This document shows positions 1 through 64,000 of a stretch of 64,000 bases of DNA, piece by piece; the first letter of the stretch is position 1; each line of letters begins with the position of its first letter. The stretch is from Blautia sp. An81 (lineage in GTDB: Bacteria; Bacillota; Clostridia; Lachnospirales; Lachnospiraceae). The translations under genes and the position numbers were made by a program. The stretch spans positions 1-64,000 of the forward strand of contig NZ_NFHH01000012.1 in NCBI RefSeq assembly GCF_002161285.1, read 5' to 3'. The notes beneath the pieces were generated by a model. The model saw only the letters and a program-made list of their open reading frames with translations. It did no database searches and was not told the DNA's origin.

Positions 1-24
1 GATTTGGTCTTTTGCTACTGCCAT
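1..24 (-). CDS. 5' end of an unidentified gene leaving the window
   Basis: On the minus strand an ATG at 24-22 opens a frame beginning MAVAKDQI and running off the window edge. A good Shine-Dalgarno (AAGGAG, plus-strand complement at 31-36) lies seven bases upstream. Only eight codons are visible, so no family can be assigned. It is divergent from the flavin reductase remnant that follows. Confidence 0.35.
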
Positions 25-43
25 AAATAAACTCCTTTTCGAT

Positions 44-68
44 AAGAATTGTCATATCTGTAATTCTT
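44..68. promoter_or_regulatory. Small inverted repeat upstream of the edge gene
   Basis: AAGAATT at 44-50 and AATTCTT at 62-68 form a perfect 7-bp inverted repeat with centres 18 bp apart, just upstream of the ribosome binding site of the minus-strand gene at the window edge. Its position would suit an operator or a short 5' UTR hairpin; nothing more can be shown. Confidence 0.2.
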
Positions 69-122
69 ACCAAAAAGGAGCCATTTTTTACCAAAGCCAC
101 AAAGTTTTTTACACTACCTGAT

Positions 123-428
123 ATGATCGTCTTTGCGACCCCGCTTTATTATTATGGAATGTCAGCACAGCTTAAAATCGTGATCGACCGTTTCTGTTCC
201 TATAACAGCAGTATTACAAGGAAACATATGAAATCGGCCCTTCTTACTGTTGCATGGAACAGCGATAACTGGACATTTGATGCACTGGAAAGTCATTACC
301 AAACACTGGTCAGATATCTGGATTTCCAGGACCAGGGTATGGTCCTTGGACGAGGGTGCGGGACTCCATCAATGACCAGGCACAGCCGGTATCCGGAAAT
401 GGCGTATAAACTGGGAAACCGGCTATGA
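123..428 (+). pseudogene. NAD(P)H-dependent flavin reductase, N-terminally truncated remnant
   Basis: The 101 residues match the C-terminal half of flavodoxin-fold NAD(P)H-dependent oxidoreductases: FATPLYYYGMSAQLK is the typical strand-loop before the second flavin contact, and the end (GCGTPSMTRHSRYPEMAY) looks like the natural C-terminus. The first 75 or so residues, with the phosphate-binding loop of FMN, are missing, and the sequence before about position 120 shows no homologous coding. The ATG at 123 has no ribosome binding site. It is best read as a remnant, not a short functional enzyme. Its 3' end abuts the truncated end of the acetyltransferase on the other strand, so this segment probably marks an old deletion or rearrangement. 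Confidence 0.6.
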
Positions 429-734
429 TTATTGTTTATTAAAGATCGGCTGACAATTAGTCCTGGCAATATCAAAAACTTTCTGGAGGAGTTTCGTCGC
501 TGTTCCCCGATTCTCTATAAGACTGTCCAGTGAAATGATCTCGCAGGTATGATCCGGTTTTATGCGATAGGTGAGGAGGGCTGTGATTTTTCCATGAGAG
601 AATACAGCCAAGCCATCTGATTTTGTCATATCAATTTTCTCACCGCATACCACCATATCCGTAGAATACCAATGCTTCATTAAAAACTCATTAATTACAG
701 ACCGATTCTCCAGTGTAATTGGAGTAATCTCCAT
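429..734 (-). pseudogene. GNAT N-acetyltransferase, C-terminally truncated
   Basis: This is the N-terminal two thirds of a GNAT-family acetyltransferase. The segment LDSLIENRGTATKLLQKVF corresponds to the strand and helix around the acetyl-CoA pyrophosphate-binding motif (Q/RxxGxG/A, here ENRGTA). Normal relatives run about 60 residues longer, with the last strands that complete the fold; here translation ends QPIFNKQ soon after that helix. The start is put at ATG 734, preceded by GTGAGG; a GTG at 755 is possible but has no Shine-Dalgarno. It lies 29 bp downstream of the flavodoxin gene on the same strand and may be cotranscribed. Probably non-functional because half of the acetyl-CoA site is lost. 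Confidence 0.55.
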
Positions 735-763
735 ATTCCTCACCCAAACTTTCACTCTGTATT

Positions 764-1300
764 TTATCTGGTGTCTTTATGGATATATTTATATAAAGGC
801 TCCAGATACTTCTCATCTACCCAGGAGCATTTCTTCCCCATTGCCTCTTTCAGAGCCAGTTCCCAGGGCTCGCATTGTTCCGCAGGTTTCTTGGACACTA
901 CTTTCATCAGCATAGAACAGAGAAATTTATCTTTTACGGTCATGATCTCTTCGTTCCATGCACCCCGGCCGTAGAAGAGAGGGATTCCCTCCAATGCCCC
1001 AGAAAGGTGCCTTTTCTTCAACTCCTCAAGAGTCTTCTGGTCGTAGGGAGACGCCCCCACTGCAAAGACAGCCGTCTTTTTCCCACTGAGAAGAGCGGTG
1101 TTTTTCTTCAGAAAAGAAAGGCCGGCAATGGAAGAGGCATAGATTCCTCCGCAGAGAATAATCGTATCTGCAGAAGTGACCATCTGAGATTTGGCCTGGT
1201 CAACGGAAACAGGGGCAGTGTCCAGGGCTTTTCCCAGAAGCTGGGCGTATTCCCTGGCTGCACCATACTTTGATTTGTAAATGATCAGAATATTTTCCAT
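764..1300 (-). CDS. Flavodoxin domain protein
   Basis: A 178-residue protein of the flavodoxin family. The N-terminus MENILIIYKSKYGAAREYAQ is a first beta strand followed by an FMN phosphate-binding loop (SKYGAA in place of the classic T/SxTGxT). IILCGGIYASSI and FAVGASPYD are at the places of the other two flavin-contacting loops. The C-terminal 60 residues are more basic and include a GRGAWNEE segment seen in HemG-like and related long flavodoxins. No membrane segment is seen. The ATG at 1300 has AAGGAG seven bases upstream. It probably acts as a cytosolic electron carrier or quinone/flavin reductase; the partner is unknown. Confidence 0.75.
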   Translation of the reverse strand: MENILIIYKSKYGAAREYAQLLGKALDTAPVSVDQAKSQMVTSADTIILCGGIYASSIAGLSFLKKNTALLSGKKTAVFAVGASPYDQKTLEELKKRHLSGALEGIPLFYGRGAWNEEIMTVKDKFLCSMLMKVVSKKPAEQCEPWELALKEAMGKKCSWVDEKYLEPLYKYIHKDTR

Positions 1301-1371
1301 AATTTTTCTCCTTTTCAGGGACCGATGAAGTTTACAATCCCGGGATGATCCTACTGTTCTGTATAGACAGT

Positions 1372-2274
1372 TTACCGGGAAATTCCCTGAAAAGTCAATA
1401 CAATTTCCAATATATCTTCATGAAGTCTTGCTTCAATTTTCCCTCCCATTGCCTGGGTCAGTTCTCTGGCTATGGAAAGTCCAAGTCCGGCGTGAGAACT
1501 TTTTGAAGCATTTCTGGAAGGGTCGCCTCTGTAAAAACGGACAAACATCTGATCCGGATCAATAGATCCCGGATCTTTTACTTTATTGGAAAAGGTCAGC
1601 GTATTTCCCTTTTGAAAAATAAAAAGGGTGCCAAGGCCGTAAGAAAGGGAATTGGAAACGAGATTTCCCAGAACCCGCTTCAGCTGGCTGCTGTCTCCCT
1701 GGATCTGAATGGCCTCTTCCTGAAAATCCAGGGAAGGCTCCCGGTTCTGTTCCTGAAATTTTCCGTAAAATCCTGTAAGAACCTCACAGACAAGAGGAAA
1801 CAGGGAAACCAGCTCCATTTGGAGAGAAATTTCCTGGCTTGTCAATTTTGTATAAAGGAAAAGCTGGTCTAAAAGCTGTTCCAGATCTTTCAGTCTGCCC
1901 CGGACAATCCGGCAGTATTCTTTTCTTTTATCCGGGTCTTCTGTTTTTTCCGCCATCTGCATATAGCCGGAGGCTCCGGTGAGGGGTGTCCGGATATCGT
2001 GGGAAACACTGGCAATGGTATATTTAAGTTTTTCCTCCGCTTCCCGGGCCTGAAGCACCAGTTTCTGCTGAGAATCGATATAAGTATTTACCAGGCGGCA
2101 AAGGGACAGAATATTTCTGTCCCTGACAGAGCAGGTAAGCCTTTGATTGCTTCCCGGCTCCAGATCTTTTAATTGTTGGGCTAGTCCTCGTACCTGCCTT
2201 CTGTAGAGGAGAAGAGCAGTAAGAGAAAGGAAAAATAATATGGCAAATAGGATGATCAATGCTGTTTTTAACAT
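1372..2274 (-). CDS. Membrane sensor histidine kinase of the ABC-linked two-component system
   Basis: About 300 residues. A single N-terminal membrane segment (about residues 4-26) is followed by a short linker, a HisKA dimerisation helix with the phospho-accepting His in SVSHDIRTPLTG (about residue 94), and a HATPase domain with the N-box VLGNLVSNSLSYG and the G2-like HAGLGLSIARELTQ near the C-terminus. There is almost no extracellular sensor, as in intramembrane-sensing kinases that read the state of an ABC transporter. ATG 2274 has AGAGG nine bases upstream and is preferred to the ATG six bases earlier. It is the last gene of a regulator-ATPase-permease-kinase run, so it most likely phosphorylates the OmpR-type regulator at 4223. 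Confidence 0.85.
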   Translation of the reverse strand: MLKTALIILFAILFFLSLTALLLYRRQVRGLAQQLKDLEPGSNQRLTCSVRDRNILSLCRLVNTYIDSQQKLVLQAREAEEKLKYTIASVSHDIRTPLTGASGYMQMAEKTEDPDKRKEYCRIVRGRLKDLEQLLDQLFLYTKLTSQEISLQMELVSLFPLVCEVLTGFYGKFQEQNREPSLDFQEEAIQIQGDSSQLKRVLGNLVSNSLSYGLGTLFIFQKGNTLTFSNKVKDPGSIDPDQMFVRFYRGDPSRNASKSSHAGLGLSIARELTQAMGGKIEARLHEDILEIVLTFQGISR

Positions 2275-2287
2275 AGGCATATTCCTC

Positions 2288-3145
2288 TTAACAGATATCT
2301 TTTTTGCTCAGTACCTTTTGGGAGAGCCAGATGTAGGTCAGGGTCCACAAAAGGCTGGCAAACACTGACAGAAGCAGATTTGTACCCAGACCGTTCTGGC
2401 CCACTGCAAAGGATAACAGAGATCCTGTGCTGGCGCTGCCGCTGATATAGGGAGACATCATCACCAGGTAGGGCGGGAAAAACTGTGCCACATGGATTCC
2501 GAAGAGTCCGGCAATGGTTTCTAAAACACCTGCCACGACTCCAAGACCGCAGAGGATAGAAAGAATACTGGCTACTGCAGCATTCCGGATAAGCATGCAC
2601 AAAAGCATGCTCTGAGCCGCCAGAGGGATCAGGGCTACCCAGCCGATTAAAAGCATAAGGACCATTTTCAAAGGGTCTCCCAGGTGATTGGGAAATCCAC
2701 AGATTTTAAAAAGGATTATGCTGGCAGCCGTAAGAGCCAGTATAAACATAGCGTTAATGGCACAATGAGTAACAATTTTGCTTACGATGTAATAGCTCCT
2801 GTCCGGATAGTAGGAAAAGATATTTTTCCCGAAGCCGGAAGAGAAGTCATCGCAGGTACTGACAGCACAGAAGATTGCGCTGAAGCAGACCATAAGACCT
2901 CCGGAAAAAAGAAGATTGCTGACAAAATCTGCTATGGTGGAACTGAGAAAAGAAGCTGCGTCAGCCTGATCTTCCGCAGTGAATTCAAATCCGTTTTCCG
3001 TTGCAAAAGACAGAAGATTCTGATCGGTTACCAGTTTCATTGTGATCAGAGCGATCAGAATAAATCCTAAAAATGAAGCTAGCGTAATATAAACACTTTT
3101 ATCTCTGAATAGTCTGCGGAATTCCATACGTGTAAGATTAAGCAT
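2288..3145 (-). CDS. ABC-2 type transporter permease
   Basis: A 285-residue membrane protein. An amphipathic N-terminus (LTRMEFRRLFRDKS) precedes a first membrane helix at about 18-38, then a large loop, then five more hydrophobic segments; this is the ABC-2 permease layout. It overlaps the ATPase gene by 8 bp, the usual sign of paired synthesis, and the kinase follows after a few bases. With the ATPase it should export or clear a hydrophobic or peptide substrate from the membrane. The link to an adjacent two-component system favours antimicrobial peptide resistance or immunity, but the substrate cannot be read from sequence. Confidence 0.85.
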   Translation of the reverse strand: MLNLTRMEFRRLFRDKSVYITLASFLGFILIALITMKLVTDQNLLSFATENGFEFTAEDQADAASFLSSTIADFVSNLLFSGGLMVCFSAIFCAVSTCDDFSSGFGKNIFSYYPDRSYYIVSKIVTHCAINAMFILALTAASIILFKICGFPNHLGDPLKMVLMLLIGWVALIPLAAQSMLLCMLIRNAAVASILSILCGLGVVAGVLETIAGLFGIHVAQFFPPYLVMMSPYISGSASTGSLLSFAVGQNGLGTNLLLSVFASLLWTLTYIWLSQKVLSKKDIC

Positions 3146-4088
3146 GGCGTCTGCCCCCTTTCTTTGACGAACCGGTTTTACTTTCTTTTCCCATCAGATC
3201 CAGAAAATATCCTTCCAGATCCTGCTGATGGCCGTAGATCGCATATACCGGGATGCCTGCGGAAGACATAACCGTGGTAATCTGCCCCGGATCTGCATTC
3301 TGATAAATGCGGATTTCTCCCTCTGGCCGTACCTCATAATTTTGGATTCCAAGTTTTTCTTCCAGAAGAACTGCAGCCATTTTGGCATCTGCAGTTTTCA
3401 GATAGAGATAATCCTTACATTCTGCAGCCAGCTCTTCTCTGGAAATCTCCTTTACCAGGCAGCCGTCTTTAATGATCCCGTACCGGGTAGCCATTTTAGA
3501 AAGTTCTCCTAAAATATGGGAGCTGACGATCATGGTTACTCCTTTTTTCTGGTTCAGCTCCACCAGGATAGAGCGGAGCTGGTTCATTCCTTCCGGGTCC
3601 AGGCCGTTGATGGGCTCATCCAGGATCAGAAGATCCGGTCCTCCCAGAAGTGCCATGGCGATTCCCAGCCGCTGCTTCATTCCCATAGAATAGCGTTTTA
3701 CCAGCTTTTTGTTGTCCGGATTCAGTCCTGTAAGAGTAAGAAGCTCCCGGATCTCTTTGTCAGGATCCACGATTCCCATAAGGCTGGCTTTTAAGTACAT
3801 GTTTTCATAGGCGCTCCGGCCTCCTTCCAGCCCCGGAGATTCAATGAGGACGCCGATACGTTTCCTTACGCTTTCTCGGCTCAGGGACTGGCCGAATACC
3901 CGGATACTTCCCTGGGTAGGAAAAGCCAGTCCACAGAGCATTTTTAATGTGGTGGACTTGCCGGAGCCGTTCCTTCCGATAAAGCCGTAAATATCTCCCT
4001 GTTTCACATGCATATCCATAGAAGAGACAGCGGCTTTATCGCCATACATCTTTGTGAGATTCTGTGTGACAATCAAATCTTTCATCAT
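3138..4088 (-). CDS. ABC transporter ATP-binding protein
   Basis: A 316-residue ATPase. Walker A is IGRNGSGKST (about residues 37-46), the signature is YSMGMKQRLGIA (about 133-144), Walker B is LLILDEPINGLDP, and the H-loop is VSSHIL. The last 90 residues are a C-terminal extension typical of the bacitracin/lantibiotic type (BcrA-like) ATPases. AGGAGG lies just upstream of two adjacent ATGs (4088 and 4085), so either may be used. It is cotranscribed with the permease and kinase. The 134-bp gap to the regulator gene holds an 11-bp tandem repeat that may be the regulator's binding site. Confidence 0.9.
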   Translation of the reverse strand: MMKDLIVTQNLTKMYGDKAAVSSMDMHVKQGDIYGFIGRNGSGKSTTLKMLCGLAFPTQGSIRVFGQSLSRESVRKRIGVLIESPGLEGGRSAYENMYLKASLMGIVDPDKEIRELLTLTGLNPDNKKLVKRYSMGMKQRLGIAMALLGGPDLLILDEPINGLDPEGMNQLRSILVELNQKKGVTMIVSSHILGELSKMATRYGIIKDGCLVKEISREELAAECKDYLYLKTADAKMAAVLLEEKLGIQNYEVRPEGEIRIYQNADPGQITTVMSSAGIPVYAIYGHQQDLEGYFLDLMGKESKTGSSKKGGRRHA

Positions 4089-4137
4089 TTATCCTCCTAG
4101 TCAGCTTTTGAAAAGCCTCTTGTTTTTTTCTGAGTCC

Positions 4138-4191
4138 AGTATCTCACAGAGAATTTCAAAAAGCGCAAAGAAAAGTTTAAGAAAAGTTTAA
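4138..4191 (-). promoter_or_regulatory. Candidate response-regulator site: two exact 11-bp direct repeats
   Basis: GAAAAGTTTAA occurs twice without a gap at 4170-4180 and 4181-4191 (minus-strand sense TTAAACTTTTC twice). OmpR/PhoB-type regulators bind as head-to-tail dimers to direct repeats with an 11-bp period. The site lies between the OmpR-type regulator gene and the ABC genes it probably controls, about 85 bp before the ATPase start. A possible -10 (GATACT, complement at 4138-4143) lies downstream with no good -35, as expected for an activated promoter. The binding assignment is inference. Confidence 0.45.
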
Positions 4192-4222
4192 GATTAAGGA
4201 ACAGAAAAAGACCATTCTAAAA

Positions 4223-4900
4223 TCAGTCTTTTAATTTAAAGCCAATTCCCCATACTGTTTGAATATAGGTGTCTGTATCTGTATCTTTCAGTTTGGAGCG
4301 GATATTGCTGATATGGACGTTGATGGTTTTATCCTCAACAAAATACTCCTGGTTCCACACAGATTCAAAGATTTCCTGTTTTGTAAAAACTTTTTTGGGA
4401 TATTTCATCAGAAGGGTTATAATTCCCAGCTCATGAGCGGTGAGATCAATCCTTTCTCCCTTAACCAGGAAACTTCTGGCCTGTTCATCCAGCTCCCAGT
4501 CTTTATATCGAAGAGAAGAATGAGCAGGAGAGGGGGCTGCAGCCTTATGTCTCAGCTGTACCTGTATCCTGGCCAGGAGCTCTTCCAGTTCAAAGGGCTT
4601 TGTCAGATAATCGTCTGATCCTGTGGAAAGAAGATTTACTTTATCTTCCAGCGCAGTCTTTGCAGATAGCACGATAACTGGGACCTGAGAAGAAGAACGG
4701 ATATAGGCAATAAGTTCTTCCCCGCTTAGCCCCGGTATCATAAGATCCAAAAGAATCAGGTCAAATTTTTCCATATCGAAAAGCAGCCTTCCTTCCGTTC
4801 CGGAAAAGGCCTGGCGGCAGTCGAAGTCTTTTTCAGTAAGATATTCATAGATCAGGCTGTTGATGGTAGCGTCATCTTCTACAATTAAAACACGTGTCAT
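4223..4900 (-). CDS. OmpR-family response regulator
   Basis: A 225-residue two-domain regulator. The receiver begins MTRVLIVEDDATI with the acidic pair, carries the phospho-acceptor Asp in LILLDLMIPG and the conserved Lys in DDYLTKPF. The C-terminal winged helix (about 130-225) includes LTAHELGIITLLMKYP and VDKTINVHISNIRSKL-like recognition elements. The start is ATG 4900, with GGAG nine bases upstream; a TTG five codons earlier overlaps that ribosome binding site. It leads the ABC transporter and kinase genes and presumably activates them. A CCGC-AAAA-GCGG hairpin sits in its leader at 4921-4932. Confidence 0.9.
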   Translation of the reverse strand: MTRVLIVEDDATINSLIYEYLTEKDFDCRQAFSGTEGRLLFDMEKFDLILLDLMIPGLSGEELIAYIRSSSQVPVIVLSAKTALEDKVNLLSTGSDDYLTKPFELEELLARIQVQLRHKAAAPSPAHSSLRYKDWELDEQARSFLVKGERIDLTAHELGIITLLMKYPKKVFTKQEIFESVWNQEYFVEDKTINVHISNIRSKLKDTDTDTYIQTVWGIGFKLKD

Positions 4901-4944
4901 ATGTACAGTCTCCAATTCTGCCGCAAAAGCGGCGGGATAAAGCC

Positions 4945-4953
4945 ATTATAGCA
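4945..4953 (-). promoter_or_regulatory. Extended -10 promoter for the two-component/ABC operon
   Basis: On the minus strand TGC-TATAAT (complement 4945-4953) is a perfect extended -10 about 45 bp before the regulator start. The -35 region is poor, which extended -10 promoters tolerate. Confidence 0.5.
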
Positions 4954-4999
4954 TATAGGGAAGGTGAGAGAAATGTATCCACCATATTTTTCTTTCAGA

Positions 5000-5047
5000 A
5001 AAGTTGCAGGGGCAGGTACGACTGGATTGCATCATACCTGCCCCTGC
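5000..5047 (-). terminator. Terminator of the recombination-nuclease gene
   Basis: A perfect 13-bp stem, 5006-5018 (GCAGGGGCAGGTA) with 5035-5047, and a 16-base loop. In minus-strand reading it starts 12 bases past the nuclease stop codon and is followed by AACTTTTCT, a modest U-run. Confidence 0.6.
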
Positions 5048-5059
5048 TGGGAGTATCTA

Positions 5060-6031
5060 TTAAACTTTACTGTTCTTTACCTCTTCTTTAATCCTGCCAA
5101 GTTCCTCCGGAGAAAGATTGCCAGCTTTCATAATATCTTCATCGCTGACAGTCCCCAGTTTAAGTAAATTAACGACCACATTTTGAATGCCCTTCTGAAT
5201 ACCCTGTTCTTCTACATAATCTGATAAGTTGCACATTAATCCCACCTCCTTCGCCAGATCACTGTGCATTTGAATATGATAGTCCTTCTCCAGCCTTTTT
5301 TTCTTAATATGATAGGGAATTTCTGTTGAAAGCAAAGTATTTATCATACCGATAAATAAGTCTTCAGAAGATATTTTTTCATTTAGAGCTATGATAATCA
5401 CAGAAATTTTGTCATAGGCCTGGGGATGATCCGGCAGACCGGGCAGAAGGTCCCTTTTTCGGAAGGAATACTCGGAAATAGCATTCCCAATCTTTTTAGG
5501 AGCATTCATACAAAGCCAGATAGAATAGACCTTTCGGATACTGTCATAATCAGAAGCGGTAAAATCAACGCTAGACTGTGCGGAAATCATTCTGGCACTG
5601 TAAAAAATTCCTCTTGTTACGATTTCATAGCCGGGATAAAAAGACTTCTGAGCTTCCACATTAATAATCATTTGTACCTTGTTTCCCTGAGGAACAGATA
5701 CCCGAAAACGGATATCAAAGTAAACAGTTCCTTCTTCGGGAATTTTGTCTTCGTTAGGCATGCCGGAAATTTTTTCAGCCCTATTGTAGGCTGGTTCAGA
5801 ATCTTCGAGAGATTCTTTACTATTACCGGGGTATACCGATATAGAAGAAATCTCCGGTGTTCCCTCAATATGCGGGATAATCTGCCTTATAGATAAATCC
5901 GTAAATTCTTTTACAGTACGCTTTAGTATCCAGGCAAGAATCTGCTTCTGGCTCAGTACACGTTTGCACTGGGTATCGTACTGTATTTTTTCTTTTGCAT
6001 ACGATAATTCCTTGGACAATTCATTATTCAT
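5060..6031 (-). CDS. Rpn/YhgA-type PD-(D/E)XK nuclease (recombination-promoting, transposase-like)
   Basis: About 323 residues. Residues 60-150 contain the nuclease core: VYFDIRFRVSVP gives the catalytic Asp strand and MIINVEAQKSFYPGY gives the E-x-Q/K strand and following tyrosine, as in Rpn family proteins, which are common in multiple copies in Lachnospiraceae. The C-terminal part (DYVEEQGIQKGIQNVVVNLLKLG) is the helical tail with the GIQKGIQ repeat typical of these proteins. ATG 6031 is nine bases after AAGGAG; an ATG two codons earlier is too close. It is monocistronic with its own promoter and terminator. Relatives are thought to make DNA breaks that promote RecA-independent transfer; its biological role here is unknown. 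Confidence 0.75.
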   Translation of the reverse strand: MNNELSKELSYAKEKIQYDTQCKRVLSQKQILAWILKRTVKEFTDLSIRQIIPHIEGTPEISSISVYPGNSKESLEDSEPAYNRAEKISGMPNEDKIPEEGTVYFDIRFRVSVPQGNKVQMIINVEAQKSFYPGYEIVTRGIFYSARMISAQSSVDFTASDYDSIRKVYSIWLCMNAPKKIGNAISEYSFRKRDLLPGLPDHPQAYDKISVIIIALNEKISSEDLFIGMINTLLSTEIPYHIKKKRLEKDYHIQMHSDLAKEVGLMCNLSDYVEEQGIQKGIQNVVVNLLKLGTVSDEDIMKAGNLSPEELGRIKEEVKNSKV

Positions 6032-6055
6032 ATGCATTTTCTCCTTTATGAAACA

Positions 6056-6084
6056 ATTATAAAGGGTTCGGAAGAGACTTGCAA
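6056..6084 (-). promoter_or_regulatory. Promoter of the Rpn-type nuclease
   Basis: Minus strand: -35 TTGCAA (complement 6079-6084), exact 17-bp spacer, -10 TATAAT (complement 6056-6061), 25 bp before the start codon. It touches the first codon of the decayed kinase gene on the other strand. Confidence 0.65.
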
Positions 6085-7129
6085 TGAAGAATTGGCAGAA
6101 AATGATCCTTCTTTCTTCTATTGAGTTTGTGACAGCTCTTTATCTGACAGTCTTTCTTCTCGCTGTTATACGCAGCACAAAGCTGGATTTCAGCTATCTC
6201 GGTCTGAATTTTTTCCTTCTGTCAGGAAGCATGCATGTGTGATTCTGGAGTCTGCTCCTGATTCTTGGAAAGATCAGGATAGAAGAAAGTGTCCTGCTGC
6301 CACCGAAGCATTTTGCTGTTATCATGGCGATTCCAGGCATCAGTTTCCTGGTCCTGGTTTTCTTTCTGCTCAGGATCAATTCCTATCCTGACACTTTATT
6401 TTATCTGGAGTTTCCTCTGATCACCGCCTTTATTTTCATTAATATGGCAACGGCTTTTATTTACAGCCAGTTTTGCAACCTGCTCCAACGGAATACAGAC
6501 ATTCTTCTTCAACAGCAGATAAAGCTTTCAGAACAGTATTATGAAGATCTGTCTCTTTCTCAGCAGCGGCTGAAAGGCATACGCCATGATATGAAAAATC
6601 ATCTCCAGTCTCTTAGCTGGATAGCTGCAAGGATCACTCCTAAGTCCAGGGAAACTGAAGAGCTGCAGGAATATCTGGGACAGCTGATACAGGATATCGG
6701 AGAAGCGTCTCAGATCCTGTCTACAGGAAATATGGGAATGGACGCCATTTTATCTCTGAAAATCGGTCAGGCAAAAGAGCAGAAGATAACCGTCCACAGC
6801 AAAATTTCTGTTCCAAAAGAAATGAGTTTGGCAACAGAAGACAGTATCATTATATTGGGAAATCTTCTGGACAACGCCATAAAAGCATGCAGGGAAAATC
6901 CGGAAGAAAAAAGATGGATCTGTCTGGATATCCATTACATTCCCCATTCTCTTTTTATACGGGTAACAAATCCTTTGCCTTTATTGCCGGAAACATCAGA
7001 AGGCCATGAAAAAACAGTGGATTCGGCTTGAAAAATGTCCGCACTGCAGTAAAAAACTATCATGGCGTACTTGAGATCCAGGAGGAAAAAGAGTGTTTTA
7101 CAGTTAAGATCCTTTTATATGATTTGTAA
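6084..7129 (+). pseudogene. GHKL (AgrC-like) sensor histidine kinase, two inactivating lesions
   Basis: One frame runs from ATG 6084 through an in-frame TGA at 6240-6242 to a stop at 7031, and the family C-terminus continues in another frame to TAA 7127-7129. Products: hydrophobic helices before residue 130, then the kinase core with LKGIRHDMKNHLQSL (phospho-accepting His) and the N-box ILGNLLDNAIKAC. The GHxxxSGFGLKNV ATP-lid motif is only restored if one base is added in the GAAAAAAC tract near 7010. So there is one nonsense codon and one single-base deletion. The membrane part is also short for AgrC-like kinases and its first codon lies in the neighbour's promoter, suggesting loss of the true N-terminus. 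No LytTR regulator is adjacent. Confidence 0.8.
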
Positions 7130-7147
7130 TTTTCTTGACAGGCATTG

Positions 7148-7153
7148 TATAAT
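7148..7153 (+). promoter_or_regulatory. Possible -10 box before the iron-sulfur flavoprotein
   Basis: TATAAT at 7148-7153, about 40 bp before the gene. The upstream TTGACA (7135-7140) is only 7 bp away, so it cannot serve as the paired -35; TTGTAA at 7124-7129 is at 18 bp but weak. Confidence 0.3.
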
Positions 7154-7188
7154 AAATTAGAAATTGAATGATCGAGGAGGAATGAATG

Positions 7189-7806
7189 ATGAAAGTATTG
7201 CTGATTAACGGAAGCCCCAATGCAAAGGGCTGTACTTATACTGCTTTAACGGAAGTGGCCTCTACTCTCGAAGCAGAGGGTATTGAAACAGAACTGATTC
7301 ATGTGGGACATAAGGATATACGGGGCTGCATCGGCTGCAGAAAATGTCATACCACGGGAAAATGTGTCTTTGACGACCTGGTAAATGAGACTGCTTCAAA
7401 ATTTGAGGAAAGCGACGGGATCGTCATCGGCTCTCCCGTTTATTATGCCTCTGCCAATGGTACTCTGATTTCCTTTCTGGACCGCCTTTTCTACAGCACA
7501 AGCTTTGACAAGAGCATGAAAGTCGGCGCCTCATTAGTATCTGCCAGAAGAGGGGGATGTACCGCAACCTTCGATGAGCTGAATAAATATTTTACAATTT
7601 CCAATATGCCCATTGCCTCCAGCCAGTACTGGAACCAGGTGCATGGCAACACTCCGGAAGAGGTAAAGAAGGATATTGAAGGATGTCAGATTATGCGGAC
7701 ATTGGGAAGAAATATGGCTTTTCTAATTAAGAGCATTGCTCTTGGAAAAGAAAAATATGGTCTTCCTGAAAAAGAACCCTTTACACCTACCAACTTTATC
7801 CGGTAA
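7189..7806 (+). CDS. Flavodoxin-fold iron-sulfur flavoprotein / NADPH-dependent FMN reductase
   Basis: About 205 residues. MKVLLINGSPNAKGCTYTAL is the FMN phosphate-binding loop of NADPH-dependent FMN reductases (GSPxxxxxT). IRGCIGCRKCHTTGKCVFDD supplies clustered cysteines (CxxCxxC-x5-C), the compact motif that binds a 4Fe-4S cluster in archaeal and clostridial iron-sulfur flavoproteins. GIVIGSPVYYASANG and RRGGCTATFDEL are the other flavin loops. GAGGAGG at 7174-7180 suits the ATG at 7189 or that at 7186. Cytosolic electron transfer from ferredoxin or NADPH to an unknown acceptor is likely. It stands alone, ending at a strong bidirectional terminator. Confidence 0.85.
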   Translation: MKVLLINGSPNAKGCTYTALTEVASTLEAEGIETELIHVGHKDIRGCIGCRKCHTTGKCVFDDLVNETASKFEESDGIVIGSPVYYASANGTLISFLDRLFYSTSFDKSMKVGASLVSARRGGCTATFDELNKYFTISNMPIASSQYWNQVHGNTPEEVKKDIEGCQIMRTLGRNMAFLIKSIALGKEKYGLPEKEPFTPTNFIR

Positions 7807-7828
7807 GTCAGCTGTCAACTGTAAAAAC

Positions 7829-7880
7829 AGCCCCCTGTGTGCAGGTTATGATACCTGGGTCCGCAGAGGGCTTTGTTATT
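7829..7880. terminator. Bidirectional terminator between convergent genes
   Basis: AGCCCCCTG (7829-7837) pairs with CAGAGGGCT (7864-7872), with an inner CAGG/CCTG stem. A T-rich tract (TTGTTATTATTTT) follows on the plus strand and A-rich sequence precedes it for the opposite strand. It separates the flavoprotein gene from the convergent membrane protein gene. Confidence 0.65.
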
Positions 7881-7884
7881 ATTT

Positions 7885-8274
7885 TCAGATTTTCTTTTCA
7901 ATAATACTGCTTGCAATGATTAGGACCAATGGCTGTATCAGGATAATTACTCCTACAATTATGGCAGAAACCATATAATTTAAAGTAATAAATATCAACA
8001 TAGCAATGCCCAGAAGCATTAAGGTGATCATATTGGTGATATTTCCGGCTTTTTCCTTTATGGCAATATTACGCTCATCTAACACATTAATCCGATAAGA
8101 AGAATCCGTATGGAGCATTCTGCGGTGGAGAAGCTGTGTATGGGTAACCGAAAATACACATGTAAAAAGGATTGCCAAAGCCATATCTGCTCCAGGTGGA
8201 AAATCCGTAAATGCCATCAGCAGAATAAGCAGTAATGCAACAATATAGCCGAAATACCAGAACTTTTCTTTCAT
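7885..8274 (-). CDS. Small membrane protein, DUF2178-like
   Basis: A 129-residue protein with four predicted membrane helices (about 7-22, 28-45, 82-99, 103-122). Between the second and third helices is the segment LDERNIAIKEKAG, the conserved DERxxxIxxKA pattern of DUF2178-type membrane proteins. The function of that family is unknown. Its ATG overlaps the stop of the XRE regulator (ATGA), so the two are translationally coupled. Pairs of an XRE regulator and this membrane protein are common in Firmicutes; the membrane protein may act as a partner or sensor for the regulator, which is inference. Confidence 0.7.
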   Translation of the reverse strand: MKEKFWYFGYIVALLLILLMAFTDFPPGADMALAILFTCVFSVTHTQLLHRRMLHTDSSYRINVLDERNIAIKEKAGNITNMITLMLLGIAMLIFITLNYMVSAIIVGVIILIQPLVLIIASSIIEKKI

Positions 8275-8474
8275 GACTCTTCCTCCTCATAAATAAAGAT
8301 GTCTTCTATGCTCATATGAAAATATCTGGCAATTTTAAAGGCCAGCAAAATGGAGGGGTTATATCGCCCATTTTCTAAAGATCCTATGGTTTGACGAGAT
8401 ACTTCAAGAGCAGAAGCTAACTCTTCTTGTTTGATTCCTCTTTGTTTTCGTAATTCTTCCAGCCGGTTTTTCAC
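8271..8474 (-). CDS. XRE-family helix-turn-helix regulator
   Basis: A 67-residue single-domain DNA-binding protein. The helix-turn-helix is GIKQEELASALEVSRQTIGS (residues 13-32), followed by LENGRYNPSILLAFKIARYF, as in compact Cro/CI-like regulators of the YozG type. It begins with GTG 8474, eight bases after AAAGGAG. It is the first gene of a two-gene unit with the DUF2178-like protein. Two near-identical 16-bp palindromes flank its promoter, one over the -35 box and one in the leader, so autorepression is likely. Confidence 0.85.
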   Translation of the reverse strand: MKNRLEELRKQRGIKQEELASALEVSRQTIGSLENGRYNPSILLAFKIARYFHMSIEDIFIYEEEES

Positions 8475-8491
8475 GGGATTTTCTCCTTTAT

Positions 8492-8559
8492 GGAAAGCTA
8501 ACTTTCCTTTCTTGATTCTATCTTATGGTATCTTGAAGAAAATGACAAGTATACTTTCC
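8492..8559 (-). promoter_or_regulatory. Promoter of the XRE operon with two 16-bp operators
   Basis: Minus strand: -35 TTGTCA (complement 8543-8548), 17-bp spacer, -10 TAAGAT (complement 8520-8525). Two palindromes share the pattern GGAAAGTnnnCTTnnC: GGAAAGTATACTTGTC (8559-8544) over the -35 box, and GGAAAGTTAGCTTTCC (8507-8492) just past the expected transcript start. Their centres are 52 bp apart, about five helical turns, so one face of the DNA is presented. The natural candidate binder is the XRE protein itself. Confidence 0.65.
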
Positions 8560-8700
8560 ATAAAAGCAATAGAAGGGCAATAGAAGGAGAGATTTGTGAA
8601 GCAGGTGAAATTGACAATCCCGACTATATGAGATAAAATTGTGAAAACATAAAACCTGTCTGGCACTTAAATAAAATCTTTATCAGAAAATATGAGAATT

Positions 8701-9026
8701 AAGGCATTAGACATAGGAAATGTAAGGCTAAACTGTAGGCCCGAATTTGGGCGGTACGGTTAAAAAGGGAGAAATATAGAATTCAACTGTATTATTTCAG
8801 TGTGAAGTACGGTTGAAAATGAGAAAATGTAAAATACAACCGTATAGCAGTCATACAATGTACGGTTGTATAAAGGAAATGCGAAATATAACCGTACAAC
8901 GACCATTTAGAGTACGGTTACAAAAAGAAAATGCGAAATACAGCCGTACAACGATCATTCAATGTACGGTTACAAAATAAGAAATGTGAAATAGAACCGT
9001 ATACTCTGTCTCAGACATATATGGTT
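8701..9026. repeat. Tandem array of 52-53 bp units with nested inverted repeats
   Basis: The 567-bp space between the XRE gene and the site-2 protease holds a repeat array. GTACGGTT begins units at 8754, 8807, 8860, 8912 and 8964 (steps 53, 53, 52, 52). Each unit then has a GAAATGnGAAATA-like middle and the reverse complement AACCGTA(C/T), so every unit can fold as a hairpin and neighbouring units can pair as well. A more decayed copy precedes (about 8701-8753) and a fragment follows (9019-9026). No protein gene is seen in 8561-8700. It may be a multi-site regulator target, a structured leader RNA of the protease gene, or a decayed repeat element. Confidence 0.75.
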
Positions 9027-9041
9027 AGAAAGGACTTTTTT

Positions 9042-9743
9042 ATGTATCTAAATTATTATATCCAGCAGCTCCGTCTGCTGATCTACACGGTGCCGGTTAT
9101 GCTCATTGCCATAACGGTTCACGAGTTTGCTCATGGCTGGGTGTCTTACAAGCTGGGAGATCCAACTCCCAAGTATGAAGGACGGTTAAGTCTCAATCCC
9201 CTCAGACATCTGGATCTTATCGGAACTTTGTGTCTTTTATTCTTTCATATGGGCTGGGCAAAGCCTGTAAGGATCAATACCGCCTATTACCGGAATAAGC
9301 GGCAGGGAATTATATGGGTTTCTCTTGCAGGACCTGTTGCCAACTTTCTCACGGCTTTTCTTTCTCTGCTGATCTGCGGCGCTCTTATGCGCTTCGGAAA
9401 TTCAGGGAACAGTGCTGTGACTATAGGGGTTATGCTGTGTTATTATTCTGCAGTGATCAATATTGGCCTGGGCGTTTTTAACCTGATTCCAATCCCTCCT
9501 CTGGATGGTTCTAATGTGATAGAACAGATGTATCCGAGAGTTCTGTATTTTTACCAGAGGATCCGCCCATACTGTACATTGATCCTCCTTATTCTTTTGG
9601 CTACAGGAGCGCTGTCAAGGCCGCTGAATACGGCGAATAACGGAATTTTTGCGGCTATGTGGAATATTGTCAGTGCACTTTTTTCTTTGGGGACAGGAGG
9701 AAGTTCCGGCGGAGGTGTACCTCAGAGCGGAGGATATATTTAA
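9042..9743 (+). CDS. Site-2 protease family intramembrane metalloprotease (M50)
   Basis: A 233-residue membrane protease. The zinc ligands are in HEFAHGW (residues 27-31) inside the first membrane helix, and the third ligand is the Asp of IPIPPLDGSN in a later helix, matching the NPxPPLDG motif of S2P/YwhC-type proteases. Five or six membrane segments are visible. The C-terminus is glycine-rich (GTGGSSGGGVPQSGG). The start is ATG 9042, eight bases after AAAGGA; in-frame ATGs further upstream lie in the repeat array. S2P enzymes cut membrane-anchored regulators; the target is unknown. A strong terminator follows at 9776. Confidence 0.85.
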   Translation: MYLNYYIQQLRLLIYTVPVMLIAITVHEFAHGWVSYKLGDPTPKYEGRLSLNPLRHLDLIGTLCLLFFHMGWAKPVRINTAYYRNKRQGIIWVSLAGPVANFLTAFLSLLICGALMRFGNSGNSAVTIGVMLCYYSAVINIGLGVFNLIPIPPLDGSNVIEQMYPRVLYFYQRIRPYCTLILLILLATGALSRPLNTANNGIFAAMWNIVSALFSLGTGGSSGGGVPQSGGYI

Positions 9744-9775
9744 CATTGCCCTACATACAGAGAGGGAACCATTTT

Positions 9776-9817
9776 ATCCAGGACAGAGATGAGCTTTTTG
9801 TCCTGGATTTTCTTTTA
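9776..9817 (+). terminator. Intrinsic terminator of the site-2 protease gene
   Basis: Perfect 10-bp stem, ATCCAGGACA (9776-9785) with TGTCCTGGAT (9799-9808), 13-base loop, then TTTCTTTT. Confidence 0.85.
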
Positions 9818-9988
9818 TTCCTTAAAGGGGCTTGATGATGGTGTAGTTTGTGAGAAAGACTTTGGAAAGATGAAGAAACCTTAAGGTTTATACTGAAAAA
9901 CTTTCTGGCTATTCTGGATATACTGCAGATATTTTAAAATAAGATTGTATAATGAAAGAAGAAAAATAGAAAGCAATGGTGAAGATCT

Positions 9989-11005
9989 ATGAAAAAGAGA
10001 TATTTGCTTATGGCTGGAACAGCTGCTGCTGCATTATGGTGCGGACTGAGAAATAAAAAGTATCCTCTGGCGGTGGGGTATCCGCTTATCAATAAATTTA
10101 TTGTACCAGGATTTTTCCTTTCTCCTTATATATTAAAAATAGCAAACCGACGGTTAGCTTCTATGGAGCTGCCGGCTTCTCCACGAGGAATAGAGAAGAT
10201 GACAAAATGGATTGAATCGGGAGATGGCGGGAAGATACGGCTTACTATTTACAGACCGGAGGCAATGGAAAATAACATGCCCTGTCTGGTCTATTTTCAC
10301 GGAGGAGGTTTCTGTCTGGAAGATGCTCCATATATCCATGAGCATATGGGAAAATATGCGGCAAAAGCAGAATGTACAGTTATTTTTGTTCATTACAGGA
10401 CATCAGAGAAATATCCTTTTCCGATTCCTTTTACAGACTGCTGGGAGGGTCTTGAATATGTTCGCCAAAATTCCGGGAATCTGCATATTGACAGGAGACG
10501 AATTGCAGTGGGCGGCGACAGTGCAGGCGGTGCTCTTGCGGCTGCCTGTACACTCAGAAGCAGGGATGAAGGGAAGCTTGACATTTGCTTTCAGATGCTG
10601 ATCTATCCTGTGCTTGACGCACGTATGAAGACAGAGTCTATGAAAAAATATACGGACAGTCCAGTCTGGAACGCCCCTTTGTCGAGAAAAATGTGGGAAC
10701 TGTATTTAAAAAACGGAACTTTCGGAAAGAGGTATTATGCATCTCCCGCTGAGGCTGAGGACTTTCACGATCTTCCGCCGACATATATCGAGGTGGAGCA
10801 GTATGACTGCCTCCATGATGAAGGCGTTGATTATTGGAGGAATCTGAAAAAAACTGGAATCACTGCGGAATTACAGGATGTGAAAGGCACGTTCCACGGT
10901 TTTGACGTATTTACGGAAACAGAAATCACAAAAAAGATGCTGGAGATTCGGTGCAGAGCTTTGCACAGAGCATTACGAAATACAATGAAAGGAAAGGGCG
11001 AATGA
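9989..11005 (+). CDS. Alpha/beta hydrolase (HSL-type esterase)
   Basis: A 338-residue esterase of the hormone-sensitive lipase family. HGGGF at residues 104-108 is the oxyanion motif, GGDSAGG (Ser about 178) is the nucleophile elbow, and the acid and His are expected in YDCLHDEG (about 270) and GTFHGFD (about 313). Residues 3-20 are hydrophobic and could anchor the enzyme in the membrane or act as an uncleaved signal. TATAAT at 9948-9953 may be its -10. The last codons overlap the start of a broken aldo/keto reductase gene. Such enzymes hydrolyse short acyl or carboxyl esters; the real substrate is unknown. Confidence 0.85.
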   Translation: MKKRYLLMAGTAAAALWCGLRNKKYPLAVGYPLINKFIVPGFFLSPYILKIANRRLASMELPASPRGIEKMTKWIESGDGGKIRLTIYRPEAMENNMPCLVYFHGGGFCLEDAPYIHEHMGKYAAKAECTVIFVHYRTSEKYPFPIPFTDCWEGLEYVRQNSGNLHIDRRRIAVGGDSAGGALAAACTLRSRDEGKLDICFQMLIYPVLDARMKTESMKKYTDSPVWNAPLSRKMWELYLKNGTFGKRYYASPAEAEDFHDLPPTYIEVEQYDCLHDEGVDYWRNLKKTGITAELQDVKGTFHGFDVFTETEITKKMLEIRCRALHRALRNTMKGKGE

Positions 11006-11452
11006 TTTACAAAGACTTTAAAGAACTCAGCCTTTCACGTCTGGGAATGGGAAATATGAGACTGCCTACGAAGCTGGGCCAGATCAATCAGAAAAAGGCA
11101 CAGGAAATCATAGATTACGCTATGGAGCAATGTCACCATGATCTTAAGCGGTATGAGTACGATGGACCAGATCCGTGATAATGTGGCGACAGGATATCAG
11201 TCAAAACTGGCAGTACCATGTACAGCATGCCGTTATTGCTGCGACGGATGTCCGGTGAAAATTGATATTCCAGCCTGGATGAACCTTTATAATGAACTGT
11301 CTCTTACAAAGGATAAGAAGCGTTGGGAGGAGGCAGTGAAAGCTCAGAATGGACCGGATACTTGTATTGGATGCGGTCAATGCACTTCTCACTGCCCACA
11401 GAATATTGACGTACCTGGGTATATGAAAAAACTGGCAGCAGGAAAGTATTGA
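11002..11452 (+). pseudogene. Aldo/keto reductase with 4Fe-4S domain, large internal deletion
   Basis: The first 43 codons from ATG 11002 match the start of the intact reductase at 19136 (MIYKDFKELSLSRLGMG... to YAMEQ). Right after YAMEQ, near 11132, the reading jumps in another frame to the end of the barrel ([16 protein letters not shown]), then the C-terminal Fe-S domain with [12 protein letters not shown] and [12 protein letters not shown], ending at 11452. About 220 residues, including the active site, are gone and the parts are out of frame. It is coupled to the hydrolase gene. The 104-residue downstream frame could in principle be made as a ferredoxin-like protein but has no proper start. 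Confidence 0.8.
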
Positions 11453-11517
11453 AACAAATTAAAATAATAACAGGTTCCGTTTTCAGGAAGTGAGATGGGA
11501 AATAAATCAGGAGAATA

Positions 11518-13074
11518 TCAGCGAATCAATTTTGCTGCTCCCTCAAACTCCCGTACCAGTTCCAGAAATCTATCTTTATTTTCCGGAAGCCATTCTTCAA
11601 AACTTTTATGGCTTTTTTGAATATCTCTTCCCAGTTCCACTAAGAATTCCGGGATTACTTCTTCCGGCAGAATACCGGCCTCTTCCCCAATCCTGGAACC
11701 GGGCTTCTTTGCCTGTCCATTGATAAACAGGCGGAAGGCCGGAAGAGTTTCTCCCTCCACTTTTTTTCGGCATCCCATGAATCCAAGAGAGGCAGCCTGA
11801 TGAGTCCCGCAGCCGGAAGGGCAGCCGGAGATATGGATTCTGGGAAGCAGACCGTCGGGGAAGTTTTCTTTTCTCACTCTTTCGATGCAATGAGCCAAAA
11901 GCCACTGAGAGCAGCCTATCCCCCGCTGGCAGATAGGGACTCCTATACAGCTTGTGCTGGTTTCAAAGAGATTTTCACCGCCGCTGCCTGTGGCTTCAAG
12001 GATTCTGGGAACCTCCTTTGCCGTAAGGTGGAGAATGTATATGGTGCCATCGGGAGAAAGCCGGAGCTCCGTATCCGGAATATTTCTCAGCACTTCACAG
12101 AGCACCATAAGGTTCTTCTGGGTAAGGCAGCCGCCTATGGGGTGATAGGATACAGCATAAAGTCCAGGCTGTTTTTGAGGAAAGATCCTGGAGCCTTCGA
12201 TTTCTCCATCCCCGGATTTTAATGTCGAATGGGAATAGAAGACCGGCCAGGGAATTTCTTCTTTTCTCGCCTCTTCCAGACAGCATAGATACTCTTTTTT
12301 GATTCCTTCTTCGCCAAGTGTGTCCTGGAGATAGCGACTTCTGGATTTTCCACGATTCTTATAATCTCCATACTTTGTAAACAGGCGGATCATGGCGCTG
12401 ACATAAAGACTCACCTCTTGAGGTTTTCCATTTTTTTCCACCAGAACGCCCATTTTCGGATTGGGTCCCAAACCTCCGGCGCAGTACACAGAAAAAGTTC
12501 CCTCTGGGTTTGTCGTAAAGCCCAGATCTCTCATGTTGGCATGAGTGGTATTCTCCTCTGTATTTGAAAAGGCCACTTTTAATTTCCTGGGAAGATGAAG
12601 TTCCGTCATGCGGCTGATAAGGTAATCACTGACAGTCTCTGCATAAGGCAGCACGTCAAAAGCCTCCTGGCTGTCTGCACCGGATAGGGGGCTGGACATT
12701 ACGTTTCTGGGATTGTCCCCGCCTCCTCCAATAGTAATGATTCCCTTCTGCAGAGCTTCCCGCATTAGAGAGACCACCTGGGAAGCAGACAGATTGTGTA
12801 CCTGTATAGTCTGGCAGGTAGTGATCTTCATAAGTTCAAGAGGATATTCCCTTGTTTTTTCTCCCAGAAAGGCCAGATGCTCTTTGGAAATCCTGCCGCC
12901 GGGAAACCGGAGGCGGAGCATGTAGTTTTTCTCCCTCTGAGCATAGCAGCCAAACCTTCCGGAAATTCCCTTAAAGGTTTTCCGGTCAATTTCTCCGGCC
13001 TCAAAGGCCCGGAGCCTTTCTTCAAACAGTTCTGTTTCCTTTACAAATTGCTGAATCAATTCTTCACTGATCAT
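11518..13074 (-). CDS. Siroheme nitrite/sulfite reductase
   Basis: A 518-residue reductase of the NirA/CysI type. Two ferredoxin-like half domains are visible (about 35-110 and 290-370), each followed by a siroheme-binding half. The siroheme/4Fe-4S ligands are CIGVPIC and CPSGC (C-x5-C then C-x3-C) at about residues 380-430. The gene starts at ATG 13074, nine bases after AAAGGAG; an upstream TTG sits inside that site. It uses six electrons, probably from ferredoxin, to reduce nitrite or sulfite; sequence alone does not separate these. No siroheme synthesis, nitrate or sulfate genes are nearby, so it stands alone. Confidence 0.85.
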   Translation of the reverse strand: MISEELIQQFVKETELFEERLRAFEAGEIDRKTFKGISGRFGCYAQREKNYMLRLRFPGGRISKEHLAFLGEKTREYPLELMKITTCQTIQVHNLSASQVVSLMREALQKGIITIGGGGDNPRNVMSSPLSGADSQEAFDVLPYAETVSDYLISRMTELHLPRKLKVAFSNTEENTTHANMRDLGFTTNPEGTFSVYCAGGLGPNPKMGVLVEKNGKPQEVSLYVSAMIRLFTKYGDYKNRGKSRSRYLQDTLGEEGIKKEYLCCLEEARKEEIPWPVFYSHSTLKSGDGEIEGSRIFPQKQPGLYAVSYHPIGGCLTQKNLMVLCEVLRNIPDTELRLSPDGTIYILHLTAKEVPRILEATGSGGENLFETSTSCIGVPICQRGIGCSQWLLAHCIERVRKENFPDGLLPRIHISGCPSGCGTHQAASLGFMGCRKKVEGETLPAFRLFINGQAKKPGSRIGEEAGILPEEVIPEFLVELGRDIQKSHKSFEEWLPENKDRFLELVREFEGAAKLIR

Positions 13075-13279
13075 AACCAATCGCTCCTTTAATGCTATTT
13101 CTAGTTTTCACAGATTTTCCCAGATTATACATTTGCAGGAGAAGGGGTCCTGTACTTCTTTTAAAAGACGTGATAAAATTATGGACAGTACGAAAATTCT
13201 TTTCTATAAAACATTTGATAAACAGCATTTTTAAGAAATTCAGCCAGAAGCAGGACATATCCCAGAAAGGAGAGGCCAG

Positions 13280-15457
13280 ATGGCAAAAAAGAACAAACCT
13301 CAAAATAGGACTTCTCAGAGATTGATTCCTCAGAAAGAATATCTACTGCTGGAAGATTTTGCCGGTATTGAGATTGAATCCGGTGAAAATATAAAGCCCA
13401 TTGACCAGGTCAATGGTTTTCAGATACGTCCGGGATTTTATGAGATCAATGGGGCTTCTGCCCTGCCTGACGGTGTCAACTTTACACTTATTACCTATTC
13501 CGGAACCTCCTGTGAGCTTCTCCTGTTTCACAGAAAGGCCCAGGTTCCCTATGCCCGGATACCATTTCCGGATAATTACCGGGTAGGAAATGTATATTCT
13601 ATGTTTGTTTTTGGCTTAAAGGCCGATGAGTTTGAATATGCATATTCCATAGAGGGCCCCTATGACCCTTCGAAGGGACTGCTTTTTGACAAAGAGAAAT
13701 ATCTTCTGGATCCCTATGCAAAGGCAGTCACCGGTCAGAGTGAATGGGGAAAACAGCTTGCAGGCGGAGCTTTTTATAAAGCAAGAGTAGTCCATAACAA
13801 CTTCCATTGGGAGATTCCCAAGAGAAAGAACACGGTATCAAAACTTCAGGACTGTATTATTTATGAAATGCATGTCCGTGGCTTTACCCGCCATGAAAGT
13901 TCTGGAGTAAAGCACCCGGGGACCTTTGAAGGCATTCGGGAAAAAATACCCTATCTGTTGGATCTGGGAATCAATGCAGTAGAGCTCATGCCGGTATTTG
14001 AATTTGATGAAACCCGGAATATGCGTACTGTGAATGGCCGTCAGCTCCTGGATTACTGGGGCTATAATCCGGTATGTTTTTTTGCCCCCAATACCAGCTA
14101 TGCTTCAGAGCAGGAGTATAACCGGGAAGGTACAGAGCTGAAAAATCTTATCAAAGATCTTCATAAAAACGGGATCAAGGTAATCCTGGATGTGGTATTC
14201 AATCATACGGCAGAGGGGAATGAAGAAGGACCTTTCTTTTCCTTTAAGGGATTTGACAATAACATTTACTATATGCTTACCCCTGACGGAAAATACTATA
14301 ATTTCAGCGGCTGCGGCAACACCCTGAACTGCAATCACCCTATGGTAAGAGACATGATCTTGAACTGTCTCCGCTACTGGACCACCAGCTATCATATCGA
14401 CGGCTTTCGGTTCGATCTGGCTTCTATTCTTGGAAGAAGCGAGGACTCTTCTCCTATGAGACGTCCTCCTCTTCTGGAAAGACTGGCCTATGATCCAATC
14501 CTGTACAGTACAGATCTGATCGCTGAGGCCTGGGATGCAGGAGGTCTCTATCAGGTGGGAAGTTTCCCCTCCTGGAACCGTTGGGCAGAGTGGAACGGAA
14601 AATACCGGGATGATCTCAGAAGCTTTCTTAAAGGAGACGAAGGACTGGCAGGAGCGGCGGCCATGCGGATCCTGGGTTCCCCGGATCTCTATCCCAGAGA
14701 AAAGCGAGGAGATAACGCCTCGGTAAACTTTATCACCTGCCATGACGGCTTTACTTTGTATGACCTGTATTCTTACAATCAAAAGCATAATGAGGATAAT
14801 GGCTGGGATAACACCGACGGAGCCAATGACAACAGGAGCTGGAACTGCGGAGAAGAGGGCGAGACAGAAAATCCTGAAATTCTCCGGCTACGCCGGCAGC
14901 TCATTAAAAATGCCTGTGCAGTGCTGATGTGCAGCAGAGGCACGCCTATGTTTCTGGCAGGAGATGAATTTGGCAATACGCAGTTTGGAAACAATAATCC
15001 ATACTGTCAAGACAACGAAATTTCCTGGCTGAACTGGGAACAGTTACCGGAAAATCAGGAGATTTTTGAATTCTTTAAATTCATGATACATTTTCGGAAA
15101 GATCATACTATCCTGAGAAAAGATACCAGCCCAAGCTCTGCAGGCTTTCCCTTTTTCAGTCTTCACGGCACCGCTCCCTGGCAGAAAGAATACGATGGGG
15201 ATACCAGGACCATAGGCGTTATGTTTGCAGGCCGGGAAGAGGATGGAAGAGAAGATATCCTGTACCTGGGAGTCAATGCTTACTGGGAGCAGGTAACGCT
15301 GGAACTGCCCAGGCTTCCTCAGGGGTTCTGCTGGGTGCCGGTTCTGGATACTTCCAGAGGCAAAGCAGCCCTGATACAGGGAGATGAGATGCTGGATCAG
15401 AATATCTATGTTATGAATCCCCGAAGCGTATGTATTTACATCGGGAAAAAATTATAA
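13280..15457 (+). CDS. glgX: Glycogen debranching enzyme (GH13, GlgX/isoamylase type)
   Basis: A 725-residue enzyme that hydrolyses alpha-1,6 branches in glycogen or limit dextrins in the cytosol. An N-terminal CBM48-like beta domain (about 40-130) precedes the GH13 barrel. Conserved motifs are DVVFNHT (about 303), GFRFDLA with the nucleophile Asp (about 377), AEAWD with the acid Glu (about 415) and TCHDG (about 486). A C-terminal beta domain follows. No signal peptide is present. AAAGGAGAGG precedes the ATG. It is a single-gene unit divergent from the siroheme reductase and ending at a strong hairpin; no other glycogen genes are in the window. Confidence 0.85.
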   Translation: MAKKNKPQNRTSQRLIPQKEYLLLEDFAGIEIESGENIKPIDQVNGFQIRPGFYEINGASALPDGVNFTLITYSGTSCELLLFHRKAQVPYARIPFPDNYRVGNVYSMFVFGLKADEFEYAYSIEGPYDPSKGLLFDKEKYLLDPYAKAVTGQSEWGKQLAGGAFYKARVVHNNFHWEIPKRKNTVSKLQDCIIYEMHVRGFTRHESSGVKHPGTFEGIREKIPYLLDLGINAVELMPVFEFDETRNMRTVNGRQLLDYWGYNPVCFFAPNTSYASEQEYNREGTELKNLIKDLHKNGIKVILDVVFNHTAEGNEEGPFFSFKGFDNNIYYMLTPDGKYYNFSGCGNTLNCNHPMVRDMILNCLRYWTTSYHIDGFRFDLASILGRSEDSSPMRRPPLLERLAYDPILYSTDLIAEAWDAGGLYQVGSFPSWNRWAEWNGKYRDDLRSFLKGDEGLAGAAAMRILGSPDLYPREKRGDNASVNFITCHDGFTLYDLYSYNQKHNEDNGWDNTDGANDNRSWNCGEEGETENPEILRLRRQLIKNACAVLMCSRGTPMFLAGDEFGNTQFGNNNPYCQDNEISWLNWEQLPENQEIFEFFKFMIHFRKDHTILRKDTSPSSAGFPFFSLHGTAPWQKEYDGDTRTIGVMFAGREEDGREDILYLGVNAYWEQVTLELPRLPQGFCWVPVLDTSRGKAALIQGDEMLDQNIYVMNPRSVCIYIGKKL

Positions 15458-15500
15458 ATGTTGCTTCTATAGGGCAGTCTGGAGGACTTTCCTGATAAAA

Positions 15501-15570
15501 AAAGAATGGAATATGTTGTGCAGGAATGGTGTTTTCCAAAATCCCGTGCAAAATATTCCATTCTTTCTTT
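15501..15570. terminator. Bidirectional terminator between glgX and rubrerythrin
   Basis: AAAGAATGGAATAT (15501-15514) pairs with ATATTCCATTCTTT (15553-15566); A-run before and T-rich sequence after serve both convergent genes. Confidence 0.75.
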
Positions 15571-15582
15571 AGAAAATTTTGA

Positions 15583-16188
15583 TCAATTCTCCAGTGCCGT
15601 ATAGGGGGCCAGCTCCAGCCGGACAAAGTATCCTCTGTCATGGCCGCATACCGGACACTTTTCAGGTACTGCCGTACCATTGTAAATATGCCCGCATTTT
15701 AGACACATCCAGGAAGTCTTTATATCAGACACAAAAAGCTTATTCTGTTCCAGAAGTTCTGCAAACAGGCCGAAGCGGTCTCCATGGGTTTTTTCTACAG
15801 CACCCACCATATGGAAAGAAGCGGCAATTTCAGGAAACCCTTCTTCTCTGGCCTTTTCTTCAAAAGCTTTATAGACGTCCTCATGTTCTTCAAATTCATT
15901 ATGCTGGGCAAAACGAAGGAGCCTGGCCACATCTCTGGAAATATCCACCGGGTAAGAACCATCAATAGATATACTGGTTTCTGCTGCCTGGGAGAGATGG
16001 TTATAGAAAATTTCTGCATGTTCCCTTTCCTGATTGGCGGTAAAAGTAAAGACTGCTTCAATAACTCCAAGTCCTTCTTTTTTCGCCTGAGAAGCAGCCA
16101 TAGTATAACGATTCCGGGCCTGGCTTTCTCCGGCAAAAGCCCGCATGAGATTTTCTTTGGTCATACTGTTTTCAAATGAAATAGACAT
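15583..16188 (-). CDS. rbr: Rubrerythrin
   Basis: A 201-residue peroxide-detoxifying non-haem iron protein. The N-terminal four-helix domain carries the diiron ligands in FAGESQARNRY, NQEREHAE, EEHEDVY and EKTHGDRF (E and ExxH motifs). The C-terminal rubredoxin domain binds one iron through CLKCGH and CPVCGH (about residues 162-180). It reduces hydrogen peroxide with electrons from NADH-linked rubredoxin or ferredoxin, a standard oxygen defence in strict anaerobes. AAGGAGG precedes the ATG. No clear PerR box is visible in the 110-bp upstream space. Confidence 0.95.
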   Translation of the reverse strand: MSISFENSMTKENLMRAFAGESQARNRYTMAASQAKKEGLGVIEAVFTFTANQEREHAEIFYNHLSQAAETSISIDGSYPVDISRDVARLLRFAQHNEFEEHEDVYKAFEEKAREEGFPEIAASFHMVGAVEKTHGDRFGLFAELLEQNKLFVSDIKTSWMCLKCGHIYNGTAVPEKCPVCGHDRGYFVRLELAPYTALEN

Positions 16189-16297
16189 GATAGATTCCTC
16201 CTTTTCACCTAGTCTGTCCCTGCATTAGAAAATTTATCCATAAAATCTCACTTTTCCTGTTTTTCCACATAGGATAAACAAAAAAGGATTTTATCAC

Positions 16298-16780
16298 ATG
16301 GACTATAGTTCTTATCAGCAGGTTACAGGAGTTATCCAGGAGATCCGACGGGGAAATTCCTGCTGCGATCTGCTTATTTCTATCAGGACAGATAACGAGA
16401 CCGTAAATTTTATGGTGTCCGGCGACACGAAGATCGTAGATAATACAAGGCTGCTGAGAGGGATGCGGGTGGCTGCTTTTTATGACGCCAATCTGCCCGC
16501 CCCTGCCATTTATCCGCCTCAGTTCCGGGCTGAACTGATCGCTCCCCTCAGAAGAGATCAGAATGTAACTTTAAAGTATTTTGACGGAACCTTAACTGCT
16601 GAAGATAATTCTCTGAAGCTGAATTTCTCTCCTTTCACAAATGTGGAAACCCTCAATGGTCAGAGATTTCTGTGTACTCCGGAAAATTCCCAGCTTCTGG
16701 TATACTATACCAATACCACTTTCAGTATTCCGCCCCAGACCACACCCCAGAGGATCGTTGTCCTGTGTCCTTTTGCATAA
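16298..16780 (+). CDS. Hypothetical beta-rich protein with internal duplication
   Basis: A 160-residue soluble protein not assigned to a known family. It seems to consist of two related halves: in the first, RVAAFYDANLPAPAIYPPQF follows a strand-rich segment, and in the second, LLVYYTNTTFSIPPQTTP follows a similar one (residues about 66-85 and 126-143). The first 50 residues (VTGVIQEIRRGNSCCDLLISI) resemble an OB-like barrel start. There is no signal peptide, membrane segment or catalytic motif. AAGGA is nine bases before the ATG. It lies between rubrerythrin and the aldo/keto reductase group but shares no overlap with them. Confidence 0.6.
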   Translation: MDYSSYQQVTGVIQEIRRGNSCCDLLISIRTDNETVNFMVSGDTKIVDNTRLLRGMRVAAFYDANLPAPAIYPPQFRAELIAPLRRDQNVTLKYFDGTLTAEDNSLKLNFSPFTNVETLNGQRFLCTPENSQLLVYYTNTTFSIPPQTTPQRIVVLCPFA

Positions 16781-16905
16781 GTGCCGGTCAGGACACAGAA
16801 AAAACCAGTCCATAGAACTGCAGCTGCCGGATTCCCTGTCCGCTGATAAAATGGAGGAGAGGAATCCGGATCAGCAGAGCTCCTATGGAAAATTCTTTTT
16901 CCCTA

Positions 16906-16936
16906 TTGACCTGTAGTGAACTCTAAGAACTATAAT
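16906..16936 (+). promoter_or_regulatory. MerR-type promoter of the first aldo/keto reductase
   Basis: -35 TTGACC (16906-16911) and -10 TATAAT (16931-16936) are separated by 19 bp, two more than normal. The spacer holds an imperfect dyad CCTGTAGT-GA-ACTCTAAG (16910-16927). MerR-family activators act on exactly such over-long promoters by twisting the DNA. The arrangement superimposes base for base on the promoter at 19038. Confidence 0.65.
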
Positions 16937-17000
16937 AGCAGAGACACGAAAAGTGTGGACAATGGTTACAAAGAAAAGTGTGTAAAGGAGAGAAGAGATT

Positions 17001-18095
17001 ATGGAATATAGAAAACTTCCCCATGGGGAGGAAATGATCAGTGTTCTGGGACTGGGCAGCAGTTCTATCGGAGGAGCAGGAGAAAAAGAAATTGCCCAGG
17101 CGGCGGAAATGGCCGTAGAAAATGGCATCAACTATTTTGACCTGGCTTCCGGAGATGACAAACCTTTTCCAGTTTATGGACAGGTCTTTTCCGGCTTAAG
17201 GGACAAGGTTTATTATCAGATCCATTTTGGTGCTGATTACACCACGGGAGAATATGGCTGGACTACCAGCCTGGATAAGATTAAAAAATCCATTGACTGG
17301 CAATTAAAATCTTTAAAAACCGATTACATTGATTTTGGATTTATTCATTGTATAGATGAAGAAGCAGATTTGAACAAATACATAAAAAGCGGAGTGCTGG
17401 ACTACCTAAAAGAGTTAAAAGACCAGGGAACGGTCCGTCATATCGGTCTTTCCTCCCATACGCCTCCTGTGGCAGAAAAAATCCTGGATATGGGGCTGGC
17501 AGATATGATGATGTTCAGTATCAATCCTGCTTATGATTATCAGAAAGGGGATTATGGCATTGGAGAGGTAGACCAGCGGATGGAACTGTACCGCAGGTGT
17601 GAAAAAGAAGGCATCGGAATTTCAGTAATGAAAGCCTTTGCCGGAGGTCAGCTCCTGAGCGATAAAACTTCTCCTTTCGGTAAGGCACTGACTGAATATC
17701 AATGTATCCAGTATGCTCTGGACAGACCGGGAGTCCTTACAGTTCTTCCCGGAATCCGAAACTGTGAGGATTTAAAAAGGATCCTGGGATTTTTCCAGGC
17801 CTCTCCTGAGGAAAAGGACTATGCTGTAATCGGCAGCTTTGCTCCCCAGGCAGCAGAGGGCGTCTGCGTATACTGCAACCACTGCCAGCCCTGTCCAAAA
17901 GGTCTGAATGTAGGACTGATCAATAAGTATTATGATCTGGCAAAAGCCGGGGATACCCTGGCAGCAAATCACTATGAAAAGCTGGAGGTAAAAGCTTCCG
18001 TCTGTATCCAGTGCGGCCACTGTGATTCCAGATGTCCTTTCCATGTAAAACAGGGAGCACGGATGAAAGAAATCGTCCAGTATTTTGGTGCATAG
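17001..18095 (+). CDS. Aldo/keto reductase-like protein with C-terminal 4Fe-4S domain, altered active site
   Basis: A 364-residue protein: an AKR barrel (1-275) followed by a ferredoxin-like domain with CVYCNHCQPCP and CIQCGHCDSRCP (about 292-350). The barrel lacks two of the four catalytic residues. The usual D..Y of family members reads FDLASGDDKPF, so the Tyr is replaced, and the Lys position reads YYQIHFGA, giving His; the Asp and the later His (FGFIHC) remain. It is therefore unlikely to be a standard NADPH carbonyl reductase and may use its Fe-S clusters for electron transfer. The promoter is MerR-type and shared in design with the second reductase. Confidence 0.8.
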   Translation: MEYRKLPHGEEMISVLGLGSSSIGGAGEKEIAQAAEMAVENGINYFDLASGDDKPFPVYGQVFSGLRDKVYYQIHFGADYTTGEYGWTTSLDKIKKSIDWQLKSLKTDYIDFGFIHCIDEEADLNKYIKSGVLDYLKELKDQGTVRHIGLSSHTPPVAEKILDMGLADMMMFSINPAYDYQKGDYGIGEVDQRMELYRRCEKEGIGISVMKAFAGGQLLSDKTSPFGKALTEYQCIQYALDRPGVLTVLPGIRNCEDLKRILGFFQASPEEKDYAVIGSFAPQAAEGVCVYCNHCQPCPKGLNVGLINKYYDLAKAGDTLAANHYEKLEVKASVCIQCGHCDSRCPFHVKQGARMKEIVQYFGA

Positions 18096-18121
18096 TTTTT
18101 AGCTATATATTCCCATTCATT

Positions 18122-18150
18122 TTGAGTATTGGATAATTTTTATTTATAGT
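18122..18150 (+). promoter_or_regulatory. Promoter of the DUF3737 gene
   Basis: -35 TTGAGT (18122-18127), 17-bp spacer, -10 TATAGT (18145-18150), about 50 bp before the start. This is an ordinary spacing, unlike the two neighbouring reductase promoters. Confidence 0.55.
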
Positions 18151-18200
18151 GATAGAGTTTAAACAGAAGAAAATATTGCTGAATAAGGAGAAATGTAAAA

Positions 18201-19037
18201 ATGGAACGAATTGAAAATCAAACCTTTGATATGGAAAGAGCCCTATATGGAAGTCATGAGATATCTGTAAAAAATTGCTCCTTTGACGGCCCGGCAGATG
18301 GAGAAAGCGCATTAAAGGAGAGCAGTGATATAAATGTGGAACACTGTTTCTGCAATCTGCGCTATCCCTTCTGGCATGACCACCGGCTGAAGATCACAGA
18401 TTCAGAAATGACCCCCCTGTGCCGAGCAGCTCTGTGGTATTCAGACCATATAGAAATCACCGGCACAAAACTTCATGGCATCAAGGCTTTAAGAGAATGC
18501 AGCGATATTATCATGAAAGATTGCCACATTGTTTCACCGGAGTTTGGCTGGTCCGTAAAGAATCTGAAAATGGAGGACTGCAGTGCGGAAAGCGAATATT
18601 TCATGATGCGGTCTCAAAATCTTCAGTTTTGCAGGCTGAAAATGACAGGAAAGTATTCTTTCCAATATATCGAAGACGCTGTATTTGAAGACTGTGAACT
18701 GGACACCAAGGACGCCTTCTGGCATGCCCAAAATGTGCTTGTGAAAAACAGTGTGGTGAAAGGAGAATATCTGGCCTGGTACAGCGATGGTCTGACCCTG
18801 GAAAACTGCAAGATCATTGGTACACAGCCTTTGTGCTACTGCAAAAATCTGAAACTGATCAACTGTGAAATGGTGGATACAGACTTGAGTTTTGAAAAGT
18901 CTCAGGTGGATGCAGTTATCACCACTCCTGTGATCAGCATTAAAAACCCTCTTTCCGGATGCATTCAGGTTCCGGAGGTTGGAGAGATCATTCGGGATGA
19001 CGAAAACTCCAAATGTGAGATTATCCTCACAAAATAA
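18201..19037 (+). CDS. DUF3737 right-handed beta-helix protein
   Basis: A 278-residue protein built of short repeats of the kind xxIxxxxCxFxxxx (for example ISVKNCSFDGP, INVEHCFCN, IEITGTKLHG, LKMEDCSAES, VLVKNSVVKG, LTLENCKIIG, LKLINCEMVD), spaced about 20 residues, which predict a right-handed beta-helix. It fits the DUF3737 family. No signal peptide is seen, so it is cytosolic. AAGGAG precedes the ATG. The gene is often found beside Fe-S aldo/keto reductases in gut Firmicutes, and here lies between two of them, which suggests a shared physiological role. The catalytic activity, if any, is unknown. Confidence 0.8.
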   Translation: MERIENQTFDMERALYGSHEISVKNCSFDGPADGESALKESSDINVEHCFCNLRYPFWHDHRLKITDSEMTPLCRAALWYSDHIEITGTKLHGIKALRECSDIIMKDCHIVSPEFGWSVKNLKMEDCSAESEYFMMRSQNLQFCRLKMTGKYSFQYIEDAVFEDCELDTKDAFWHAQNVLVKNSVVKGEYLAWYSDGLTLENCKIIGTQPLCYCKNLKLINCEMVDTDLSFEKSQVDAVITTPVISIKNPLSGCIQVPEVGEIIRDDENSKCEIILTK

Positions 19038-19068
19038 TTGACTTGAAGTTTACTCCAGGGATTATAAT
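19038..19068 (+). promoter_or_regulatory. MerR-type promoter of the second aldo/keto reductase
   Basis: -35 TTGACT (19038-19043), 19-bp spacer, -10 TATAAT (19063-19068). The dyad CTTGAAGT-TT-ACTCCAGG (19042-19059) fills the spacer, with six of eight positions matching between half sites. It has the same length and layout as the element at 16906. Confidence 0.7.
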
Positions 19069-19135
19069 AATACCGGACTGTTTATTTTATGAGACAGTCC
19101 TAAGAATATGAAAAACAGAAAAAGGAGGCAAAATT

Positions 19136-20269
19136 ATGATTTACAAAGAGTTTCAGGATCTGAAATTATCTGCTCTTGGAATGGGCGCTATGCGTCTCCC
19201 GGTGATGGACGGAGATGATTCCAAAATCGATGAGGCAGCGGCAAAAGAAATGGTTGCCTATGCCATGGAGCAGGGGGTAAATTATTACGATACTGCATGG
19301 GGCTATCATGACGGAAATTCCGAGCTGGTAATGGGAAGAGCTTTAAAAGAATACCCAAGAGACAGCTTTTATCTGGCTACCAAATTCCCCGGCTATGATC
19401 TTGCCAATATGGATAAGGTGGAAGAAATTTTTGAGAAACAGCTGGAAAAATGTCAGGTAGAATACTTTGACTTCTATCTATTCCACAATGTATGTGAGAT
19501 GAACATTGACGCATATCTGGATGAAAGCCATGGAATTTATGCGTATCTGATGAAACAGAAAGAGAATGGAAGGATCCGTCATCTGGGATTTTCCGCCCAT
19601 GGCAGCTATGATGTTATGAAACGCTTTCTGGATAAATACGGAAAGAGCATGGAGTTCTGCCAGATCCAGTTAAACTACTTAGACTGGAGCTTCCAGGATG
19701 CCAAGGCAAAAGTAGAGCTGCTAAAAAAACATAACATTCCTGTATGGGTCATGGAACCTTTAAGAGGCGGACGGCTGGCTAATCTCACCAAGGAAGAAGA
19801 GGCCAAACTGAAAGCTATGCGTCCTGAAGAGGGAACCCCTGCCTGGGCTTTCCGTTTCCTGCAGTCCATTCCAGAGGTTACTGTAGTCCTGTCCGGTATG
19901 TCCAACATGGAGCAGATGAAAGACAATATACATACTTTCCAGGAAGAGAAACCTCTGTCAGAGGAAGAAATGAAAAATCTCCTGGCTATGGCAGATGAAA
20001 TGGTGCAGAAGATTGTCCTTCCATGTACTGCCTGTCATTACTGTGTCAGCCACTGTCCTCAGGAGTTGGATATCCCGACTCTGCTGGCCCTTTATAATGA
20101 GCACTGCTTTACCAAAGGCGGATTTATTGCGCCTATGGCTCTGTCTTCCTATCCGGAAGATAAACTGCCAAGTGCCTGTGTAGGCTGCAGAAGCTGTGAA
20201 GAAGTCTGTCCGCAGCAGATCAAAGTATCAGAAGCCATGGCAGACTTTGCAGAAAAACTGAATATGTAA
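19136..20269 (+). CDS. Aldo/keto reductase with C-terminal 4Fe-4S domain
   Basis: A 377-residue protein with an AKR barrel (1-290) and a ferredoxin-like C-terminus (CTACHYCVSHCP and CVGCRSCEEVCP). The full catalytic tetrad can be seen: Asp in YYDTAWGYHDG, Tyr in the same segment, Lys in YLATKFPG and His in FYLFHNV. It should reduce an aldehyde or ketone with NAD(P)H, possibly with electron exchange through the clusters. AAAGGAGG precedes the ATG. The pseudogene at 11002 is a close paralogue. The MerR-type promoter suggests induction by reactive aldehydes or electrophiles, by analogy with AdhR/NmlR-controlled genes. Confidence 0.88.
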   Translation: MIYKEFQDLKLSALGMGAMRLPVMDGDDSKIDEAAAKEMVAYAMEQGVNYYDTAWGYHDGNSELVMGRALKEYPRDSFYLATKFPGYDLANMDKVEEIFEKQLEKCQVEYFDFYLFHNVCEMNIDAYLDESHGIYAYLMKQKENGRIRHLGFSAHGSYDVMKRFLDKYGKSMEFCQIQLNYLDWSFQDAKAKVELLKKHNIPVWVMEPLRGGRLANLTKEEEAKLKAMRPEEGTPAWAFRFLQSIPEVTVVLSGMSNMEQMKDNIHTFQEEKPLSEEEMKNLLAMADEMVQKIVLPCTACHYCVSHCPQELDIPTLLALYNEHCFTKGGFIAPMALSSYPEDKLPSACVGCRSCEEVCPQQIKVSEAMADFAEKLNM

Positions 20270-20287
20270 AAAATAGAAAATCAGGAA

Positions 20288-20330
20288 GGCGGCACTGGCT
20301 GCCGGCTAGTTGAAATTTTTTTAAATAAGG
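20288..20330 (+). terminator. Terminator after the second aldo/keto reductase
   Basis: GGCGGCA and TGCCGGC form a short stem with one mismatch near 20289-20306, followed by TAGTTGAAATTTTTTT. The stem is weak but the T-run is good; a stronger hairpin lies just downstream. Confidence 0.45.
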
Positions 20331-20340
20331 ATTCATGTCA

Positions 20341-20382
20341 ACGGATTTTGGAGGAAATTCTTCCAGAATCCGTTTTCTTTTC
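20341..20382 (+). terminator. Second, stronger intrinsic terminator
   Basis: ACGGATTTTGGA (20341-20352) pairs with TTCCAGAATCCGT (20361-20373), continuing as GAA/TTC, and is followed by TTTTCTTTT. It insulates the polysaccharide locus from the reductase group. Confidence 0.75.
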
Positions 20383-20480
20383 CAACTGGTTCATAAGGAA
20401 ATCTTCCATCCGCCCTGTTACACTGTAGCCGTAACGAAAAAGCAGCAGGGGTTTCCCCTGACAGAAAGGAGCGGAATAAA

Positions 20481-21737
20481 ATGACACATAAGGTTTTGAT
20501 CGTTACTACAGTCAGCGGATTTTTATGGCAGTTTGAAAAAAACACCGTAGAGATTTTAAAAAGCCAGAATGCAGAGATCCATTATGCGTCAAACTTTGAA
20601 AATCCGGCTTATGCTTTTGATCAGAAATACTTTGAAGAAAATAGAATCCAGATCCATCCGATATCCATCCAGAAGTCTCCATACCGTCTTAAAGATAATT
20701 TCAGCGCATGGAAAAGTCTTATGGTAATCATTGAGAAAGAAGAAATTGATACCCTCCACTGCCATACCCCTGTAGGAGCAGTGCTGGGAAGACTGGCGGC
20801 CAGGTTTTCCAAAAGACAGGTAAAGGTGATTTATACCGCCCACGGATTTCATTTTTATAAAGGAGCAGGCCTGAAAAACTGGCTGCTCTATTATCAGGCA
20901 GAGCGGTTTCTCGCCAGGTATACGGATATCCTTGTGACCATTAACCGGGAAGATGAAAAACGGGCCAGAGGTTTCTCTCTGAAAGATTCGGGCTGGGTAA
21001 TGAAAATCCCCGGCGTAGGGGTTGACCGTGATAAATTCCGGGTACGATTTGAAAAAAGACAGGAGGCCAGAGCAGCTCTTGGTGTAAAAGGGGAGGAACT
21101 GTGTCTGCTTACCGCCGCCCTGTTAGACAAAGAGAAAAATTATCAGACAGTATTGCATGCTTTAGCACAGATAAAAGACATGCCTTTTCGGTATTATATC
21201 TGCGGGGAAGGACCTTACCGGAAAGCTTTAGAAGAACAGACTGCCAGTCTGGGGCTGAAGGAAAAAGTAGTTTTTCTGGGATTCCGCCGGGACCTGGATT
21301 TTCTCCTTCAGGGAGTAGATATCTTCCTTTTCCCTTCTCTCCGGGAGGGCCTTGGCATGGCGGCTTTGGAGGCTATGGCCTGCGGCGTACCTGTCGTAGG
21401 CGCAGACAACCGGGGAACCAGGGAATATATCCGCCACGGAGAAAACGGCCTTCTGTGCCAGCCCAGAAATGCCGGGGATTTTGCAGCAGCTATCCGTATT
21501 CTGGCCCAAAATCCTTCTCTGAGAAATAAAATGGCTGTCCGGGCAAGAAAGGACAGCTGGAGATTTGGAGCAGAAGAGAGCCGGCTCTATATGGAGCAGG
21601 TATACCGTATTGCATGGAAAGGAGAGGATCATCCTGGATACAAAAGTAAAAATCAGCGTAATCATGAGCCTTTACAATCCCCGGCCTTTCCCCTGGCTGA
21701 AAGCAGCGGTGGATTCCGTTTTGAATCAGAGTTTTGA
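20481..21737 (+). CDS. Glycosyltransferase family 4 (EPS/capsule type)
   Basis: A 418-residue GT-B enzyme without membrane segments. The N-terminal domain includes DTLHCHTPVGAVLGRLAA and YTAHGFHFYKGA, typical of EPS GT4 enzymes such as EpsD/CpsF. The C-terminal domain has the donor-binding signature FLFPSLREGLGMAALEAMACG (EX7E; about residues 280-300) and GVPVVGADNRGTREYI. It should transfer a sugar from a nucleotide donor to a lipid-linked glycan on the inner membrane face. The final 35 residues overlap the next gene by about 100 bp and do not look conserved, so the natural stop may have been lost. First gene of the polysaccharide locus. Confidence 0.85.
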   Translation: MTHKVLIVTTVSGFLWQFEKNTVEILKSQNAEIHYASNFENPAYAFDQKYFEENRIQIHPISIQKSPYRLKDNFSAWKSLMVIIEKEEIDTLHCHTPVGAVLGRLAARFSKRQVKVIYTAHGFHFYKGAGLKNWLLYYQAERFLARYTDILVTINREDEKRARGFSLKDSGWVMKIPGVGVDRDKFRVRFEKRQEARAALGVKGEELCLLTAALLDKEKNYQTVLHALAQIKDMPFRYYICGEGPYRKALEEQTASLGLKEKVVFLGFRRDLDFLLQGVDIFLFPSLREGLGMAALEAMACGVPVVGADNRGTREYIRHGENGLLCQPRNAGDFAAAIRILAQNPSLRNKMAVRARKDSWRFGAEESRLYMEQVYRIAWKGEDHPGYKSKNQRNHEPLQSPAFPLAESSGGFRFESEF

Positions 21738-22455
21738 AAATTTTGAGTTTCTTATCTACGATGACGGTTCCGATGAAGAGTGCCGAAAGGCCATTCAGGA
21801 AATCGGGAAGCAGGATGCCCGGATCCATATCCTGAGAGGAGAAGAAAACCGAGGAATCGCCTATGGTCTGAACCAGTGTATCCTAAGAGCAAAAGGCCAG
21901 TATCTGGCCCGCATGGATGGAGATGATCTTTCCCTTCTCAGGCGTCTGGAGGTTCAGGCAGCCTTTCTGGACGCCAATCCTGCTTATGATTATGTGGGAG
22001 CAGCGGCAGCCCTTCTGGAAGGGGAAGAGCTGTGGGGCATTCGGCAGATGGCTGTTGTTCCCCAGAAAGAAGACTTTCTTTCCTTTTCCCCCTATATCCA
22101 TCCTTCCGTGATGTTCCGAAGAGAGGTCTTTGAAAAATATGGCCTTTATGATACCTCAGACCTCTGCCGCAGATGCGAAGACTATGAGCTGTTTATGCGG
22201 CTTCACTCCAGAGGAAGCTATGGATATAATCTGAAGGAAATCCTCCTTCATTATCGGGAGGAAAAAGAAAGTTATAAAAAAAGAACCTTCATAAGCCGCC
22301 GAAAAGAGGCCAGGCTGCGCAGGCAGAAATTTCCTGCGCTGGGCCTGACCGGACTTCGGGCGGAATGCTATAAATACAAGCCCTATGGAACAGCCGTAAT
22401 CCCTAAAAGTATTTATTGGCAGTTAAAAAGAGGCAAAGCATCTGCCTTTTTATGA
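21634..22455 (+). CDS. Glycosyltransferase family 2, probable CTG start
   Basis: A GT-A enzyme of about 273 residues. VKISVIMSLYNPRPF is the first strand, NFEFLIYDDGSDEECRKAI the nucleotide-binding Asp region, and LARMDGDDLSLLRRLEVQ the DxD metal site; RCEDYELFMRL is the acceptor-side ED motif. The frame has no ATG before the first strand; ATG 21664 would delete it. CTG 21634 is nine bases after AAAGGAG and gives DTKVKISVIM, a normal family start, so it is the best initiation site. Upstream TTG 21610 is less likely. The gene overlaps the preceding GT4 gene. Its role would be sugar addition in the same glycan. Confidence 0.75.
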   Translation: MDTKVKISVIMSLYNPRPFPWLKAAVDSVLNQSFENFEFLIYDDGSDEECRKAIQEIGKQDARIHILRGEENRGIAYGLNQCILRAKGQYLARMDGDDLSLLRRLEVQAAFLDANPAYDYVGAAAALLEGEELWGIRQMAVVPQKEDFLSFSPYIHPSVMFRREVFEKYGLYDTSDLCRRCEDYELFMRLHSRGSYGYNLKEILLHYREEKESYKKRTFISRRKEARLRRQKFPALGLTGLRAECYKYKPYGTAVIPKSIYWQLKRGKASAFL

Positions 22456-23796
22456 AGCAAGCGTTATTACAAGGTCCTGGAATCTTTCTGATTTTGTCCT
22501 TATATCCTCTTCTGTAACACCGTAGTAGGACTTGATGTCTTTCACGATATTCATTAAATGGGGCATTTCTTCCGGATCCCCCGTAACTGAGCAGCCGAGA
22601 CATTCCCAGTGTTTTTCTATGTCGATCTGAATCTGCCCTTGAGGGAGGTTTATTTCGTAAATATGATAATCCATCGGAAAAAGTGCTTCCGGAATCTCAT
22701 TTATCTTTTTCTGCCGCAGCTCCAGTTTTTCCCCAAAAGCTTTCTGTAAAGCCGGATCCTGGTAATCAGAAGGCAGAATACTGTCCAGAGAGGGGAGGTC
22801 TGCCTCTTCCAGGAGCCTGGGGCAGTGTTTCATGATCAGGGCCTCTTTTAAGTTCCCTTTCTGCTGGTGACAGATGCGGTTCTCTTTAGAAAGCTCTATG
22901 CCATGATATTTTTCCATGATATATGCGATAACCTGGTCCAAAGTATGAGGATTGGCAGTGATGCTGTTTTCTATTTCTTCTTTTCTTTTTTTAAAAAAGG
23001 CCCGCCCTTCAAGTTCCTGGGGAGAAACGTCCCTGTCCGTTACTCCTTTGATGTAAATACTTGTAGGACCATCTGCTCTGATCGTACTGCTGCCGGCAGC
23101 AGCTTTTACAAAATCCTGAAATATTTTCCGGCTGTTCTCATCCACTTTATGGGAAAATTCCGGATGCCACTGAACCGCCCACAGGAATCTGGATCCCGGC
23201 TTCCATACTGCCTCTACAAGACCGTCAGGGGCATAAGCCATTGGCTGAAGGCCAGGGGCAAGATTTCGGATTCCCTGGTGATGACAGCTGTTTACCGGAA
23301 GTGAGTCTTTCTTCAGAAGTCTCTGTAAAGGCGTGCCCTTTATCAGATCTACAAGATGCGCAGGCTGGTCATAGGGCGCCGGCTGGCGGTGGCACACAGA
23401 AGAGGGGAATTGCGCTGGAAGATCCTGATAGAGATTTCCTCCCAGCAAGGCATTGAACAATTGTAACCCCCGGCAGATTCCCAGGGCAGGCTTATCCTCT
23501 TCAAGAATTATCGGCAGCAGTGCAGCCTCCATTTCGTCCCGCTCCGGACAGCATTCCCCGCATTTTTCAAAAACTGCTTCCCGGTAAACAGCAGGAGACA
23601 CATCATGACCTCCGGTAAAAAGGAAGCCGTCAAAATAATTTACAAGTTTCTCTAGAGCTTCCCTGTCCGAGGTAAGAGGCAGCATAACAGGAATCCCTCC
23701 TGCCTCCTCAATCCCCTTCATATAGCCGGGAAGCATCCAGTAGCTTTCTCTTTCTCTATCCACCAGCGGGATAATACCGATCAATGGTTTTTTCAT
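22450..23796 (-). CDS. Class I glutamine amidotransferase-like hydrolase (peptidase C26) with C-terminal extension
   Basis: A 448-residue protein. Residues 1-240 are a gamma-glutamyl-GABA hydrolase type (PuuD-like) domain: the nucleophile Cys is in LGICRGLQLFNALLGG, and the His-Glu pair in AVQWHPEFS. It would cleave gamma-glutamyl amide bonds. Residues 245-448 are an extra domain not found in ordinary PuuD: it starts GPTSIYIKG, contains a helical FFKKRKEEIENSI segment and the segment HWECLGCSVTGDPEEMPHLM. I do not recognise this part. It lies on the opposite strand to the polysaccharide genes and its end overlaps the GT2 end by 6 bp, so it is probably unrelated to them. Confidence 0.75.
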   Translation of the reverse strand: MKKPLIGIIPLVDRERESYWMLPGYMKGIEEAGGIPVMLPLTSDREALEKLVNYFDGFLFTGGHDVSPAVYREAVFEKCGECCPERDEMEAALLPIILEEDKPALGICRGLQLFNALLGGNLYQDLPAQFPSSVCHRQPAPYDQPAHLVDLIKGTPLQRLLKKDSLPVNSCHHQGIRNLAPGLQPMAYAPDGLVEAVWKPGSRFLWAVQWHPEFSHKVDENSRKIFQDFVKAAAGSSTIRADGPTSIYIKGVTDRDVSPQELEGRAFFKKRKEEIENSITANPHTLDQVIAYIMEKYHGIELSKENRICHQQKGNLKEALIMKHCPRLLEEADLPSLDSILPSDYQDPALQKAFGEKLELRQKKINEIPEALFPMDYHIYEINLPQGQIQIDIEKHWECLGCSVTGDPEEMPHLMNIVKDIKSYYGVTEEDIRTKSERFQDLVITLAS

Positions 23797-23953
23797 TTTA
23801 CTTTTTCTCCTTCCTATCGAATAAGCCTGTATCTTTCATGACTGGTATGATCTGTAAAAGCGAATTTCTTTTTGACTTATTGTAACACAGTCGAAAAAGC
23901 AGGTGAATACTTATGCTCAGATCAATAGAAAAACTTTTAACTCTTTCACAAAA

Positions 23954-24187
23954 TCAGCACCTCACACATTGGATCAACAGTACAGCAATCTCAGCAGCCA
24001 GCAGGATAATCAGCGCAAAAAGGGACCTTGGCAAGGTCCCAACTATGCCTGCCAGTAAAAGCATGATCCCATTTCGAATGGGGTAAAACCATTCCAGGAG
24101 AACAGAAAAAAATGCGCTTTGCATGGCGAAGAAAACCGCAGCCACAATGGTCTGAAGGGTAATGCCTCCGTAAAGTTCACAATTCAC
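23954..24187 (-). pseudogene. Small hydrophobic ORF, possible remnant of a membrane protein
   Basis: A 77-residue frame from a GTG, with two or three hydrophobic helices (about 10-30, 40-55, 57-74). No ribosome binding site precedes any start codon. The join SVLLEWFYPIRN / GIMLLLAGIVG looks like a fusion of two pieces of a larger membrane protein, so an internal deletion is possible. No family is recognised. It may equally be a chance open frame in a low-complexity hydrophobic stretch. Confidence 0.25.
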
Positions 24188-24273
24188 ACATTCTGCCGTG
24201 TTTCTGTTTTTTCAGGTATCATTTCGCCCTTTCTGGAAAAAGTAAAAGAAAAGCCAGAATGGAGCAGAAGTAC

Positions 24274-25029
24274 ATGAAACAGACCTTATTTGTAATACAG
24301 GAACTGGTATCCAGAGAAATGAAGCGGAAATACAGCCGGTCTAAGCTGGGGATTTTGTGGAGTGTTTTAAACCCCTTATTATCTATGACCGTTCTTTCTC
24401 TGGTATTTTCTACCATGTTTCGAAAATCTATTGAAAATTATCCGGTATATTATCTCACAGGTTTTCTGATCTGGAGCTTTTTTACCACAGCTACCAACAC
24501 AGCTATGACTTCTCTGGCTGACAACCAGGCTTTGCTCCTTCAGATCCGCCTTCCCAGAGAAATTTTTCCTTTCTCCCGGGTATGTACGGCCTTTATGAAT
24601 TTTCTCTATTCCCTGGGGGCCTATGTGATGATCCTTGCTGTTTTTCGGATCTCACTGGGCATTTCTGTCCTTTTCTTCCCTCTGGTCATGGTCCTGTTAT
24701 TTTTCTTCTCTCTGGGTGTTGGGTATATTCTGTCGGTCCTCTATGTGTTTTTTGGGGATATCCGTCATCTTTACTCTGTATTTCTCACTCTGCTTATGTA
24801 TCTCTCCGCTCTTTTTTATCCTCTGGAGCTGCTGCCTGAGGGAGTGCAGGCTTTTATCCGGTTAAATCCCATTTATCAGTTTATCTATGCCGCCAGGTCC
24901 TGCGTCATGTACCGGGAAATTCCCTCCGCCTGTCTCTGGGTGAAAATGAGCCTATGGAGTTTTTTGTTCTATCTTGCAGGAATATATATCTTCCGAAAAG
25001 CAAAGACTAAAATCACATTGAAACTTTGA
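24274..25029 (+). CDS. Polysaccharide ABC exporter permease (Wzm/TagG type)
   Basis: A 251-residue permease with six membrane segments. The N-terminus (LVSREMKRKYSRSKLGILW) and the segment LNPIYQFIYAARSC near the end are typical of Wzm/TagG/RfbA permeases that export undecaprenyl-linked glycans or teichoic acids. ATG 24274 has GGAG nine bases upstream; an ATG five codons earlier has none. The ATPase gene follows after 18 bp. It should flip a completed lipid-linked polymer to the outside. Confidence 0.9.
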   Translation: MKQTLFVIQELVSREMKRKYSRSKLGILWSVLNPLLSMTVLSLVFSTMFRKSIENYPVYYLTGFLIWSFFTTATNTAMTSLADNQALLLQIRLPREIFPFSRVCTAFMNFLYSLGAYVMILAVFRISLGISVLFFPLVMVLLFFFSLGVGYILSVLYVFFGDIRHLYSVFLTLLMYLSALFYPLELLPEGVQAFIRLNPIYQFIYAARSCVMYREIPSACLWVKMSLWSFLFYLAGIYIFRKAKTKITLKL

Positions 25030-25047
25030 AACTCCAGGAGGAAACAT

Positions 25048-25812
25048 ATGGAAAAGGGCAGACCGGTAATCTCTGTAAAAAATGTCAGTATGGAATTCCA
25101 GGTACCTTTGGAGGGCAGTTCCAGTCTGAAAGAATATCTTATTAAAGTCTTTACAGGGAAAAACTCCAGCCGTACCCTAAAGGCTCTGAAAAATATCTGG
25201 CTGGACGTTTATGAAGGAGAAATCCTGGGGGTCATAGGCACCAATGGCTCCGGGAAAAGCACTTTGCTGAAGATTATTTCAGGAGCCATTACCCCTACCA
25301 GAGGCAGGGTGGAAACAGTGGAAGAGAACATTCAGCTTCTCACTTTAGGCACTGGTTTTGACCGGGAGCTGACGGCCAGGGAAAATGTATATCTAAACGG
25401 CGCACTCCTTGGATACAGCCGCAGTTTTCTGAAAGAAAAGTATCCGGATATTGTCCGTTTTGCTGAGCTGGAAGGCTTTATGGAACAGAAAGTAAAAAAT
25501 TTCTCTTCAGGCATGGTATCAAGGCTGGGATTTGCAATCGCCACGGCTTCCGATAAACCGGGAATTCTGATTTTAGATGAAGTCCTCAGTGTAGGAGATG
25601 TATTTTTCAAGGAAAAAAGTACCGCCAGGATCCGGGAACTGATGGAAAAAGGACGGGCAGTCCTCATTGTTTCTCATTCTACAGATACTATTCTCCAAAA
25701 CTGCACCAGAGCTCTCTGGATCGAAAAAGGGATACAGAAGCTTACCGGAAATCCTAAAGAGGTCTGCCAGGCCTATCTGGACTATGGGAGGAAACGAGGT
25801 GAAAGGAAATGA
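25048..25812 (+). CDS. Polysaccharide ABC exporter ATPase (Wzt/TagH type)
   Basis: A 254-residue ATPase. An N-terminal segment of about 45 residues precedes the Walker A motif, as in Wzt/TagH. Walker A is IGTNGSGKST, the signature NFSSGMVSRLGFA, Walker B ILILDEVLSVGD. There is no C-terminal carbohydrate-binding domain, so export is probably not tied to a terminal cap. AGGAGG precedes the ATG. Its stop overlaps the ATG of the HAD protein (ATGA), placing that protein in the same operon. Confidence 0.9.
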   Translation: MEKGRPVISVKNVSMEFQVPLEGSSSLKEYLIKVFTGKNSSRTLKALKNIWLDVYEGEILGVIGTNGSGKSTLLKIISGAITPTRGRVETVEENIQLLTLGTGFDRELTARENVYLNGALLGYSRSFLKEKYPDIVRFAELEGFMEQKVKNFSSGMVSRLGFAIATASDKPGILILDEVLSVGDVFFKEKSTARIRELMEKGRAVLIVSHSTDTILQNCTRALWIEKGIQKLTGNPKEVCQAYLDYGRKRGERK

Positions 25813-27884
25813 AAGCCCGTATTTACAAGGTTCTTGTAAACCGTGTGCCTGCTATCCGCAGAAAATATCAGGAAGCCAGAAAAGAAGCGGTTACCAGAGG
25901 CGCCAGGCTCCTTCTCTTTGGGAAGCTTCTTTGGTGGAATCTGGAATATTATCTTTCAGGGGGAAGGACACAGAAGACAGAAATCTGCTTTACAGAAAAG
26001 AAAAAACTGCTCTTTGAAGAATCGAAAAACTTTACTGGCATGTCCGGGGAACAGCTTGTAAAAGAGCTGTCTGGGTATGACGTGATTTCTTTTGATGTCT
26101 TTGACACCCTTCTCCTCCGACCCTTTTCCGCTCCTGAAGACCTGTTCTATCTGATAGGAACAGAACTCCATTATCCAGATTTTCCGGTACTCCGGGTATT
26201 GGCAGAAGATCAGGCCCGGAAACGAAAAGCAGAAAAAACAGGGACCGGGGAAGTCACCTTAAAAGAAATCTGGGAATGTCTGGAACCCCTTACAGGAATC
26301 CCTGTGGAGACAGGAATGGCTGTGGAAATGAGCACTGAGGAAAAGTATTGTCAGGGGAATCTATACTTTCTGCCTGTCCTGGATAGTTTGAAAAAAGTTC
26401 AGAAAGTCCTTCTGGCAGTCAGTGACATGTATCTGGAGAAAAGCTTTATCCAAAAGCTTCTGGAGAAATATTATGGTCCTGTCTTCCATAGGGTTTTGAT
26501 TTCCCAGGAGGAAGGCTGTTCCAAGGCAAATGGAAAGCTTTATGAAAAAGTCCGGGAAACTGCTAAAGAAATTTGGGCTGAACAAACAGGCTCTGCTGAA
26601 GGCTGCTGGCGGCTGGCTCATGTGGGCGATAACCCTCACTCCGATATCTTCATGGCTAAGAAACGGCAGATAGATGCCTTTCTCTATCCAAATCCTCAGG
26701 ACGCTGGAAATCCTTACCGGCCCTTTGACATGTCCAGGATTACGGGAACCATCTACCGGGGAATGGTAAATATCCGGTTTCATACAGGGGCAGGGAAGTA
26801 TTCCGTCTTCTATGAGCTTGGCTATGCTTACGGAGGCCTGGCGGCCTTAGGTTTTTGTCAGTTTATCCACAGGAAAGTTCAGGAATGGGAAAGATGCCGG
26901 ATCTGTTTTCTGGCCAGGGATGGAGACGTCTTAAAACAGGTCTATGACCAGCTCTATCCCGGATCCTCCACCTGCTATCTGCTCTGGTCCAGAAACGTCT
27001 CTGCAAGGCTGGGGGCAGAGCGGTTTCCTTTTGATTTTTTTCAACGCTTTCTCTTTCAGAAAATCAATCAGGGATATTCTCTGGAAAGGATTTTCGCCAG
27101 CATGAGACTTTCTGTACTGAGGGAGGATGCCTGCCGGTATCTGCACTGCTCAAAGGACAGCGTCCTTACGGAAAAGAAAGCTCTTAGCTGCCGGAATTTC
27201 CTTCTAAAGCAGTGGGAAAGGGTGCTGGAGGCTTATAAAGAAGAACAAGATCTGGCAGGAGAGTATCTGAGGACGCTGCTCCTTTCTCCAGAGGAATGTG
27301 CACAAAATTATGGGCAGGAGCAAAGAAAAATTGTCCTGGCAGATATCGGCTGGGCCGGCAGCGGCCCCCTGGGACTGGAATATGTCCTTCACAAAACCTG
27401 TGGCCCTTCCTGGGAAGTCCATACTCTTTTGGCAGGCAGCAGCGGCGCTCCCAGTCCGGACAGGGACAGCTCCCAGGGCTTTTTCTTTGAAAATCAGATG
27501 GACAGTTATTTTTTCTCCCAGAGCCACAACCGGGACCTTTGGAAATTCCACGACCTGCATAAGAAGCACAACTTGTATCTGGAACTTTTGTTTACCTCAC
27601 CTTCTCCCAGTTTCCAGGGATTTGAAAAAACAGAGAACGGCAATATAAATTTTCTGTTTGCCCCAAAGGAAAGCCATGAAAAGGAAGTTCGTGAAATCCA
27701 GAAGGGCATTCTGGACTTTGTTGCAGATTACCAGAAATATTTCGGAGATTTTACTGCAAAGGGCCAGGGAAACATTTCCGGAAGGGACGCCTATGCTCCT
27801 CTTGTTCTTCTCCTGAAAGATACAGCTTTCCAGAAAAAACTGGAAAAAGCTTTTTTGTGGGATATCCGTGAAAATGTAGAATGA
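25809..27884 (+). CDS. HAD-superfamily protein, COG5610-like, of the polysaccharide locus
   Basis: A 691-residue soluble protein. After a basic N-terminal 90 residues comes a HAD phosphatase-like domain: ISFDVFDTLLLRP (motif I, both Asp), LLAVSDMYLEK (motif II Ser), a Lys in EEGCSKANGKLY (motif III) and HVGDNPHSDIFMAKK (motif IV Asp). The second half (from about 330) has CFLARDGDVLKQVYDQLY and IVLADIGWAGSGPLG and is shared with the paralogue at 31365. Such proteins are found in capsule and O-antigen loci. A role as sugar phosphatase or glycan-modifying enzyme is inferred from context; the second half has no known activity. Confidence 0.7.
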   Translation: MKARIYKVLVNRVPAIRRKYQEARKEAVTRGARLLLFGKLLWWNLEYYLSGGRTQKTEICFTEKKKLLFEESKNFTGMSGEQLVKELSGYDVISFDVFDTLLLRPFSAPEDLFYLIGTELHYPDFPVLRVLAEDQARKRKAEKTGTGEVTLKEIWECLEPLTGIPVETGMAVEMSTEEKYCQGNLYFLPVLDSLKKVQKVLLAVSDMYLEKSFIQKLLEKYYGPVFHRVLISQEEGCSKANGKLYEKVRETAKEIWAEQTGSAEGCWRLAHVGDNPHSDIFMAKKRQIDAFLYPNPQDAGNPYRPFDMSRITGTIYRGMVNIRFHTGAGKYSVFYELGYAYGGLAALGFCQFIHRKVQEWERCRICFLARDGDVLKQVYDQLYPGSSTCYLLWSRNVSARLGAERFPFDFFQRFLFQKINQGYSLERIFASMRLSVLREDACRYLHCSKDSVLTEKKALSCRNFLLKQWERVLEAYKEEQDLAGEYLRTLLLSPEECAQNYGQEQRKIVLADIGWAGSGPLGLEYVLHKTCGPSWEVHTLLAGSSGAPSPDRDSSQGFFFENQMDSYFFSQSHNRDLWKFHDLHKKHNLYLELLFTSPSPSFQGFEKTENGNINFLFAPKESHEKEVREIQKGILDFVADYQKYFGDFTAKGQGNISGRDAYAPLVLLLKDTAFQKKLEKAFLWDIRENVE

Positions 27885-27909
27885 AACAGCAAAGGGCAGG
27901 TATGAAGAA

Positions 27910-29232
27910 ATGAGAAAAGGACACACTATCTTAAAAGCAGTCAGCTTTATCTCCAGGCTGCTTCTGGTATTTCTCTATTTTTGCGCCGCCGCCCAGGTAA
28001 TGAAAGAAATCTGGAGAGAACGGTTTCTGGCCATTACACTTCTGTATGTGGCGGTACTGGAGATTTTCCAGGCTCTTATGGAAGCTGGAAACGTAAGCCA
28101 GAGAAGGATCCTGGATCTGGTATATGGACAATTTTTCGCAGCCCTTTGCACGAATATCCTTTTCGGCACTCTGTTGTGGACTATTTCCGCCCAGCCTGGG
28201 ATCAGCCTTTTCTGGGAATTTTCTATTCTTACCCTGCTGGAAGCTTTTACCGGGATTTTATGGGCGGCCTTCTCCTTTACCCTGTATCTGAGAAAACAGA
28301 CCCGGAACCAGGCTCTTTATGTCTACGGAGATGGAGAAGACTGGCAGAGAACGGTAAAAGAAAACAACAGCAGAAACGGCTATTTCCGTATCAGCAAAGC
28401 AGTTTCTTACCGGAAAGGACTGAACTTCATCGAGCATATCCTTCCTGAATACCAGGCCCTTTTTCTGGGAAAGCTTCCCGACAGTGACCGGAACCGGCTC
28501 CTGAAGCTGGGAATCTGTACAGACCGGGAATGTTTTGCGGTTCCCGGAATCCCAGACATCTATCTGCAAAACTCCCGTATCATCCGCCTTCATGACAAGG
28601 TGCTCTTCCGAAGCGGGAGAGGATATCTCACAAAAGAACAGGAAAGGGTGAAGCGGGCAGAAGATATTATCTGCGCCCTTCTGCTGTTAATCCCGGCGCT
28701 TCCTTTAATGGGACTGATCAGCCTGTGCATTAAAGCAGAAGATGGCGGACCGGTATTTTACCGGCAGGAGAGAGTGACCAGATATGGAAAATCTTTCTTC
28801 ATGCTGAAATTCCGCAGCATGGTCCCGGAAGCGGAAAAAGAGGGACCCAGGCTGGCGGCCAGAAATGACGCCAGGGTTACCCGAACAGGGAAGATCCTTC
28901 GGAATCTTCATTTGGATGAGCTGCCTCAGCTTTTTAACGTACTGGCCGGAGATATGTCCATGGTAGGTCCCCGGCCGGAAAGGCGGGAATTTATTGAAGA
29001 CTATTCCCGTATCCTTCCAGAGTTTAAGGAGCGGCTCCGGGTAAAAGGCGGACTGACAGGATACGCCCAGATTTACGGGAAATACAGTACCGGACCGGAA
29101 GACAAGCTGAAGTATGATCTCATCTACATCTATAATTATTCCCTCCGCCTGGATATCCGGCTGCTGTTTCTTACCATCCGCATCTTTTTTCAGAAAGAAA
29201 ACGCCCAGGGAGTGGAGGAATCAAATTTGTAA
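27910..29232 (+). CDS. Polyprenyl-phosphate sugar-1-phosphate transferase (WbaP-like)
   Basis: A 440-residue protein with four N-terminal membrane segments (first about 125 residues), a middle soluble domain (QALYVYGDGEDW; nucleotide-binding-like) and a C-terminal bacterial sugar transferase domain preceded by another hydrophobic helix (about 258-277). The catalytic part has VTRYGKSFFMLKFRSM, LHLDELPQLFNVLAGDMSMVGPRPE and LTGYAQI. It starts the glycan by moving a hexose-1-phosphate onto undecaprenyl phosphate in the inner leaflet. It lies between the exporter and the keto-sugar genes and is likely the initiating enzyme for the polymer they build. Confidence 0.9.
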   Translation: MRKGHTILKAVSFISRLLLVFLYFCAAAQVMKEIWRERFLAITLLYVAVLEIFQALMEAGNVSQRRILDLVYGQFFAALCTNILFGTLLWTISAQPGISLFWEFSILTLLEAFTGILWAAFSFTLYLRKQTRNQALYVYGDGEDWQRTVKENNSRNGYFRISKAVSYRKGLNFIEHILPEYQALFLGKLPDSDRNRLLKLGICTDRECFAVPGIPDIYLQNSRIIRLHDKVLFRSGRGYLTKEQERVKRAEDIICALLLLIPALPLMGLISLCIKAEDGGPVFYRQERVTRYGKSFFMLKFRSMVPEAEKEGPRLAARNDARVTRTGKILRNLHLDELPQLFNVLAGDMSMVGPRPERREFIEDYSRILPEFKERLRVKGGLTGYAQIYGKYSTGPEDKLKYDLIYIYNYSLRLDIRLLFLTIRIFFQKENAQGVEESNL

Positions 29233-29247
29233 AGGAGCGTATGTTCT

Positions 29248-30825
29248 ATGGAAAATATCAGATTACTGGACTGTACCCTCAGGGATGGAGGATACATCAA
29301 CCAATGGGGGTTTGGAGAAAAGACTATCCGAAGCATTGCATCCCGGCTTACAGAGGCAGGGACCGATATCATAGAAGTGGGATTTTTACGGAACTGTACC
29401 TGGGACAAAGACAAAACTCTGTTTCCATCTATAAAGAAATTGAAGAAAATCCTTCCTGCCAATTCAAGCAGCACCAGATTTGCGGCCATGGCCCTCCATA
29501 ATCAGTACGATGTAGAAAAACTGGAGCCCTGTGACGGAAGTATTGATATCATTCGGGTGACCTTTCATGATTATGATATCGAAGAGGGACTTGTTTTCTG
29601 TGAAAAGGTTAAGAAGAAAGGCTATCAGCTCTTTGTGAATCCCATCAATATCATGGGATATTCAGACCGGCAGCTTCTAGAGCTGCTGGAAAAGGTAAAC
29701 CGGCTTCATCCCTACGGCTTTTCTATTGTGGATACCTTCGGCTCCATGACCGGAAGGGAACTGACCAGGATCTATTCTCTCTGTGAAAACAATCTGGAAA
29801 AAGACATTGTCCTTGGCCTCCATCTCCACGAAAATATGGCCCAGTCCTTCTCTCTGGCTCAGTCTTTTCTGAAAATGCGGGAGCAGGCAAGAAGCTGTGT
29901 CCTGGACGCCTCTTTAAACGGCATGGGACGGGTTCCCGGAAATCTTTGTATAGAACTGATCATGGATTATCTGAACAAACATTTCGGGAAGTCCTATGAC
30001 ATAGACCCGGTGCTGGACGCCATTGAAGAATATATCTCTCCTATCAAAAAACAGGAACCCTGGGGATATATGGCAGAATATTTTCTTTCTGCCAAGTACA
30101 ATCTCCATCGAAATTATGCAGAATATCTCCTTACGAAAGGCGCTCTTTCCTCCCGGGATATGCACCGTATCCTTCAGATGATACCGGAAGAGAAAAAAAG
30201 CGCCTTTGACCAGAACTATATAGAATACCTGTACCACCAGTATGAAAACCACACCGTTTCTGATGAAAAGACCCTGGATGCTCTGCGGAAAGCTTTCCGA
30301 GATAAAAAAGCACTTCTTCTGGCCCCTGGCCCCGGCCTTAAAGAATACCGGAAGCAGGTGGAAGATTATCAAAGAGCCCATAGGCCTGTTCCTATCTCCG
30401 TAAATTTCTTTTACGACCAGCAGGAGGAAGGATATGCCTTTTTCAGCAATTCCAAACGATTCCAGGAATATCGTTCCTTGAGGAAACCAGGGGTTCAGGT
30501 AATCCTTACTTCCAACATTACCACAGGTATCCGGCCAGACGACCATGTGATCAATCTCTACCGTCTGTCCCAGGAAGAAACAGAACGGGGAAACAGCGGT
30601 ATCCTGCTTCTTCGGCTTCTCCTCCTTCTGGGGGTAAGAGAGGGGGCTCTGGCGGGCTTTGACGGCTATATTGAAGGAGAAGAAAACTATCTGGAAGGAT
30701 ACTTCGGCAGGTTTGCCAGCGCCCCTCTGGGTGATAACCGGAAGATTGCCCGGGAACTGAAAAAGCTTGGCGGAAAGATGCGGCTTACTTTTGTAACTCC
30801 TTCCGCTTATGAGGAGGAAATGTAG
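29248..30825 (+). CDS. DRE-TIM metallolyase (pyruvate aldolase-like) fused to a C-terminal domain
   Basis: A 525-residue protein. Residues 1-270 are an HMGL-like barrel: LLDCTLRDGGYINQW has the Arg-Asp pair that binds enolate and metal, LGLHLHENMAQS the HxH metal ligands, and LNGMGRVPGN the closing NGxGRxxGN motif. This matches 4-hydroxy-2-oxovalerate aldolase-type enzymes, which add pyruvate to an aldehyde. Residues about 350-525 (ALLLAPGPGLKEYRKQ, DDHVINLYRL, LAGFDGYIEGEENY) look like a separate Rossmann-like domain of the 6-hydroxymethylpterin pyrophosphokinase-like/DUF115 kind. The KdsC-like gene begins one base after its stop. In this setting it is the likely maker of a 2-keto-3-deoxy sugar acid. 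Confidence 0.75.
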   Translation: MENIRLLDCTLRDGGYINQWGFGEKTIRSIASRLTEAGTDIIEVGFLRNCTWDKDKTLFPSIKKLKKILPANSSSTRFAAMALHNQYDVEKLEPCDGSIDIIRVTFHDYDIEEGLVFCEKVKKKGYQLFVNPINIMGYSDRQLLELLEKVNRLHPYGFSIVDTFGSMTGRELTRIYSLCENNLEKDIVLGLHLHENMAQSFSLAQSFLKMREQARSCVLDASLNGMGRVPGNLCIELIMDYLNKHFGKSYDIDPVLDAIEEYISPIKKQEPWGYMAEYFLSAKYNLHRNYAEYLLTKGALSSRDMHRILQMIPEEKKSAFDQNYIEYLYHQYENHTVSDEKTLDALRKAFRDKKALLLAPGPGLKEYRKQVEDYQRAHRPVPISVNFFYDQQEEGYAFFSNSKRFQEYRSLRKPGVQVILTSNITTGIRPDDHVINLYRLSQEETERGNSGILLLRLLLLLGVREGALAGFDGYIEGEENYLEGYFGRFASAPLGDNRKIARELKKLGGKMRLTFVTPSAYEEEM

Positions 30826-31368
30826 ATGAGGGCAGATTTTATTGACTGGGATAAGATCCGATATCTGATCCTGGATGTAGATGGCACCATGACTGACGGA
30901 GGCGTCTATCTGGACAGCCAGGGCAATGAAACAAAAAAATTTTCCATTAAAGACGGAGCCGGGATCCTTTTGGCCCGGCAGGGAGGCATCCAGCCAGTGA
31001 TCCTTACCGGCAGGGAAAGCCTCTGTGTAACCCAAAGGGCCCAGGAGCTTCAGATTCCCTATGTCTTTCAAAATGTAAAAAAGAAGAAGGAGTTTCTCCG
31101 GGAATTTTTCCGGGAGAGGCAGGTCAGCCGGGAAGAAGCTGCCTATATAGGTGACGACTTAAATGATCTGGGCGCCATGAGCCTTACTGCAGTCACCGCC
31201 TGTCCCCGGGATGCTGTAAAAGAAGTCCAGGACTCCTGTACCTGTGTTTTAAACAGCAGAGGCGGAGAAGGGGCTGTAAGAGAGTTTGCGGAGCTGCTCC
31301 TGAAGAAAAAAGGGAACCTGGAAGAATGTAAGGAAGCCCTCTGGGGACAGGAGGCGAGAACAGAATGA
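30826..31368 (+). CDS. KdsC-like HAD phosphatase
   Basis: A 180-residue C0-type HAD phosphatase. ILDVDGTMTDGGVYLD has the two catalytic Asp, FSIKDGAGILLAR the flap typical of KdsC, VILTGRES motif II and YIGDDLNDLGAM motif IV. KdsC and its relatives remove the phosphate from Kdo-8-phosphate or nonulosonic acid 9-phosphates. The gene lies between the aldolase and, two genes on, the KdsB-like CMP transferase. The stop overlaps the next ATG by four bases. Substrate: most likely the phosphorylated product of the aldolase. Confidence 0.85.
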   Translation: MRADFIDWDKIRYLILDVDGTMTDGGVYLDSQGNETKKFSIKDGAGILLARQGGIQPVILTGRESLCVTQRAQELQIPYVFQNVKKKKEFLREFFRERQVSREEAAYIGDDLNDLGAMSLTAVTACPRDAVKEVQDSCTCVLNSRGGEGAVREFAELLLKKKGNLEECKEALWGQEARTE

Positions 31369-34055
31369 AAGACTGGTTCTATGAAAAATTTGTAAGAAAA
31401 AATCCCAGGGTGCAAAGGGCCTATGAAACCTATGTTCAGGGGCACCTGGAAGAACACCAGAGAAGCCGGTTTAAACACTGGCTGATACTCCTTGCCCTGT
31501 CCTGGAAATACCGGAGAAGCCAGATAAACAGACTCCATACTCTGACCCTGGCAAAACTGAAAGATAACAAAGCAAAAATCCGGATGGAGTGGATCCCCGG
31601 AGCCTGCTGCTACAATCTCTATGTCTCTCAGGACGGCCTTCACTACAGGTTCCAGGAAAAGACACGAAATCATCTTTGTGAAGTAGAAAATCTGAAGCAG
31701 GACCAGATGTATTTTTTTAAGTTCAAGGTCTCTATGGACGGCAGCAGGTACAGCGATTTTTCCCAGGTTCTCACCGTATCCACAGTGCAGAACCAAGAAC
31801 TCTTTTTCATGAAAAAACTGGCCTTAAAAGGAGAAAGGATTTTCTCTGATGCTTCTGGAAAACACTCGAAAAAATCCAGAAAAGCCGGAACTTTGGAGGG
31901 CAGCAGGGATTTCCAGGGAAGCTTTCCCCAAGAGGGAATCGCGGAGATTTCCTGGACCCCAGTTTCCGGGGCCCTCCATTATAATCTCTATCGATCAGAA
32001 GAGGGCGGGAGCTACCGGTTCCTCATACAGACCAGGGAGACTGGTTATGCGGATAAAGAGCTTAAAAGCGGAACCGCCTATTCTTATCTGCTGAAATATA
32101 CAAAAAACGGAAAAACCTATCAGGAATTTCCCAGAAGACTGAAACTTACGGCGCCAGGTGAAAAGTTCACGAAGAAAAACAGCGGGCGGCTTTTTGAAAA
32201 GGGGGCGGAATCCCAGGCTTTCAACCGGGTTTCTGTAATGAACTTTGCCAAAGGCCTGATGCCTTATGATGTAATCTCCTTTGATGTCTTTGATACTCTG
32301 CTTTTCCGTCCCTTCTCTAATCCCTCAGATCTGTTCATGCTTGTGGGAGAGAAGCTGGACATTATGAATTTTACAGAAATCCGCATACAGGCAGAAGAAG
32401 AGGCCAGGAGGAAAAATCAGCTTCTCCGGGGCAACCGTGAAGTTACCCTCAAAGAAATCTATGAACTGGTGGCCCAGGAGACCGGCATAGATCCAAAGGC
32501 AGGAGCGGATCTGGAATTTTCTCTGGAATACGAGCTCTGCTATCCCAACTCTTATATGCAGGAAGTTTTTTATATCCTGGCCGCTCAAGGAAAGACCCTG
32601 GTGGCCCTGTCCGATATGTATCTGCCCAGGGAACTCCTTTCTCGTCTCCTTTCCGCCAAAGGCTATGAAGATTTTGACCGTGTTATGGTGTCCTGTGACT
32701 ATAACTGTTCCAAAGGAAACGGCGGCCTGTATGAGGTGCTAAAAGAACAGTATCCGGGAAAGATGGTCCATATAGGGGACAACCGGCTTTCCGATATAGA
32801 AAGGGCAAAGGAAAAAGGACTGGATACCCGATTCTACCAGAATGTAAATGAAGCAGGCAATATTTTCCGGGCCAGGGACATGTCACGGCTGACAGGTTCT
32901 GCCTACCGGGGAATCGTCAATGCAAAGCTGCACAGCGGCGCCAGGCAGTACAGTCCTTACTATGAAGTAGGATTTGTCTATACGGGAATCTACGTTATGG
33001 GATTCTGTCAGTGGATCTTTCGCTATATCCAGGAGCACAAAATCGAAAAAGTATTGTTTCTGGCCCGGGAGGGGGACCTGTATCAGAAGGTCTTTCAGTC
33101 CATGTATCCGGAGATTCCCACGGAATATGTCCTCTGGTCCAGGATTGGAGTGGTAAAGACCATTGTAGGAAAAAACCGGCATCCTTACCTTCTTCAGATC
33201 ATTCACCACAAGGCCAATGCCCTTTACAAGTCAAAAATCGGAACTCTTTTTGAACGGACTGGCATTGGTGAGCTGAAAAAATACCTTTCCGATTACCGGA
33301 TAAAAGAGGAGGAGTTTCTGACTCCTGAAAATGAAAAGATCGTCCGACAGCTTCTGATAGACCATTGGGAAGAGCTTGAGAACTGTTATGTCCGGGATCA
33401 AGAGCGGATCCGGCAGTATCTCACCAGAAAAACCGGCTCCGCCCGGTCTGTAGCTGTAGTAGATGTAGGCTGGTCAGGAAATAATGTCCTACAGGTAAAA
33501 TATCTTCTGGAACAAGTATATAAGCTGGACTGTCAGGTTCACTGTCTCCTGGCTGCCGCCAGAAATGTAAACGACACTTATATGGCGGCTATGATCCAGA
33601 AAGAAGAAGTAAAGACCTATATCTTTTCCAATATGTATAATAAAGGCCTTCATGACGCTCACCAGGAAGAGAATAACCGGCTGAACTCCTTTTTCTTTGA
33701 AATCCTCACCCAGTCCTGTACTCCTACCTTTCTGGGATTTGACAGGGATGGACGGTTCCTCTATGACATTCCTGAAGTAGAGAATTATAAGAAAAATCAG
33801 GAAATCCATCAGGGAGCTCTGGATTTTGTAAAGGAATATCAGCAGCACTTCCGGAACTTTCCCTATATGCTGGATATTTCCGGCCATGACGCCTATATGC
33901 CCTTCCAGTATTTTTCCAGAAATCTCCTCTGGATAAAGAAGTATTTCAGCGGCTATATCTTTGGGCGGGATCTTTTCGCCACCCAGGAAAAGGCAGTTAT
34001 GGAGTCTGTGGAAGAAGTTATGAAAAAAGCCGGAATTTGGGAGGGAAGATCATGA
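31365..34055 (+). CDS. HAD-superfamily protein, COG5610-like, with two N-terminal FN3-like domains
   Basis: An 896-residue protein paralogous to the one at 25809. Residues about 65-145 (RMEWIPGACCYNLYVSQDG) and 185-265 (EISWTPVSGALHYNLYRS) are two fibronectin type III-like repeats. The HAD domain starts near 300 with ISFDVFDTLLFRP, then ALSDMYLPRE, CSKGNGGLY and HIGDNRLSDIERAK. The C-terminal half repeats VLFLAREGDLYQKVFQSMY and VAVVDVGWSGNNVLQ as in the paralogue. No signal peptide is present, which is odd for FN3-type modules; they may bind the glycan or a partner protein inside the cell. Coupled to the KdsC-like gene before it and the transferase after it (ATGA overlaps). Confidence 0.7.
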   Translation: MKDWFYEKFVRKNPRVQRAYETYVQGHLEEHQRSRFKHWLILLALSWKYRRSQINRLHTLTLAKLKDNKAKIRMEWIPGACCYNLYVSQDGLHYRFQEKTRNHLCEVENLKQDQMYFFKFKVSMDGSRYSDFSQVLTVSTVQNQELFFMKKLALKGERIFSDASGKHSKKSRKAGTLEGSRDFQGSFPQEGIAEISWTPVSGALHYNLYRSEEGGSYRFLIQTRETGYADKELKSGTAYSYLLKYTKNGKTYQEFPRRLKLTAPGEKFTKKNSGRLFEKGAESQAFNRVSVMNFAKGLMPYDVISFDVFDTLLFRPFSNPSDLFMLVGEKLDIMNFTEIRIQAEEEARRKNQLLRGNREVTLKEIYELVAQETGIDPKAGADLEFSLEYELCYPNSYMQEVFYILAAQGKTLVALSDMYLPRELLSRLLSAKGYEDFDRVMVSCDYNCSKGNGGLYEVLKEQYPGKMVHIGDNRLSDIERAKEKGLDTRFYQNVNEAGNIFRARDMSRLTGSAYRGIVNAKLHSGARQYSPYYEVGFVYTGIYVMGFCQWIFRYIQEHKIEKVLFLAREGDLYQKVFQSMYPEIPTEYVLWSRIGVVKTIVGKNRHPYLLQIIHHKANALYKSKIGTLFERTGIGELKKYLSDYRIKEEEFLTPENEKIVRQLLIDHWEELENCYVRDQERIRQYLTRKTGSARSVAVVDVGWSGNNVLQVKYLLEQVYKLDCQVHCLLAAARNVNDTYMAAMIQKEEVKTYIFSNMYNKGLHDAHQEENNRLNSFFFEILTQSCTPTFLGFDRDGRFLYDIPEVENYKKNQEIHQGALDFVKEYQQHFRNFPYMLDISGHDAYMPFQYFSRNLLWIKKYFSGYIFGRDLFATQEKAVMESVEEVMKKAGIWEGRS

Positions 34056-35626
34056 TTTTATATCAGGCGCTGTCATCTTATCAGATTTTAGAATGTATCA
34101 TCCACCGCCAGGTCTTTTACCGGGATAAACAAGCGGTGCTGCTCCTGGGCAATTATATTAACGAACGGATGCCCTGGTACCAGGAGCTGGAAAGCCGGGG
34201 ATTTTTTGACCAGATATTCCTTTTTCGTTTCGGAGGGTACAAAGGGACAGAAGAGGAGATCCTCGGCCAGATAGAAAAAGAATACCAGAAGACAATCCCC
34301 TATGCTCCGGAAGAGTTTGAAAAACTTTTGATCGCAGGAATCCACACTTACCTTCAGGTCTGGCTGATTTCCAAAGAGATTTCTTTTGAGATGTTTGAGG
34401 ACGGAAGCGGAGCCTTAAGCCGCCCCTGGGTCTTGGCAGATATCCACAAGAAATCTTCTCCTGCCAGATATGGGCTTATAGAGAAATATCATCTCTATGA
34501 CCATAAAAGTCCCTGGATCACCAGAAAATATTATGATGAAAAAGCACAGCTTCCGGGATTTCAGGACGAAAAAGCACAAGATTTTCAGGTCCTGGAAAAC
34601 TTTCTGAGGCTGTCCCCGGAAATCCAGGAAAATATCCGCAGGCTTTTTCGTCTGCCCTCCAAAAAAGGAGATTGTGCCCAGGTGCTTCTTCTGACTCAGC
34701 AGTTTGCCAATCTGGGCCAGCTAACTTTAGATGAGCAGAAGGGCATCTACCAGCATGTATTTGACTATTATTTACGGGGGAAGCAGGTGCTCATAAAGCC
34801 CCATCCCGATGATATCCTCTATTATCCCAGGCTCTTTCCCCATTGTGAGGTCCTGAAGGAGCCTTTTCCCTCGGAGCTTTTGCCATTTGTTTTTGAAAAG
34901 CTTCCGGAAATATTGTCCACAGTCAGCTCCACAGGGGTAAACCAGATCCGCCGGGAATTTTCAGATACCCTGATTTTTAATGGGCTCTATGAACAGACCT
35001 TTCACTGGGACGGCTCTTACTATACTGCCCTTGGGCTGGGAGCGTATCTGGGTGCAGAGGGAATCCTGTGCCGGGGAGCCAATAAGGTCCAGCTTGAAAA
35101 TCTGGCAAAAATCCACTGGCCCGAAAATAAAAAGCTGAAAATCTCCCAAAACCGGGAAGAGCTTACAGGAAAAGTCCTTTGTATACAAGATGATTTTGAA
35201 GAATGCCAAGAAAGCAGGAAGGAACCGGAAAACGGCGAGGATATCTGGAAACTGGAGGATGAACTACTGGGAGTCCTCTATCTGAACTCCCGAAAAAATT
35301 ACCGGATGTACCAGCCGGGAGAAAAAGAAAAGTTTTTCCAGATGGTACCTGTCTCCATTCGGGAAGGGAGCAGCGCACACACCCTATATTTTTATCCAGC
35401 CAGGGAAGAGGTGAGAAAAATGGCAGAGAGATTTATAAGCTCCCAGAGTCAGGAAGATACTTCCGTACCGGTTTCCATAGAAGAGCTTACGGACAGCCAG
35501 ATACAGATCCGTATGCTGGAAGGTATCCTGGCAGCTACGGAAAAAAGACTGACAGAATATATAAAAACAGAAAAAGAACTGCGAAGAGAGCTGGAGCTGG
35601 TAACACAGAGAAAACAGTTCCAATAG
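34052..35626 (+). CDS. GT-B glycosyltransferase of the CMP-sugar (sialyl/Kdo transferase) type
   Basis: About 524 residues. The motif EMFEDGSGAL (about residues 112-121) is the (D/E)(D/E)G motif and LIKPHPDDILYY (about 248-259) the HP motif shared by bacterial sialyl-, polysialyl- and Kdo-type transferases (GT38, GT52, GT80 group); LSTVSSTGVNQI then gives the following Ser/Thr pair. All use CMP-activated keto sugars. A coiled-coil like tail (about 485-524) follows. ATG 34052 lies after GGGAGG and overlaps the previous stop. The next gene makes a CMP-sugar, so donor and enzyme match. Exact family assignment is uncertain. Confidence 0.7.
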   Translation: MILYQALSSYQILECIIHRQVFYRDKQAVLLLGNYINERMPWYQELESRGFFDQIFLFRFGGYKGTEEEILGQIEKEYQKTIPYAPEEFEKLLIAGIHTYLQVWLISKEISFEMFEDGSGALSRPWVLADIHKKSSPARYGLIEKYHLYDHKSPWITRKYYDEKAQLPGFQDEKAQDFQVLENFLRLSPEIQENIRRLFRLPSKKGDCAQVLLLTQQFANLGQLTLDEQKGIYQHVFDYYLRGKQVLIKPHPDDILYYPRLFPHCEVLKEPFPSELLPFVFEKLPEILSTVSSTGVNQIRREFSDTLIFNGLYEQTFHWDGSYYTALGLGAYLGAEGILCRGANKVQLENLAKIHWPENKKLKISQNREELTGKVLCIQDDFEECQESRKEPENGEDIWKLEDELLGVLYLNSRKNYRMYQPGEKEKFFQMVPVSIREGSSAHTLYFYPAREEVRKMAERFISSQSQEDTSVPVSIEELTDSQIQIRMLEGILAATEKRLTEYIKTEKELRRELELVTQRKQFQ

Positions 35627-35670
35627 GACCGGACATCTTGTTAAACTATGATCCAGAAAGGGGAAATACC

Positions 35671-36408
35671 ATGGAGACAGTAGGAATCATTCCTGCCAGA
35701 TACGGCTCTTCCAGGCTTCCGGGGAAGCCATTAATGGACATTAATGGAAAACCTATGATCCAGCATGTTTATGAGCGGGCGAGAAAAGCGGAAAATCTGC
35801 AGAAAATATGGGTGGCCACAGACAGTATGGAAATTCTCCGGGCCTGTGAAAAACGGCAGATTCCCGTAATCCTCACAAAGGATACCCACCGGTGCGCCGC
35901 CCATCGGCTTGGGGAAGCTGCAGAACAGATAAAGGCTGATTTTTATGTACAGATCAACGGGGACGAACCTTTGATATCCTGGGAAAATATTGCTGCGGCA
36001 GTACCGGAAAGATTTCCAGACGAGGCAGAGTTCGGCACCAACATCATTATGCCGGTGACCAGTCCCCAAGAGGTTCTGGATTCTTCCAATATCAAAGTCG
36101 TCTTTGACAGCAGCTACAAGGCGCTGTATATGTCCAGAACACCTATTCCCTGTCCCTTCGGCACTCTGGACTGCATCTACTACAAACATGTGGGAATCAT
36201 CGGATACAGCCGGCAGATGCTGGATTTTTATAAAAACTCTTCTCCCGGTCAGCTGGAACGGACAGAGGGCATTGATACCCTCCGGTTTCTGGATTACGGA
36301 AAGCCTCTTTATCTGATACCGGTAGCCAAAGGAGAAAGTCTCTCTGTAGATACCTTAAAGGACCTGGAAGAGGTGCGGAAAAGGTCGAAAAACCGGGAAC
36401 TCAGTTGA
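35671..36408 (+). CDS. kdsB: KdsB-like CMP-keto-deoxy sugar synthetase
   Basis: A 245-residue cytidylyltransferase. IIPARYGSSRLPGKPLMDI is the CTP-binding loop, VATDSMEI and QINGDEPLI the metal and base sites, and YYKHVGIIGYSRQML and LERTEGIDTLRFLDYG the sugar-carboxylate region of CMP-Kdo synthetase. The start is ATG 35671, after AAAGGGG; an upstream TTG has no site. It should activate a 2-keto-3-deoxy acid with CTP. Kdo itself is a Gram-negative hallmark, and no KdsA or KdsD gene is present here, so the true sugar may be a Kdo-like acid made by the aldolase upstream. Last gene of the locus. Confidence 0.88.
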   Translation: METVGIIPARYGSSRLPGKPLMDINGKPMIQHVYERARKAENLQKIWVATDSMEILRACEKRQIPVILTKDTHRCAAHRLGEAAEQIKADFYVQINGDEPLISWENIAAAVPERFPDEAEFGTNIIMPVTSPQEVLDSSNIKVVFDSSYKALYMSRTPIPCPFGTLDCIYYKHVGIIGYSRQMLDFYKNSSPGQLERTEGIDTLRFLDYGKPLYLIPVAKGESLSVDTLKDLEEVRKRSKNRELS

Positions 36409-36422
36409 ATTTTCTCCCGTTA

Positions 36423-36473
36423 TGTGCTAAATTATCCTTCATAGGAATTGGGAAATTATGGAAATTTAGCACA
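36423..36473 (+). promoter_or_regulatory. Perfect 11-bp inverted repeat in front of the ibrA remnant
   Basis: TGTGCTAAATT (36423-36433) and AATTTAGCACA (36463-36473) form a perfect inverted repeat with a 29-base loop. The right arm abuts the GGGGG ribosome binding site. It could be an operator or an mRNA hairpin that controls access to that site. No T-run follows, so it is not an intrinsic terminator. Confidence 0.4.
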
Positions 36474-36487
36474 GGGGGAATACATAA

Positions 36488-37127
36488 ATGGTACGTGAAT
36501 ATCTGGAACAGAATGTGTATGAAGCTCTGATGGACCGTTTTAAACTTCTCTTTGAAGAATTTGACAACATCTATGTTTCCTTTTCCGGAGGAAAGGACAG
36601 CGGTCTGCTTTTAAACCTGGTACTGGACTATCGGAATAAATACTATCCCGAAAAATCCATTGGGGTTTTTCATCAGGACTTTGAAGCCCAGTATACAGTG
36701 ACTACAGAGTATATCGAAAGAACCTTTGAAAAGATCAAAGACCAGGTAGAACCTTACTGGGTCTGCCTTCCCATGGCTACCCGGACGGCTCTCAGCAGCT
36801 ATGAAATGTTCTGGTATCCCTGGGATGACAAGAAACAGGAGCTCTGGGTGCGGGAAATGCCCAAACATGATTATGTGATCAACCTGGAAAACAACCCTAT
36901 CCGGACCTACCGCTATAAAATGCACCAGGAAGACCTGGCCAAGCAGTTCGGCAGATGGTACCGGGTAGCTCACGGAACGAAAAAAACCGTCTGCCTTCTG
37001 GGCATGACTGAAAAACGACCATACCTGCCGCTTCATGGGCTTCGGTCTTACCAGACAGCAGCAGAAGAGAGTAGATGTGATCCGGGAAAAATATAAGAGT
37101 TTGGAGGATATCGAATATGGAGTTTAA
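36488..37127 (+). pseudogene. ibrA: ibrA (DUF3440 PAPS reductase-like), internal deletion and frameshift
   Basis: The first 175 codons match IbrA-like PP-loop proteins: IYVSFSGGKDSGLLLNLVL is the PP-loop and VFHQDFEAQY follows, with YRYKMHQEDLAKQFGRWY further on. Near 37005 the frame leaves the family; the conserved C-terminus (TCRFMGFGLTRQQQKRVDVIREKY) appears in another frame from about 37023 and ends at TAA 37125-37127, overlapping the ibrB start by 11 bp. Full-length relatives are about 400 residues, so roughly 190 residues are missing, and even the joined frame would lack the middle domain and one Cys of the TGCxFC motif (Met here). Probably dead. Confidence 0.75.
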
Positions 37128-37644
37128 AAGTCCTGCATACTATATCATTCCGGTGCCGGTGGAAAAGATCAAACCCAATACATACAATCCCAACGCCGTA
37201 GCTCCGCCGGAAATGAAGCTGCTCTATGAGAGCATTAAAGCCGATGGCTATACTATTCCTATTGTCTGCTATTATGTAAAGGCTCAGGACGAATATATTA
37301 TCGTAGACGGATTCCACCGCTACCGGGTGATCACAGAGCACAAGGATATTTATGAGCGGGAACATGGAATGCTTCCGGTCTCTGTGATCAATAAGCCCAT
37401 CGACCAGCGAATGGCCAGCACTATCCGCCATAACCGGGCAAGGGGCAGCCACGATGTGGACCTGATGAGCAACATTGTAAAGGAGCTCCACGAGCTGGGC
37501 CGGTCCGACGCCTGGATATCCAAACATCTGGGTATGGATAAAGACGAAATCCTGCGGCTTAAGCAGATTACCGGCCTGGCGGCGCTGTTTAAGGATGTGA
37601 AATTTGGAAAAGCCTGGGTTCCTACAGAGGAAGAGGAGCAGTAG
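37117..37644 (+). CDS. ibrB: IbrB-like ParB/Srx nuclease-domain protein
   Basis: A 175-residue ParB-fold protein. IKPNTYNPNAVAPPEMKLLYESI is the N-terminal ParB box region, IIVDGFHRYRVI has the GxxR-like motif, and IRHNRARGSHDVDLM the basic motif of the Srx/ParB fold, followed by a helical HTH-like segment (SDAWISKHLGMDKDEILRLKQI). It is paired with IbrA-type PAPS reductase-like proteins in many bacteria, often on mobile elements; the pair was named as immunoglobulin-binding regulators in E. coli. The biochemical role is not settled. It seems intact although its partner gene is broken. GGAGG lies before the ATG at 37117. Confidence 0.75.
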   Translation: MEFKSPAYYIIPVPVEKIKPNTYNPNAVAPPEMKLLYESIKADGYTIPIVCYYVKAQDEYIIVDGFHRYRVITEHKDIYEREHGMLPVSVINKPIDQRMASTIRHNRARGSHDVDLMSNIVKELHELGRSDAWISKHLGMDKDEILRLKQITGLAALFKDVKFGKAWVPTEEEEQ

Positions 37645-37656
37645 CCGTCTGAAAAG

Positions 37657-37700
37657 AAATCCCCAAAGCGGAAATGAAAATCTGCTTTGGGGATTTCTCG
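37657..37700. terminator. Terminator between ibrB and the AraC gene
   Basis: Perfect 13-bp stem: AAATCCCCAAAGC (37657-37669) with GCTTTGGGGATTT (37684-37696), 14-base loop. The T-run is short on both strands, but convergent position suggests a bidirectional terminator. Confidence 0.65.
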
Positions 37701-37701
37701 A

Positions 37702-38508
37702 CTATAACTGTTTTCTGAATTGGGTAGGGGACACTCCTGTAATGCTTTTAAAAACCCGATTAAAGTGCGTGATATTCGAAAACCCTGTTTCCCTGCTGAT
37801 CTGGGTGATACTTTGGTTAGTCTCCATGAGCTTCCGCTGAGCATTCATGATCCGGGTCACGTTCAGGTACTGGACAATAGTGGTGTTCGTATGCTTTTTA
37901 AATTCCCTGCAGAGATAATAGGGGCTGAGATAAAAAGTCCGGGAAAGCTGTTCCAGACTGATCTCTTTATCAAAATTCGTGTGGATAAAATGGAGCACTT
38001 CTCCGATCCTGTCCAGTTTTTTTACCCGTTCCGGCTTTTCCAGCTTCCTGGCAATCTGCAGGAGAAGTCCGTTTAGCTGGGTTGCCATATATTCATCAGA
38101 AAAAACCTCTGGCTTTTCCTGTTCCTCCAGAATATTTCCCAGTATTCTGTGTATGAAGGTTTCTTCCTGCCTGTCTGGTCTGTAAACACCTACTCCCGCT
38201 TCAACAGTTTTTCTCAGTTCTTCGGACAGAACCTCTCCACTTTGAAAATACAGCACCAGTCTTTTAAAGGGCATATTTTGATCTCCAAAGGAGCGATGCA
38301 TGATATATGGTGCAAAAATCATAAACTGGCCTGGATACATCTCATACATTTCATCCTGGACCATATGAAATCGCCGTCCGCTTTCCAGATAATAAAGTTC
38401 AAAATATTCGTGATAGTGGGACTTGGCCATATTATCATTCACTCCCTGTATCCGTTCACAGGCAATCTTTTTCCCCTGGGCCATCATAATCCCTGCCTGG
38501 TCGATCAT
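37702..38508 (-). CDS. AraC-family regulator of the adjacent GH31 gene
   Basis: A 268-residue regulator: an N-terminal cupin-like ligand domain (HYHEYFELYYLESGRRFHMVQ, about 30-110) and a C-terminal pair of helix-turn-helix motifs (ISLEQLSRTFYLSPYYLCRE and ITQISRETGFSNITHFNRVF, last 95 residues). ATG 38508 has GGGAGG six bases upstream; the frame extends 18 codons further without a site. It is divergent from the alpha-glucosidase gene, 137 bp apart, the usual layout for a sugar-responsive activator and its target. The inducer is probably the glucosidase substrate. Confidence 0.88.
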   Translation of the reverse strand: MIDQAGIMMAQGKKIACERIQGVNDNMAKSHYHEYFELYYLESGRRFHMVQDEMYEMYPGQFMIFAPYIMHRSFGDQNMPFKRLVLYFQSGEVLSEELRKTVEAGVGVYRPDRQEETFIHRILGNILEEQEKPEVFSDEYMATQLNGLLLQIARKLEKPERVKKLDRIGEVLHFIHTNFDKEISLEQLSRTFYLSPYYLCREFKKHTNTTIVQYLNVTRIMNAQRKLMETNQSITQISRETGFSNITHFNRVFKSITGVSPTQFRKQL

Positions 38509-38645
38509 CTTTTTCCTCCCATATAAAGCAAGAAATGTAAAAAAGAGAAAGAAAATACGCAATTTTTGTATAGTTTCCTGGGTGTTAATTCAATATTATA
38601 TTATCATAAAACCAGTTTTAAAGCAAAAAGAAGGAGGAAAACTCT

Positions 38646-41147
38646 ATGAAAGTGTGTTTGAAGGCAGCTTCCGTAACACAGCAGGATTCTTATTTTACGG
38701 TACAGACCGACAGTGTACCTATCCGTATCTGGTTTGTTACTGACCAGATACTGCGTATCCGGGCAGGGTTTGACGGTGATTTTGCAGAAGAATCCTATAG
38801 TCTGGTTACTACCGCCTGGGAAGACCGTATGGATGATTTTATGAAAGGATACAGAAAGCGTATCACTGCGGCTCAGGCTGTTTTGACTGAAGAGGAAAAT
38901 CAGGCAGTGCTCCAGGGGAAAGAGCTGAAAGTTATCGTGGAAAAAGAACCTTTCCGTATCTGTGTTTATGATAAGGAAGGCACTCAGCTTCACGCAGATA
39001 TTGTAGATCTGGCCTATATGGAGGACAGCAATCACCGGAGGATACATACCTGCGAGATCAGCCCTGAAGATTGTTTCTATGGCTTTGGCGAGAAGAGCGG
39101 GGAATTTAACAAGGCACAGAAATTCATGGGGATGAGTCCCAAGGACGCCATGGGCTATAATCCCAAAGAGACAGACTCACTGTATAAGCATATTCCATTT
39201 TACATCAAGCTGAACCGGAATACCCAAAAGGCCGTAGGCTATTTCTATCACAACACCTATGAATGTGACTTTGATATGGGAAGGGAAAAGAGCAATTACT
39301 GGAAGATGCACAGCCGTTACCGGACAGACGGAGGAGATATCGATCTGTTCCTGATCACCGGTCCTTCCATACGGCAGGTTGTTGAAAGGTACACAGACCT
39401 TACAGGAAAATCTGCAATGCTCCCAAAATCTGCCCTGGGATATCTGGGCTCTTCCATGTATTATCCGGAGTTAGAAGCAGACTGTGATGATGCCATTACA
39501 GAATTTATCGATACAACTAAGGAAGAAGGAATTCCTGTAGACGGATTCCAGCTTTCCTCAGGATACTGTGCCGTTGACACGGAAGAAGGGATCAAGCGCT
39601 GCACATTTACCTGGAATAAAAAGCGTTTTAAAGACCCCAAGGACTTTTTTGCCCAGATGAAGAAAAGAGGGGTATGTGTATCCCCCAATGTGAAACCGGG
39701 AATGCTTCTGGTCCATCCGAAACTGGAAGAGATGAAAGAAAAAGATATGTTCATCAAGGCCAGTGAAAGCGATGAGCCGGGAATCGGAACCTGGTGGGGC
39801 GGCAAAGGCATGTTCGTAGATTTTACAAAGGCTTCCACAAGAGAAAACTGGAAAGCTCTTTTGAAAGAAAATGTTCTGGAATACGGCACCAGCTCTGTAT
39901 GGAATGATAACTGCGAGTATGACAGCCTCATTGATAAGGACTGCCGCTGCAGCTTTGAAGGAAAGGGCGGCACTATCGGCCAGCTGAAATTTGTAATGTC
40001 CAATATCATGTGTCATATTACCGGGGAAGCAATCCATGAGACTTTTGGAAATACACGGCCTTACATTGTATGCCGTTCCGGACACTGCGGCATCCAGCGC
40101 TATGCCCAGACCTGGGCAGGGGACAACCTTACCTGCTGGGACTCTCTGAAATATAATATAGCCACTATTCTGGGTATGAGCTTAAGCGGTGTAGCCAACC
40201 AGGGCTGCGACATCGGCGGATTCTATGGTCCGGCGCCAGAGGCAGAACTTCTGGTAAGGTGGATCCAGAACGGAATCTTTCAGCCCAGATTTTCTATTCA
40301 CTCAACTAATACAGACAATACAGTCACAGAACCCTGGATGTACAGTGACTGTACGGACTATATCCGTGAGGCCATCCGTTTTCGATATCGTCTCTTCCCC
40401 TATCTCTATTCCCTTATGGAGAGGGCCCATGAGACAGGTCTTCCTATTATGGAGCCAATGTGCAGCGCCTTCCAGAATGACCCGGCCTGCTATGAGGAAG
40501 GAGTAGACTTTATGCTGGGAGACTCTCTTCTGGTAGCCAACGTGGTAGAAAAAGGCGCCAAAACCAGAAAAGTCTATTTCCCTAAAGAAAACCGTTTCTT
40601 TGATTTCTACACAAGAATGCCTTACGAAGGCGGAGAGACCGCAGAACTGGATGTGGACCTTAGCAGTATTCCTCTGTTTGTCAGAAGCGGAGCCATTATC
40701 CCTATGGCTCTGAATCAAATGGATAATTTCGCTACTCAGAGGGTTACAGGCCTTTCCATCCTCTGTGAGGCAGGACGTGACGGAGCCTTTACTTTATATG
40801 AAGACGACGGCGTTACTATGGAATATGAAAAGGGCGCATTCCTGAAGACTTTTATTACCATGAAAGCAGGAGAGCAGACCACCCTTTCCTTCCGCAACGA
40901 AGGGGCTTATCAGACTGCTGTAGAGGATATGCAGATTGATATGATTCACAGAGAAAAATCTCCTTACTGGGTAACCGTAAACGGAAAAGAAGTTCCTCAT
41001 TTCCTTCACAGGAAAAAATTCGAAGGAGCTGATTTTGGCTGGTATTACAGCCAGAGACTGAAATCTGTTCAGATCAAATACCCCAATCCCAAAAAGGATT
41101 ATGAGGTAGTAGTTTCCTTTGAACAGTTTGACCTGATCGGAATGTAA
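38646..41147 (+). CDS. GH31 alpha-glucosidase/alpha-xylosidase
   Basis: An 833-residue glycoside hydrolase without signal peptide, so it acts on imported oligosaccharides. An N-terminal beta-sandwich (1-240; with CFYGFGEKSGEFNK, a typical GH31 segment) precedes the barrel. The nucleophile Asp is expected in SVWNDNCEYD (about 418-427) and the acid/base Asp in QRYAQTWAGDNLTCW (about 480-493). C-terminal beta domains follow, with LFVRSGAIIPM and TLYEDDGVT typical of the family. AAGGAGG precedes the ATG. No transporter is adjacent. Control by the divergent AraC regulator is likely. Substrate specificity is not readable. Confidence 0.9.
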   Translation: MKVCLKAASVTQQDSYFTVQTDSVPIRIWFVTDQILRIRAGFDGDFAEESYSLVTTAWEDRMDDFMKGYRKRITAAQAVLTEEENQAVLQGKELKVIVEKEPFRICVYDKEGTQLHADIVDLAYMEDSNHRRIHTCEISPEDCFYGFGEKSGEFNKAQKFMGMSPKDAMGYNPKETDSLYKHIPFYIKLNRNTQKAVGYFYHNTYECDFDMGREKSNYWKMHSRYRTDGGDIDLFLITGPSIRQVVERYTDLTGKSAMLPKSALGYLGSSMYYPELEADCDDAITEFIDTTKEEGIPVDGFQLSSGYCAVDTEEGIKRCTFTWNKKRFKDPKDFFAQMKKRGVCVSPNVKPGMLLVHPKLEEMKEKDMFIKASESDEPGIGTWWGGKGMFVDFTKASTRENWKALLKENVLEYGTSSVWNDNCEYDSLIDKDCRCSFEGKGGTIGQLKFVMSNIMCHITGEAIHETFGNTRPYIVCRSGHCGIQRYAQTWAGDNLTCWDSLKYNIATILGMSLSGVANQGCDIGGFYGPAPEAELLVRWIQNGIFQPRFSIHSTNTDNTVTEPWMYSDCTDYIREAIRFRYRLFPYLYSLMERAHETGLPIMEPMCSAFQNDPACYEEGVDFMLGDSLLVANVVEKGAKTRKVYFPKENRFFDFYTRMPYEGGETAELDVDLSSIPLFVRSGAIIPMALNQMDNFATQRVTGLSILCEAGRDGAFTLYEDDGVTMEYEKGAFLKTFITMKAGEQTTLSFRNEGAYQTAVEDMQIDMIHREKSPYWVTVNGKEVPHFLHRKKFEGADFGWYYSQRLKSVQIKYPNPKKDYEVVVSFEQFDLIGM

Positions 41148-41165
41148 ACTCCTTCCATAAAGGGC

Positions 41166-41221
41166 ATAGGGCCTGCAGGAACCGCCATATTTCTGATATG
41201 AGCCGGTCCGGCAGGCCCTAT
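41166..41221. repeat. Long imperfect hairpin between convergent genes
   Basis: ATAGGGCCTGC (41166-41176) and GCAGGCCCTAT (41211-41221) are perfect arms; inside, ATAT/ATAT and GG/CC segments can extend the stem. No T-run follows on either strand, so it may halt transcription only weakly or mark the end of the GH31 transcript. Confidence 0.4.
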
Positions 41222-41227
41222 TGACTT

Positions 41228-42292
41228 CTAGTTGGTTTTTTCTCTCAGTACCACTGCCTTGGAAGCAGAGCGCCTTCTGGCGTCGCTTAATTTGGCATAG
41301 TGTTTTTTCGTTGTATTTACGTCTGCATGGCCCAAAACATCGGCTACCAGATAAATATCCCCGGTCTCTCTGTAAAGAGCCGTTCCGTAGGTGCTGCGGA
41401 GCTTGTGAGGGGTGATAGTCTTAGCAGAGACTGCAGAAGCATATTTCTTTACCATTTTTTCTACAGCATCTACACTGATCCTTTTTCTCTGTCCGGAGAG
41501 GAAGAGAGCATCCTCATGGCCGGAGAGGGGAGTAATGGCATTTCTGGAAATCTCCAGATAGTCTTTCAGCGCCTTTTCAACCTCTTCCCCGAAATAGACG
41601 ATCATTTCATTTCCTCCCTTTCGGAGTATCCGTATTCCATTATTTTTAAAATCAATGTCAGAAATGTTCAGACCTACCAGTTCAGAAACACGAACACCTG
41701 TTCCCAGCAGGAGAGTGACAATGGCAATGTCCCGATACTTTTGTTTATTATAGTGATAAAGTTTCACCCCTGTAAGCTGATTTCCATAATTTTCTATATA
41801 ATCCAGAAGACTGGCCACCTCATCAGGGTCCAGCTGGATAATGGCTTTTTCCTTAATTTTAGGCATGTCTACAAGGCGGACCGGGTTAGACTGTATTAAC
41901 TGCCTTTTGCACAGATAATCGTAAAAGCTTCGCAGACAAGACATTTTTCTGGCAATCCCGGTGCGGGAATTGGTTTCCAGCTTGTTGTCAGGAGCCTTAT
42001 AGGCCTTAAGGTATTCCTGAAATTCTTCAAAATCCACAGGCTGAAGACTGGAAAGATCCTGGATGGAAATATCAGCCATAGTTTTGGACATTAAAGCCGG
42101 ATTTGTTTCCTGAAGAAACCGGAAGAAAACACGCAGGTCATAAGCATAGGACAAACGGGTTTTGTCTGAAGTGGTCGGTTCCTTGGCCCGGAAATAATCC
42201 TTGACATAAGGAGGAAGTTCCTGAAGAAATTCCCGAAGTTTTACTGTATTTTCAATTTTTTCCTGTTCCCGATAGGTCATTGGCTTTGCCAT
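41228..42292 (-). CDS. xerS: XerS-type tyrosine recombinase
   Basis: A 354-residue recombinase. The N-terminal core-binding domain (about 10-150) has an extended start (MAKPMTYREQEKIENTVKLREFL) as in XerS of streptococci. The catalytic residues are Arg in GTGVRVSELVG, Lys in ILRKGGNEM, HKLR in ITPHKLRSTYG, His in VLGHADVNTT and the nucleophile Tyr in KKHYAKL. The length (about 356 in streptococcal XerS) fits. ATG 42292 has GGAGG six bases upstream; a GTG 14 codons earlier lacks one. It probably resolves chromosome dimers as a single recombinase. A dif-like palindrome is found 46 bp before the start. Confidence 0.85.
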   Translation of the reverse strand: MAKPMTYREQEKIENTVKLREFLQELPPYVKDYFRAKEPTTSDKTRLSYAYDLRVFFRFLQETNPALMSKTMADISIQDLSSLQPVDFEEFQEYLKAYKAPDNKLETNSRTGIARKMSCLRSFYDYLCKRQLIQSNPVRLVDMPKIKEKAIIQLDPDEVASLLDYIENYGNQLTGVKLYHYNKQKYRDIAIVTLLLGTGVRVSELVGLNISDIDFKNNGIRILRKGGNEMIVYFGEEVEKALKDYLEISRNAITPLSGHEDALFLSGQRKRISVDAVEKMVKKYASAVSAKTITPHKLRSTYGTALYRETGDIYLVADVLGHADVNTTKKHYAKLSDARRRSASKAVVLREKTN

Positions 42293-42337
42293 AAAATCCC
42301 TCCAAAAATCCTTGTTTTGAGAGTAGTTTATCACAGA

Positions 42338-42370
42338 TTCCGGAAAAAAGCCAGACTTTTTCGGATAAAT
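42338..42370. other. Candidate dif site for XerS
   Basis: Minus-strand reading gives TATCCGAAAAA, a 6-7 base centre (GTCTGGC) and TTTTTTCCGGA: two 11-bp arms that are inverted copies with one shifted base. The left arm resembles, from memory, the TTTCCGAAAAA arm of the streptococcal difSL site, which also lies just upstream of xerS. Not tested. Confidence 0.45.
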
Positions 42371-42411
42371 CTGTATTTGTCCGCTAAACTAATCTTTAAA
42401 TACAAATGGCC

Positions 42412-42457
42412 TTTTCCAGTCCTCCTTCTCTTGTTCCGGCAAGTCCAGACTGGAAAA
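42412..42457. repeat. Inverted repeat downstream of dtd
   Basis: TTTTCCAGTC (42412-42421) and GACTGGAAAA (42448-42457) form a 10-bp inverted repeat with a 26-base loop, about 35-80 bp past the dtd stop on the minus strand. A weak dtd terminator is possible. Confidence 0.35.
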
Positions 42458-42491
42458 AACCATATTTTTCATAAGTCAAATTATTGTAAAG

Positions 42492-42959
42492 CTATATACG
42501 GTCCTTTTTATGCTTAAAGGTATTCTCATCAAGTATAATTGTAAATGGACCCTCGTTTACAAGAGACACGCTCATTTTTGCTCCGAAAACGCCGGTCTGG
42601 ACCACTGGCACAGTCTCCTGTATCTTTTTGATCATATATTCATAGAGTTCCTGGGCCATCTGAGGCTCCCCTGCCTCTACAAAACTAGGTCGATTTCCTT
42701 TTCTGCAGTTGGCGTACAGCGTAAACTGTGAAACCAGCAGAACCTCCCCCTTTACATCCGCCAGGGAAAGGTTTGTCTTCCCATCGCTGTCTTCAAATAT
42801 CCTGAGGTTTACCATCTTTTTAATGTATTGATCTGCGATTTCTCGGGTATCCTCCTGGCCGATGCCTGCAAGAACCAGAAATCCTTTTCCGATCTTTCCC
42901 ACACATGTTCCATCTACTTCCACAGAAGCGCTGCTGACTTTCTGGATCACCAGTTTCAT
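42492..42959 (-). CDS. dtd: D-aminoacyl-tRNA deacylase
   Basis: A 155-residue enzyme that hydrolyses D-aminoacyl-tRNA (for example D-Tyr-tRNA). The N-terminus [17 protein letters not shown], the catalytic loop [20 protein letters not shown] (SQxT motif) and the [11 protein letters not shown] segment (Gly-Pro of the chiral pocket; NxGP motif) are all conserved. It acts as a homodimer in the cytosol. It is close to the family's 145-150 residues with a short basic C-terminal tail. The gene is divergent from the TtcA-like gene and upstream of xerS. Confidence 0.95.
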
Positions 42960-43199
42960 TCTTTTTATCCTCTTTTCATCCTCATATTTTCCAGGGCCGG
43001 TCCAGTCACGATTTATCTACTCGGGAAAATTCATGCCGCCTCCCCTGACATCTCCATAGTATACCACAAAGCAACGAGCCAAGGGAATATTTATATTTAT
43101 TTGGCCACCGCCAGCCATAAAATGATTTCTTTTTTTCTGCATCTGTGGTATGATGCTTAAGGCTTCACAAAACCTGCATCTGAAAGGAACTGAAATTTT

Positions 43200-43928
43200 A
43201 TGAAATTACAGAAATTATTAAGCCTTACCAGAAAGGCTGTTGATGAATTTAATCTGATTGATTCCGGCGATAAAATCGCTGTAGGGGTTTCCGGAGGCAA
43301 AGACAGTCTTACCATGCTCTATGCCCTTCACGGACTGATGCGCTTCTACCCCAATCCTTTTACCATAGAGGTGATCACCGTGGACCTGGGGCATCCAGGT
43401 TTTCAGGCAGATAAAATCGAAAATCTCTGCCGGGAGCTGAATGTACCCTTTCATCTGGTAAAGACAGAGATTGCACCTATCATTTTTCAGGAGAGAAAAG
43501 AAAGCAATCCCTGCTCTCTATGCGCAAAAATGAGAAAAGGAGCTCTCAATGCCAAAGCCAAAGAACTGGGCTGCAACAAAGTAGCCTATGCGCACCACAA
43601 GGACGATGTAGTAGAGACTATGCTGCTCTCTCTCATCTATGAGGGCAGGTTTCATACTTTTTCACCTAAAACCTATCTGGACCGGATGGACCTTACAGTT
43701 ATCCGTCCTCTCCTCTTTGTAGACGAAGCAGATGTAATCGGCTTTAAAAACAAATATGGCATTGAAATCGAAAAAAGCCCCTGTCCCGTAGATGGCTATA
43801 CGAAAAGACAGTATGCCAAGGAGCTTCTCCATGATATTTCAAAAGAGAATCCCGGAACCAAGGAACGGATGTTTACTGCGATCCTTAACAGTAATATTAA
43901 CGGATGGCATTCCCTGGGAAATGGCTGA
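43200..43928 (+). CDS. TtcA-family PP-loop tRNA-modifying enzyme
   Basis: A 242-residue ATPase of the TtcA/TilS group. IAVGVSGGKDSLTMLYAL is the PP-loop; CSLCAKMRKGALNAKAKELG holds the CxxC pair that with a third Cys (PCPVDGYTKR) binds a 4Fe-4S cluster in TtcA. YAHHKDDVVETMLLSLIYEG is the conserved catalytic helix. TtcA makes 2-thiocytidine at tRNA position 32; Gram-positive relatives are less studied, so the exact base is uncertain. The gene is monocistronic and ends at a strong hairpin. Confidence 0.8.
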   Translation: MKLQKLLSLTRKAVDEFNLIDSGDKIAVGVSGGKDSLTMLYALHGLMRFYPNPFTIEVITVDLGHPGFQADKIENLCRELNVPFHLVKTEIAPIIFQERKESNPCSLCAKMRKGALNAKAKELGCNKVAYAHHKDDVVETMLLSLIYEGRFHTFSPKTYLDRMDLTVIRPLLFVDEADVIGFKNKYGIEIEKSPCPVDGYTKRQYAKELLHDISKENPGTKERMFTAILNSNINGWHSLGNG

Positions 43929-43959
43929 GCCCCTATTTTTTATAGAAGACAAAAACTGT

Positions 43960-43990
43960 GCCCCGGAAGAATCCTCTTCCGGGGCCTTTG
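43960..43990. terminator. Hairpin terminator between convergent genes
   Basis: GCCCCGGAAGA (43960-43970) and TCTTCCGGGGC (43975-43985) with a four-base loop. A CTTTG tract follows on plus; on minus the stem is followed by ACAGTTTTTG. It serves the TtcA-like gene and the kinase-like gene on the other strand. Confidence 0.75.
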
Positions 43991-44007
43991 AATATCGTGA
44001 CTAATTT

Positions 44008-44658
44008 TTACTTTCCTGAATTTTTTGCCTTATCTTTCACTTCAATAGCCTTCAGGATCATCTCTACGCAGCCTTCGATTCCCAGGATACCGCTGTCCAG
44101 ACAAAGGTGATAGCTGTCTGCATCTCCCCATTTTTTACTGGTGTAGTAATTATAGTAGCTGCCTCTCTGTTTGTCGGTTTTCTGTATCCGGTCTTTAGCT
44201 GTAGCCGCTGAGAGCTCGTACTTTCTGGAAATCCTGTCAATCCTCTTATCCAGATCTGCATGGATATACACACTGATCGCATTGGGATTATCCGCCAGAG
44301 CATAGTCTGCACATCTTCCTACCATAACGCAGGATTCCTCACTGGCAATTTTCTTAATAGCATCAAACTGGGCTAAAAACACCTTATGATTAATAGGCAT
44401 ATCTGTAAAAGCCGCCGAGGAATAACCAAAGGAATAGGTATCCATAACCAGTGAATACAGAAAACTGTTGGTGGGTTTTTCATCATGGTGTTCAAATAAT
44501 TCCTGGCATATTCCGCTGTCCTTGGCCGCACGATCCAGCAGCTCCTTATCGTAGCATTTGACACCCATTTTTTCAGCCAGCCGAAGCCCTATTTCCCGTC
44601 CGCCGCTGCCATACTGGCGGGCAATTGTAACTATTGTACTTGCTGCCATACCATACAC
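44008..44658 (-). CDS. Cytidylate kinase-like protein
   Basis: A 216-residue protein of the cytidylate kinase-like family. TIVTIARQYGSGGREIGLRLAE takes the place of a P-loop but has GSGGRE in place of GKS/T, as is usual in this family. VMVGRCADYAL and SVYIHADLDKRIDRI correspond to the NMP-binding and lid regions of Cmk-like kinases. The natural substrate is not known. Two ATGs (44658 and 44649) both suit the GGAGAGGAG site. It lies between RluD-like and TtcA-like genes without overlap. Confidence 0.75.
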   Translation of the reverse strand: MYGMAASTIVTIARQYGSGGREIGLRLAEKMGVKCYDKELLDRAAKDSGICQELFEHHDEKPTNSFLYSLVMDTYSFGYSSAAFTDMPINHKVFLAQFDAIKKIASEESCVMVGRCADYALADNPNAISVYIHADLDKRIDRISRKYELSAATAKDRIQKTDKQRGSYYNYYTSKKWGDADSYHLCLDSGILGIEGCVEMILKAIEVKDKAKNSGK

Positions 44659-44754
44659 TCCTCTCCTAATGCTTTTTCTATATTATAATCCATTTTGAGT
44701 GAAATGTATAGATAATTTAAAAATTTTACATAGTAAATCTAACAGTTTCAAATT

Positions 44755-45678
44755 TTAAAGAGTTCCCCTTAATTTTACTAATAATTTTTCAAAATATTCC
44801 GGTAAAGGAGCAGTAAATTCCATATATTCTGATGTAGTAGGATGCACAAAACCTAAGACCATAGCATGAAGCGTCTGCCCCTGTAGAAAGGGGAAGGGAC
44901 ATTTTTTTGGTCCATAGAGCTGGTCTCCTAAGAGAGGATGGCCGATGCTGGAAAGATGTACCCGGATCTGATGAGTCCGCCCAGTTTCCAGCTGACATTC
45001 AATATAAGTATAACTGCCGAACCGCTCAAGAACCTTAAAGTGAGTCACCGCCTCCTTGCCTCCCCGGACATGAACAGCCATTTTCTTCCGTTCCACCGGA
45101 TGACGCCCAATGGCTCCTTCTACAGTTCCATTGTCTTTTTTGATATTTCCATGGACAATCGCTCTGTATTTTCGGGTAATGCTGTGAACCCTCAGCTGCT
45201 CTGCCAGGCTCTGATGTGCCGTGTCAGTCTTGCAGACTACTAAAGCCCCTGTAGTATCCATATCGATTCTGTGGACAATTCCAGGCCTGAGCACGCCGTT
45301 AATCCCTGAAAGATTATCTTTGCAGTGGTACATCAGGGCATTTACAAGGGTCCCGCTGTAGTGACCGGCACTGGGATGTACGACCATCCCTTTTGGTTTA
45401 TTTACCACCAGAAGCTGCTGATCTTCATAGAGAATATCCAGTGGAATATTCTCCGGTTCAATATCCGGTTCCTGATTCTCCGGAAGAAAAACCACGATTT
45501 CATCATCTTCTGTTACTTTCTGGCTGGCTTTTGCCGGCTTTCCATTAACCGTAATATTACCTTCTTTGAATTGCTTTTGTAAAAAAGAGCGGGAGTAATC
45601 CTCCATTACTTCCGCCAGAAATTTATCGACTCTTTCCCCTGTCCAGGAAAGGTCTGCCTGTAAACAAAGCCTTTTCAT
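44755..45678 (-). CDS. rluD: RluA/RluD-family pseudouridine synthase
   Basis: A 307-residue enzyme. An N-terminal S4 RNA-binding domain (RVDKFLAEVMEDYSRSFLQKQF, about 12-75) precedes the catalytic domain. PGIVHRIDMDTTGALVVCKT has the catalytic Asp (HRIDxDTxG motif), followed by LETGRTHQIRVHLSSIGHPLLGD. It converts uridines to pseudouridine in 23S rRNA or similar RNA; the exact sites for this paralogue are uncertain. ATG 45678 overlaps the lspA stop (ATGA), so it is translationally coupled, as lspA-rluD often is in Firmicutes. Confidence 0.9.
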   Translation of the reverse strand: MKRLCLQADLSWTGERVDKFLAEVMEDYSRSFLQKQFKEGNITVNGKPAKASQKVTEDDEIVVFLPENQEPDIEPENIPLDILYEDQQLLVVNKPKGMVVHPSAGHYSGTLVNALMYHCKDNLSGINGVLRPGIVHRIDMDTTGALVVCKTDTAHQSLAEQLRVHSITRKYRAIVHGNIKKDNGTVEGAIGRHPVERKKMAVHVRGGKEAVTHFKVLERFGSYTYIECQLETGRTHQIRVHLSSIGHPLLGDQLYGPKKCPFPFLQGQTLHAMVLGFVHPTTSEYMEFTAPLPEYFEKLLVKLRGTL

Positions 45679-46199
45679 TTTTCTCTCTTCCATTTTAAAA
45701 ACTGAAAATCCTCATCTTTATAGTAAAAAAATACAAGAATCAGGAGCAGGATCATACTGGTGGTCACATAAATATCTGCCACGTTGAATACTGGAAAATC
45801 AATCAGTGAAAAATAAATAAAATCCACCACATAATTCAGACGAACCCGGTCAATAAGGTTCCCAATACCACCTGCAGTAATCATACCGCACAGAATCTTT
45901 AGTGGGATATATTTTTTTTCTCCAGGAATCTTCCATAGCACATAGCAGACACAGAGTAGGATAATCGTTGTCAGCAGCAGGAGAAAAATTCTCTGGTCCT
46001 GGAATATTCCAAAAGCTGCACCCGTATTTTCCAGATAATGAAGACATAAAACTCCGGAAATCAGCTGAATATCAGCCTGGTCCTTTAGATTTGCAACGGC
46101 CAAAGCCTTAGTCCACTGATCAAAAGCCACTAATATCCCTGTGGAAATAAGGAAAATCCCAAAGTCCAGCAGTCGTTTTTTTCCTGTATTCATGGTCAT
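45675..46199 (-). CDS. lspA: Lipoprotein signal peptidase II
   Basis: A 174-residue membrane aspartyl protease with four helices. The active site Asp residues are in GGIGNLIDRVRLNYVVDFI and FNVADIYV, and LENTGAAFGIF is the conserved NxGxxF motif. It removes signal peptides of diacylglyceryl-modified prolipoproteins. The first helix contains the usual DQWTK. The ATG at 46199 overlaps the aroB stop (ATGA) and follows GGGAGG. A basic KWKREK tail ends the protein. Confidence 0.95.
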   Translation of the reverse strand: MTMNTGKKRLLDFGIFLISTGILVAFDQWTKALAVANLKDQADIQLISGVLCLHYLENTGAAFGIFQDQRIFLLLLTTIILLCVCYVLWKIPGEKKYIPLKILCGMITAGGIGNLIDRVRLNYVVDFIYFSLIDFPVFNVADIYVTTSMILLLILVFFYYKDEDFQFLKWKREK

Positions 46200-47305
46200 A
46201 GTACCTCCCGGTTTTCCAGCCGGATGCTTTCAATGGACTCCAGCAGTTCTTCATCTGTCACTCCGGTATCCACCACAGCATATCCCGGTTTTTCCATGAG
46301 AACAAATTTAATATGTCCTTTTTCCATCTTTTTATCAGATTTCGTAGTGTCAAGGATATCCTTTGCAGACAGTCCTTCAACTGCCAGAGGAAGGCCAAAT
46401 AATTTCATCTGCTCTGCTGTCTCAAGGTACTCTTCATTGGAGAGCAGTCCCTTTTTTCTGGAAAGCCAGGCAGAAGCCATACATCCCACAGCTACACACT
46501 GACCATGAGGCATAGTAAAGTCTTTCAGTTTTTCTACTGCATGTCCCACTGTATGTCCCATATTCAGCACTGCCCGCTCCCCTTTTTCCGTAGGGTCATT
46601 TTCCACCACAGTTTTTTTGATCACACAGCTCTGATAAATCATCTCCTGACAGGTCTTCTCCTCTCTGGAAAGGATTTCCCCACTGTGTTCTGTAAGCCAG
46701 CTGCTGTACTCCCGGCTGCGGATCAGACCATGTTTAATAACCTCACCCATGCCGCAGGCAAATTCTCTGTCAGAAAGAGTCTTTAATGTGGCAACATTCA
46801 TATACACCAGCAGTGGCTGATGAAAAGCACCTACCATATTTTTATACTGTTTGAAATCAACTCCTGTTTTCCCGCCTATGCTGCTGTCTACCTGGGCCAA
46901 AAGGGTGGTTGGAATCTGAATAAAATCAATCCCCCGAAGATAGGTGGCAGCGCTGAAACCAGTCATATCGCCTACAACGCCTCCTCCCAGAGCAGCCAGA
47001 AGATCTTTCCTGTCAAAATGATTATTTATAAGAAACTCGTAGATTCCCTGTATTTCTTCCAGGTTTTTATTTTCTTCTCCGGCAGGAAGGATATAAGAGT
47101 AAATCTCTCTCCCTGTTTTTTCCAGCTCTTTCTTTACCGTCTCCAGGTAGAGTGGAGCCACATGACTGTCTGTCACGATACAGAGCCTTTTTCCACGGTT
47201 CTCCAGGCTTTCAACTTCTCTGCTCAGACCAGAAAAGTCACTATAAAAGGTAATCGGATAAGTAAAATCTCCCTCTCTTTTTACCAGCAGTCTCTGTTCT
47301 GTCAT
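46196..47305 (-). CDS. aroB: 3-dehydroquinate synthase
   Basis: A 369-residue NAD- and zinc-dependent enzyme that cyclises DAHP to 3-dehydroquinate in the shikimate pathway. Seen motifs: LPAGEENKNLE, ALGGGVVGDMTGFSAATYLRGI (NAD site), IPTTLLAQVDSSIGGKTGVDF, and the zinc ligands in the region GEVIKHGLI and LNMGHTVGHAVEKL with HGQCVAVG. ATG 47305, eight bases after GGGAGG, is preferred to one eight codons upstream. Its place inside a ylmH-lspA operon, away from other aro genes, is unusual but the overlaps show cotranscription. Confidence 0.95.
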   Translation of the reverse strand: MTEQRLLVKREGDFTYPITFYSDFSGLSREVESLENRGKRLCIVTDSHVAPLYLETVKKELEKTGREIYSYILPAGEENKNLEEIQGIYEFLINNHFDRKDLLAALGGGVVGDMTGFSAATYLRGIDFIQIPTTLLAQVDSSIGGKTGVDFKQYKNMVGAFHQPLLVYMNVATLKTLSDREFACGMGEVIKHGLIRSREYSSWLTEHSGEILSREEKTCQEMIYQSCVIKKTVVENDPTEKGERAVLNMGHTVGHAVEKLKDFTMPHGQCVAVGCMASAWLSRKKGLLSNEEYLETAEQMKLFGLPLAVEGLSAKDILDTTKSDKKMEKGHIKFVLMEKPGYAVVDTGVTDEELLESIESIRLENREVL

Positions 47306-47321
47306 ATCCTGTTCCTCCCAT

Positions 47322-48074
47322 TCAGACATAACGGTATAAAATTACATGATACCGGTTCTTCTTTGTTTTATTGGTCACAGACCCAAATTGAAATTTTCCT
47401 TTTCCCCGGACGGATACAATATCTCCGTCCTTGATCCCATAGCCGTTAGAAACCACGCTCTTCCCATTTACAAAGACCTTTCCTCCTTCTATCAGTCCCA
47501 GAATGCTGCTTCTGGAACTGCCAAAAGCCAGAGCAATTACACTGTCCAGCCGTGGAGAAGCTACGGTTCCTGAGATTTCTTCTCTTTTAGGTGAAGGAAG
47601 AGGCTCTTCCTGGGAAAGTCTCCTGGCCTGCACAGAAGTATGACGGATACGCACAAGCTCCTCTGTGAGAAAGTCCGCCATAGATTCGCAGCAGAAAATA
47701 TAACCGCAACTGTCGTCCAGAAGGATATCTCCTGTTTTGCTCCTCTCAATGCCCAGATTCAAAATAGCCCCCAAATAGTCCCTGTGAGTCAGCTCCTCAG
47801 AAAATTTCCTGTTCAGAGGCTGGACCTTTATACATGCAATAGGATATGCCTGCTCATAAGAAAGAGCATCAGGGACGAATGCCGCCATCTGACGCTCCGC
47901 TGACTCATAGCCTCCGAAGGTTTTTACCTGGACTCCTGTATCTCGAAAGGAAAGGCTGTGAAGTATATTCTGCTGGTTCAGGTCGAGAAAATCGGAAAAG
48001 GTAAGAATGCCTCTGTAATAGGCCTTCTTACCCAGTTCCATCATACGTTTTTCAAATAATTGGTCCTTTTCCAT
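47322..48074 (-). CDS. ylmH: YlmH-like S4-domain RNA-binding protein
   Basis: A 250-residue protein. Residues 1-175 are the YlmH N-terminal region (YRGILTFSDFLDLNQQNIL); residues 180-240 an S4 domain (LDSVIALAFGSSRSSILGLIEGGKVFVNGK). YlmH binds ribosomal components and in Bacillus has been linked to ribosome rescue. The gene follows sepF and yggS, the conserved ylm order next to the division cluster in Firmicutes. It ends 17 bp before the aroB start. Confidence 0.88.
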   Translation of the reverse strand: MEKDQLFEKRMMELGKKAYYRGILTFSDFLDLNQQNILHSLSFRDTGVQVKTFGGYESAERQMAAFVPDALSYEQAYPIACIKVQPLNRKFSEELTHRDYLGAILNLGIERSKTGDILLDDSCGYIFCCESMADFLTEELVRIRHTSVQARRLSQEEPLPSPKREEISGTVASPRLDSVIALAFGSSRSSILGLIEGGKVFVNGKSVVSNGYGIKDGDIVSVRGKGKFQFGSVTNKTKKNRYHVILYRYV

Positions 48075-48083
48075 AGCTGTTTT

Positions 48084-48692
48084 TTAAAATCCTTCATACA
48101 TAGATGCTGACCCGGCTATATCATTTAAGATTTCCTGAGAGTCTCCGGTTATGTCCACACCTTCTGGAGTTAGAATAAAGATATAAGAAGACACTTTCTT
48201 GATATTTCCTTCAATAGCGTAGCTTGCTCCGGCAGTGAAATCAATAATATGCTGAGCCAATGTAATATCCAAACCCTCCAGGTTCAGGATAACTGTGCAG
48301 TTATCAAGAAGGGCATCTACAATCTCTGTAGACTCGTCAAATTTCTTTGGTTTGATCACACATACTTCATTAGAAGAACCTGCCGATGAACCGGATGTTT
48401 TCTTCTTAACACTATACATAGGCGTCACCTTACTTGAAGAATTCTGGGTTTTTGGCTGCTTTACGGTTTTTGTTGCTGCTGATGTTTTCTTCTCTTTCTT
48501 TTCTTTTTTAGTATTCTTTACAGGCGGAAGATCATCGTCCAGATCATCATCATAATCATCTTCCAGTTTTTTAAAGAATCTTTTCTTTGGCTTTTCGTCT
48601 TCGAAATCGTCATCTGCTTCATCTAAGAAATCGTCATCATCATAATCATCATTCACCTTAACTGCATCCAAAAATTTATCTAAAAAACTCAT
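48084..48692 (-). CDS. sepF: SepF cell division protein
   Basis: A 202-residue protein. The first 20 residues (MSFLDKFLDAVKVNDDYDDD) form the amphipathic membrane-binding helix; a long acidic and low-complexity linker (about 15-110, many Asp/Glu/Lys) follows; the last 95 residues are the DUF552 core (VCVIKPKKFDESTEIVDALL, LNLEGLDITLAQHIIDFTAGA). SepF aligns FtsZ filaments at the septum and can replace FtsA. The linker is longer than in Bacillus SepF (about 150 residues in all). Confidence 0.93.
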   Translation of the reverse strand: MSFLDKFLDAVKVNDDYDDDDFLDEADDDFEDEKPKKRFFKKLEDDYDDDLDDDLPPVKNTKKEKKEKKTSAATKTVKQPKTQNSSSKVTPMYSVKKKTSGSSAGSSNEVCVIKPKKFDESTEIVDALLDNCTVILNLEGLDITLAQHIIDFTAGASYAIEGNIKKVSSYIFILTPEGVDITGDSQEILNDIAGSASMYEGF

Positions 48693-48709
48693 ATTCCAAT
48701 CTCCATTTC

Positions 48710-49411
48710 CTATTCTTCTATATTATAATTTCTTTCTCCGAAAATGCCTGTTCCTACACGTACGTGGGTGGCACCTTCTTCGATGGCGACTTCATAATCA
48801 CCAGTCATGCCCATGCTGAGGACATTCATAGTAACATTATCAAAGTTTTTCTCTCCAATGTCAACACTTAATTTTCTTAAATTTCTGAAAACGCCCCGGT
48901 TTTCCTCTGGATCATCCACGTAAGGAGCAATTGTCATAAGCCCCTTTACTTTTATTCCGGGAAGTTTTGCGACTTCCTGAACAAGGGAAGGGGTCTCCTC
49001 TACAGAGACACCGAACTTGCTCTCTTCACCGGCTACATTAACCTCGATAAGTATATCTGCAGTAATCCCATGTTTTACAGCCTCTTTGCTGATTTCTGAG
49101 GCCAGCCTGAGACTGTCTACAGAATGGATCATACAGGCTTTATCTATCACATATTTTACCTTATTTCTCTGCAGATGGCCGATCATATGCCAACGGATAT
49201 CTTTCGGCAAAACTTCCTCCTTGGCCGTCAGCTCCTGGACCTTATTCTCACCGAAATCGCGAACTCCTATGGGGAGCAGTTCTTCGATCATTGACACCGG
49301 CTTAGTCTTACTCACTGCGATCAGTGTTACCTCATCTCGGTTTCTGCCGGCTCTTCTGCAGGCAGCCTCTACTTTTTCTTCTACAGTTCTGTAATTATCA
49401 CAGACGCTCAT
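48710..49411 (-). CDS. yggS: PLP homeostasis protein of the YggS/YlmE family
   Basis: A 233-residue single-barrel PLP-binding protein. The Schiff base Lys is in VTLIAVSKTKPV (about residue 36), FGENKVQEL and WHMIGHLQRNKVKY are family signatures, and LSMGMTGDYEVAIEEGATHVRVGTGIFG binds the phosphate. It has no enzyme activity in known members but buffers PLP. It lies upstream of sepF as in many Firmicutes. Confidence 0.93.
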   Translation of the reverse strand: MSVCDNYRTVEEKVEAACRRAGRNRDEVTLIAVSKTKPVSMIEELLPIGVRDFGENKVQELTAKEEVLPKDIRWHMIGHLQRNKVKYVIDKACMIHSVDSLRLASEISKEAVKHGITADILIEVNVAGEESKFGVSVEETPSLVQEVAKLPGIKVKGLMTIAPYVDDPEENRGVFRNLRKLSVDIGEKNFDNVTMNVLSMGMTGDYEVAIEEGATHVRVGTGIFGERNYNIEE

Positions 49412-49440
49412 TTTCTCTACTTCCTTTCTCTGTCAGTACA

Positions 49441-50949
49441 TTAATTAGAACCGGAATACAAAATTTCTTCCTCGCTCACAGTGCTTCCGTCACGGGCGAT
49501 ATAATCAAAAGCTCTCAGCCCATAGGAAGTACCTTCTTCCACAATGCAATATTCCTCATTCTGATCCAGTATTTTAATCTGCCGGAAAACGGCATATCCC
49601 TGGTTGATATTATAAGCACCCTGAAGATTATCTACCTGTCCTACAGTAAAGGTTTCCCCGGAGTCTGGCTTGATCAGTATGTCTCCCTCATTCAGGGTAT
49701 CCTTATCTACATAGCACAGGCCACCGGAGGTATCTTGGGTATTTTCAGTTATCTCATTTCCCTGAGCATCCACCTGTCTGTATATGGTAGCATCTATAAA
49801 TTCTGAGGAAGAAGAGTCTCCTGAGCCTATCTGTTTTAAAAATCCCTGGGTGTCTCCATTATCTCCCTGGGTCAGGAAATCCAGTGGAACCGTATAAAAT
49901 TCTTTTTCCACAATAGAGCTTACCGGAATTTTCAATCCGCTCTGAGTATTAATAACCAGCTCTACTTCCAAAAAACGGTCTCCTGCATAGCGGGTCATTC
50001 CATTTATCAGTTCAATTTTTGCCACCTTCTGGCTGCCAATATTCACAATAGATAGAGAACCGTTCTGGCTCTCCCCGTCTTTGACAAATTTTACCTGTAT
50101 GGATTCCCTTCCTGCCAGAGCAGCAGCCATCTGGTCTGTAAGAGGTACCATCAATGTCCAGTTTTCGCTGGTAATCAGCTTATAAACCGAATCTCCAGTT
50201 TGTATCTCATTGCCAGTAATCAGGTTTTCTTTCTGATAAGCCATCTGATTAAAGTCTTCCTCCACCAGACTATCCGCGGTTTTATTCTCATATCCGTCTG
50301 TTGAATATACCACAATTCCCGCCTCTGGCGCCGTATATACATCCTGATTTCCAATCGAAATGCTGTTTCCTGTAACTGCGCTTCCGGCTACAGAATCCGT
50401 GTTTTCCCCTTCCTCTGAAGAAGCAGTCTGGCTGTCTTCGGATGTCTGTGTAGCTTGGGAAGTTTCCGCCTTTGCAGCCTGAAGTATCGTTCCCCTTACC
50501 TGATATTTATAACTGTAAGTATCGTAAAAATTATTACTGTTGTAAGCATAGGAAAACTGCTCCGCACTGGAACGAACCTCTTCCATTTGTTCGTCCGAAA
50601 GGGCCACAGCTGTATTTTCCTGCTGTTCATTTGAAATACTGTATACGGAGCCGTCCTTACGTACCTGCATGCCTTCGGTAGCATAATATTCGATATATCC
50701 GGAATTTTCTGCAGTAATCACCTCTTCGCTGCGCAGTGCCAGAGCAGTGCAGACAGGATTCTTAGTCAGCGGGCCTGTAGTAACCTGATAAGTAGTTACA
50801 TGGCTGGATGTAGCATAAAGTACCACAGTAATGATCATGTATAAAAGCAGAGCTCCAAACATGATAGTGCTAATATTAAACGTCAGCAATTTTCCAATAG
50901 ATGTAAAAAAATTTTTGACAGTTCCTGAGAACTTTTTCTTGCCTGACAA
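49441..50949 (-). CDS. HlyD-like membrane adaptor protein
   Basis: A 502-residue protein with one membrane helix (about 22-46: FNISTIMFGALLLYMIITVVLY) and a large external part. Two lipoyl/barrel-sandwich halves of the HlyD type are seen around VITAENSGYIEYYATEGMQV and VYTAPEAGIVVYST, separated by a long helical, low-complexity segment (EETSQATQTSEDSQTASSEE-like, acidic and Ser/Thr rich). The C-terminal third repeats beta strands. No ABC or MFS pump is adjacent; the protein heads the yggS-sepF-ylmH run, so a role in division or cell envelope assembly rather than efflux is plausible. It has its own promoter. Confidence 0.75.
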   Translation of the reverse strand: MSGKKKFSGTVKNFFTSIGKLLTFNISTIMFGALLLYMIITVVLYATSSHVTTYQVTTGPLTKNPVCTALALRSEEVITAENSGYIEYYATEGMQVRKDGSVYSISNEQQENTAVALSDEQMEEVRSSAEQFSYAYNSNNFYDTYSYKYQVRGTILQAAKAETSQATQTSEDSQTASSEEGENTDSVAGSAVTGNSISIGNQDVYTAPEAGIVVYSTDGYENKTADSLVEEDFNQMAYQKENLITGNEIQTGDSVYKLITSENWTLMVPLTDQMAAALAGRESIQVKFVKDGESQNGSLSIVNIGSQKVAKIELINGMTRYAGDRFLEVELVINTQSGLKIPVSSIVEKEFYTVPLDFLTQGDNGDTQGFLKQIGSGDSSSSEFIDATIYRQVDAQGNEITENTQDTSGGLCYVDKDTLNEGDILIKPDSGETFTVGQVDNLQGAYNINQGYAVFRQIKILDQNEEYCIVEEGTSYGLRAFDYIARDGSTVSEEEILYSGSN

Positions 50950-50996
50950 TAGAATTCTCCTTTTTTATTCTCTAGATGTTCTATAGACTATCTTAC

Positions 50997-51025
50997 ATTT
51001 TACCATTTTCAATAAAGAATCACAA
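50997..51025 (-). promoter_or_regulatory. Promoter of the HlyD-like / sepF operon
   Basis: Minus strand: -35 TTGTGA (complement 51020-51025), 17-bp spacer, -10 TAAAAT (complement 50997-51002), about 50 bp before the HlyD-like start. Confidence 0.6.
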
Positions 51026-51092
51026 TAGAATTTTTTCGTATAAAACCATGGTCTGTGGAAATAATACACAGTGATAAAGGAGGCAGCAAAAT

Positions 51093-51308
51093 ATGAACAG
51101 TAAATTTTTAGACTATACCGCTCTGATCATAACAATTATTGGTGCGGTTAACTGGGGGCTTATCGGCTTCTTCCGATTCAATTTGGTAACTTTTTTATTT
51201 GGCGATATGACCTGGATTTCCAGGATCATTTATGCGCTGGTAGGAATCTGCGGTCTGTATCTCCTTAGCCTTTTTGGAAGGATTTCATCATTTTCTGAAA
51301 ATAATTAA
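51093..51308 (+). CDS. DUF378 small membrane protein
   Basis: A 71-residue protein with two membrane helices (about 8-28 and 42-62) and the conserved segment IIGAVNWGLIGFF of DUF378. The function of the family is unknown; members are common single-gene units in Firmicutes. AAAGGAGG precedes the ATG and a very strong terminator follows ten bases past the stop. Confidence 0.88.
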   Translation: MNSKFLDYTALIITIIGAVNWGLIGFFRFNLVTFLFGDMTWISRIIYALVGICGLYLLSLFGRISSFSENN

Positions 51309-51317
51309 GACCGCAAC

Positions 51318-51343
51318 AAAGCCGCCCCAAACGGGGCGGCTTT
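51318..51343 (+). terminator. Strong intrinsic terminator after DUF378
   Basis: AAAGCCGCCCC (51318-51328), four-base loop, GGGGCGGCTTT (51333-51343); perfect 11-bp stem, short T-run. Confidence 0.85.
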
Positions 51344-51375
51344 CAACCGTGTTTACATATGAAATCGAAGGCGGT

Positions 51376-51795
51376 TTATAAGGAAATCAAAACCATGTTC
51401 TGTGCACTTTCCGGTAAGTCCTCTTTATTCTTTGAAAGACTTACAATAAAGGAAACTCCGTATTTCTTTCCCATTGTATCCAGACGCTCCAGAACCTCTC
51501 CAAGTTCCCCATCCTCAGCTTTTGAAATCTTTAAAAAGCTGTCCAGAAACATCTTTTCAAGGTCATTATCCTGAGACACTACACCGGATATGAACCCGAG
51601 AAACTCGCTGCTATTCTGGATGTCATATTCTGACATATCAATGAGACGTACCTTATTATTCAACTCATACATGTGCTTTCTGCTTTTATCCAGATAAACA
51701 AATGTACCGCTTGCTTCCTTTACCTCTTTATTTACTTTGTCCAGAAGTTCTTTTGTTTTTCCTTTACCTTTTTCTCCTACAATTAACTGAACCAT
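51376..51795 (-). CDS. Small P-loop protein of unknown function
   Basis: A 139-residue protein that begins with a Walker A motif, VQLIVGEKGKGKTKELL (residues 2-18). The rest has alternating strands and helices (TFVYLDKSRKH, VRLIDMSEYD, FIVSLSKN), fitting a minimal P-loop NTPase; a hhhhDE Walker B is not evident. Databases often label such proteins as twitching motility-like, which is not supported here. A good promoter lies 65-95 bp upstream and it stands as a single gene. Confidence 0.7.
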   Translation of the reverse strand: MVQLIVGEKGKGKTKELLDKVNKEVKEASGTFVYLDKSRKHMYELNNKVRLIDMSEYDIQNSSEFLGFISGVVSQDNDLEKMFLDSFLKISKAEDGELGEVLERLDTMGKKYGVSFIVSLSKNKEDLPESAQNMVLISL

Positions 51796-51860
51796 CGCAA
51801 TTTCCTCCTTAGCCGCACGTAATATGTATTTTTACTAAAAACGTGGTTATCGTTGAGATA

Positions 51861-51889
51861 ATTATAGTGCATATCATTCAAAAATACAA
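51861..51889 (-). promoter_or_regulatory. Promoter of the small P-loop gene
   Basis: Minus strand: -35 TTGTAT (complement 51884-51889), 17-bp spacer, -10 TATAAT (complement 51861-51866). Confidence 0.65.
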
Positions 51890-51892
51890 TGG

Positions 51893-51934
51893 TAAAATCA
51901 AAATTTCCAGCATTTTTTCTTATAGCAGGAAATT
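51893..51934 (-). terminator. Terminator of the mre-min-rodA run
   Basis: Minus strand: AATTTCCTGC and GCTGGAAATT (complements 51925-51934 and 51902-51911) form a stem with one mismatch, followed by TTGATTTT. It lies 30 bp past the DacA-like stop and just before the next promoter. Confidence 0.6.
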
Positions 51935-51962
51935 AGCGGGTACCTAGTCTCTGTACAGATAT

Positions 51963-52967
51963 TCAGCCACCCAGTTTTTCCATCATCTGTTCCATTCTTT
52001 CATAGAGATTCACCTGACTGTCTGTATTCAGCACAATGACTACATATGGATTGCCATAATTGTCCTGGACCAGAAGAGCTGCATAGTTGTTTTCCGCCGC
52101 TGCATTCATCTTTCCCCCCAAAACAGTTACTCCTCTGGGAGATGAAGCAGTACCTGTCACATAAAGGTTGTCTGAACTCAGCCATTGCTGTTTTTGCTCA
52201 CCATCTGCCCGGCTGTAGTCCAGGGTATAACTGGACAATCCAAGAGTGTTTGTAAGGTCAGGATGTTCCAGTATTGCGTTGAGAAGAAGATAGGTATCAT
52301 AAACTGTGGTATATTGCCCTTCCTCATCGGTTCCCGCAGGATCTGTATAACTGGTGTTTGTCATACCCAGTTCTTTTGCCTTATTATTCATGCTCTCTAC
52401 AAAAGCAGACGCACTTCCCGACGCTGCTCTCGCCAAGGCCAGGCAAGCATCTTCTGCTGAATATACAGCAGCCGCATTTAGTAGCTGTCGCGCACTGATT
52501 ACATTCCCTACAGACAGGCCACAGGTACGGTCAGCTCCATAGGGGATATCCTCCTGCTCAATCGTAACGCTGGAGTCCATGTCAAGTGTTTCGTAGGCTA
52601 CCAGGACTGTCATAAGCTGGGCCAGTCTTCCTGCTGACTTCTGTTGATAAATATTCTGAGAAAAAGGAATCTCGCCATTTCGGATATCAAAAAGGCCTGC
52701 CATCTCTCCTTCCTGGGCATCTACTCCATCCAGAGCATTATTGCTGGCTCCTACACATAGATTCTCAGCTATGCCTTCTGCCACCGTGGAAGATTCCTGT
52801 ACAGAAGTTCCGAATATACGGGCGCTTCTGGAATAAGGCAGAGGTTCGTTAATCTGTCCTCCACGGGTAAAGAGCACAAGGGCAATGATTCCCACAAGGA
52901 AGAAACCTGCAAGGACTCCTATCAGAATAAGAGTTTTCCTGACTTTTTTATTATTTATACATTTCAC
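51963..52967 (-). CDS. DacA-like (S11) protein lacking the catalytic residues
   Basis: A 334-residue protein with one N-terminal membrane helix (about 13-33) and a D-Ala-D-Ala carboxypeptidase fold outside. Aligned by eye with DacA, the SxxK motif before LMT reads RLAQ, the SxN motif reads SAE (YSAEDACLALA), and the KTG motif reads KMN (GGKMNAAAEN). The surrounding framework is well kept: MTVLVAYE, FVESMNNKAKELGMTNTSYTDPAG, YTTVYDTYLLL. So it should not cut peptidoglycan and may bind or regulate. It overlaps mgsA by 17 bp at the end of the shape operon. Confidence 0.85.
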   Translation of the reverse strand: MKCINNKKVRKTLILIGVLAGFFLVGIIALVLFTRGGQINEPLPYSRSARIFGTSVQESSTVAEGIAENLCVGASNNALDGVDAQEGEMAGLFDIRNGEIPFSQNIYQQKSAGRLAQLMTVLVAYETLDMDSSVTIEQEDIPYGADRTCGLSVGNVISARQLLNAAAVYSAEDACLALARAASGSASAFVESMNNKAKELGMTNTSYTDPAGTDEEGQYTTVYDTYLLLNAILEHPDLTNTLGLSSYTLDYSRADGEQKQQWLSSDNLYVTGTASSPRGVTVLGGKMNAAAENNYAALLVQDNYGNPYVVIVLNTDSQVNLYERMEQMMEKLGG

Positions 52968-53346
52968 GCCAGTCCATCTCTCCTCTTCCCAAAGAGCGAA
53001 TCATCATCTCGGCAGTTGCCAGATTTGTTGCCAGGGGAATGTTATGGGTGTCACACAAATGAAAAATTCTTTTTACATCGGGATCATGCTTCTGAGGCGC
53101 CAGAGGTTCTCTCAGATAAATGACCAAGTCCATCTCATTTTGTTCGATCAATGCTCCCAGCTGCTGTTCTCCTCCCAGATGTCCTGCCAGAAATTTATGG
53201 ACTGTCAGATTAGAGGCCTCCTCTATCAGCCTGCCGGTGGTTCCCGTAGCATAAAGTGTATTTCTGGATAAAATATTCCTGTAGGCAATGCAAAAATTCT
53301 GCATCAATTTCTTCTTTGAATTGTGTGCGATCAATCCGATGTTCAT
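52951..53346 (-). CDS. mgsA: Methylglyoxal synthase-like protein with altered active site
   Basis: A 131-residue protein close in length to the family (about 130-150). It keeps the phosphate-binding LYATGTTGRLIE, the conserved PLAPQKHDPDV and NIPLATNLATAE segments. Compared from memory with E. coli MgsA, Asp20 (AHD) is Asn (AHN), Asp71 (GGDQQ) is Glu (GGEQQ) and Asp91 (WDP) is Glu (REP), while His98 and Asp101 remain. The enzyme converts dihydroxyacetone phosphate to methylglyoxal; activity here may be changed. It overlaps rodA by four bases. Confidence 0.8.
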   Translation of the reverse strand: MNIGLIAHNSKKKLMQNFCIAYRNILSRNTLYATGTTGRLIEEASNLTVHKFLAGHLGGEQQLGALIEQNEMDLVIYLREPLAPQKHDPDVKRIFHLCDTHNIPLATNLATAEMMIRSLGRGEMDWREMYK

Positions 53347-54473
53347 GATTCATCAACCTCCCTGTATTTTTTATATCTTTGAAGCCCCACATTAAGCACC
53401 AGTCCCATTCCGATATACAGACTGACCATGGAGGTCAGTCCATAGCTGACAAAGGGAAGAGGAGTACCTGTGTTAGGCAGGATATTTGTGACAACTCCTA
53501 TATTGATAAAGCTCTGTATTCCGATAAGGGCTCCCATACCGCAGCATATAAGCTTTCCCGACAGGTCCTTTGCTCTTAAACTTATCCTTATGCATTCAAA
53601 AATAATGAACAGCAGCAGCAGGATAATAGCCGCACAGCCAATAAAGCCAAGCTCCTCCCCTGCCACAGAAAAGATAAAGTCTGTCTGGTTCTCAGATACA
53701 AAATTTCCATTGTTTGCAGAGGAGACCTCATTGTTATTCAGGCCCTTTCCTGTAAGCTGTCCGGAACCAATAGCCATTACAGAGTTTTCCTGCTGAAGGA
53801 CGGAATCGGAATATTCATCTTCTTCAGAATTCAGAAAGGACATGATCCTGTTTCTCTGATAGTCCGGTATCAGTGACTGATTGGGCTGCATAATAATAAA
53901 CAGAAACACAATCACAAGCGGAATGACCACCAAAAGCCCTCCTCCGATGATCTTATAACTCAGTCCCGCCATATAAATGATCATACAAAACAGTATAACA
54001 ATTGTAAGTGTATTTTTCAAGTCCGGCTGGATGTAGATCAGGGCCAGGGGAACTGCCAGAAGGATAATAGATTTTACAATTGTCCTCAGTGTATTTAAAT
54101 CCTCCTCATGCTCCATAAAAAATCGGGCAAAGAACAAGATAATGACAATCTTTGCCAGCTCTGTAGGCTGGAAGGTGAAGCCTCCGATGCTGATCCAGCG
54201 GGTAGCTCCGTTTGCATCGTTTCCGAAAAGCCGGACTGCCAAAAGAAGTAAAATATTCAGGAAATAGATTACCCAGGAAAAATTAAGTATCCAGCTGAAG
54301 TCCATCAAAGAAACGACCACCATAGCTGCCAGTCCCAGGATCAATCCCATGAGCTGTCGGTTCTGAAGGGATGCATCTGCACTTCCTACAAGGAGTACGC
54401 CTATGGTACTCAAAACAACAAGAGCGATTACCAATCTGAAATCATAGTCACGTAATTTATATAGTCTAATCAT
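53343..54473 (-). CDS. rodA: RodA/FtsW-family peptidoglycan glycosyltransferase
   Basis: A 376-residue SEDS protein with about ten membrane helices. Seen signatures: WISIGGFTFQPTELAKI with the catalytic region, FIFSVAGEELGFIGC, and GILPNTG-like NILPNTGTPLPFVSYGLTSM near the end. It polymerises lipid II glycan with the class B PBP (PBP2 of this operon) in the elongasome. It is 47 bp downstream of minE and overlaps mgsA. Confidence 0.92.
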   Translation of the reverse strand: MIRLYKLRDYDFRLVIALVVLSTIGVLLVGSADASLQNRQLMGLILGLAAMVVVSLMDFSWILNFSWVIYFLNILLLLAVRLFGNDANGATRWISIGGFTFQPTELAKIVIILFFARFFMEHEEDLNTLRTIVKSIILLAVPLALIYIQPDLKNTLTIVILFCMIIYMAGLSYKIIGGGLLVVIPLVIVFLFIIMQPNQSLIPDYQRNRIMSFLNSEEDEYSDSVLQQENSVMAIGSGQLTGKGLNNNEVSSANNGNFVSENQTDFIFSVAGEELGFIGCAAIILLLLFIIFECIRISLRAKDLSGKLICCGMGALIGIQSFINIGVVTNILPNTGTPLPFVSYGLTSMVSLYIGMGLVLNVGLQRYKKYREVDES

Positions 54474-54520
54474 GAAAACACCTTTTTCTTATGGTTGCTT
54501 ATCGATTTATTGCTTAGTTA

Positions 54521-54790
54521 TTATCTCCAGAAGGACATTCCCGGAGAGGATTTTTCTATATCACTCTGGAGAGGGATCTTTATCAGAAGCGTACTGCGGT
54601 CTTTTACATAACGGATTTCTACCTTTTTATCCTGAACAGTAAAATACTTATCCACAGCTCTTATCATATCGTTTTTCAGCATGGTCATCATTTGCGGCGT
54701 ACAGTCAAGCCTTTCTGATGTAAGAAGAAGCCTGAGGCGGTCTTTTGCAATAAGGCCGGAACGTCTGCCTGGAAATCTCATAATACCCAT
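54521..54790 (-). CDS. minE: Cell division topological factor MinE
   Basis: An 89-residue protein. RSGLIAKDRLRLLLTSERLDC is the MinD-contacting helix (about 12-32), followed by MLKNDMIRAVDKYFTVQDKKVEI and the C-terminal dimerisation strand RSTLLIKIPL. MinE stimulates MinD ATPase and drives its oscillation. It follows minD after nine bases. Confidence 0.92.
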   Translation of the reverse strand: MGIMRFPGRRSGLIAKDRLRLLLTSERLDCTPQMMTMLKNDMIRAVDKYFTVQDKKVEIRYVKDRSTLLIKIPLQSDIEKSSPGMSFWR

Positions 54791-54799
54791 GCCTCCCTC

Positions 54800-55591
54800 T
54801 TATGATCTTCTGAAAATTTGAGACAGTCTTTTCATAACTCCTGTTTTTCCCTGGAAATCCATGAGAGGCACTGCCTCTCCGGAAATCCTTCGGCAGATAT
54901 TTTCAAAGGCCTGTCCTGAAGGAGAATTTTTTCCGCACAGAGGTTCTCCCTGATTGGTGGCTACCACTACTGCCTCATCATCTGGTATGGCTCCCAGAAG
55001 GTCTACAGCAAGGATTTCTGTCACATCTTCTACGGACATCATTTCTCCCCGTTTCACCATATCCATACGCAGACGATTGATGATCAGCTGTATCTTTGGC
55101 ATTTCATTTGCCTGAAGAAGGCCGATGATCCTGTCAGCGTCCCGGATAGCAGAAACTTCAGGTGTTGTAACTACAATAGCGCTGTTGGCCCCGGCAATGG
55201 CATTTTTAAATCCCTGTTCAATTCCTGCAGGGCAGTCCAGCAGGATATAGTCAAATTCTTCCGAAAGGTCCTCTGTAAGTTTTACCATCTGTTCCGGGGT
55301 AATGGCAGTCTTGTCTTTTGTCTGGGCTGAAGGAAGAAGATACAGGGTATCACACTGCTTATCTCTTATCAGGGCCTGCTTCATCCGGCAGCTGCCTTCG
55401 ATCACATCGATCAGATTATAGACAATCCTGTTTTCCAGCCCCAGGACCACATCTAAGTTTCTAAGGCCGATGTCAGTATCTACTACTACCACTTTTTTAT
55501 TCATTTTTGCAAGCCCCAGCCCCAGATTTGCCGTTACCGTGGTTTTTCCTACTCCGCCCTTTCCGGACGTTACTACAATAATCTCACTCAT
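54800..55591 (-). CDS. minD: Septum site-determining ATPase MinD
   Basis: A 263-residue ParA-type ATPase. GKGGVGKTTVTANLG is the deviant Walker A, VVDTDIGLRNLD switch I and LLDCPAGIEQGFKNAI switch II; the C-terminal amphipathic membrane helix is GVMKRLSQIFRRS. It places the division inhibitor at the poles with MinE. In many relatives minC precedes it, but here the gap to PBP2 is only 45 bp and no MinC frame is present. Confidence 0.95.
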   Translation of the reverse strand: MSEIIVVTSGKGGVGKTTVTANLGLGLAKMNKKVVVVDTDIGLRNLDVVLGLENRIVYNLIDVIEGSCRMKQALIRDKQCDTLYLLPSAQTKDKTAITPEQMVKLTEDLSEEFDYILLDCPAGIEQGFKNAIAGANSAIVVTTPEVSAIRDADRIIGLLQANEMPKIQLIINRLRMDMVKRGEMMSVEDVTEILAVDLLGAIPDDEAVVVATNQGEPLCGKNSPSGQAFENICRRISGEAVPLMDFQGKTGVMKRLSQIFRRS

Positions 55592-55636
55592 ACCTCATCC
55601 TCCTGATATTTTCCTTTTATGCATCTCTGGTATTTT

Positions 55637-58537
55637 TTAATCCGTCTGTGCGGTGGATATGTTATCTGTGTTTGCAGTACCGGAAACAATTTCCGATTCA
55701 TCTTCCAGATTGTACATATAGCTGAAAATATCATTTGCAACAGATATCGCATTTCCGGAACTGTATCCGTAAGAAATACGAACAGCCATGGCAACTTCCG
55801 GGTCCTCATAAGGAGCAAATCCGATAAATAAACCATGGGAAGGCCGTGATAAATCTTCCTGCGCAGTACCGGTCTTTCCTGCCACGGCAACATCCAGGGA
55901 GCTTAAAATAGGATTTCTTGTAGCCACTCCCCGCATACCTTCATGAACAGTGCTCCAGGTACTGTCTGAAACATCCAGATCACCTTTTATTTCCGGTGAG
56001 TAATCTTCCAGAACATTGCCGTCTGCGTCAGTAACTTTATCAAAAAGGGTCAGATCATAACTGGTCCCCCGGCTTGCAATAGTGGTTACATACCTGGCAA
56101 GCTGCGATGTGGTATACTGGGCATTACTCTGTCCGATAGCAGAACGGACTACATCTGCATCTGCCAGCTGAGGCTCTGATTCTTCTATTTCCAAACCTGT
56201 TTTTTCATTCAGGCGGAACATTTTAGCATATTTGTTCAAAGTTTCCAAACCAAGTGAATCTGAAAATTCACCGTTGGAATCTGTTCCCAGGTCATAAGCA
56301 ACCTGTCCGAAGAAATCGTTACAGGAGTTTGCGATACCGCTTACAACACTCATATAGCCATGTCCATAAATATTGGTACATTTCACAAAATCTGATGAAT
56401 TTGGAAAATGGAAGGCGCCGTCACAGACCACACCATAATTACTGTCAACGATTCCCTCTTCAATACCTGCTATAGCGGTGACAACTTTAAAAGTTGAACC
56501 GGGGGCTCTTGTCTCCTGGGTGGCCTTATTATATAAGGGCCGTGACAGGTCTTCCAAAAGATGGTTATAGTAGTCTGAATCCATATTATTGGCCAGACGG
56601 TTATTGTCATATCCAGGATAGGTAACACAGGCCAGCGTCTCTCCGGTCTTAGGATCTGTAACCACTGCTGAACCATAACAGGGATCCAGAGCCAGTTGAG
56701 CCGGTGTAATTTCCAGACTGGTGATCTTCTGGATCATAAAGTCATATGCTCTCAGAGAACCGGATGCAAGGGAGTTGTAGGTATTCTCATCCTGTTCCAG
56801 CACTCCCTGATCATAGAGAAGCATACAAAGCTGTGTGCCGGAGATCATGTCGGACTGGAGCATATATTTATAAATAATCTTTGAAAATCCCTCATCATCA
56901 CTGAGAGATTCTGTCAGATATTCTGACAGGGCCGTATATACTTCTGAAGAAGACAGATACTCTCCTTCCGCAGAAAACCTGGAAATATCAATCCAGTTTT
57001 CTCCTGCAGCATAGGTAAGGAACTCTTTTAAACTGATGGTTCCGTTCTGCCATGCCTTATATACAGAGTCAGAAACGTCAATGGCGCCTTCAGATAGAAT
57101 CCCGGTATCCTGTATTAAAAAATCACTGACGATATACTGCTGGTACTCCTGCATCTCCTCAGACAAGTCCTGGAAAGCAGTCGGATTTTCACTGGTCAGC
57201 TCTGAGCCGATCTCCGAAAACACCTGTGACTGTCGCTGCTGGAAGAGGCTGTACACCGTCTGTTCCAGGGTAGTTGCATCTTCTGCAGAAAAATGTCCGA
57301 TATCCAATACGCTGTTTTCAATCAGCGCATAATATACATCGTAAATGGGGGTTTTGATTTCTGCAGTATCCATTCCCTCTACATATTCAAAAGTCTTTGT
57401 ATTAACAATATTCTCCACAAGGATTCCGGCGATTTTCTGTTCCAGAACGTCATAGACCACCTTCTGCAGATCCTTGTCAATGGACAGATACACATCATTT
57501 CCTGCCACCGGGTCTACTTTGGAATTCTCATTTATATCCAAAATCTTACCCAGCCGGTCTACGACCACTTCCTCTGAGCCATCCTGTCCCCGAAGCTGAG
57601 TCTCCATGAGCTGTTCCACCCCGGATTTTCCGATGATCGCATCGGTGGAATAGTCATCATATCCCTCTTCTTCCAACGCCTCCAGCTCTTCTGCAGAAGC
57701 TTTTCCGGTATATCCGATGATATTTGCGAAATATTCCGCATCGTCATAAACGCGGATGGAATCCTCTTCAATATCCACACCCTGAAGGCTGTCCTTCCGC
57801 TCCATGATCTCTGCCACAGTATCTTCACTGACATTTGTGGCAATGGTCACAGGGATATATTTCTGGTAACTGTTAGTAGATAGAATATAGCGGATTTTTA
57901 CCACTTCCAGAGTCTCCTCTGGAGTAAAACTTTCAGGGAGCTCATGATCAGAAAGTTCCTGAGCAGTGTAGGGGCTCTTATTGTTTACCAAGGCGAATCT
58001 TTCTTCACTGCACATATAATCCATCAGCTCTTGAGCAGTAGCATTGAGCTCATCCTCTTCCAGGCTGTCAATTTCTGCTTCCCCATATACGTCTGCTTTA
58101 AATCGGTTTAATGTAAACCCGCTGGCAGTATATACGTATTCTCCGTTATCATCCAGATCGATATAGAAACTGATGTCTGTGCTTTCTTCGTGCTTCTGAA
58201 GAATCTGCAGCAGTTCATAGGCCACATGGTTCAGCGTAAGATTTTGCTCTCTGGTAGTATCATAAGTTCCGTTATCTTCCAGAGTGACTGAATAGGAAAG
58301 CTGATTATAGGCAAGAAGCTGTCCGTTTCTGTCTCTGATATTCCCTCTTGTACTTTTGATGGTCCTTTCTCTGGTAATACTCAGATTAAAATTATCTGCA
58401 TATTCCTGTCCATGTATGATCTGGAGAGAAAACAGTCTCTGCAGAAGAATGGCAAAAAGTCCGATGAATAAAAGAGTCAGTACCGTAGTTCTTCTAAGCC
58501 CTATACGTTTAATGAATTTTTTTATTTTCTTAACCAA
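55637..58537 (-). CDS. mrdA: Penicillin-binding protein 2 (elongasome transpeptidase), extra large
   Basis: A 966-residue class B PBP. One membrane helix near the N-terminus (about 14-34), then a pedestal/dimer domain, then the transpeptidase. Active site motifs: APGSTFKVVTAI (SxxK), IANSCNDFFG (SxN) and VAGKTGTAQE (KTG). Typical PBP2 is 630-700 residues; the extra length is a largely acidic, helical insertion at about 370-600 (for example AGENWIDISRF, EYLTESLSDDEGFSK) before the transpeptidase core. It cross-links peptidoglycan with RodA during elongation. It follows mreD and ends 45 bp before minD. Confidence 0.93.
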   Translation of the reverse strand: MVKKIKKFIKRIGLRRTTVLTLLFIGLFAILLQRLFSLQIIHGQEYADNFNLSITRERTIKSTRGNIRDRNGQLLAYNQLSYSVTLEDNGTYDTTREQNLTLNHVAYELLQILQKHEESTDISFYIDLDDNGEYVYTASGFTLNRFKADVYGEAEIDSLEEDELNATAQELMDYMCSEERFALVNNKSPYTAQELSDHELPESFTPEETLEVVKIRYILSTNSYQKYIPVTIATNVSEDTVAEIMERKDSLQGVDIEEDSIRVYDDAEYFANIIGYTGKASAEELEALEEEGYDDYSTDAIIGKSGVEQLMETQLRGQDGSEEVVVDRLGKILDINENSKVDPVAGNDVYLSIDKDLQKVVYDVLEQKIAGILVENIVNTKTFEYVEGMDTAEIKTPIYDVYYALIENSVLDIGHFSAEDATTLEQTVYSLFQQRQSQVFSEIGSELTSENPTAFQDLSEEMQEYQQYIVSDFLIQDTGILSEGAIDVSDSVYKAWQNGTISLKEFLTYAAGENWIDISRFSAEGEYLSSSEVYTALSEYLTESLSDDEGFSKIIYKYMLQSDMISGTQLCMLLYDQGVLEQDENTYNSLASGSLRAYDFMIQKITSLEITPAQLALDPCYGSAVVTDPKTGETLACVTYPGYDNNRLANNMDSDYYNHLLEDLSRPLYNKATQETRAPGSTFKVVTAIAGIEEGIVDSNYGVVCDGAFHFPNSSDFVKCTNIYGHGYMSVVSGIANSCNDFFGQVAYDLGTDSNGEFSDSLGLETLNKYAKMFRLNEKTGLEIEESEPQLADADVVRSAIGQSNAQYTTSQLARYVTTIASRGTSYDLTLFDKVTDADGNVLEDYSPEIKGDLDVSDSTWSTVHEGMRGVATRNPILSSLDVAVAGKTGTAQEDLSRPSHGLFIGFAPYEDPEVAMAVRISYGYSSGNAISVANDIFSYMYNLEDESEIVSGTANTDNISTAQTD

Positions 58538-59055
58538 AAGGAATCTCTCTCTTTCATTTCCAGTGCTGTAAGTTTTTTGTTAAGTATAAAAAGCAGTTTG
58601 TACAAAATCACTGTGATCAGTACCGTATAGATTGCCTCCGGGATAATGATTCTCCGAATGTAAAAAAACATATCCGTCCTGCCCCGAAGGAGAAATTGGA
58701 ATCCATATACGGCCAAGCCGTAAAGAACGTCCCCCACTGCCACTAAAAACATGGGAACGCGGATTTCCTCGTCATAAAAAATCTTCATGCAGCATCCGGC
58801 ACCATATCCTATGCAAAGATAGATCAGTGCATAAAAGCCCAGAAGATTTCCATAAAAGATATCTTTCAGAATTCCGCAGAGGAAACCGGTCCACATCCCG
58901 GCAACCTTCCCCCGCATAAATCCGAATGAAATCGTAACTATCAGCAGCAGATTCGGCACGATAGAGCCAATAGCCAGCCCCTGAAAGACAGTTGTCTGTA
59001 AAATAAAGCAGACCAGGATCACCAGGAGATAAACAAGTTTTCGCCTAATTCTCAT
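58522..59055 (-). CDS. mreD: Rod shape-determining protein MreD
   Basis: A 177-residue membrane protein with five to six helices and the MreD segments LVYLLVILVCFILQTT and GFLCGILKDIFYGNLLGFYAL. It links MreC/MreB to the cell wall synthesis machinery. It overlaps mrdA by 16 bp and follows mreC directly. Confidence 0.9.
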   Translation of the reverse strand: MRIRRKLVYLLVILVCFILQTTVFQGLAIGSIVPNLLLIVTISFGFMRGKVAGMWTGFLCGILKDIFYGNLLGFYALIYLCIGYGAGCCMKIFYDEEIRVPMFLVAVGDVLYGLAVYGFQFLLRGRTDMFFYIRRIIIPEAIYTVLITVILYKLLFILNKKLTALEMKERDSFWLRK

Positions 59056-59919
59056 TTACGAATCCCCTTTCTGCTGCTTTAATTCTTTGATTACCAGGAC
59101 TTCACGAATATGTTCAAAATCCACAACCGGTGTAAGGGTTCCTGTTTTTGTAAGGTTATTCGGGTCTTCTTCTACCTCGCTGACATAACCGATCAGGATA
59201 CCCGGGAGAAATTTTTCGCTCACGTCAGATGTAACGATCTTTTCGCCCTCCTGTATCCGGTCTTCGTCATCCTTTAGGTGGATAAACTGAAGTTTTCCTT
59301 CGTTAATAAGCCTGAGGTCTCCTGCCACGATACATCTGTCTGAGGTACTTACCGTCATTGCACTGACATTGCTGGAATCATCAATAATGGATCTGACCGT
59401 AGCCCAGTTATTTCCTACTTCTGTCACAATACCTACCAGTCCGCCTCCTGCGATTACATTACAGTCCACCTGGACTCCATCATCGGTTCCCCGGTTAATA
59501 GTAAAGGTAGAAAACCAATTTTCATCGTCCATGGCAATGACCTGAGCCGCTACCTTATCATACTCACTGTACTGCTGATCCAGGGAATAGAGTTCCTGAA
59601 GGCGATCCAGTTCATCCAGGTCCTGCGTAAGCTGACTGTTCTGTTCCGTAAGCTGGTTCACCTTCTCCTGGAGCTGCTGATTTTCTTCCACCAGCTGCTG
59701 TTTACTCTGAAGGCCTGCAGTAGCTCCGTCAAGAGCCTTTCCAATACTGTTGATCCCGTTCTGGAAAGGTATGATGGCATAGCCTATTACATTCTTTACA
59801 GGGCCCACAGGCAGATTTACCGTAGCCGCCAGAGCCATCAGACTGATGCAGATCAGAATCATGATGACCAGAATATGTTTGCTTTTTATCACCCAGTTAA
59901 ATTTTTTCTTCATTCTCAA
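59056..59919 (-). CDS. mreC: Rod shape-determining protein MreC
   Basis: A 287-residue protein: one membrane helix (about 15-34), a coiled coil (about 68-110; rich in QQLQEKVNQLTEQNSQL), and the beta-rich MreC domain (residues 120-275, with DENWFSTFTINRGTDDGV and GGGLVGIVTEVG). It positions PBP2 and RodA in the elongasome. Its stop is adjacent to the mreD start. Confidence 0.93.
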   Translation of the reverse strand: MRMKKKFNWVIKSKHILVIMILICISLMALAATVNLPVGPVKNVIGYAIIPFQNGINSIGKALDGATAGLQSKQQLVEENQQLQEKVNQLTEQNSQLTQDLDELDRLQELYSLDQQYSEYDKVAAQVIAMDDENWFSTFTINRGTDDGVQVDCNVIAGGGLVGIVTEVGNNWATVRSIIDDSSNVSAMTVSTSDRCIVAGDLRLINEGKLQFIHLKDDEDRIQEGEKIVTSDVSEKFLPGILIGYVSEVEEDPNNLTKTGTLTPVVDFEHIREVLVIKELKQQKGDS

Positions 59920-59938
59920 AACCTCAGCTTTATACTTG

Positions 59939-60934
59939 TTATCTCACCCATTTTCTCAATGTACGGTTTCCCATGATCTCTTTCAGTCCACAGACTGTAC
60001 AGAATTCAAAGTAATCGGAAAGCCGGATTTTCTGCCCTGTCTCCTGTTTCAGAAACCATTCCATATCCGGGATCCTGCTGGTACCTCCAGCCACAAAGAT
60101 TCCCTGGTCCTCGATATTATGGCGTATCTGAGGAGGTATTCTCTCAAGAAAGAACTGAATCTCTTCACATATCTTTCTTACAGGAGCCAGGATAGTCTCA
60201 TGAATCACATCGGAAGGAACGATTTCCTCTCTGGGAAGGCCGCTGAGACTGTCTACCCCAACAATCTTTCTGGCTTCCATAATATCCTCGCCAAGATAAG
60301 CCAGAGAGAATTTCAGACGGCGGGCTGTCCGGTTTCCAATGTGGAGATTATAACGTCTCCGTACTTCATTGGCAATTCCCTCATTAAGCTGTTTTCCTCC
60401 GATGTCCAGCATCTTGCTCACCACTACCCGTCCCTGTTCGATTACGGATATTTCCGTACTCTGGGCTCCCATGTTAACGATCATAGTGCCTTTTGTATGA
60501 AGGATCGGTATTCCTAAAGCCACTGCATCTGCAATGGTTTTGTCTACCATATAAATTTTATTTTTTCTGTTGGAATTTCCAATGGTATAATAGGCTCTCC
60601 TGTCGATTTCAGAAAGATCGGAAGGTATAGCAAGATAGAGGCTGTACCCTAACAGAGCCTGGGCATCTGTCTTTTCCAGCAAAGCCTTTAAGACCATCTC
60701 TGTATGATTGATATCTGCGATTTTTCCCCCAAGGACAGGAGAAATCACAGACACATTAGACGGATTCTTCTCAAAAATCTCATATGCGTCATTTCCCACA
60801 GCCAGGATCTGGTCCTGATTGCGTATGGCTATCATGTTTTTTTCCGCTATAATAGTATCCTGGTGCTGGGAATATATTTTCACAGCGCTGCTTCCCAGGT
60901 CTACTCCAAACGCTTTATGCAACGGCATCTTCAT
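59939..60934 (-). CDS. mreB: MreB actin-like cytoskeletal protein
   Basis: A 331-residue actin-fold ATPase. FGVDLGSSAVKIYSQ is phosphate loop 1 and MIVNMGAQSTEISVI phosphate loop 2, with FVAGGTSRIPDMEWFL as the adenosine motif. The sequence is divergent from standard MreB around the first loop (DLGSSAVK in place of DLGTANT). It organises lateral wall synthesis. It leads mreC and mreD and follows radC by 18 bp. Confidence 0.9.
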   Translation of the reverse strand: MKMPLHKAFGVDLGSSAVKIYSQHQDTIIAEKNMIAIRNQDQILAVGNDAYEIFEKNPSNVSVISPVLGGKIADINHTEMVLKALLEKTDAQALLGYSLYLAIPSDLSEIDRRAYYTIGNSNRKNKIYMVDKTIADAVALGIPILHTKGTMIVNMGAQSTEISVIEQGRVVVSKMLDIGGKQLNEGIANEVRRRYNLHIGNRTARRLKFSLAYLGEDIMEARKIVGVDSLSGLPREEIVPSDVIHETILAPVRKICEEIQFFLERIPPQIRHNIEDQGIFVAGGTSRIPDMEWFLKQETGQKIRLSDYFEFCTVCGLKEIMGNRTLRKWVR

Positions 60935-60952
60935 GCTCCCCTTTTTCTATCA

Positions 60953-61639
60953 TTAAAAAATCCCCCGTTGGCGAAAACTCAGGAATCTATGATCACCAAT
61001 GATAATATGATCGATCAAAGGGATTCCCAGAATATCCCCTGCTCTGGACACCCGTTGTGTAAAATCCAGGTCTGCCCGGCTGGGAGCCGGATCTCCGCTG
61101 GGATGATTATGTACCAGCAGGATTCCCACTGCATGGTAGGAAACTGCCGCCAGAAAAATCTCTCTGGGGTTTACCAGAGAACTGTTTACCGTGCCTTTAA
61201 AAACCATTTCCTCCCCCAGAAGATGGTTCTTTGTATCCAGCATCATGCAGATCAACATCTCCTGTTCTTCATGACGAAGTCTCTCCATATAATATTCTGC
61301 TATCGTCTCAGGCTGATTAAAGGAAAGCCCTTTTCTGGCTGTAGCCGTGGCGATTCTTTTGGACAGTTCCCCGATACATTTAATCTGAACTGCCTTTACT
61401 TTTCCCACGCCCTTTACAGACTGGAGCTGAGTCAGACTTAGCTGATACAGTCCCAGAAGGCCTTCTTTGTCTCTGGAAAGATTTAAGATTTCATCTGCCA
61501 TAGCCACAGAAGGACATCCCTTTGTACCTGTACGCAGCAGCACAGCTAAAAGCTCCCCGTCACTCAGGGAGCCGGCTCCTAAACGCAGGCACTTCTCATA
61601 GGGTCTGTCCTCTTTTGCCATATCCATTATTTTCTTCAT
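60953..61639 (-). CDS. radC: RadC-like JAB/MPN-domain protein
   Basis: A 228-residue protein. An N-terminal helix-hairpin-helix region (LSQ..LQSVKGVGKVKAVQIKCI, about 65-85) precedes the JAB1/MPN domain with the metal motif VHNHPSGDPAPSRAD (HxHPSGxxxxSxxD). Despite the name its DNA repair role is disputed. It commonly sits upstream of mreB in Firmicutes, as here. Confidence 0.93.
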   Translation of the reverse strand: MKKIMDMAKEDRPYEKCLRLGAGSLSDGELLAVLLRTGTKGCPSVAMADEILNLSRDKEGLLGLYQLSLTQLQSVKGVGKVKAVQIKCIGELSKRIATATARKGLSFNQPETIAEYYMERLRHEEQEMLICMMLDTKNHLLGEEMVFKGTVNSSLVNPREIFLAAVSYHAVGILLVHNHPSGDPAPSRADLDFTQRVSRAGDILGIPLIDHIIIGDHRFLSFRQRGIF

Positions 61640-61684
61640 TTTTTCGCTGCGATACTCTCTTCGGCATATAGTTTTCGCAGGTTC

Positions 61685-61713
61685 ATTGTAGCACAGTTTG
61701 AAAATGATGTATA
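61685..61713 (-). promoter_or_regulatory. Extended -10 promoter for radC-mre-min operon
   Basis: Minus strand: TGC-TACAAT (extended -10, box complement 61685-61690), 17-bp spacer, -35 TATACA (complement 61708-61713). It is about 50 bp before the radC start and just past the dehydrogenase stop. Confidence 0.55.
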
Positions 61714-61717
61714 TGCC

Positions 61718-63325
61718 TTAAAATAAATTTCTGATTTTTTTCACAATTGCTTCTCCTGTTTTCAGGCCGTCCATGGCTGCGGAAGTTATGCCTCCTGCAT
61801 AGCCAGCGCCTTCTCCACAGGGATAAATCCCTTCCACATTACATTGGAAACTATCATCTCTTGGAATCCTCACTGGTGAGGAAGTACGGCTCTCCACACC
61901 GGTAAGAACCATGTCCTTCCGGTCAAAGCCGGGAATGATCTCTCCGAAAGCCTGAATCCCCTCTATCAGTGTCTCGCTGATCTGATCAGGAAAAAGTTTT
62001 CGGAGATTGGAAAAACTCCATGCCCCCTTGGTACAAGGCGTCACCTGACCAAGGACTGAGGAGTCCTGATTCTGGCAGAAGTCTCCGTAAAGCTGAAGAG
62101 GAATCTTTCCCTGCCCCAGATTCCAGGCTTTCTCTTCCAGCTCCCGCTGAAACTCCACACCAGCCAAAGGTCCCGAACCAGAAAAATCCTCAGGAGTTAC
62201 AGTTACGATCAGAGCGCTGTTGGCATTTCGGCTGCCTCTGTCGTGATAACTCATACCGTTAACTGCCAGTCTTCCCGGCTCTGAGGAAGCATTGACTACA
62301 TAGCCTCCAGGGCACATGCAGAAACTGTAAATCCCCCGCCCGTTTTTTCCCCGGTGGGTAAGCTTATAGGACGCAGCCCCTAGATTTCCCGGTTCTTCTT
62401 TGCCATACTGGTAGAGGTTGATCATGGTCTGGGGATGTTCTGCTCTAAGTCCTACAGCAAAAGCCTTGGGCTCCATATTGATATTTCTTTTTTCCAGCAG
62501 GGAAAAAGTATCTCTGGCACTGTGGCCTACTGCCAGGACTACGAAAGGCGTAAGGATTTCTTCCTGTCCGTTGACCACTACACCCCTGACTTTTCCTTCT
62601 TCTATAAGCAAATCCGTTACTTTGCTCCGGAACCGAACCTCTCCCTGGTGTTCTTCAATATAATTCCGGATATTCTTTACGATTTCTACAAGCTGGTCTG
62701 TTCCCAGATGAGGCTTCTGCACATATAAAATCTCTTCCGGGGCACCTGCTCGCACAAAAATATTCAGCACCTCAGTATTCCTTCCCTGGCTGTCCTTTAC
62801 CAGGGTATTCAACTTTCCGTCAGAAAAAGTTCCTGCTCCTCCTTCTCCAAACTGCACATTACTCTCTGTGTCCAGGTCTCCTTTTTCCCAAAAGCAGCTT
62901 ACCTTTTCCAGACGTTTATCTGCATCATCTCCCCGTTCCAGAACAATGGGACGCAGCCCTGCGCGTGCAAGATAATAAGCGCAGAAAAGGCCAGCCGGAC
63001 CGCTGCCTACGATTACTGGCCGGCAGGATTCCAGGTTTTTCATGCTGAGACCTTCCGGTGCTGTCAGATATAAAAATTTTTTTCTTTTAGTTAACATAAT
63101 GTTATTACTGTTAACCTTTTTCAAAACCTTACTTTCTTTTTTCACTGACGCATCAATCGTGTATACAAAATACAATTCTGGTTTTTTTCTGGCATCCAGA
63201 GACTGCTTCCGGATTTTCCAGGACTGAAGTTCCTGGGGAGATATTTTTAAAGTTTTTAATATTTTTTTCTCCAGATCTTCTCTGGTATGGGAAACAGGCA
63301 GCTTTATCTGCTGTAAAGTCAGCAT
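61718..63325 (-). CDS. FAD-dependent dehydrogenase (COG2509 type)
   Basis: A 535-residue protein. An N-terminal basic domain of about 95 residues precedes the FAD domain, which begins CRPVIVGSGPAGLFCAYYLARAG (GxGxxG), followed by VQFGEGGAGTFSDGKL and a C-terminal YPCGEGAGYAGGITSAAMDG motif that closes the flavin site. Members are widespread but poorly characterised, with a probable redox role. ATG 63325 has AGGAG eight bases upstream; the frame extends further back but that part overlaps the preceding gene. It starts four bases past that gene's stop. Confidence 0.85.
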   Translation of the reverse strand: MLTLQQIKLPVSHTREDLEKKILKTLKISPQELQSWKIRKQSLDARKKPELYFVYTIDASVKKESKVLKKVNSNNIMLTKRKKFLYLTAPEGLSMKNLESCRPVIVGSGPAGLFCAYYLARAGLRPIVLERGDDADKRLEKVSCFWEKGDLDTESNVQFGEGGAGTFSDGKLNTLVKDSQGRNTEVLNIFVRAGAPEEILYVQKPHLGTDQLVEIVKNIRNYIEEHQGEVRFRSKVTDLLIEEGKVRGVVVNGQEEILTPFVVLAVGHSARDTFSLLEKRNINMEPKAFAVGLRAEHPQTMINLYQYGKEEPGNLGAASYKLTHRGKNGRGIYSFCMCPGGYVVNASSEPGRLAVNGMSYHDRGSRNANSALIVTVTPEDFSGSGPLAGVEFQRELEEKAWNLGQGKIPLQLYGDFCQNQDSSVLGQVTPCTKGAWSFSNLRKLFPDQISETLIEGIQAFGEIIPGFDRKDMVLTGVESRTSSPVRIPRDDSFQCNVEGIYPCGEGAGYAGGITSAAMDGLKTGEAIVKKIRNLF

Positions 63326-63329
63326 GAGC

Positions 63330-64000
63330 TCAACTCCTCTCCTGTAAAGTTTTTCTGATATTCCGAGCAGCGCTTCTCCCTGCCAGGGCTCCTGTAGTCC
63401 AGGCCCACTGCAGATTGTAGCCTCCACAGATACCGTCTGTATCCAGAATCTCTCCTGCCAGATACAGCCCCGGCACCTTTCTGGATTCCAAAGTGTCCGA
63501 ATAGACCTCTGAAAGAGGCACGCCTCCAGAACATACCTGGGCCTGCTCATAGGATTTTCCACCAGTAATCTCTATCGGAAATTCCTTGATTTTTTCCGCC
63601 AGCTTTGAGATATCCGGCTTTCCCGTCATCAGCACCTCTGCCAGTTTCTCCGGCAGAAGACCTATCAGAAGTTGTTTTACAGACTTATAAGGGCATTGTT
63701 CCTGTCTGGCTCTGAGGAAAGCCGCCAATCCCTCCCGGTCAAAGTCCGGAAGAAAATCCAGAAGAAGGGTTACCTTAAGCCCCTCTTCTCTCAGACGCAC
63801 TGCCCTGCCGCTGACCTGAAACACGGGAATGCCTGAAACTCCATAATCCGTAAGCTGGATTTCTCCCTGGGCCTGGTCAAAAATATGGTTCTCCGCCAAA
63901 AGAGAAACTCTCCCTTCTGTGCGGACTCCTGCCCATTTAGAAAACCAGTTTCCTTTTCCCTTTAAAGGGACCAACGCCGGCAGAGGCGGTATAAGGCTGT
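63330..64000 (-). CDS. HI0933-family flavoprotein, partial (N-terminus beyond window)
   Basis: The last 223 codons of an NAD(P)/FAD-dependent oxidoreductase of the HI0933/YhiN type. The visible part starts with LIPPLPALVPLKGKGNW (the usual pro-rich LxPALVPL segment), contains the beta domain and ends with the FAD motif GLYLAGEILDTDGICGGYNLQWAWTTGALAGRSA. The upstream third, with the GxGxxG loop, lies outside the window. Function of the family is poorly known. It is followed immediately by the other FAD-dependent protein, so the two form a unit. Confidence 0.85.
   Translation of the reverse strand, partial: SLIPPLPALVPLKGKGNWFSKWAGVRTEGRVSLLAENHIFDQAQGEIQLTDYGVSGIPVFQVSGRAVRLREEGLKVTLLLDFLPDFDREGLAAFLRARQEQCPYKSVKQLLIGLLPEKLAEVLMTGKPDISKLAEKIKEFPIEITGGKSYEQAQVCSGGVPLSEVYSDTLESRKVPGLYLAGEILDTDGICGGYNLQWAWTTGALAGRSAARNIRKTLQERS

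Follow-up and report, generated by a model that had tools for sequence, protein, structure and literature searches.

Genes of the locus

The window, by which we mean the entire 64,000-nt stretch of DNA that was analyzed, lies in a Blautia genome that was rated 100% complete and that, among named relatives, is closest to Candidatus Blautia species. All features described here are on the + strand. The upstream part of the locus contains a Wzm-like ABC-2 permease for polysaccharide export (positions 24259 to 25029; PF01061, 63.7 bits against a cut-off of 26.9), which scored 73.3 bits on a galactan exporter model, under its cut-off of 380; a Wzt/TagH-like ABC ATPase (25048 to 25812; PF00005, over the cut-off), which scored 183 bits on the teichoic-acid export ATPase model NF010065, under its cut-off of 538; and an initiating polyprenyl glycosylphosphotransferase of the EPS_sugtrans family (27910 to 29232; TIGR03025, 306.9 bits against 295.55; PF02397, 209.9 bits against a cut-off of 27). 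The original prediction had paired a Wzm/Wzt exporter with a WbaP-like enzyme; genes for such an exporter and for an initiating transferase are present, but the cut-off of the WbaP model was missed (181 bits; cut-off, 403). Two large HAD-domain proteins that are similar to each other complete the setting: the first (25809 to 27884) gave weak HAD matches, all below the cut-off, and is perhaps a polymer-assembly enzyme, and the second (31365 to 34055; TIGR01549, 26.1 bits against 23.3) is kept in sibling loci.

Four further genes, encoding an aldolase, a KdsC-like phosphatase, a polysialyltransferase-like glycosyltransferase, and a KdsB-like enzyme, had been proposed to form a cluster within one polysaccharide operon, and this description holds: all four are intact on one strand, with boundaries unchanged from the original prediction and profile matches over the cut-off, and the set recurs together in other genera, so that its association is not due to chance. 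The phosphatase (30826 to 31368) belongs to the KdsC subfamily of HAD phosphatases (TIGR01670, 131.1 bits against 106.95). Its best-scoring model is that of KDN-9-phosphatase (NF058599, 141.6 bits, under the cut-off of 180), and it missed the cut-off of the equivalog NF007019 (133.1 bits; cut-off, 208); its solved relatives are mostly of the KdsC type, the best being 3e81, which bears the PDB label acylneuraminate cytidylyltransferase. The glycosyltransferase (34037 to 35626) was predicted to be a GT-B enzyme with EDG and HP stretches, and both stretches are present, alongside a score over the cut-off for the polysialyltransferase family PF07388 (32.0 bits against 23.3) and one under the cut-off for PF07922 (GT52; 22.4 bits against 26.1). 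We take EDG and HP to be motifs of CMP-sugar transferases, and the top two PDB matches of a weak structural model (mean pLDDT, 68.3) were an alpha-2,3-sialyltransferase and a bacterial polysialyltransferase; we propose that the protein is a putative CMP-ulosonate transferase.

The KdsB-like gene (35638 to 36408), for which alignment to relatives indicates the ATG at 35671 as the probable start, encodes a putative CTP:ulosonate cytidylyltransferase with altered motifs. It scored over the cut-off of the KdsB subfamily NF003952 (225.4 bits against 193) and 155.7 bits on PF02348. The nucleotidyl activation of phosphonates has been described as widespread (PMC6697681), and an enzyme of this kind might, in the manner of phosphonate cytidylyltransferases, activate a phosphonate or another non-ulosonate that decorates the polymer, but the top NCBIfam models for this protein are those of KdsB and the genome gave no match to PEP mutase (PF13714, E ≤ 0.001); we set phosphonate activation aside as very improbable and treat the gene product as a putative ulosonate-activating enzyme.

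A two-domain aldolase at the head of the proposed pathway

The aldolase (29248 to 30825) is a pyruvate-type DRE-TIM enzyme with an extra C-terminal domain. Its place among the DRE-TIM enzymes is indicated by its PF00682 (HMGL-like) score of 58.8 bits against 29 and by the presence of the R-D of the DRE motif and of an HxH motif, which we take to form a metal-related site; the four residues concerned (R12, D13, H192, and H194) are invariant in all 80 alignment rows. Among the matches listed, the nearest solved structure is 3dxi, the "putative aldolase" BVU_2661 of Bacteroides vulgatus, which is of the same type as the window enzyme and for which, according to the PDB title, the N-terminal domain alone was solved; 4-hydroxy-2-oxovalerate (HOA) aldolases come next. 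The window protein shares with the HOA aldolases DmpG and BphI the DRE-TIM barrel, the R/D/HxH site, and presumably pyruvate enolate chemistry. It is 15 to 18% identical to the solved HOA aldolases and, unlike them, falls far below the cut-off of the equivalog TIGR03217 (57.5 bits against 286), carries the extra domain, and lies in a polysaccharide operon rather than a catabolic one. At the position aligned (to 1nvm) with His21 of DmpG, presumably the acid/base of that enzyme, it has Tyr, as do 39 of 46 relatives at loci with a CMP-transferase (CMP type) and 20 of 22 at loci with a ThDP carboligase (ThDP type); His occupies this position in 4 of the 46. We found no characterized enzyme of this branch in the open-access literature searched.

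The C-terminal domain (30283 to 30822) is distantly MptE-like, a name that rests on hhalign (92.7% probability against a 13-row MptE-like alignment) together with weak Pfam matches: 3 of the 13 members matched the Pfam MptE-like model (best E value, 0.002), the window copy not being among them. A profile search of this domain against solved sequences returned one insignificant, SteA-like match (E = 0.24), and the 50 listed rows of a fold search with the whole aldolase model (pTM, 0.50) were barrel aldolases, synthases, lyases, and carboxylases, with no structural match to the C-terminal domain. Three sibling aldolases of 345 aa lack the domain. Two-domain pyruvate aldolases are common in the family to which the window belongs.

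The family, its gene context, and its conserved residues lead us to propose this aldolase as the synthase of a 2-keto-3-deoxy acid or its phosphate. The enzymes that would ordinarily fill this role were sought throughout the genome, after the original prediction had noted that kdsA and kdsD are missing from the locus. That claim extends to the whole genome: no KdsA was found over the cut-off, no NeuB was found (PF03102 picked a type Ib DAHP synthase only, at 42 bits), and no arabinose-5-phosphate isomerase (KpsF/KdsD) was found over the cut-off, the best TIGR00393 match scoring 20.7 bits against 203.7. PF00793 picked two genes, one of which was that found by PF03102, and both are DAHP synthases by NCBIfam models over the cut-off. 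A KdsA or NeuB elsewhere in the genome feeding this pathway is rejected, these two DAHP synthases being the only members of the superfamily.

Recurrence of the gene set and near mutual exclusion with KdsA

A search across 200 genomes of the family bore out the idea that the aldolase stands in for KdsA beside KdsB: of 19 KdsB-like genes, 16 lie within 7 kb of a window-type aldolase and 2 lie beside a true KdsA. Eleven of the 16 genomes with an aldolase-linked KdsB have neither KdsA over the cut-off nor NeuB at E ≤ 1e-30, and the remaining 5 carry NeuB on a separate contig; one genome (G052) has both KdsA and the aldolase, on different contigs. In a sample of the phylum, with the window's own genome left out, KdsA was present in 32 of 38 genomes with KdsB. 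One of the six KdsA-less genomes (G211) has a window-type aldolase beside KdsB, and two (G243 and G333) have an unrelated pyruvate aldolase, of the HpaI type, directly upstream of KdsB. The remaining three (G406, G531, and G543) and one of the 19 family genomes (G129) showed, as far as could be seen, neither KdsA nor an aldolase, which weighs against a clean rule of KdsA or aldolase; two KdsBs from these four genomes (at loci L138 and L139) retain the LEQLR motif discussed below though no KdsA was found, and they could reflect assembly gaps. In the HpaI cases, a PseF-like gene was also seen, about 6 kb from the KdsB of locus L136.

In a quick tree, the window aldolase falls in a 25-member clade; 24 of the members adjoin a CMP-transferase (18 KdsB and 6 of NeuA/PseF type), and the locus of the 25th is cut by a contig end. 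The weaker aldolase rows (54, with E values from 1.8e-32 to 2.5e-22) were rejected as members of the same family; the eight sampled, of 323 to 352 aa, had none of the partner genes sought and formed a separate branch. The locus had been presented as a Gram-positive one, and it does occur in Blautia and its relatives, but a Treponema MAG carries the order KdsB-aldolase-KdsC (L052), and the arrangement is not restricted to Gram-positive bacteria. A KdsC-like gene is found close to 27 of 46 CMP-type aldolases and to none of 22 of the ThDP type; at the other 19 CMP-type loci, some of them on short contigs, the thresholds used gave no same-strand gene of this kind within 6 kb, and a phosphorylated product is thus not general. 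Of 45 loci classed as CMP type, 16 have a NeuA/PseF-type transferase. NeuB also occurs in 10 of 11 family genomes of this group, in one case at a distance of about 20 kb on the same contig, so that the transferase there could serve another pathway.

The aldolase occurs with a ThDP carboligase at 22 of 53 loci and with neither that enzyme nor a CMP-transferase at 4 of 53. This spread, together with the diversity of DRE-TIM enzymes, lends some weight to a reading in which the window aldolase acts on another substrate, as a catabolic 4-hydroxy-2-oxo acid aldolase or an alkylmalate-type synthase, while the keto acid comes from a different enzyme or from the host. The tight linkage to KdsB across genera, the near mutual exclusion with KdsA (G052 being the exception), the absence of a KdsA or NeuB source from the genome, and the equivalent position of HpaI-family aldolases in two other genomes all argue against such a role, which we consider quite unlikely. 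Replacement of KdsA/NeuB-type synthases by a metal aldolase, as originally predicted, agrees with the absence of these synthases and with an aldolase in the place of KdsA; the extra aldolase domain and the ThDP loci had not been foreseen.

At 13 of the 22 ThDP loci there are CDP-dideoxysugar genes (RfbF, RfbG, or RfbH), which suggests a context like that of erwiniose or caryophyllose. The sister loci pair the aldolase with an acetolactate-synthase-like ThDP enzyme, as in the systems of ErwE, MMAR_2332, and YerE (erwiniose, caryophyllose, and yersiniose); in contrast, the window has a CMP-transferase, and within 6 kb of its aldolase neither a ThDP gene nor a CDP-dideoxysugar gene was scored. 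ErwE is reported to prefer 4-hydroxy-2-oxo acid donors (PMC12247030), with which such an acid as the aldolase product would fit; if so, the ThDP loci point to where branched sugars such as erwiniose and caryophyllose may obtain their keto-acid side chains. The word "aldolase" is absent, in connection with caryophyllose loci, from the main text of the mycobacterial lipooligosaccharide papers searched.

The proposed route and its relation to known pathways

We suggest, with a probability of about 0.72, that the aldolase opens a route by which the locus produces a CMP-activated 3-deoxy-2-ulosonic acid, which then becomes part of a surface polysaccharide that is exported. The observations behind this proposal are the presence, order, and recurrence of the genes, the mutual exclusion, and the conserved residues; from these we infer the reactions, which aldehyde is the acceptor, how long the carbon chain of the sugar is, and the polymer. 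By analogy with HOA-aldolase chemistry, D13, H192, and H194 would bind a divalent metal that, with R12, generates the enolate of pyruvate; the enolate would then attack an aldehyde, which is probably a phosphorylated aldose of central metabolism, to give a 2-keto-3-deoxy acid phosphate. No gene supplying an unusual aldehyde was found in the operon. The KdsC-like phosphatase would then strip the phosphate, the KdsB-like enzyme would form the CMP-sugar, and the polysialyltransferase-like enzyme would place the sugar on a growing chain exported by Wzm/Wzt.

The sugar might still be ordinary Kdo, with the aldolase joining pyruvate to D-arabinose 5-phosphate to give Kdo-8-phosphate and the first enzyme alone being new. 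Both KdsC- and KdsB-type enzymes are present, the KdsB subfamily model was reached, and the closest solved relative of the KdsB-like enzyme is the CMP-Kdo synthetase 1gq9. Against this stand the lack of the isomerase, a narrow miss of the KdsB equivalog TIGR00466 (150.6 bits; cut-off, 155.2), and, in the window protein, IDTLR in the position of LEQLR and an altered QGDEP. All 20 of the KdsA-linked KdsBs examined have LEQLR, as do two solved CMP-Kdo synthetase chains (1gq9 and 3k8d) and 2 of 6 others, but none of the 30 aldolase-linked enzymes has it; the sugar of the locus is thus probably other than Kdo, and Kdo itself is unlikely. The premise that Kdo is a Gram-negative sugar needs qualification, in that a Bacillus is reported to carry Kdo genes, kdsA among them; the kdsABCD island of Bacillus coahuilensis m2-6 (PMC4744853) resembles the window in placing keto-deoxy-acid genes in a Gram-positive bacterium and differs in having KdsA and KdsD.

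Beyond the window, there are even odds, in our judgment, that two-domain aldolases are general makers of 2-keto-3-deoxy acids for surface glycans, their products being either CMP-activated by a diverged KdsB or a NeuA/PseF-type enzyme or else ThDP-decarboxylated and grafted as a branch on a CDP-3,6-dideoxy-4-keto sugar. PEP synthases would then have been replaced more than once (by DRE-TIM and by HpaI enzymes), giving CMP-ulosonates beyond Kdo and the nonulosonates. To our knowledge, the CMP-activated ulosonic acids (Kdo and sialic, pseudaminic, and legionaminic acids) all come from one superfamily of PEP-dependent synthases. Entry through a pyruvate aldolase would rely on another chemistry, one that is reversible and needs no PEP. 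More kinds of acidic surface sugar would then be possible in gut bacteria, and the KdsB genes of genomes that lack KdsA would be accounted for. Among the matches listed from the open-access literature, there was no description of an aldolase route with KdsB/KdsC or polysaccharide, and an earlier description is possible.

In the classical Kdo pathway, the roles run in the order KdsD-KdsA-KdsC-KdsB-WaaA/KpsC. The window shares with it the KdsC-type phosphatase, the KdsB-type cytidylyltransferase, and the proposed CMP-sugar transfer but differs in that a pyruvate aldolase stands where the pathway has KdsA, a PEP-using enzyme, no KdsD scored over the cut-off, its KdsB lacks LEQLR, and its glycosyltransferase is polysialyltransferase-like. 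The nonulosonate pathways (NeuB/NeuA), among them that for KDN in Bacteroides, differ from the window, whose genome has no NeuB and whose transferase is of the KdsB rather than the NeuA type; they share with it CMP activation and a glycosyltransferase of the polysialyltransferase type, and the best score of the window phosphatase is for the model of their KDN-9-phosphatase.

The operon and the classical first enzymes

Nine genes on a single strand (24259-36408) lead from a Wzm-like permease through a Wzt-like ATPase, a large HAD-domain protein, an initiating glycosylphosphotransferase (above the TIGR03025 cut-off), the DRE-TIM aldolase (29248-30825), a KdsC-like phosphatase, a second large HAD-domain protein and a polysialyltransferase-type GT-B enzyme (34037-35626) to a KdsB-like cytidylyltransferase (35638-36408), and the short distances between neighbouring genes, which overlap by at most 19 bases or stand less than 50 bases apart, fit an operon. 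The KdsB-like gene probably starts at 35671, where the proteins of its relatives start. The aldolase, KdsC-like, KdsB-like and glycosyltransferase genes, which the original prediction had joined into one pathway, all match their description. The glycosyltransferase exceeds the PF07388 cut-off and carries both the EDG and the HP stretch. A fold search with its structural model, which is a weak one (mean pLDDT, 68.3), ranked an alpha-2,3-sialyltransferase and a bacterial polysialyltransferase as the best two PDB entries, with other GT-B enzymes close behind and a Neisseria LOS sialyltransferase lower down. Sibling operons at four comparison loci (L036, L037, L039, and L056) hold two hexapeptide-type genes between the glycosyltransferase and KdsB (two were checked with Pfam), so their polymer may be acylated; neither acyltransferase-like gene is present in the corresponding interval of the window (35626-35671). 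Downstream of the operon, at 36488-37644, a PAPS-reductase-like gene (202 amino acids, under the Pfam cut-off) is followed by a ParB-like gene, and we take the two to be an IbrA/IbrB-like pair; the first is a shortened copy, since its counterpart at L039 has 443 amino acids and an additional DUF3440 domain.

The host genome (4.3 Mb; completeness rating, 100%), of which the window is contig C4, has Candidatus Blautia species as its nearest named relatives. The proposal that the aldolase stands in place of KdsA or NeuB was supported by a genome-wide search, in which no KdsA, NeuB, or arabinose-5-phosphate isomerase was apparent: PF00793 matches two genes, both DAHP synthases above their NCBIfam cut-off, PF03102 matches just one of the same two, and the best KpsF/KdsD matches reach no more than 20.7 bits against a cut-off of 203.7. 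With the KdsA model (cut-off, 314), the type Ib DAHP synthase reaches 107.7 bits. PEP mutase was also sought in the genome, and none was found.

Neighbors of KdsB in the family and the phylum

Among 200 genomes of the family, aldolase relatives (E<=1e-20) were found in 87, KdsB relatives (E<=1e-20) in 19, KdsA above its cut-off in 5 and NeuB-family proteins (E<=1e-30) in 85. The predicted linkage of aldolase and KdsB recurs across this sample: comparison of coordinates by hand placed an aldolase match within 7 kb of KdsB in 16 of the 19, and KdsA within 2 kb in two (genomes G116 and G184), while the KdsB gene of G129 has neither nearby, its closest aldolase match being divergent and approximately 16 kb away. 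By a rough estimate, based on the 53 aldolase loci that pass E<=1e-40 and a size of about 3 Mb for each of the 200 genomes, a random position would have a 0.15% chance of falling within 8 kb of such a locus, so the association lies far beyond chance. Eleven of the 16 aldolase-linked genomes lack both KdsA and NeuB, a few of the 16 being incomplete (84 to 89%); KdsA is present in one (G052), on another contig, and NeuB lies on a different contig in five (G052, G082, G097, G108, and G156). Named relatives of the window aldolase include proteins from Gemmiger, Fournierella, several Lachnospiraceae MAGs, and one Treponema MAG.

In a sample of 378 phylum genomes, only three, the window's own included, carry the long aldolase at E<=1e-40, and KdsB (E<=1e-20) occurs in 39. 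Leaving out the window's own genome, 32 of 38 KdsB-bearing genomes hold KdsA above its cut-off; in one of these, G559, KdsB is linked to KdsA, and an aldolase of the kind paired with ThDP enzymes lies on a separate contig. The KdsA-less genomes include G211, where the aldolase directly adjoins KdsB, and G243 and G333, where an HpaI-family aldolase gene (PF03328 above cut-off) stands immediately upstream of it (L135:7322-8110, with KdsB at L135:8056-8874, and L136:7411-8163, with KdsB at L136:8147-8977); three others, G406 (at a contig end), G531, and G543, so far fit neither the KdsA nor the aldolase pattern. Thus, two unrelated pyruvate-aldolase families occupy the missing place of KdsA, the HpaI family in two genomes only, and the latter is a possible second aldolase route. 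These two proteins match the models for HpaI, GarL, and rhamnonate aldolase, in each case below the cut-off. Next after the aldolase and KdsB genes at both loci come a methyltransferase-like gene (a weak match in L135) and a D-2-hydroxyacid dehydrogenase gene. On a short contig of another KdsA-less genome (L137:365-3711), a KdsB-like gene adjoins FkbH-type and transketolase-like genes.

Two genomic settings of the aldolase

Same-strand partners were surveyed up to 6 kb (for KdsB, 8 kb) from every aldolase at E<=1e-40 (53 with the window's own), with bit-score thresholds of our choosing: KdsB was found at 16 loci, a NeuA/PseF-type transferase at 11, an acetolactate-synthase-like ThDP enzyme (so identified at the two loci inspected, L091 and L101) at 22, none of these at four, and both kinds at none. 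A further 19 loci, found by peptide patterns of the window protein and hence biased to close kin, with near copies among Gemmiger and Fournierella, gave KdsB at 13 and NeuA/PseF at five; at the remaining one, L038, the contig stops too soon. A quick tree built from 80 proteins places the window in a clade of 25, all beside a CMP-transferase except the truncated one; partner labels need 16 changes on this tree, as against 42.4 when shuffled, so there have been several switches of partner, yet far fewer than at random.

With L038 counted as CMP type, KdsC-like genes lie near 27 of 46 CMP-type and 0 of 22 ThDP-type aldolases and relatives of the window glycosyltransferase near 17 of 46 and 0 of 22, whereas other HAD phosphatases (3/46 versus 12/22) and RfbF, RfbG, or RfbH (0/46 versus 13/22) favor the ThDP type (L069, L070, L074, L076, L077, L079, L082-L084, L087-L092, L094-L096, and L099-L102 for the 22 counted; L142 is one more such locus). 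The glucose-1-phosphate cytidylyltransferase of L094 and the RfbH of L089 exceed their cut-offs. Pyruvate aldolases yield 4-hydroxy-2-oxo acids, and this one kind of product would tie the two settings together. The ThDP loci likely encode a branched-chain-sugar pathway with aldolase-made side chains. The side chain of caryophyllose, given as 1,3,4,5-tetrahydroxyhexyl in an excerpt of PMC5706390, is deoxy at the position expected of a decarboxylated 2-keto-3-deoxy acid; in the literature searched, no text was found that names a window-type aldolase in ThDP or branched-sugar pathways.

The two enzymes compared with known relatives

Among solved structures, 3dxi, from a putative Bacteroides vulgatus aldolase, comes closest to the window aldolase by both sequence and fold, with 4-hydroxy-2-oxovalerate aldolases next (model mean pLDDT, 78.8; pTM, 0.50; stretches within residues 222-275 fall below a pLDDT of 50). 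Residues R12, D13, H192, H194, and N196 are invariant in all 80 alignment rows. The position of DmpG His21, presumably one with an acid/base role, is mostly Tyr (39/46 CMP type and 20/22 ThDP type), so on these alignments acid/base catalysis must differ in detail from that of DmpG. Most of the aldolases are full length (at least 480 amino acids; again 39/46 and 20/22), and the C-terminal domain (residues ~346-525) resembles MptE-like domains distantly, with an hhalign value of 92.7% when compared with 13 of these in an alignment. Among 13 members searched with Pfam, 3 returned MptE-like and 1 CST-I, all weakly, and the window's own domain returned neither. This domain is probably dispensable for the predicted aldol step, since three Blautia-type loci (L038, which stops at a contig end, L039, and L056) have natural 345-amino-acid aldolases without it in otherwise matching operons. 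That it binds or transfers the CMP-sugar is a guess.

In an alignment of 56 KdsB proteins (30 aldolase-linked, 6 others, and 20 KdsA-linked, the last from 18 of the 32 KdsA-bearing phylum genomes and two family genomes), E.LEQLR occurs in 20/20 KdsA-linked, 0/30 aldolase-linked, and 2/6 other proteins (L138 and L139). Three further motifs separate KdsA-linked from aldolase-linked proteins less sharply: GT[DE]R (19/20 versus 5/30), QGDEP (20/20 versus 11/30), and H[IVL]G (20/20 versus 13/30, the window among the 13). LEQLR is also present in two chains of CMP-Kdo synthetase, 1gq9 and 3k8d. The discussion section of PMC7717453 assigns QGDEP to the nucleotide motif, places FSR and RHIGVYAYR in the substrate motifs, and makes no mention of LEQLR. 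These differences suggest a sugar other than Kdo; they partly follow descent, because a quick KdsB tree splits the aldolase-linked proteins into two sets, and a group that holds all the KdsA-linked proteins is sister to one of these sets.

The genomic case for a real and recurrent gene module is strong, and its chemistry, sugar, and polymer are predicted from that genomic basis. Among the matches listed from a mainly open-access literature, no title or abstract opening described a DRE-TIM aldolase feeding KdsB. Most likely, the aldolase would start a route by which the module makes a 2-keto-3-deoxy acid other than Kdo and activates it with CMP. Keto-deoxy-acid genes are not new in themselves in Gram-positive bacteria, since Kdo genes, kdsA and kdsD included, are reported for Bacillus coahuilensis in an excerpt of PMC4744853.
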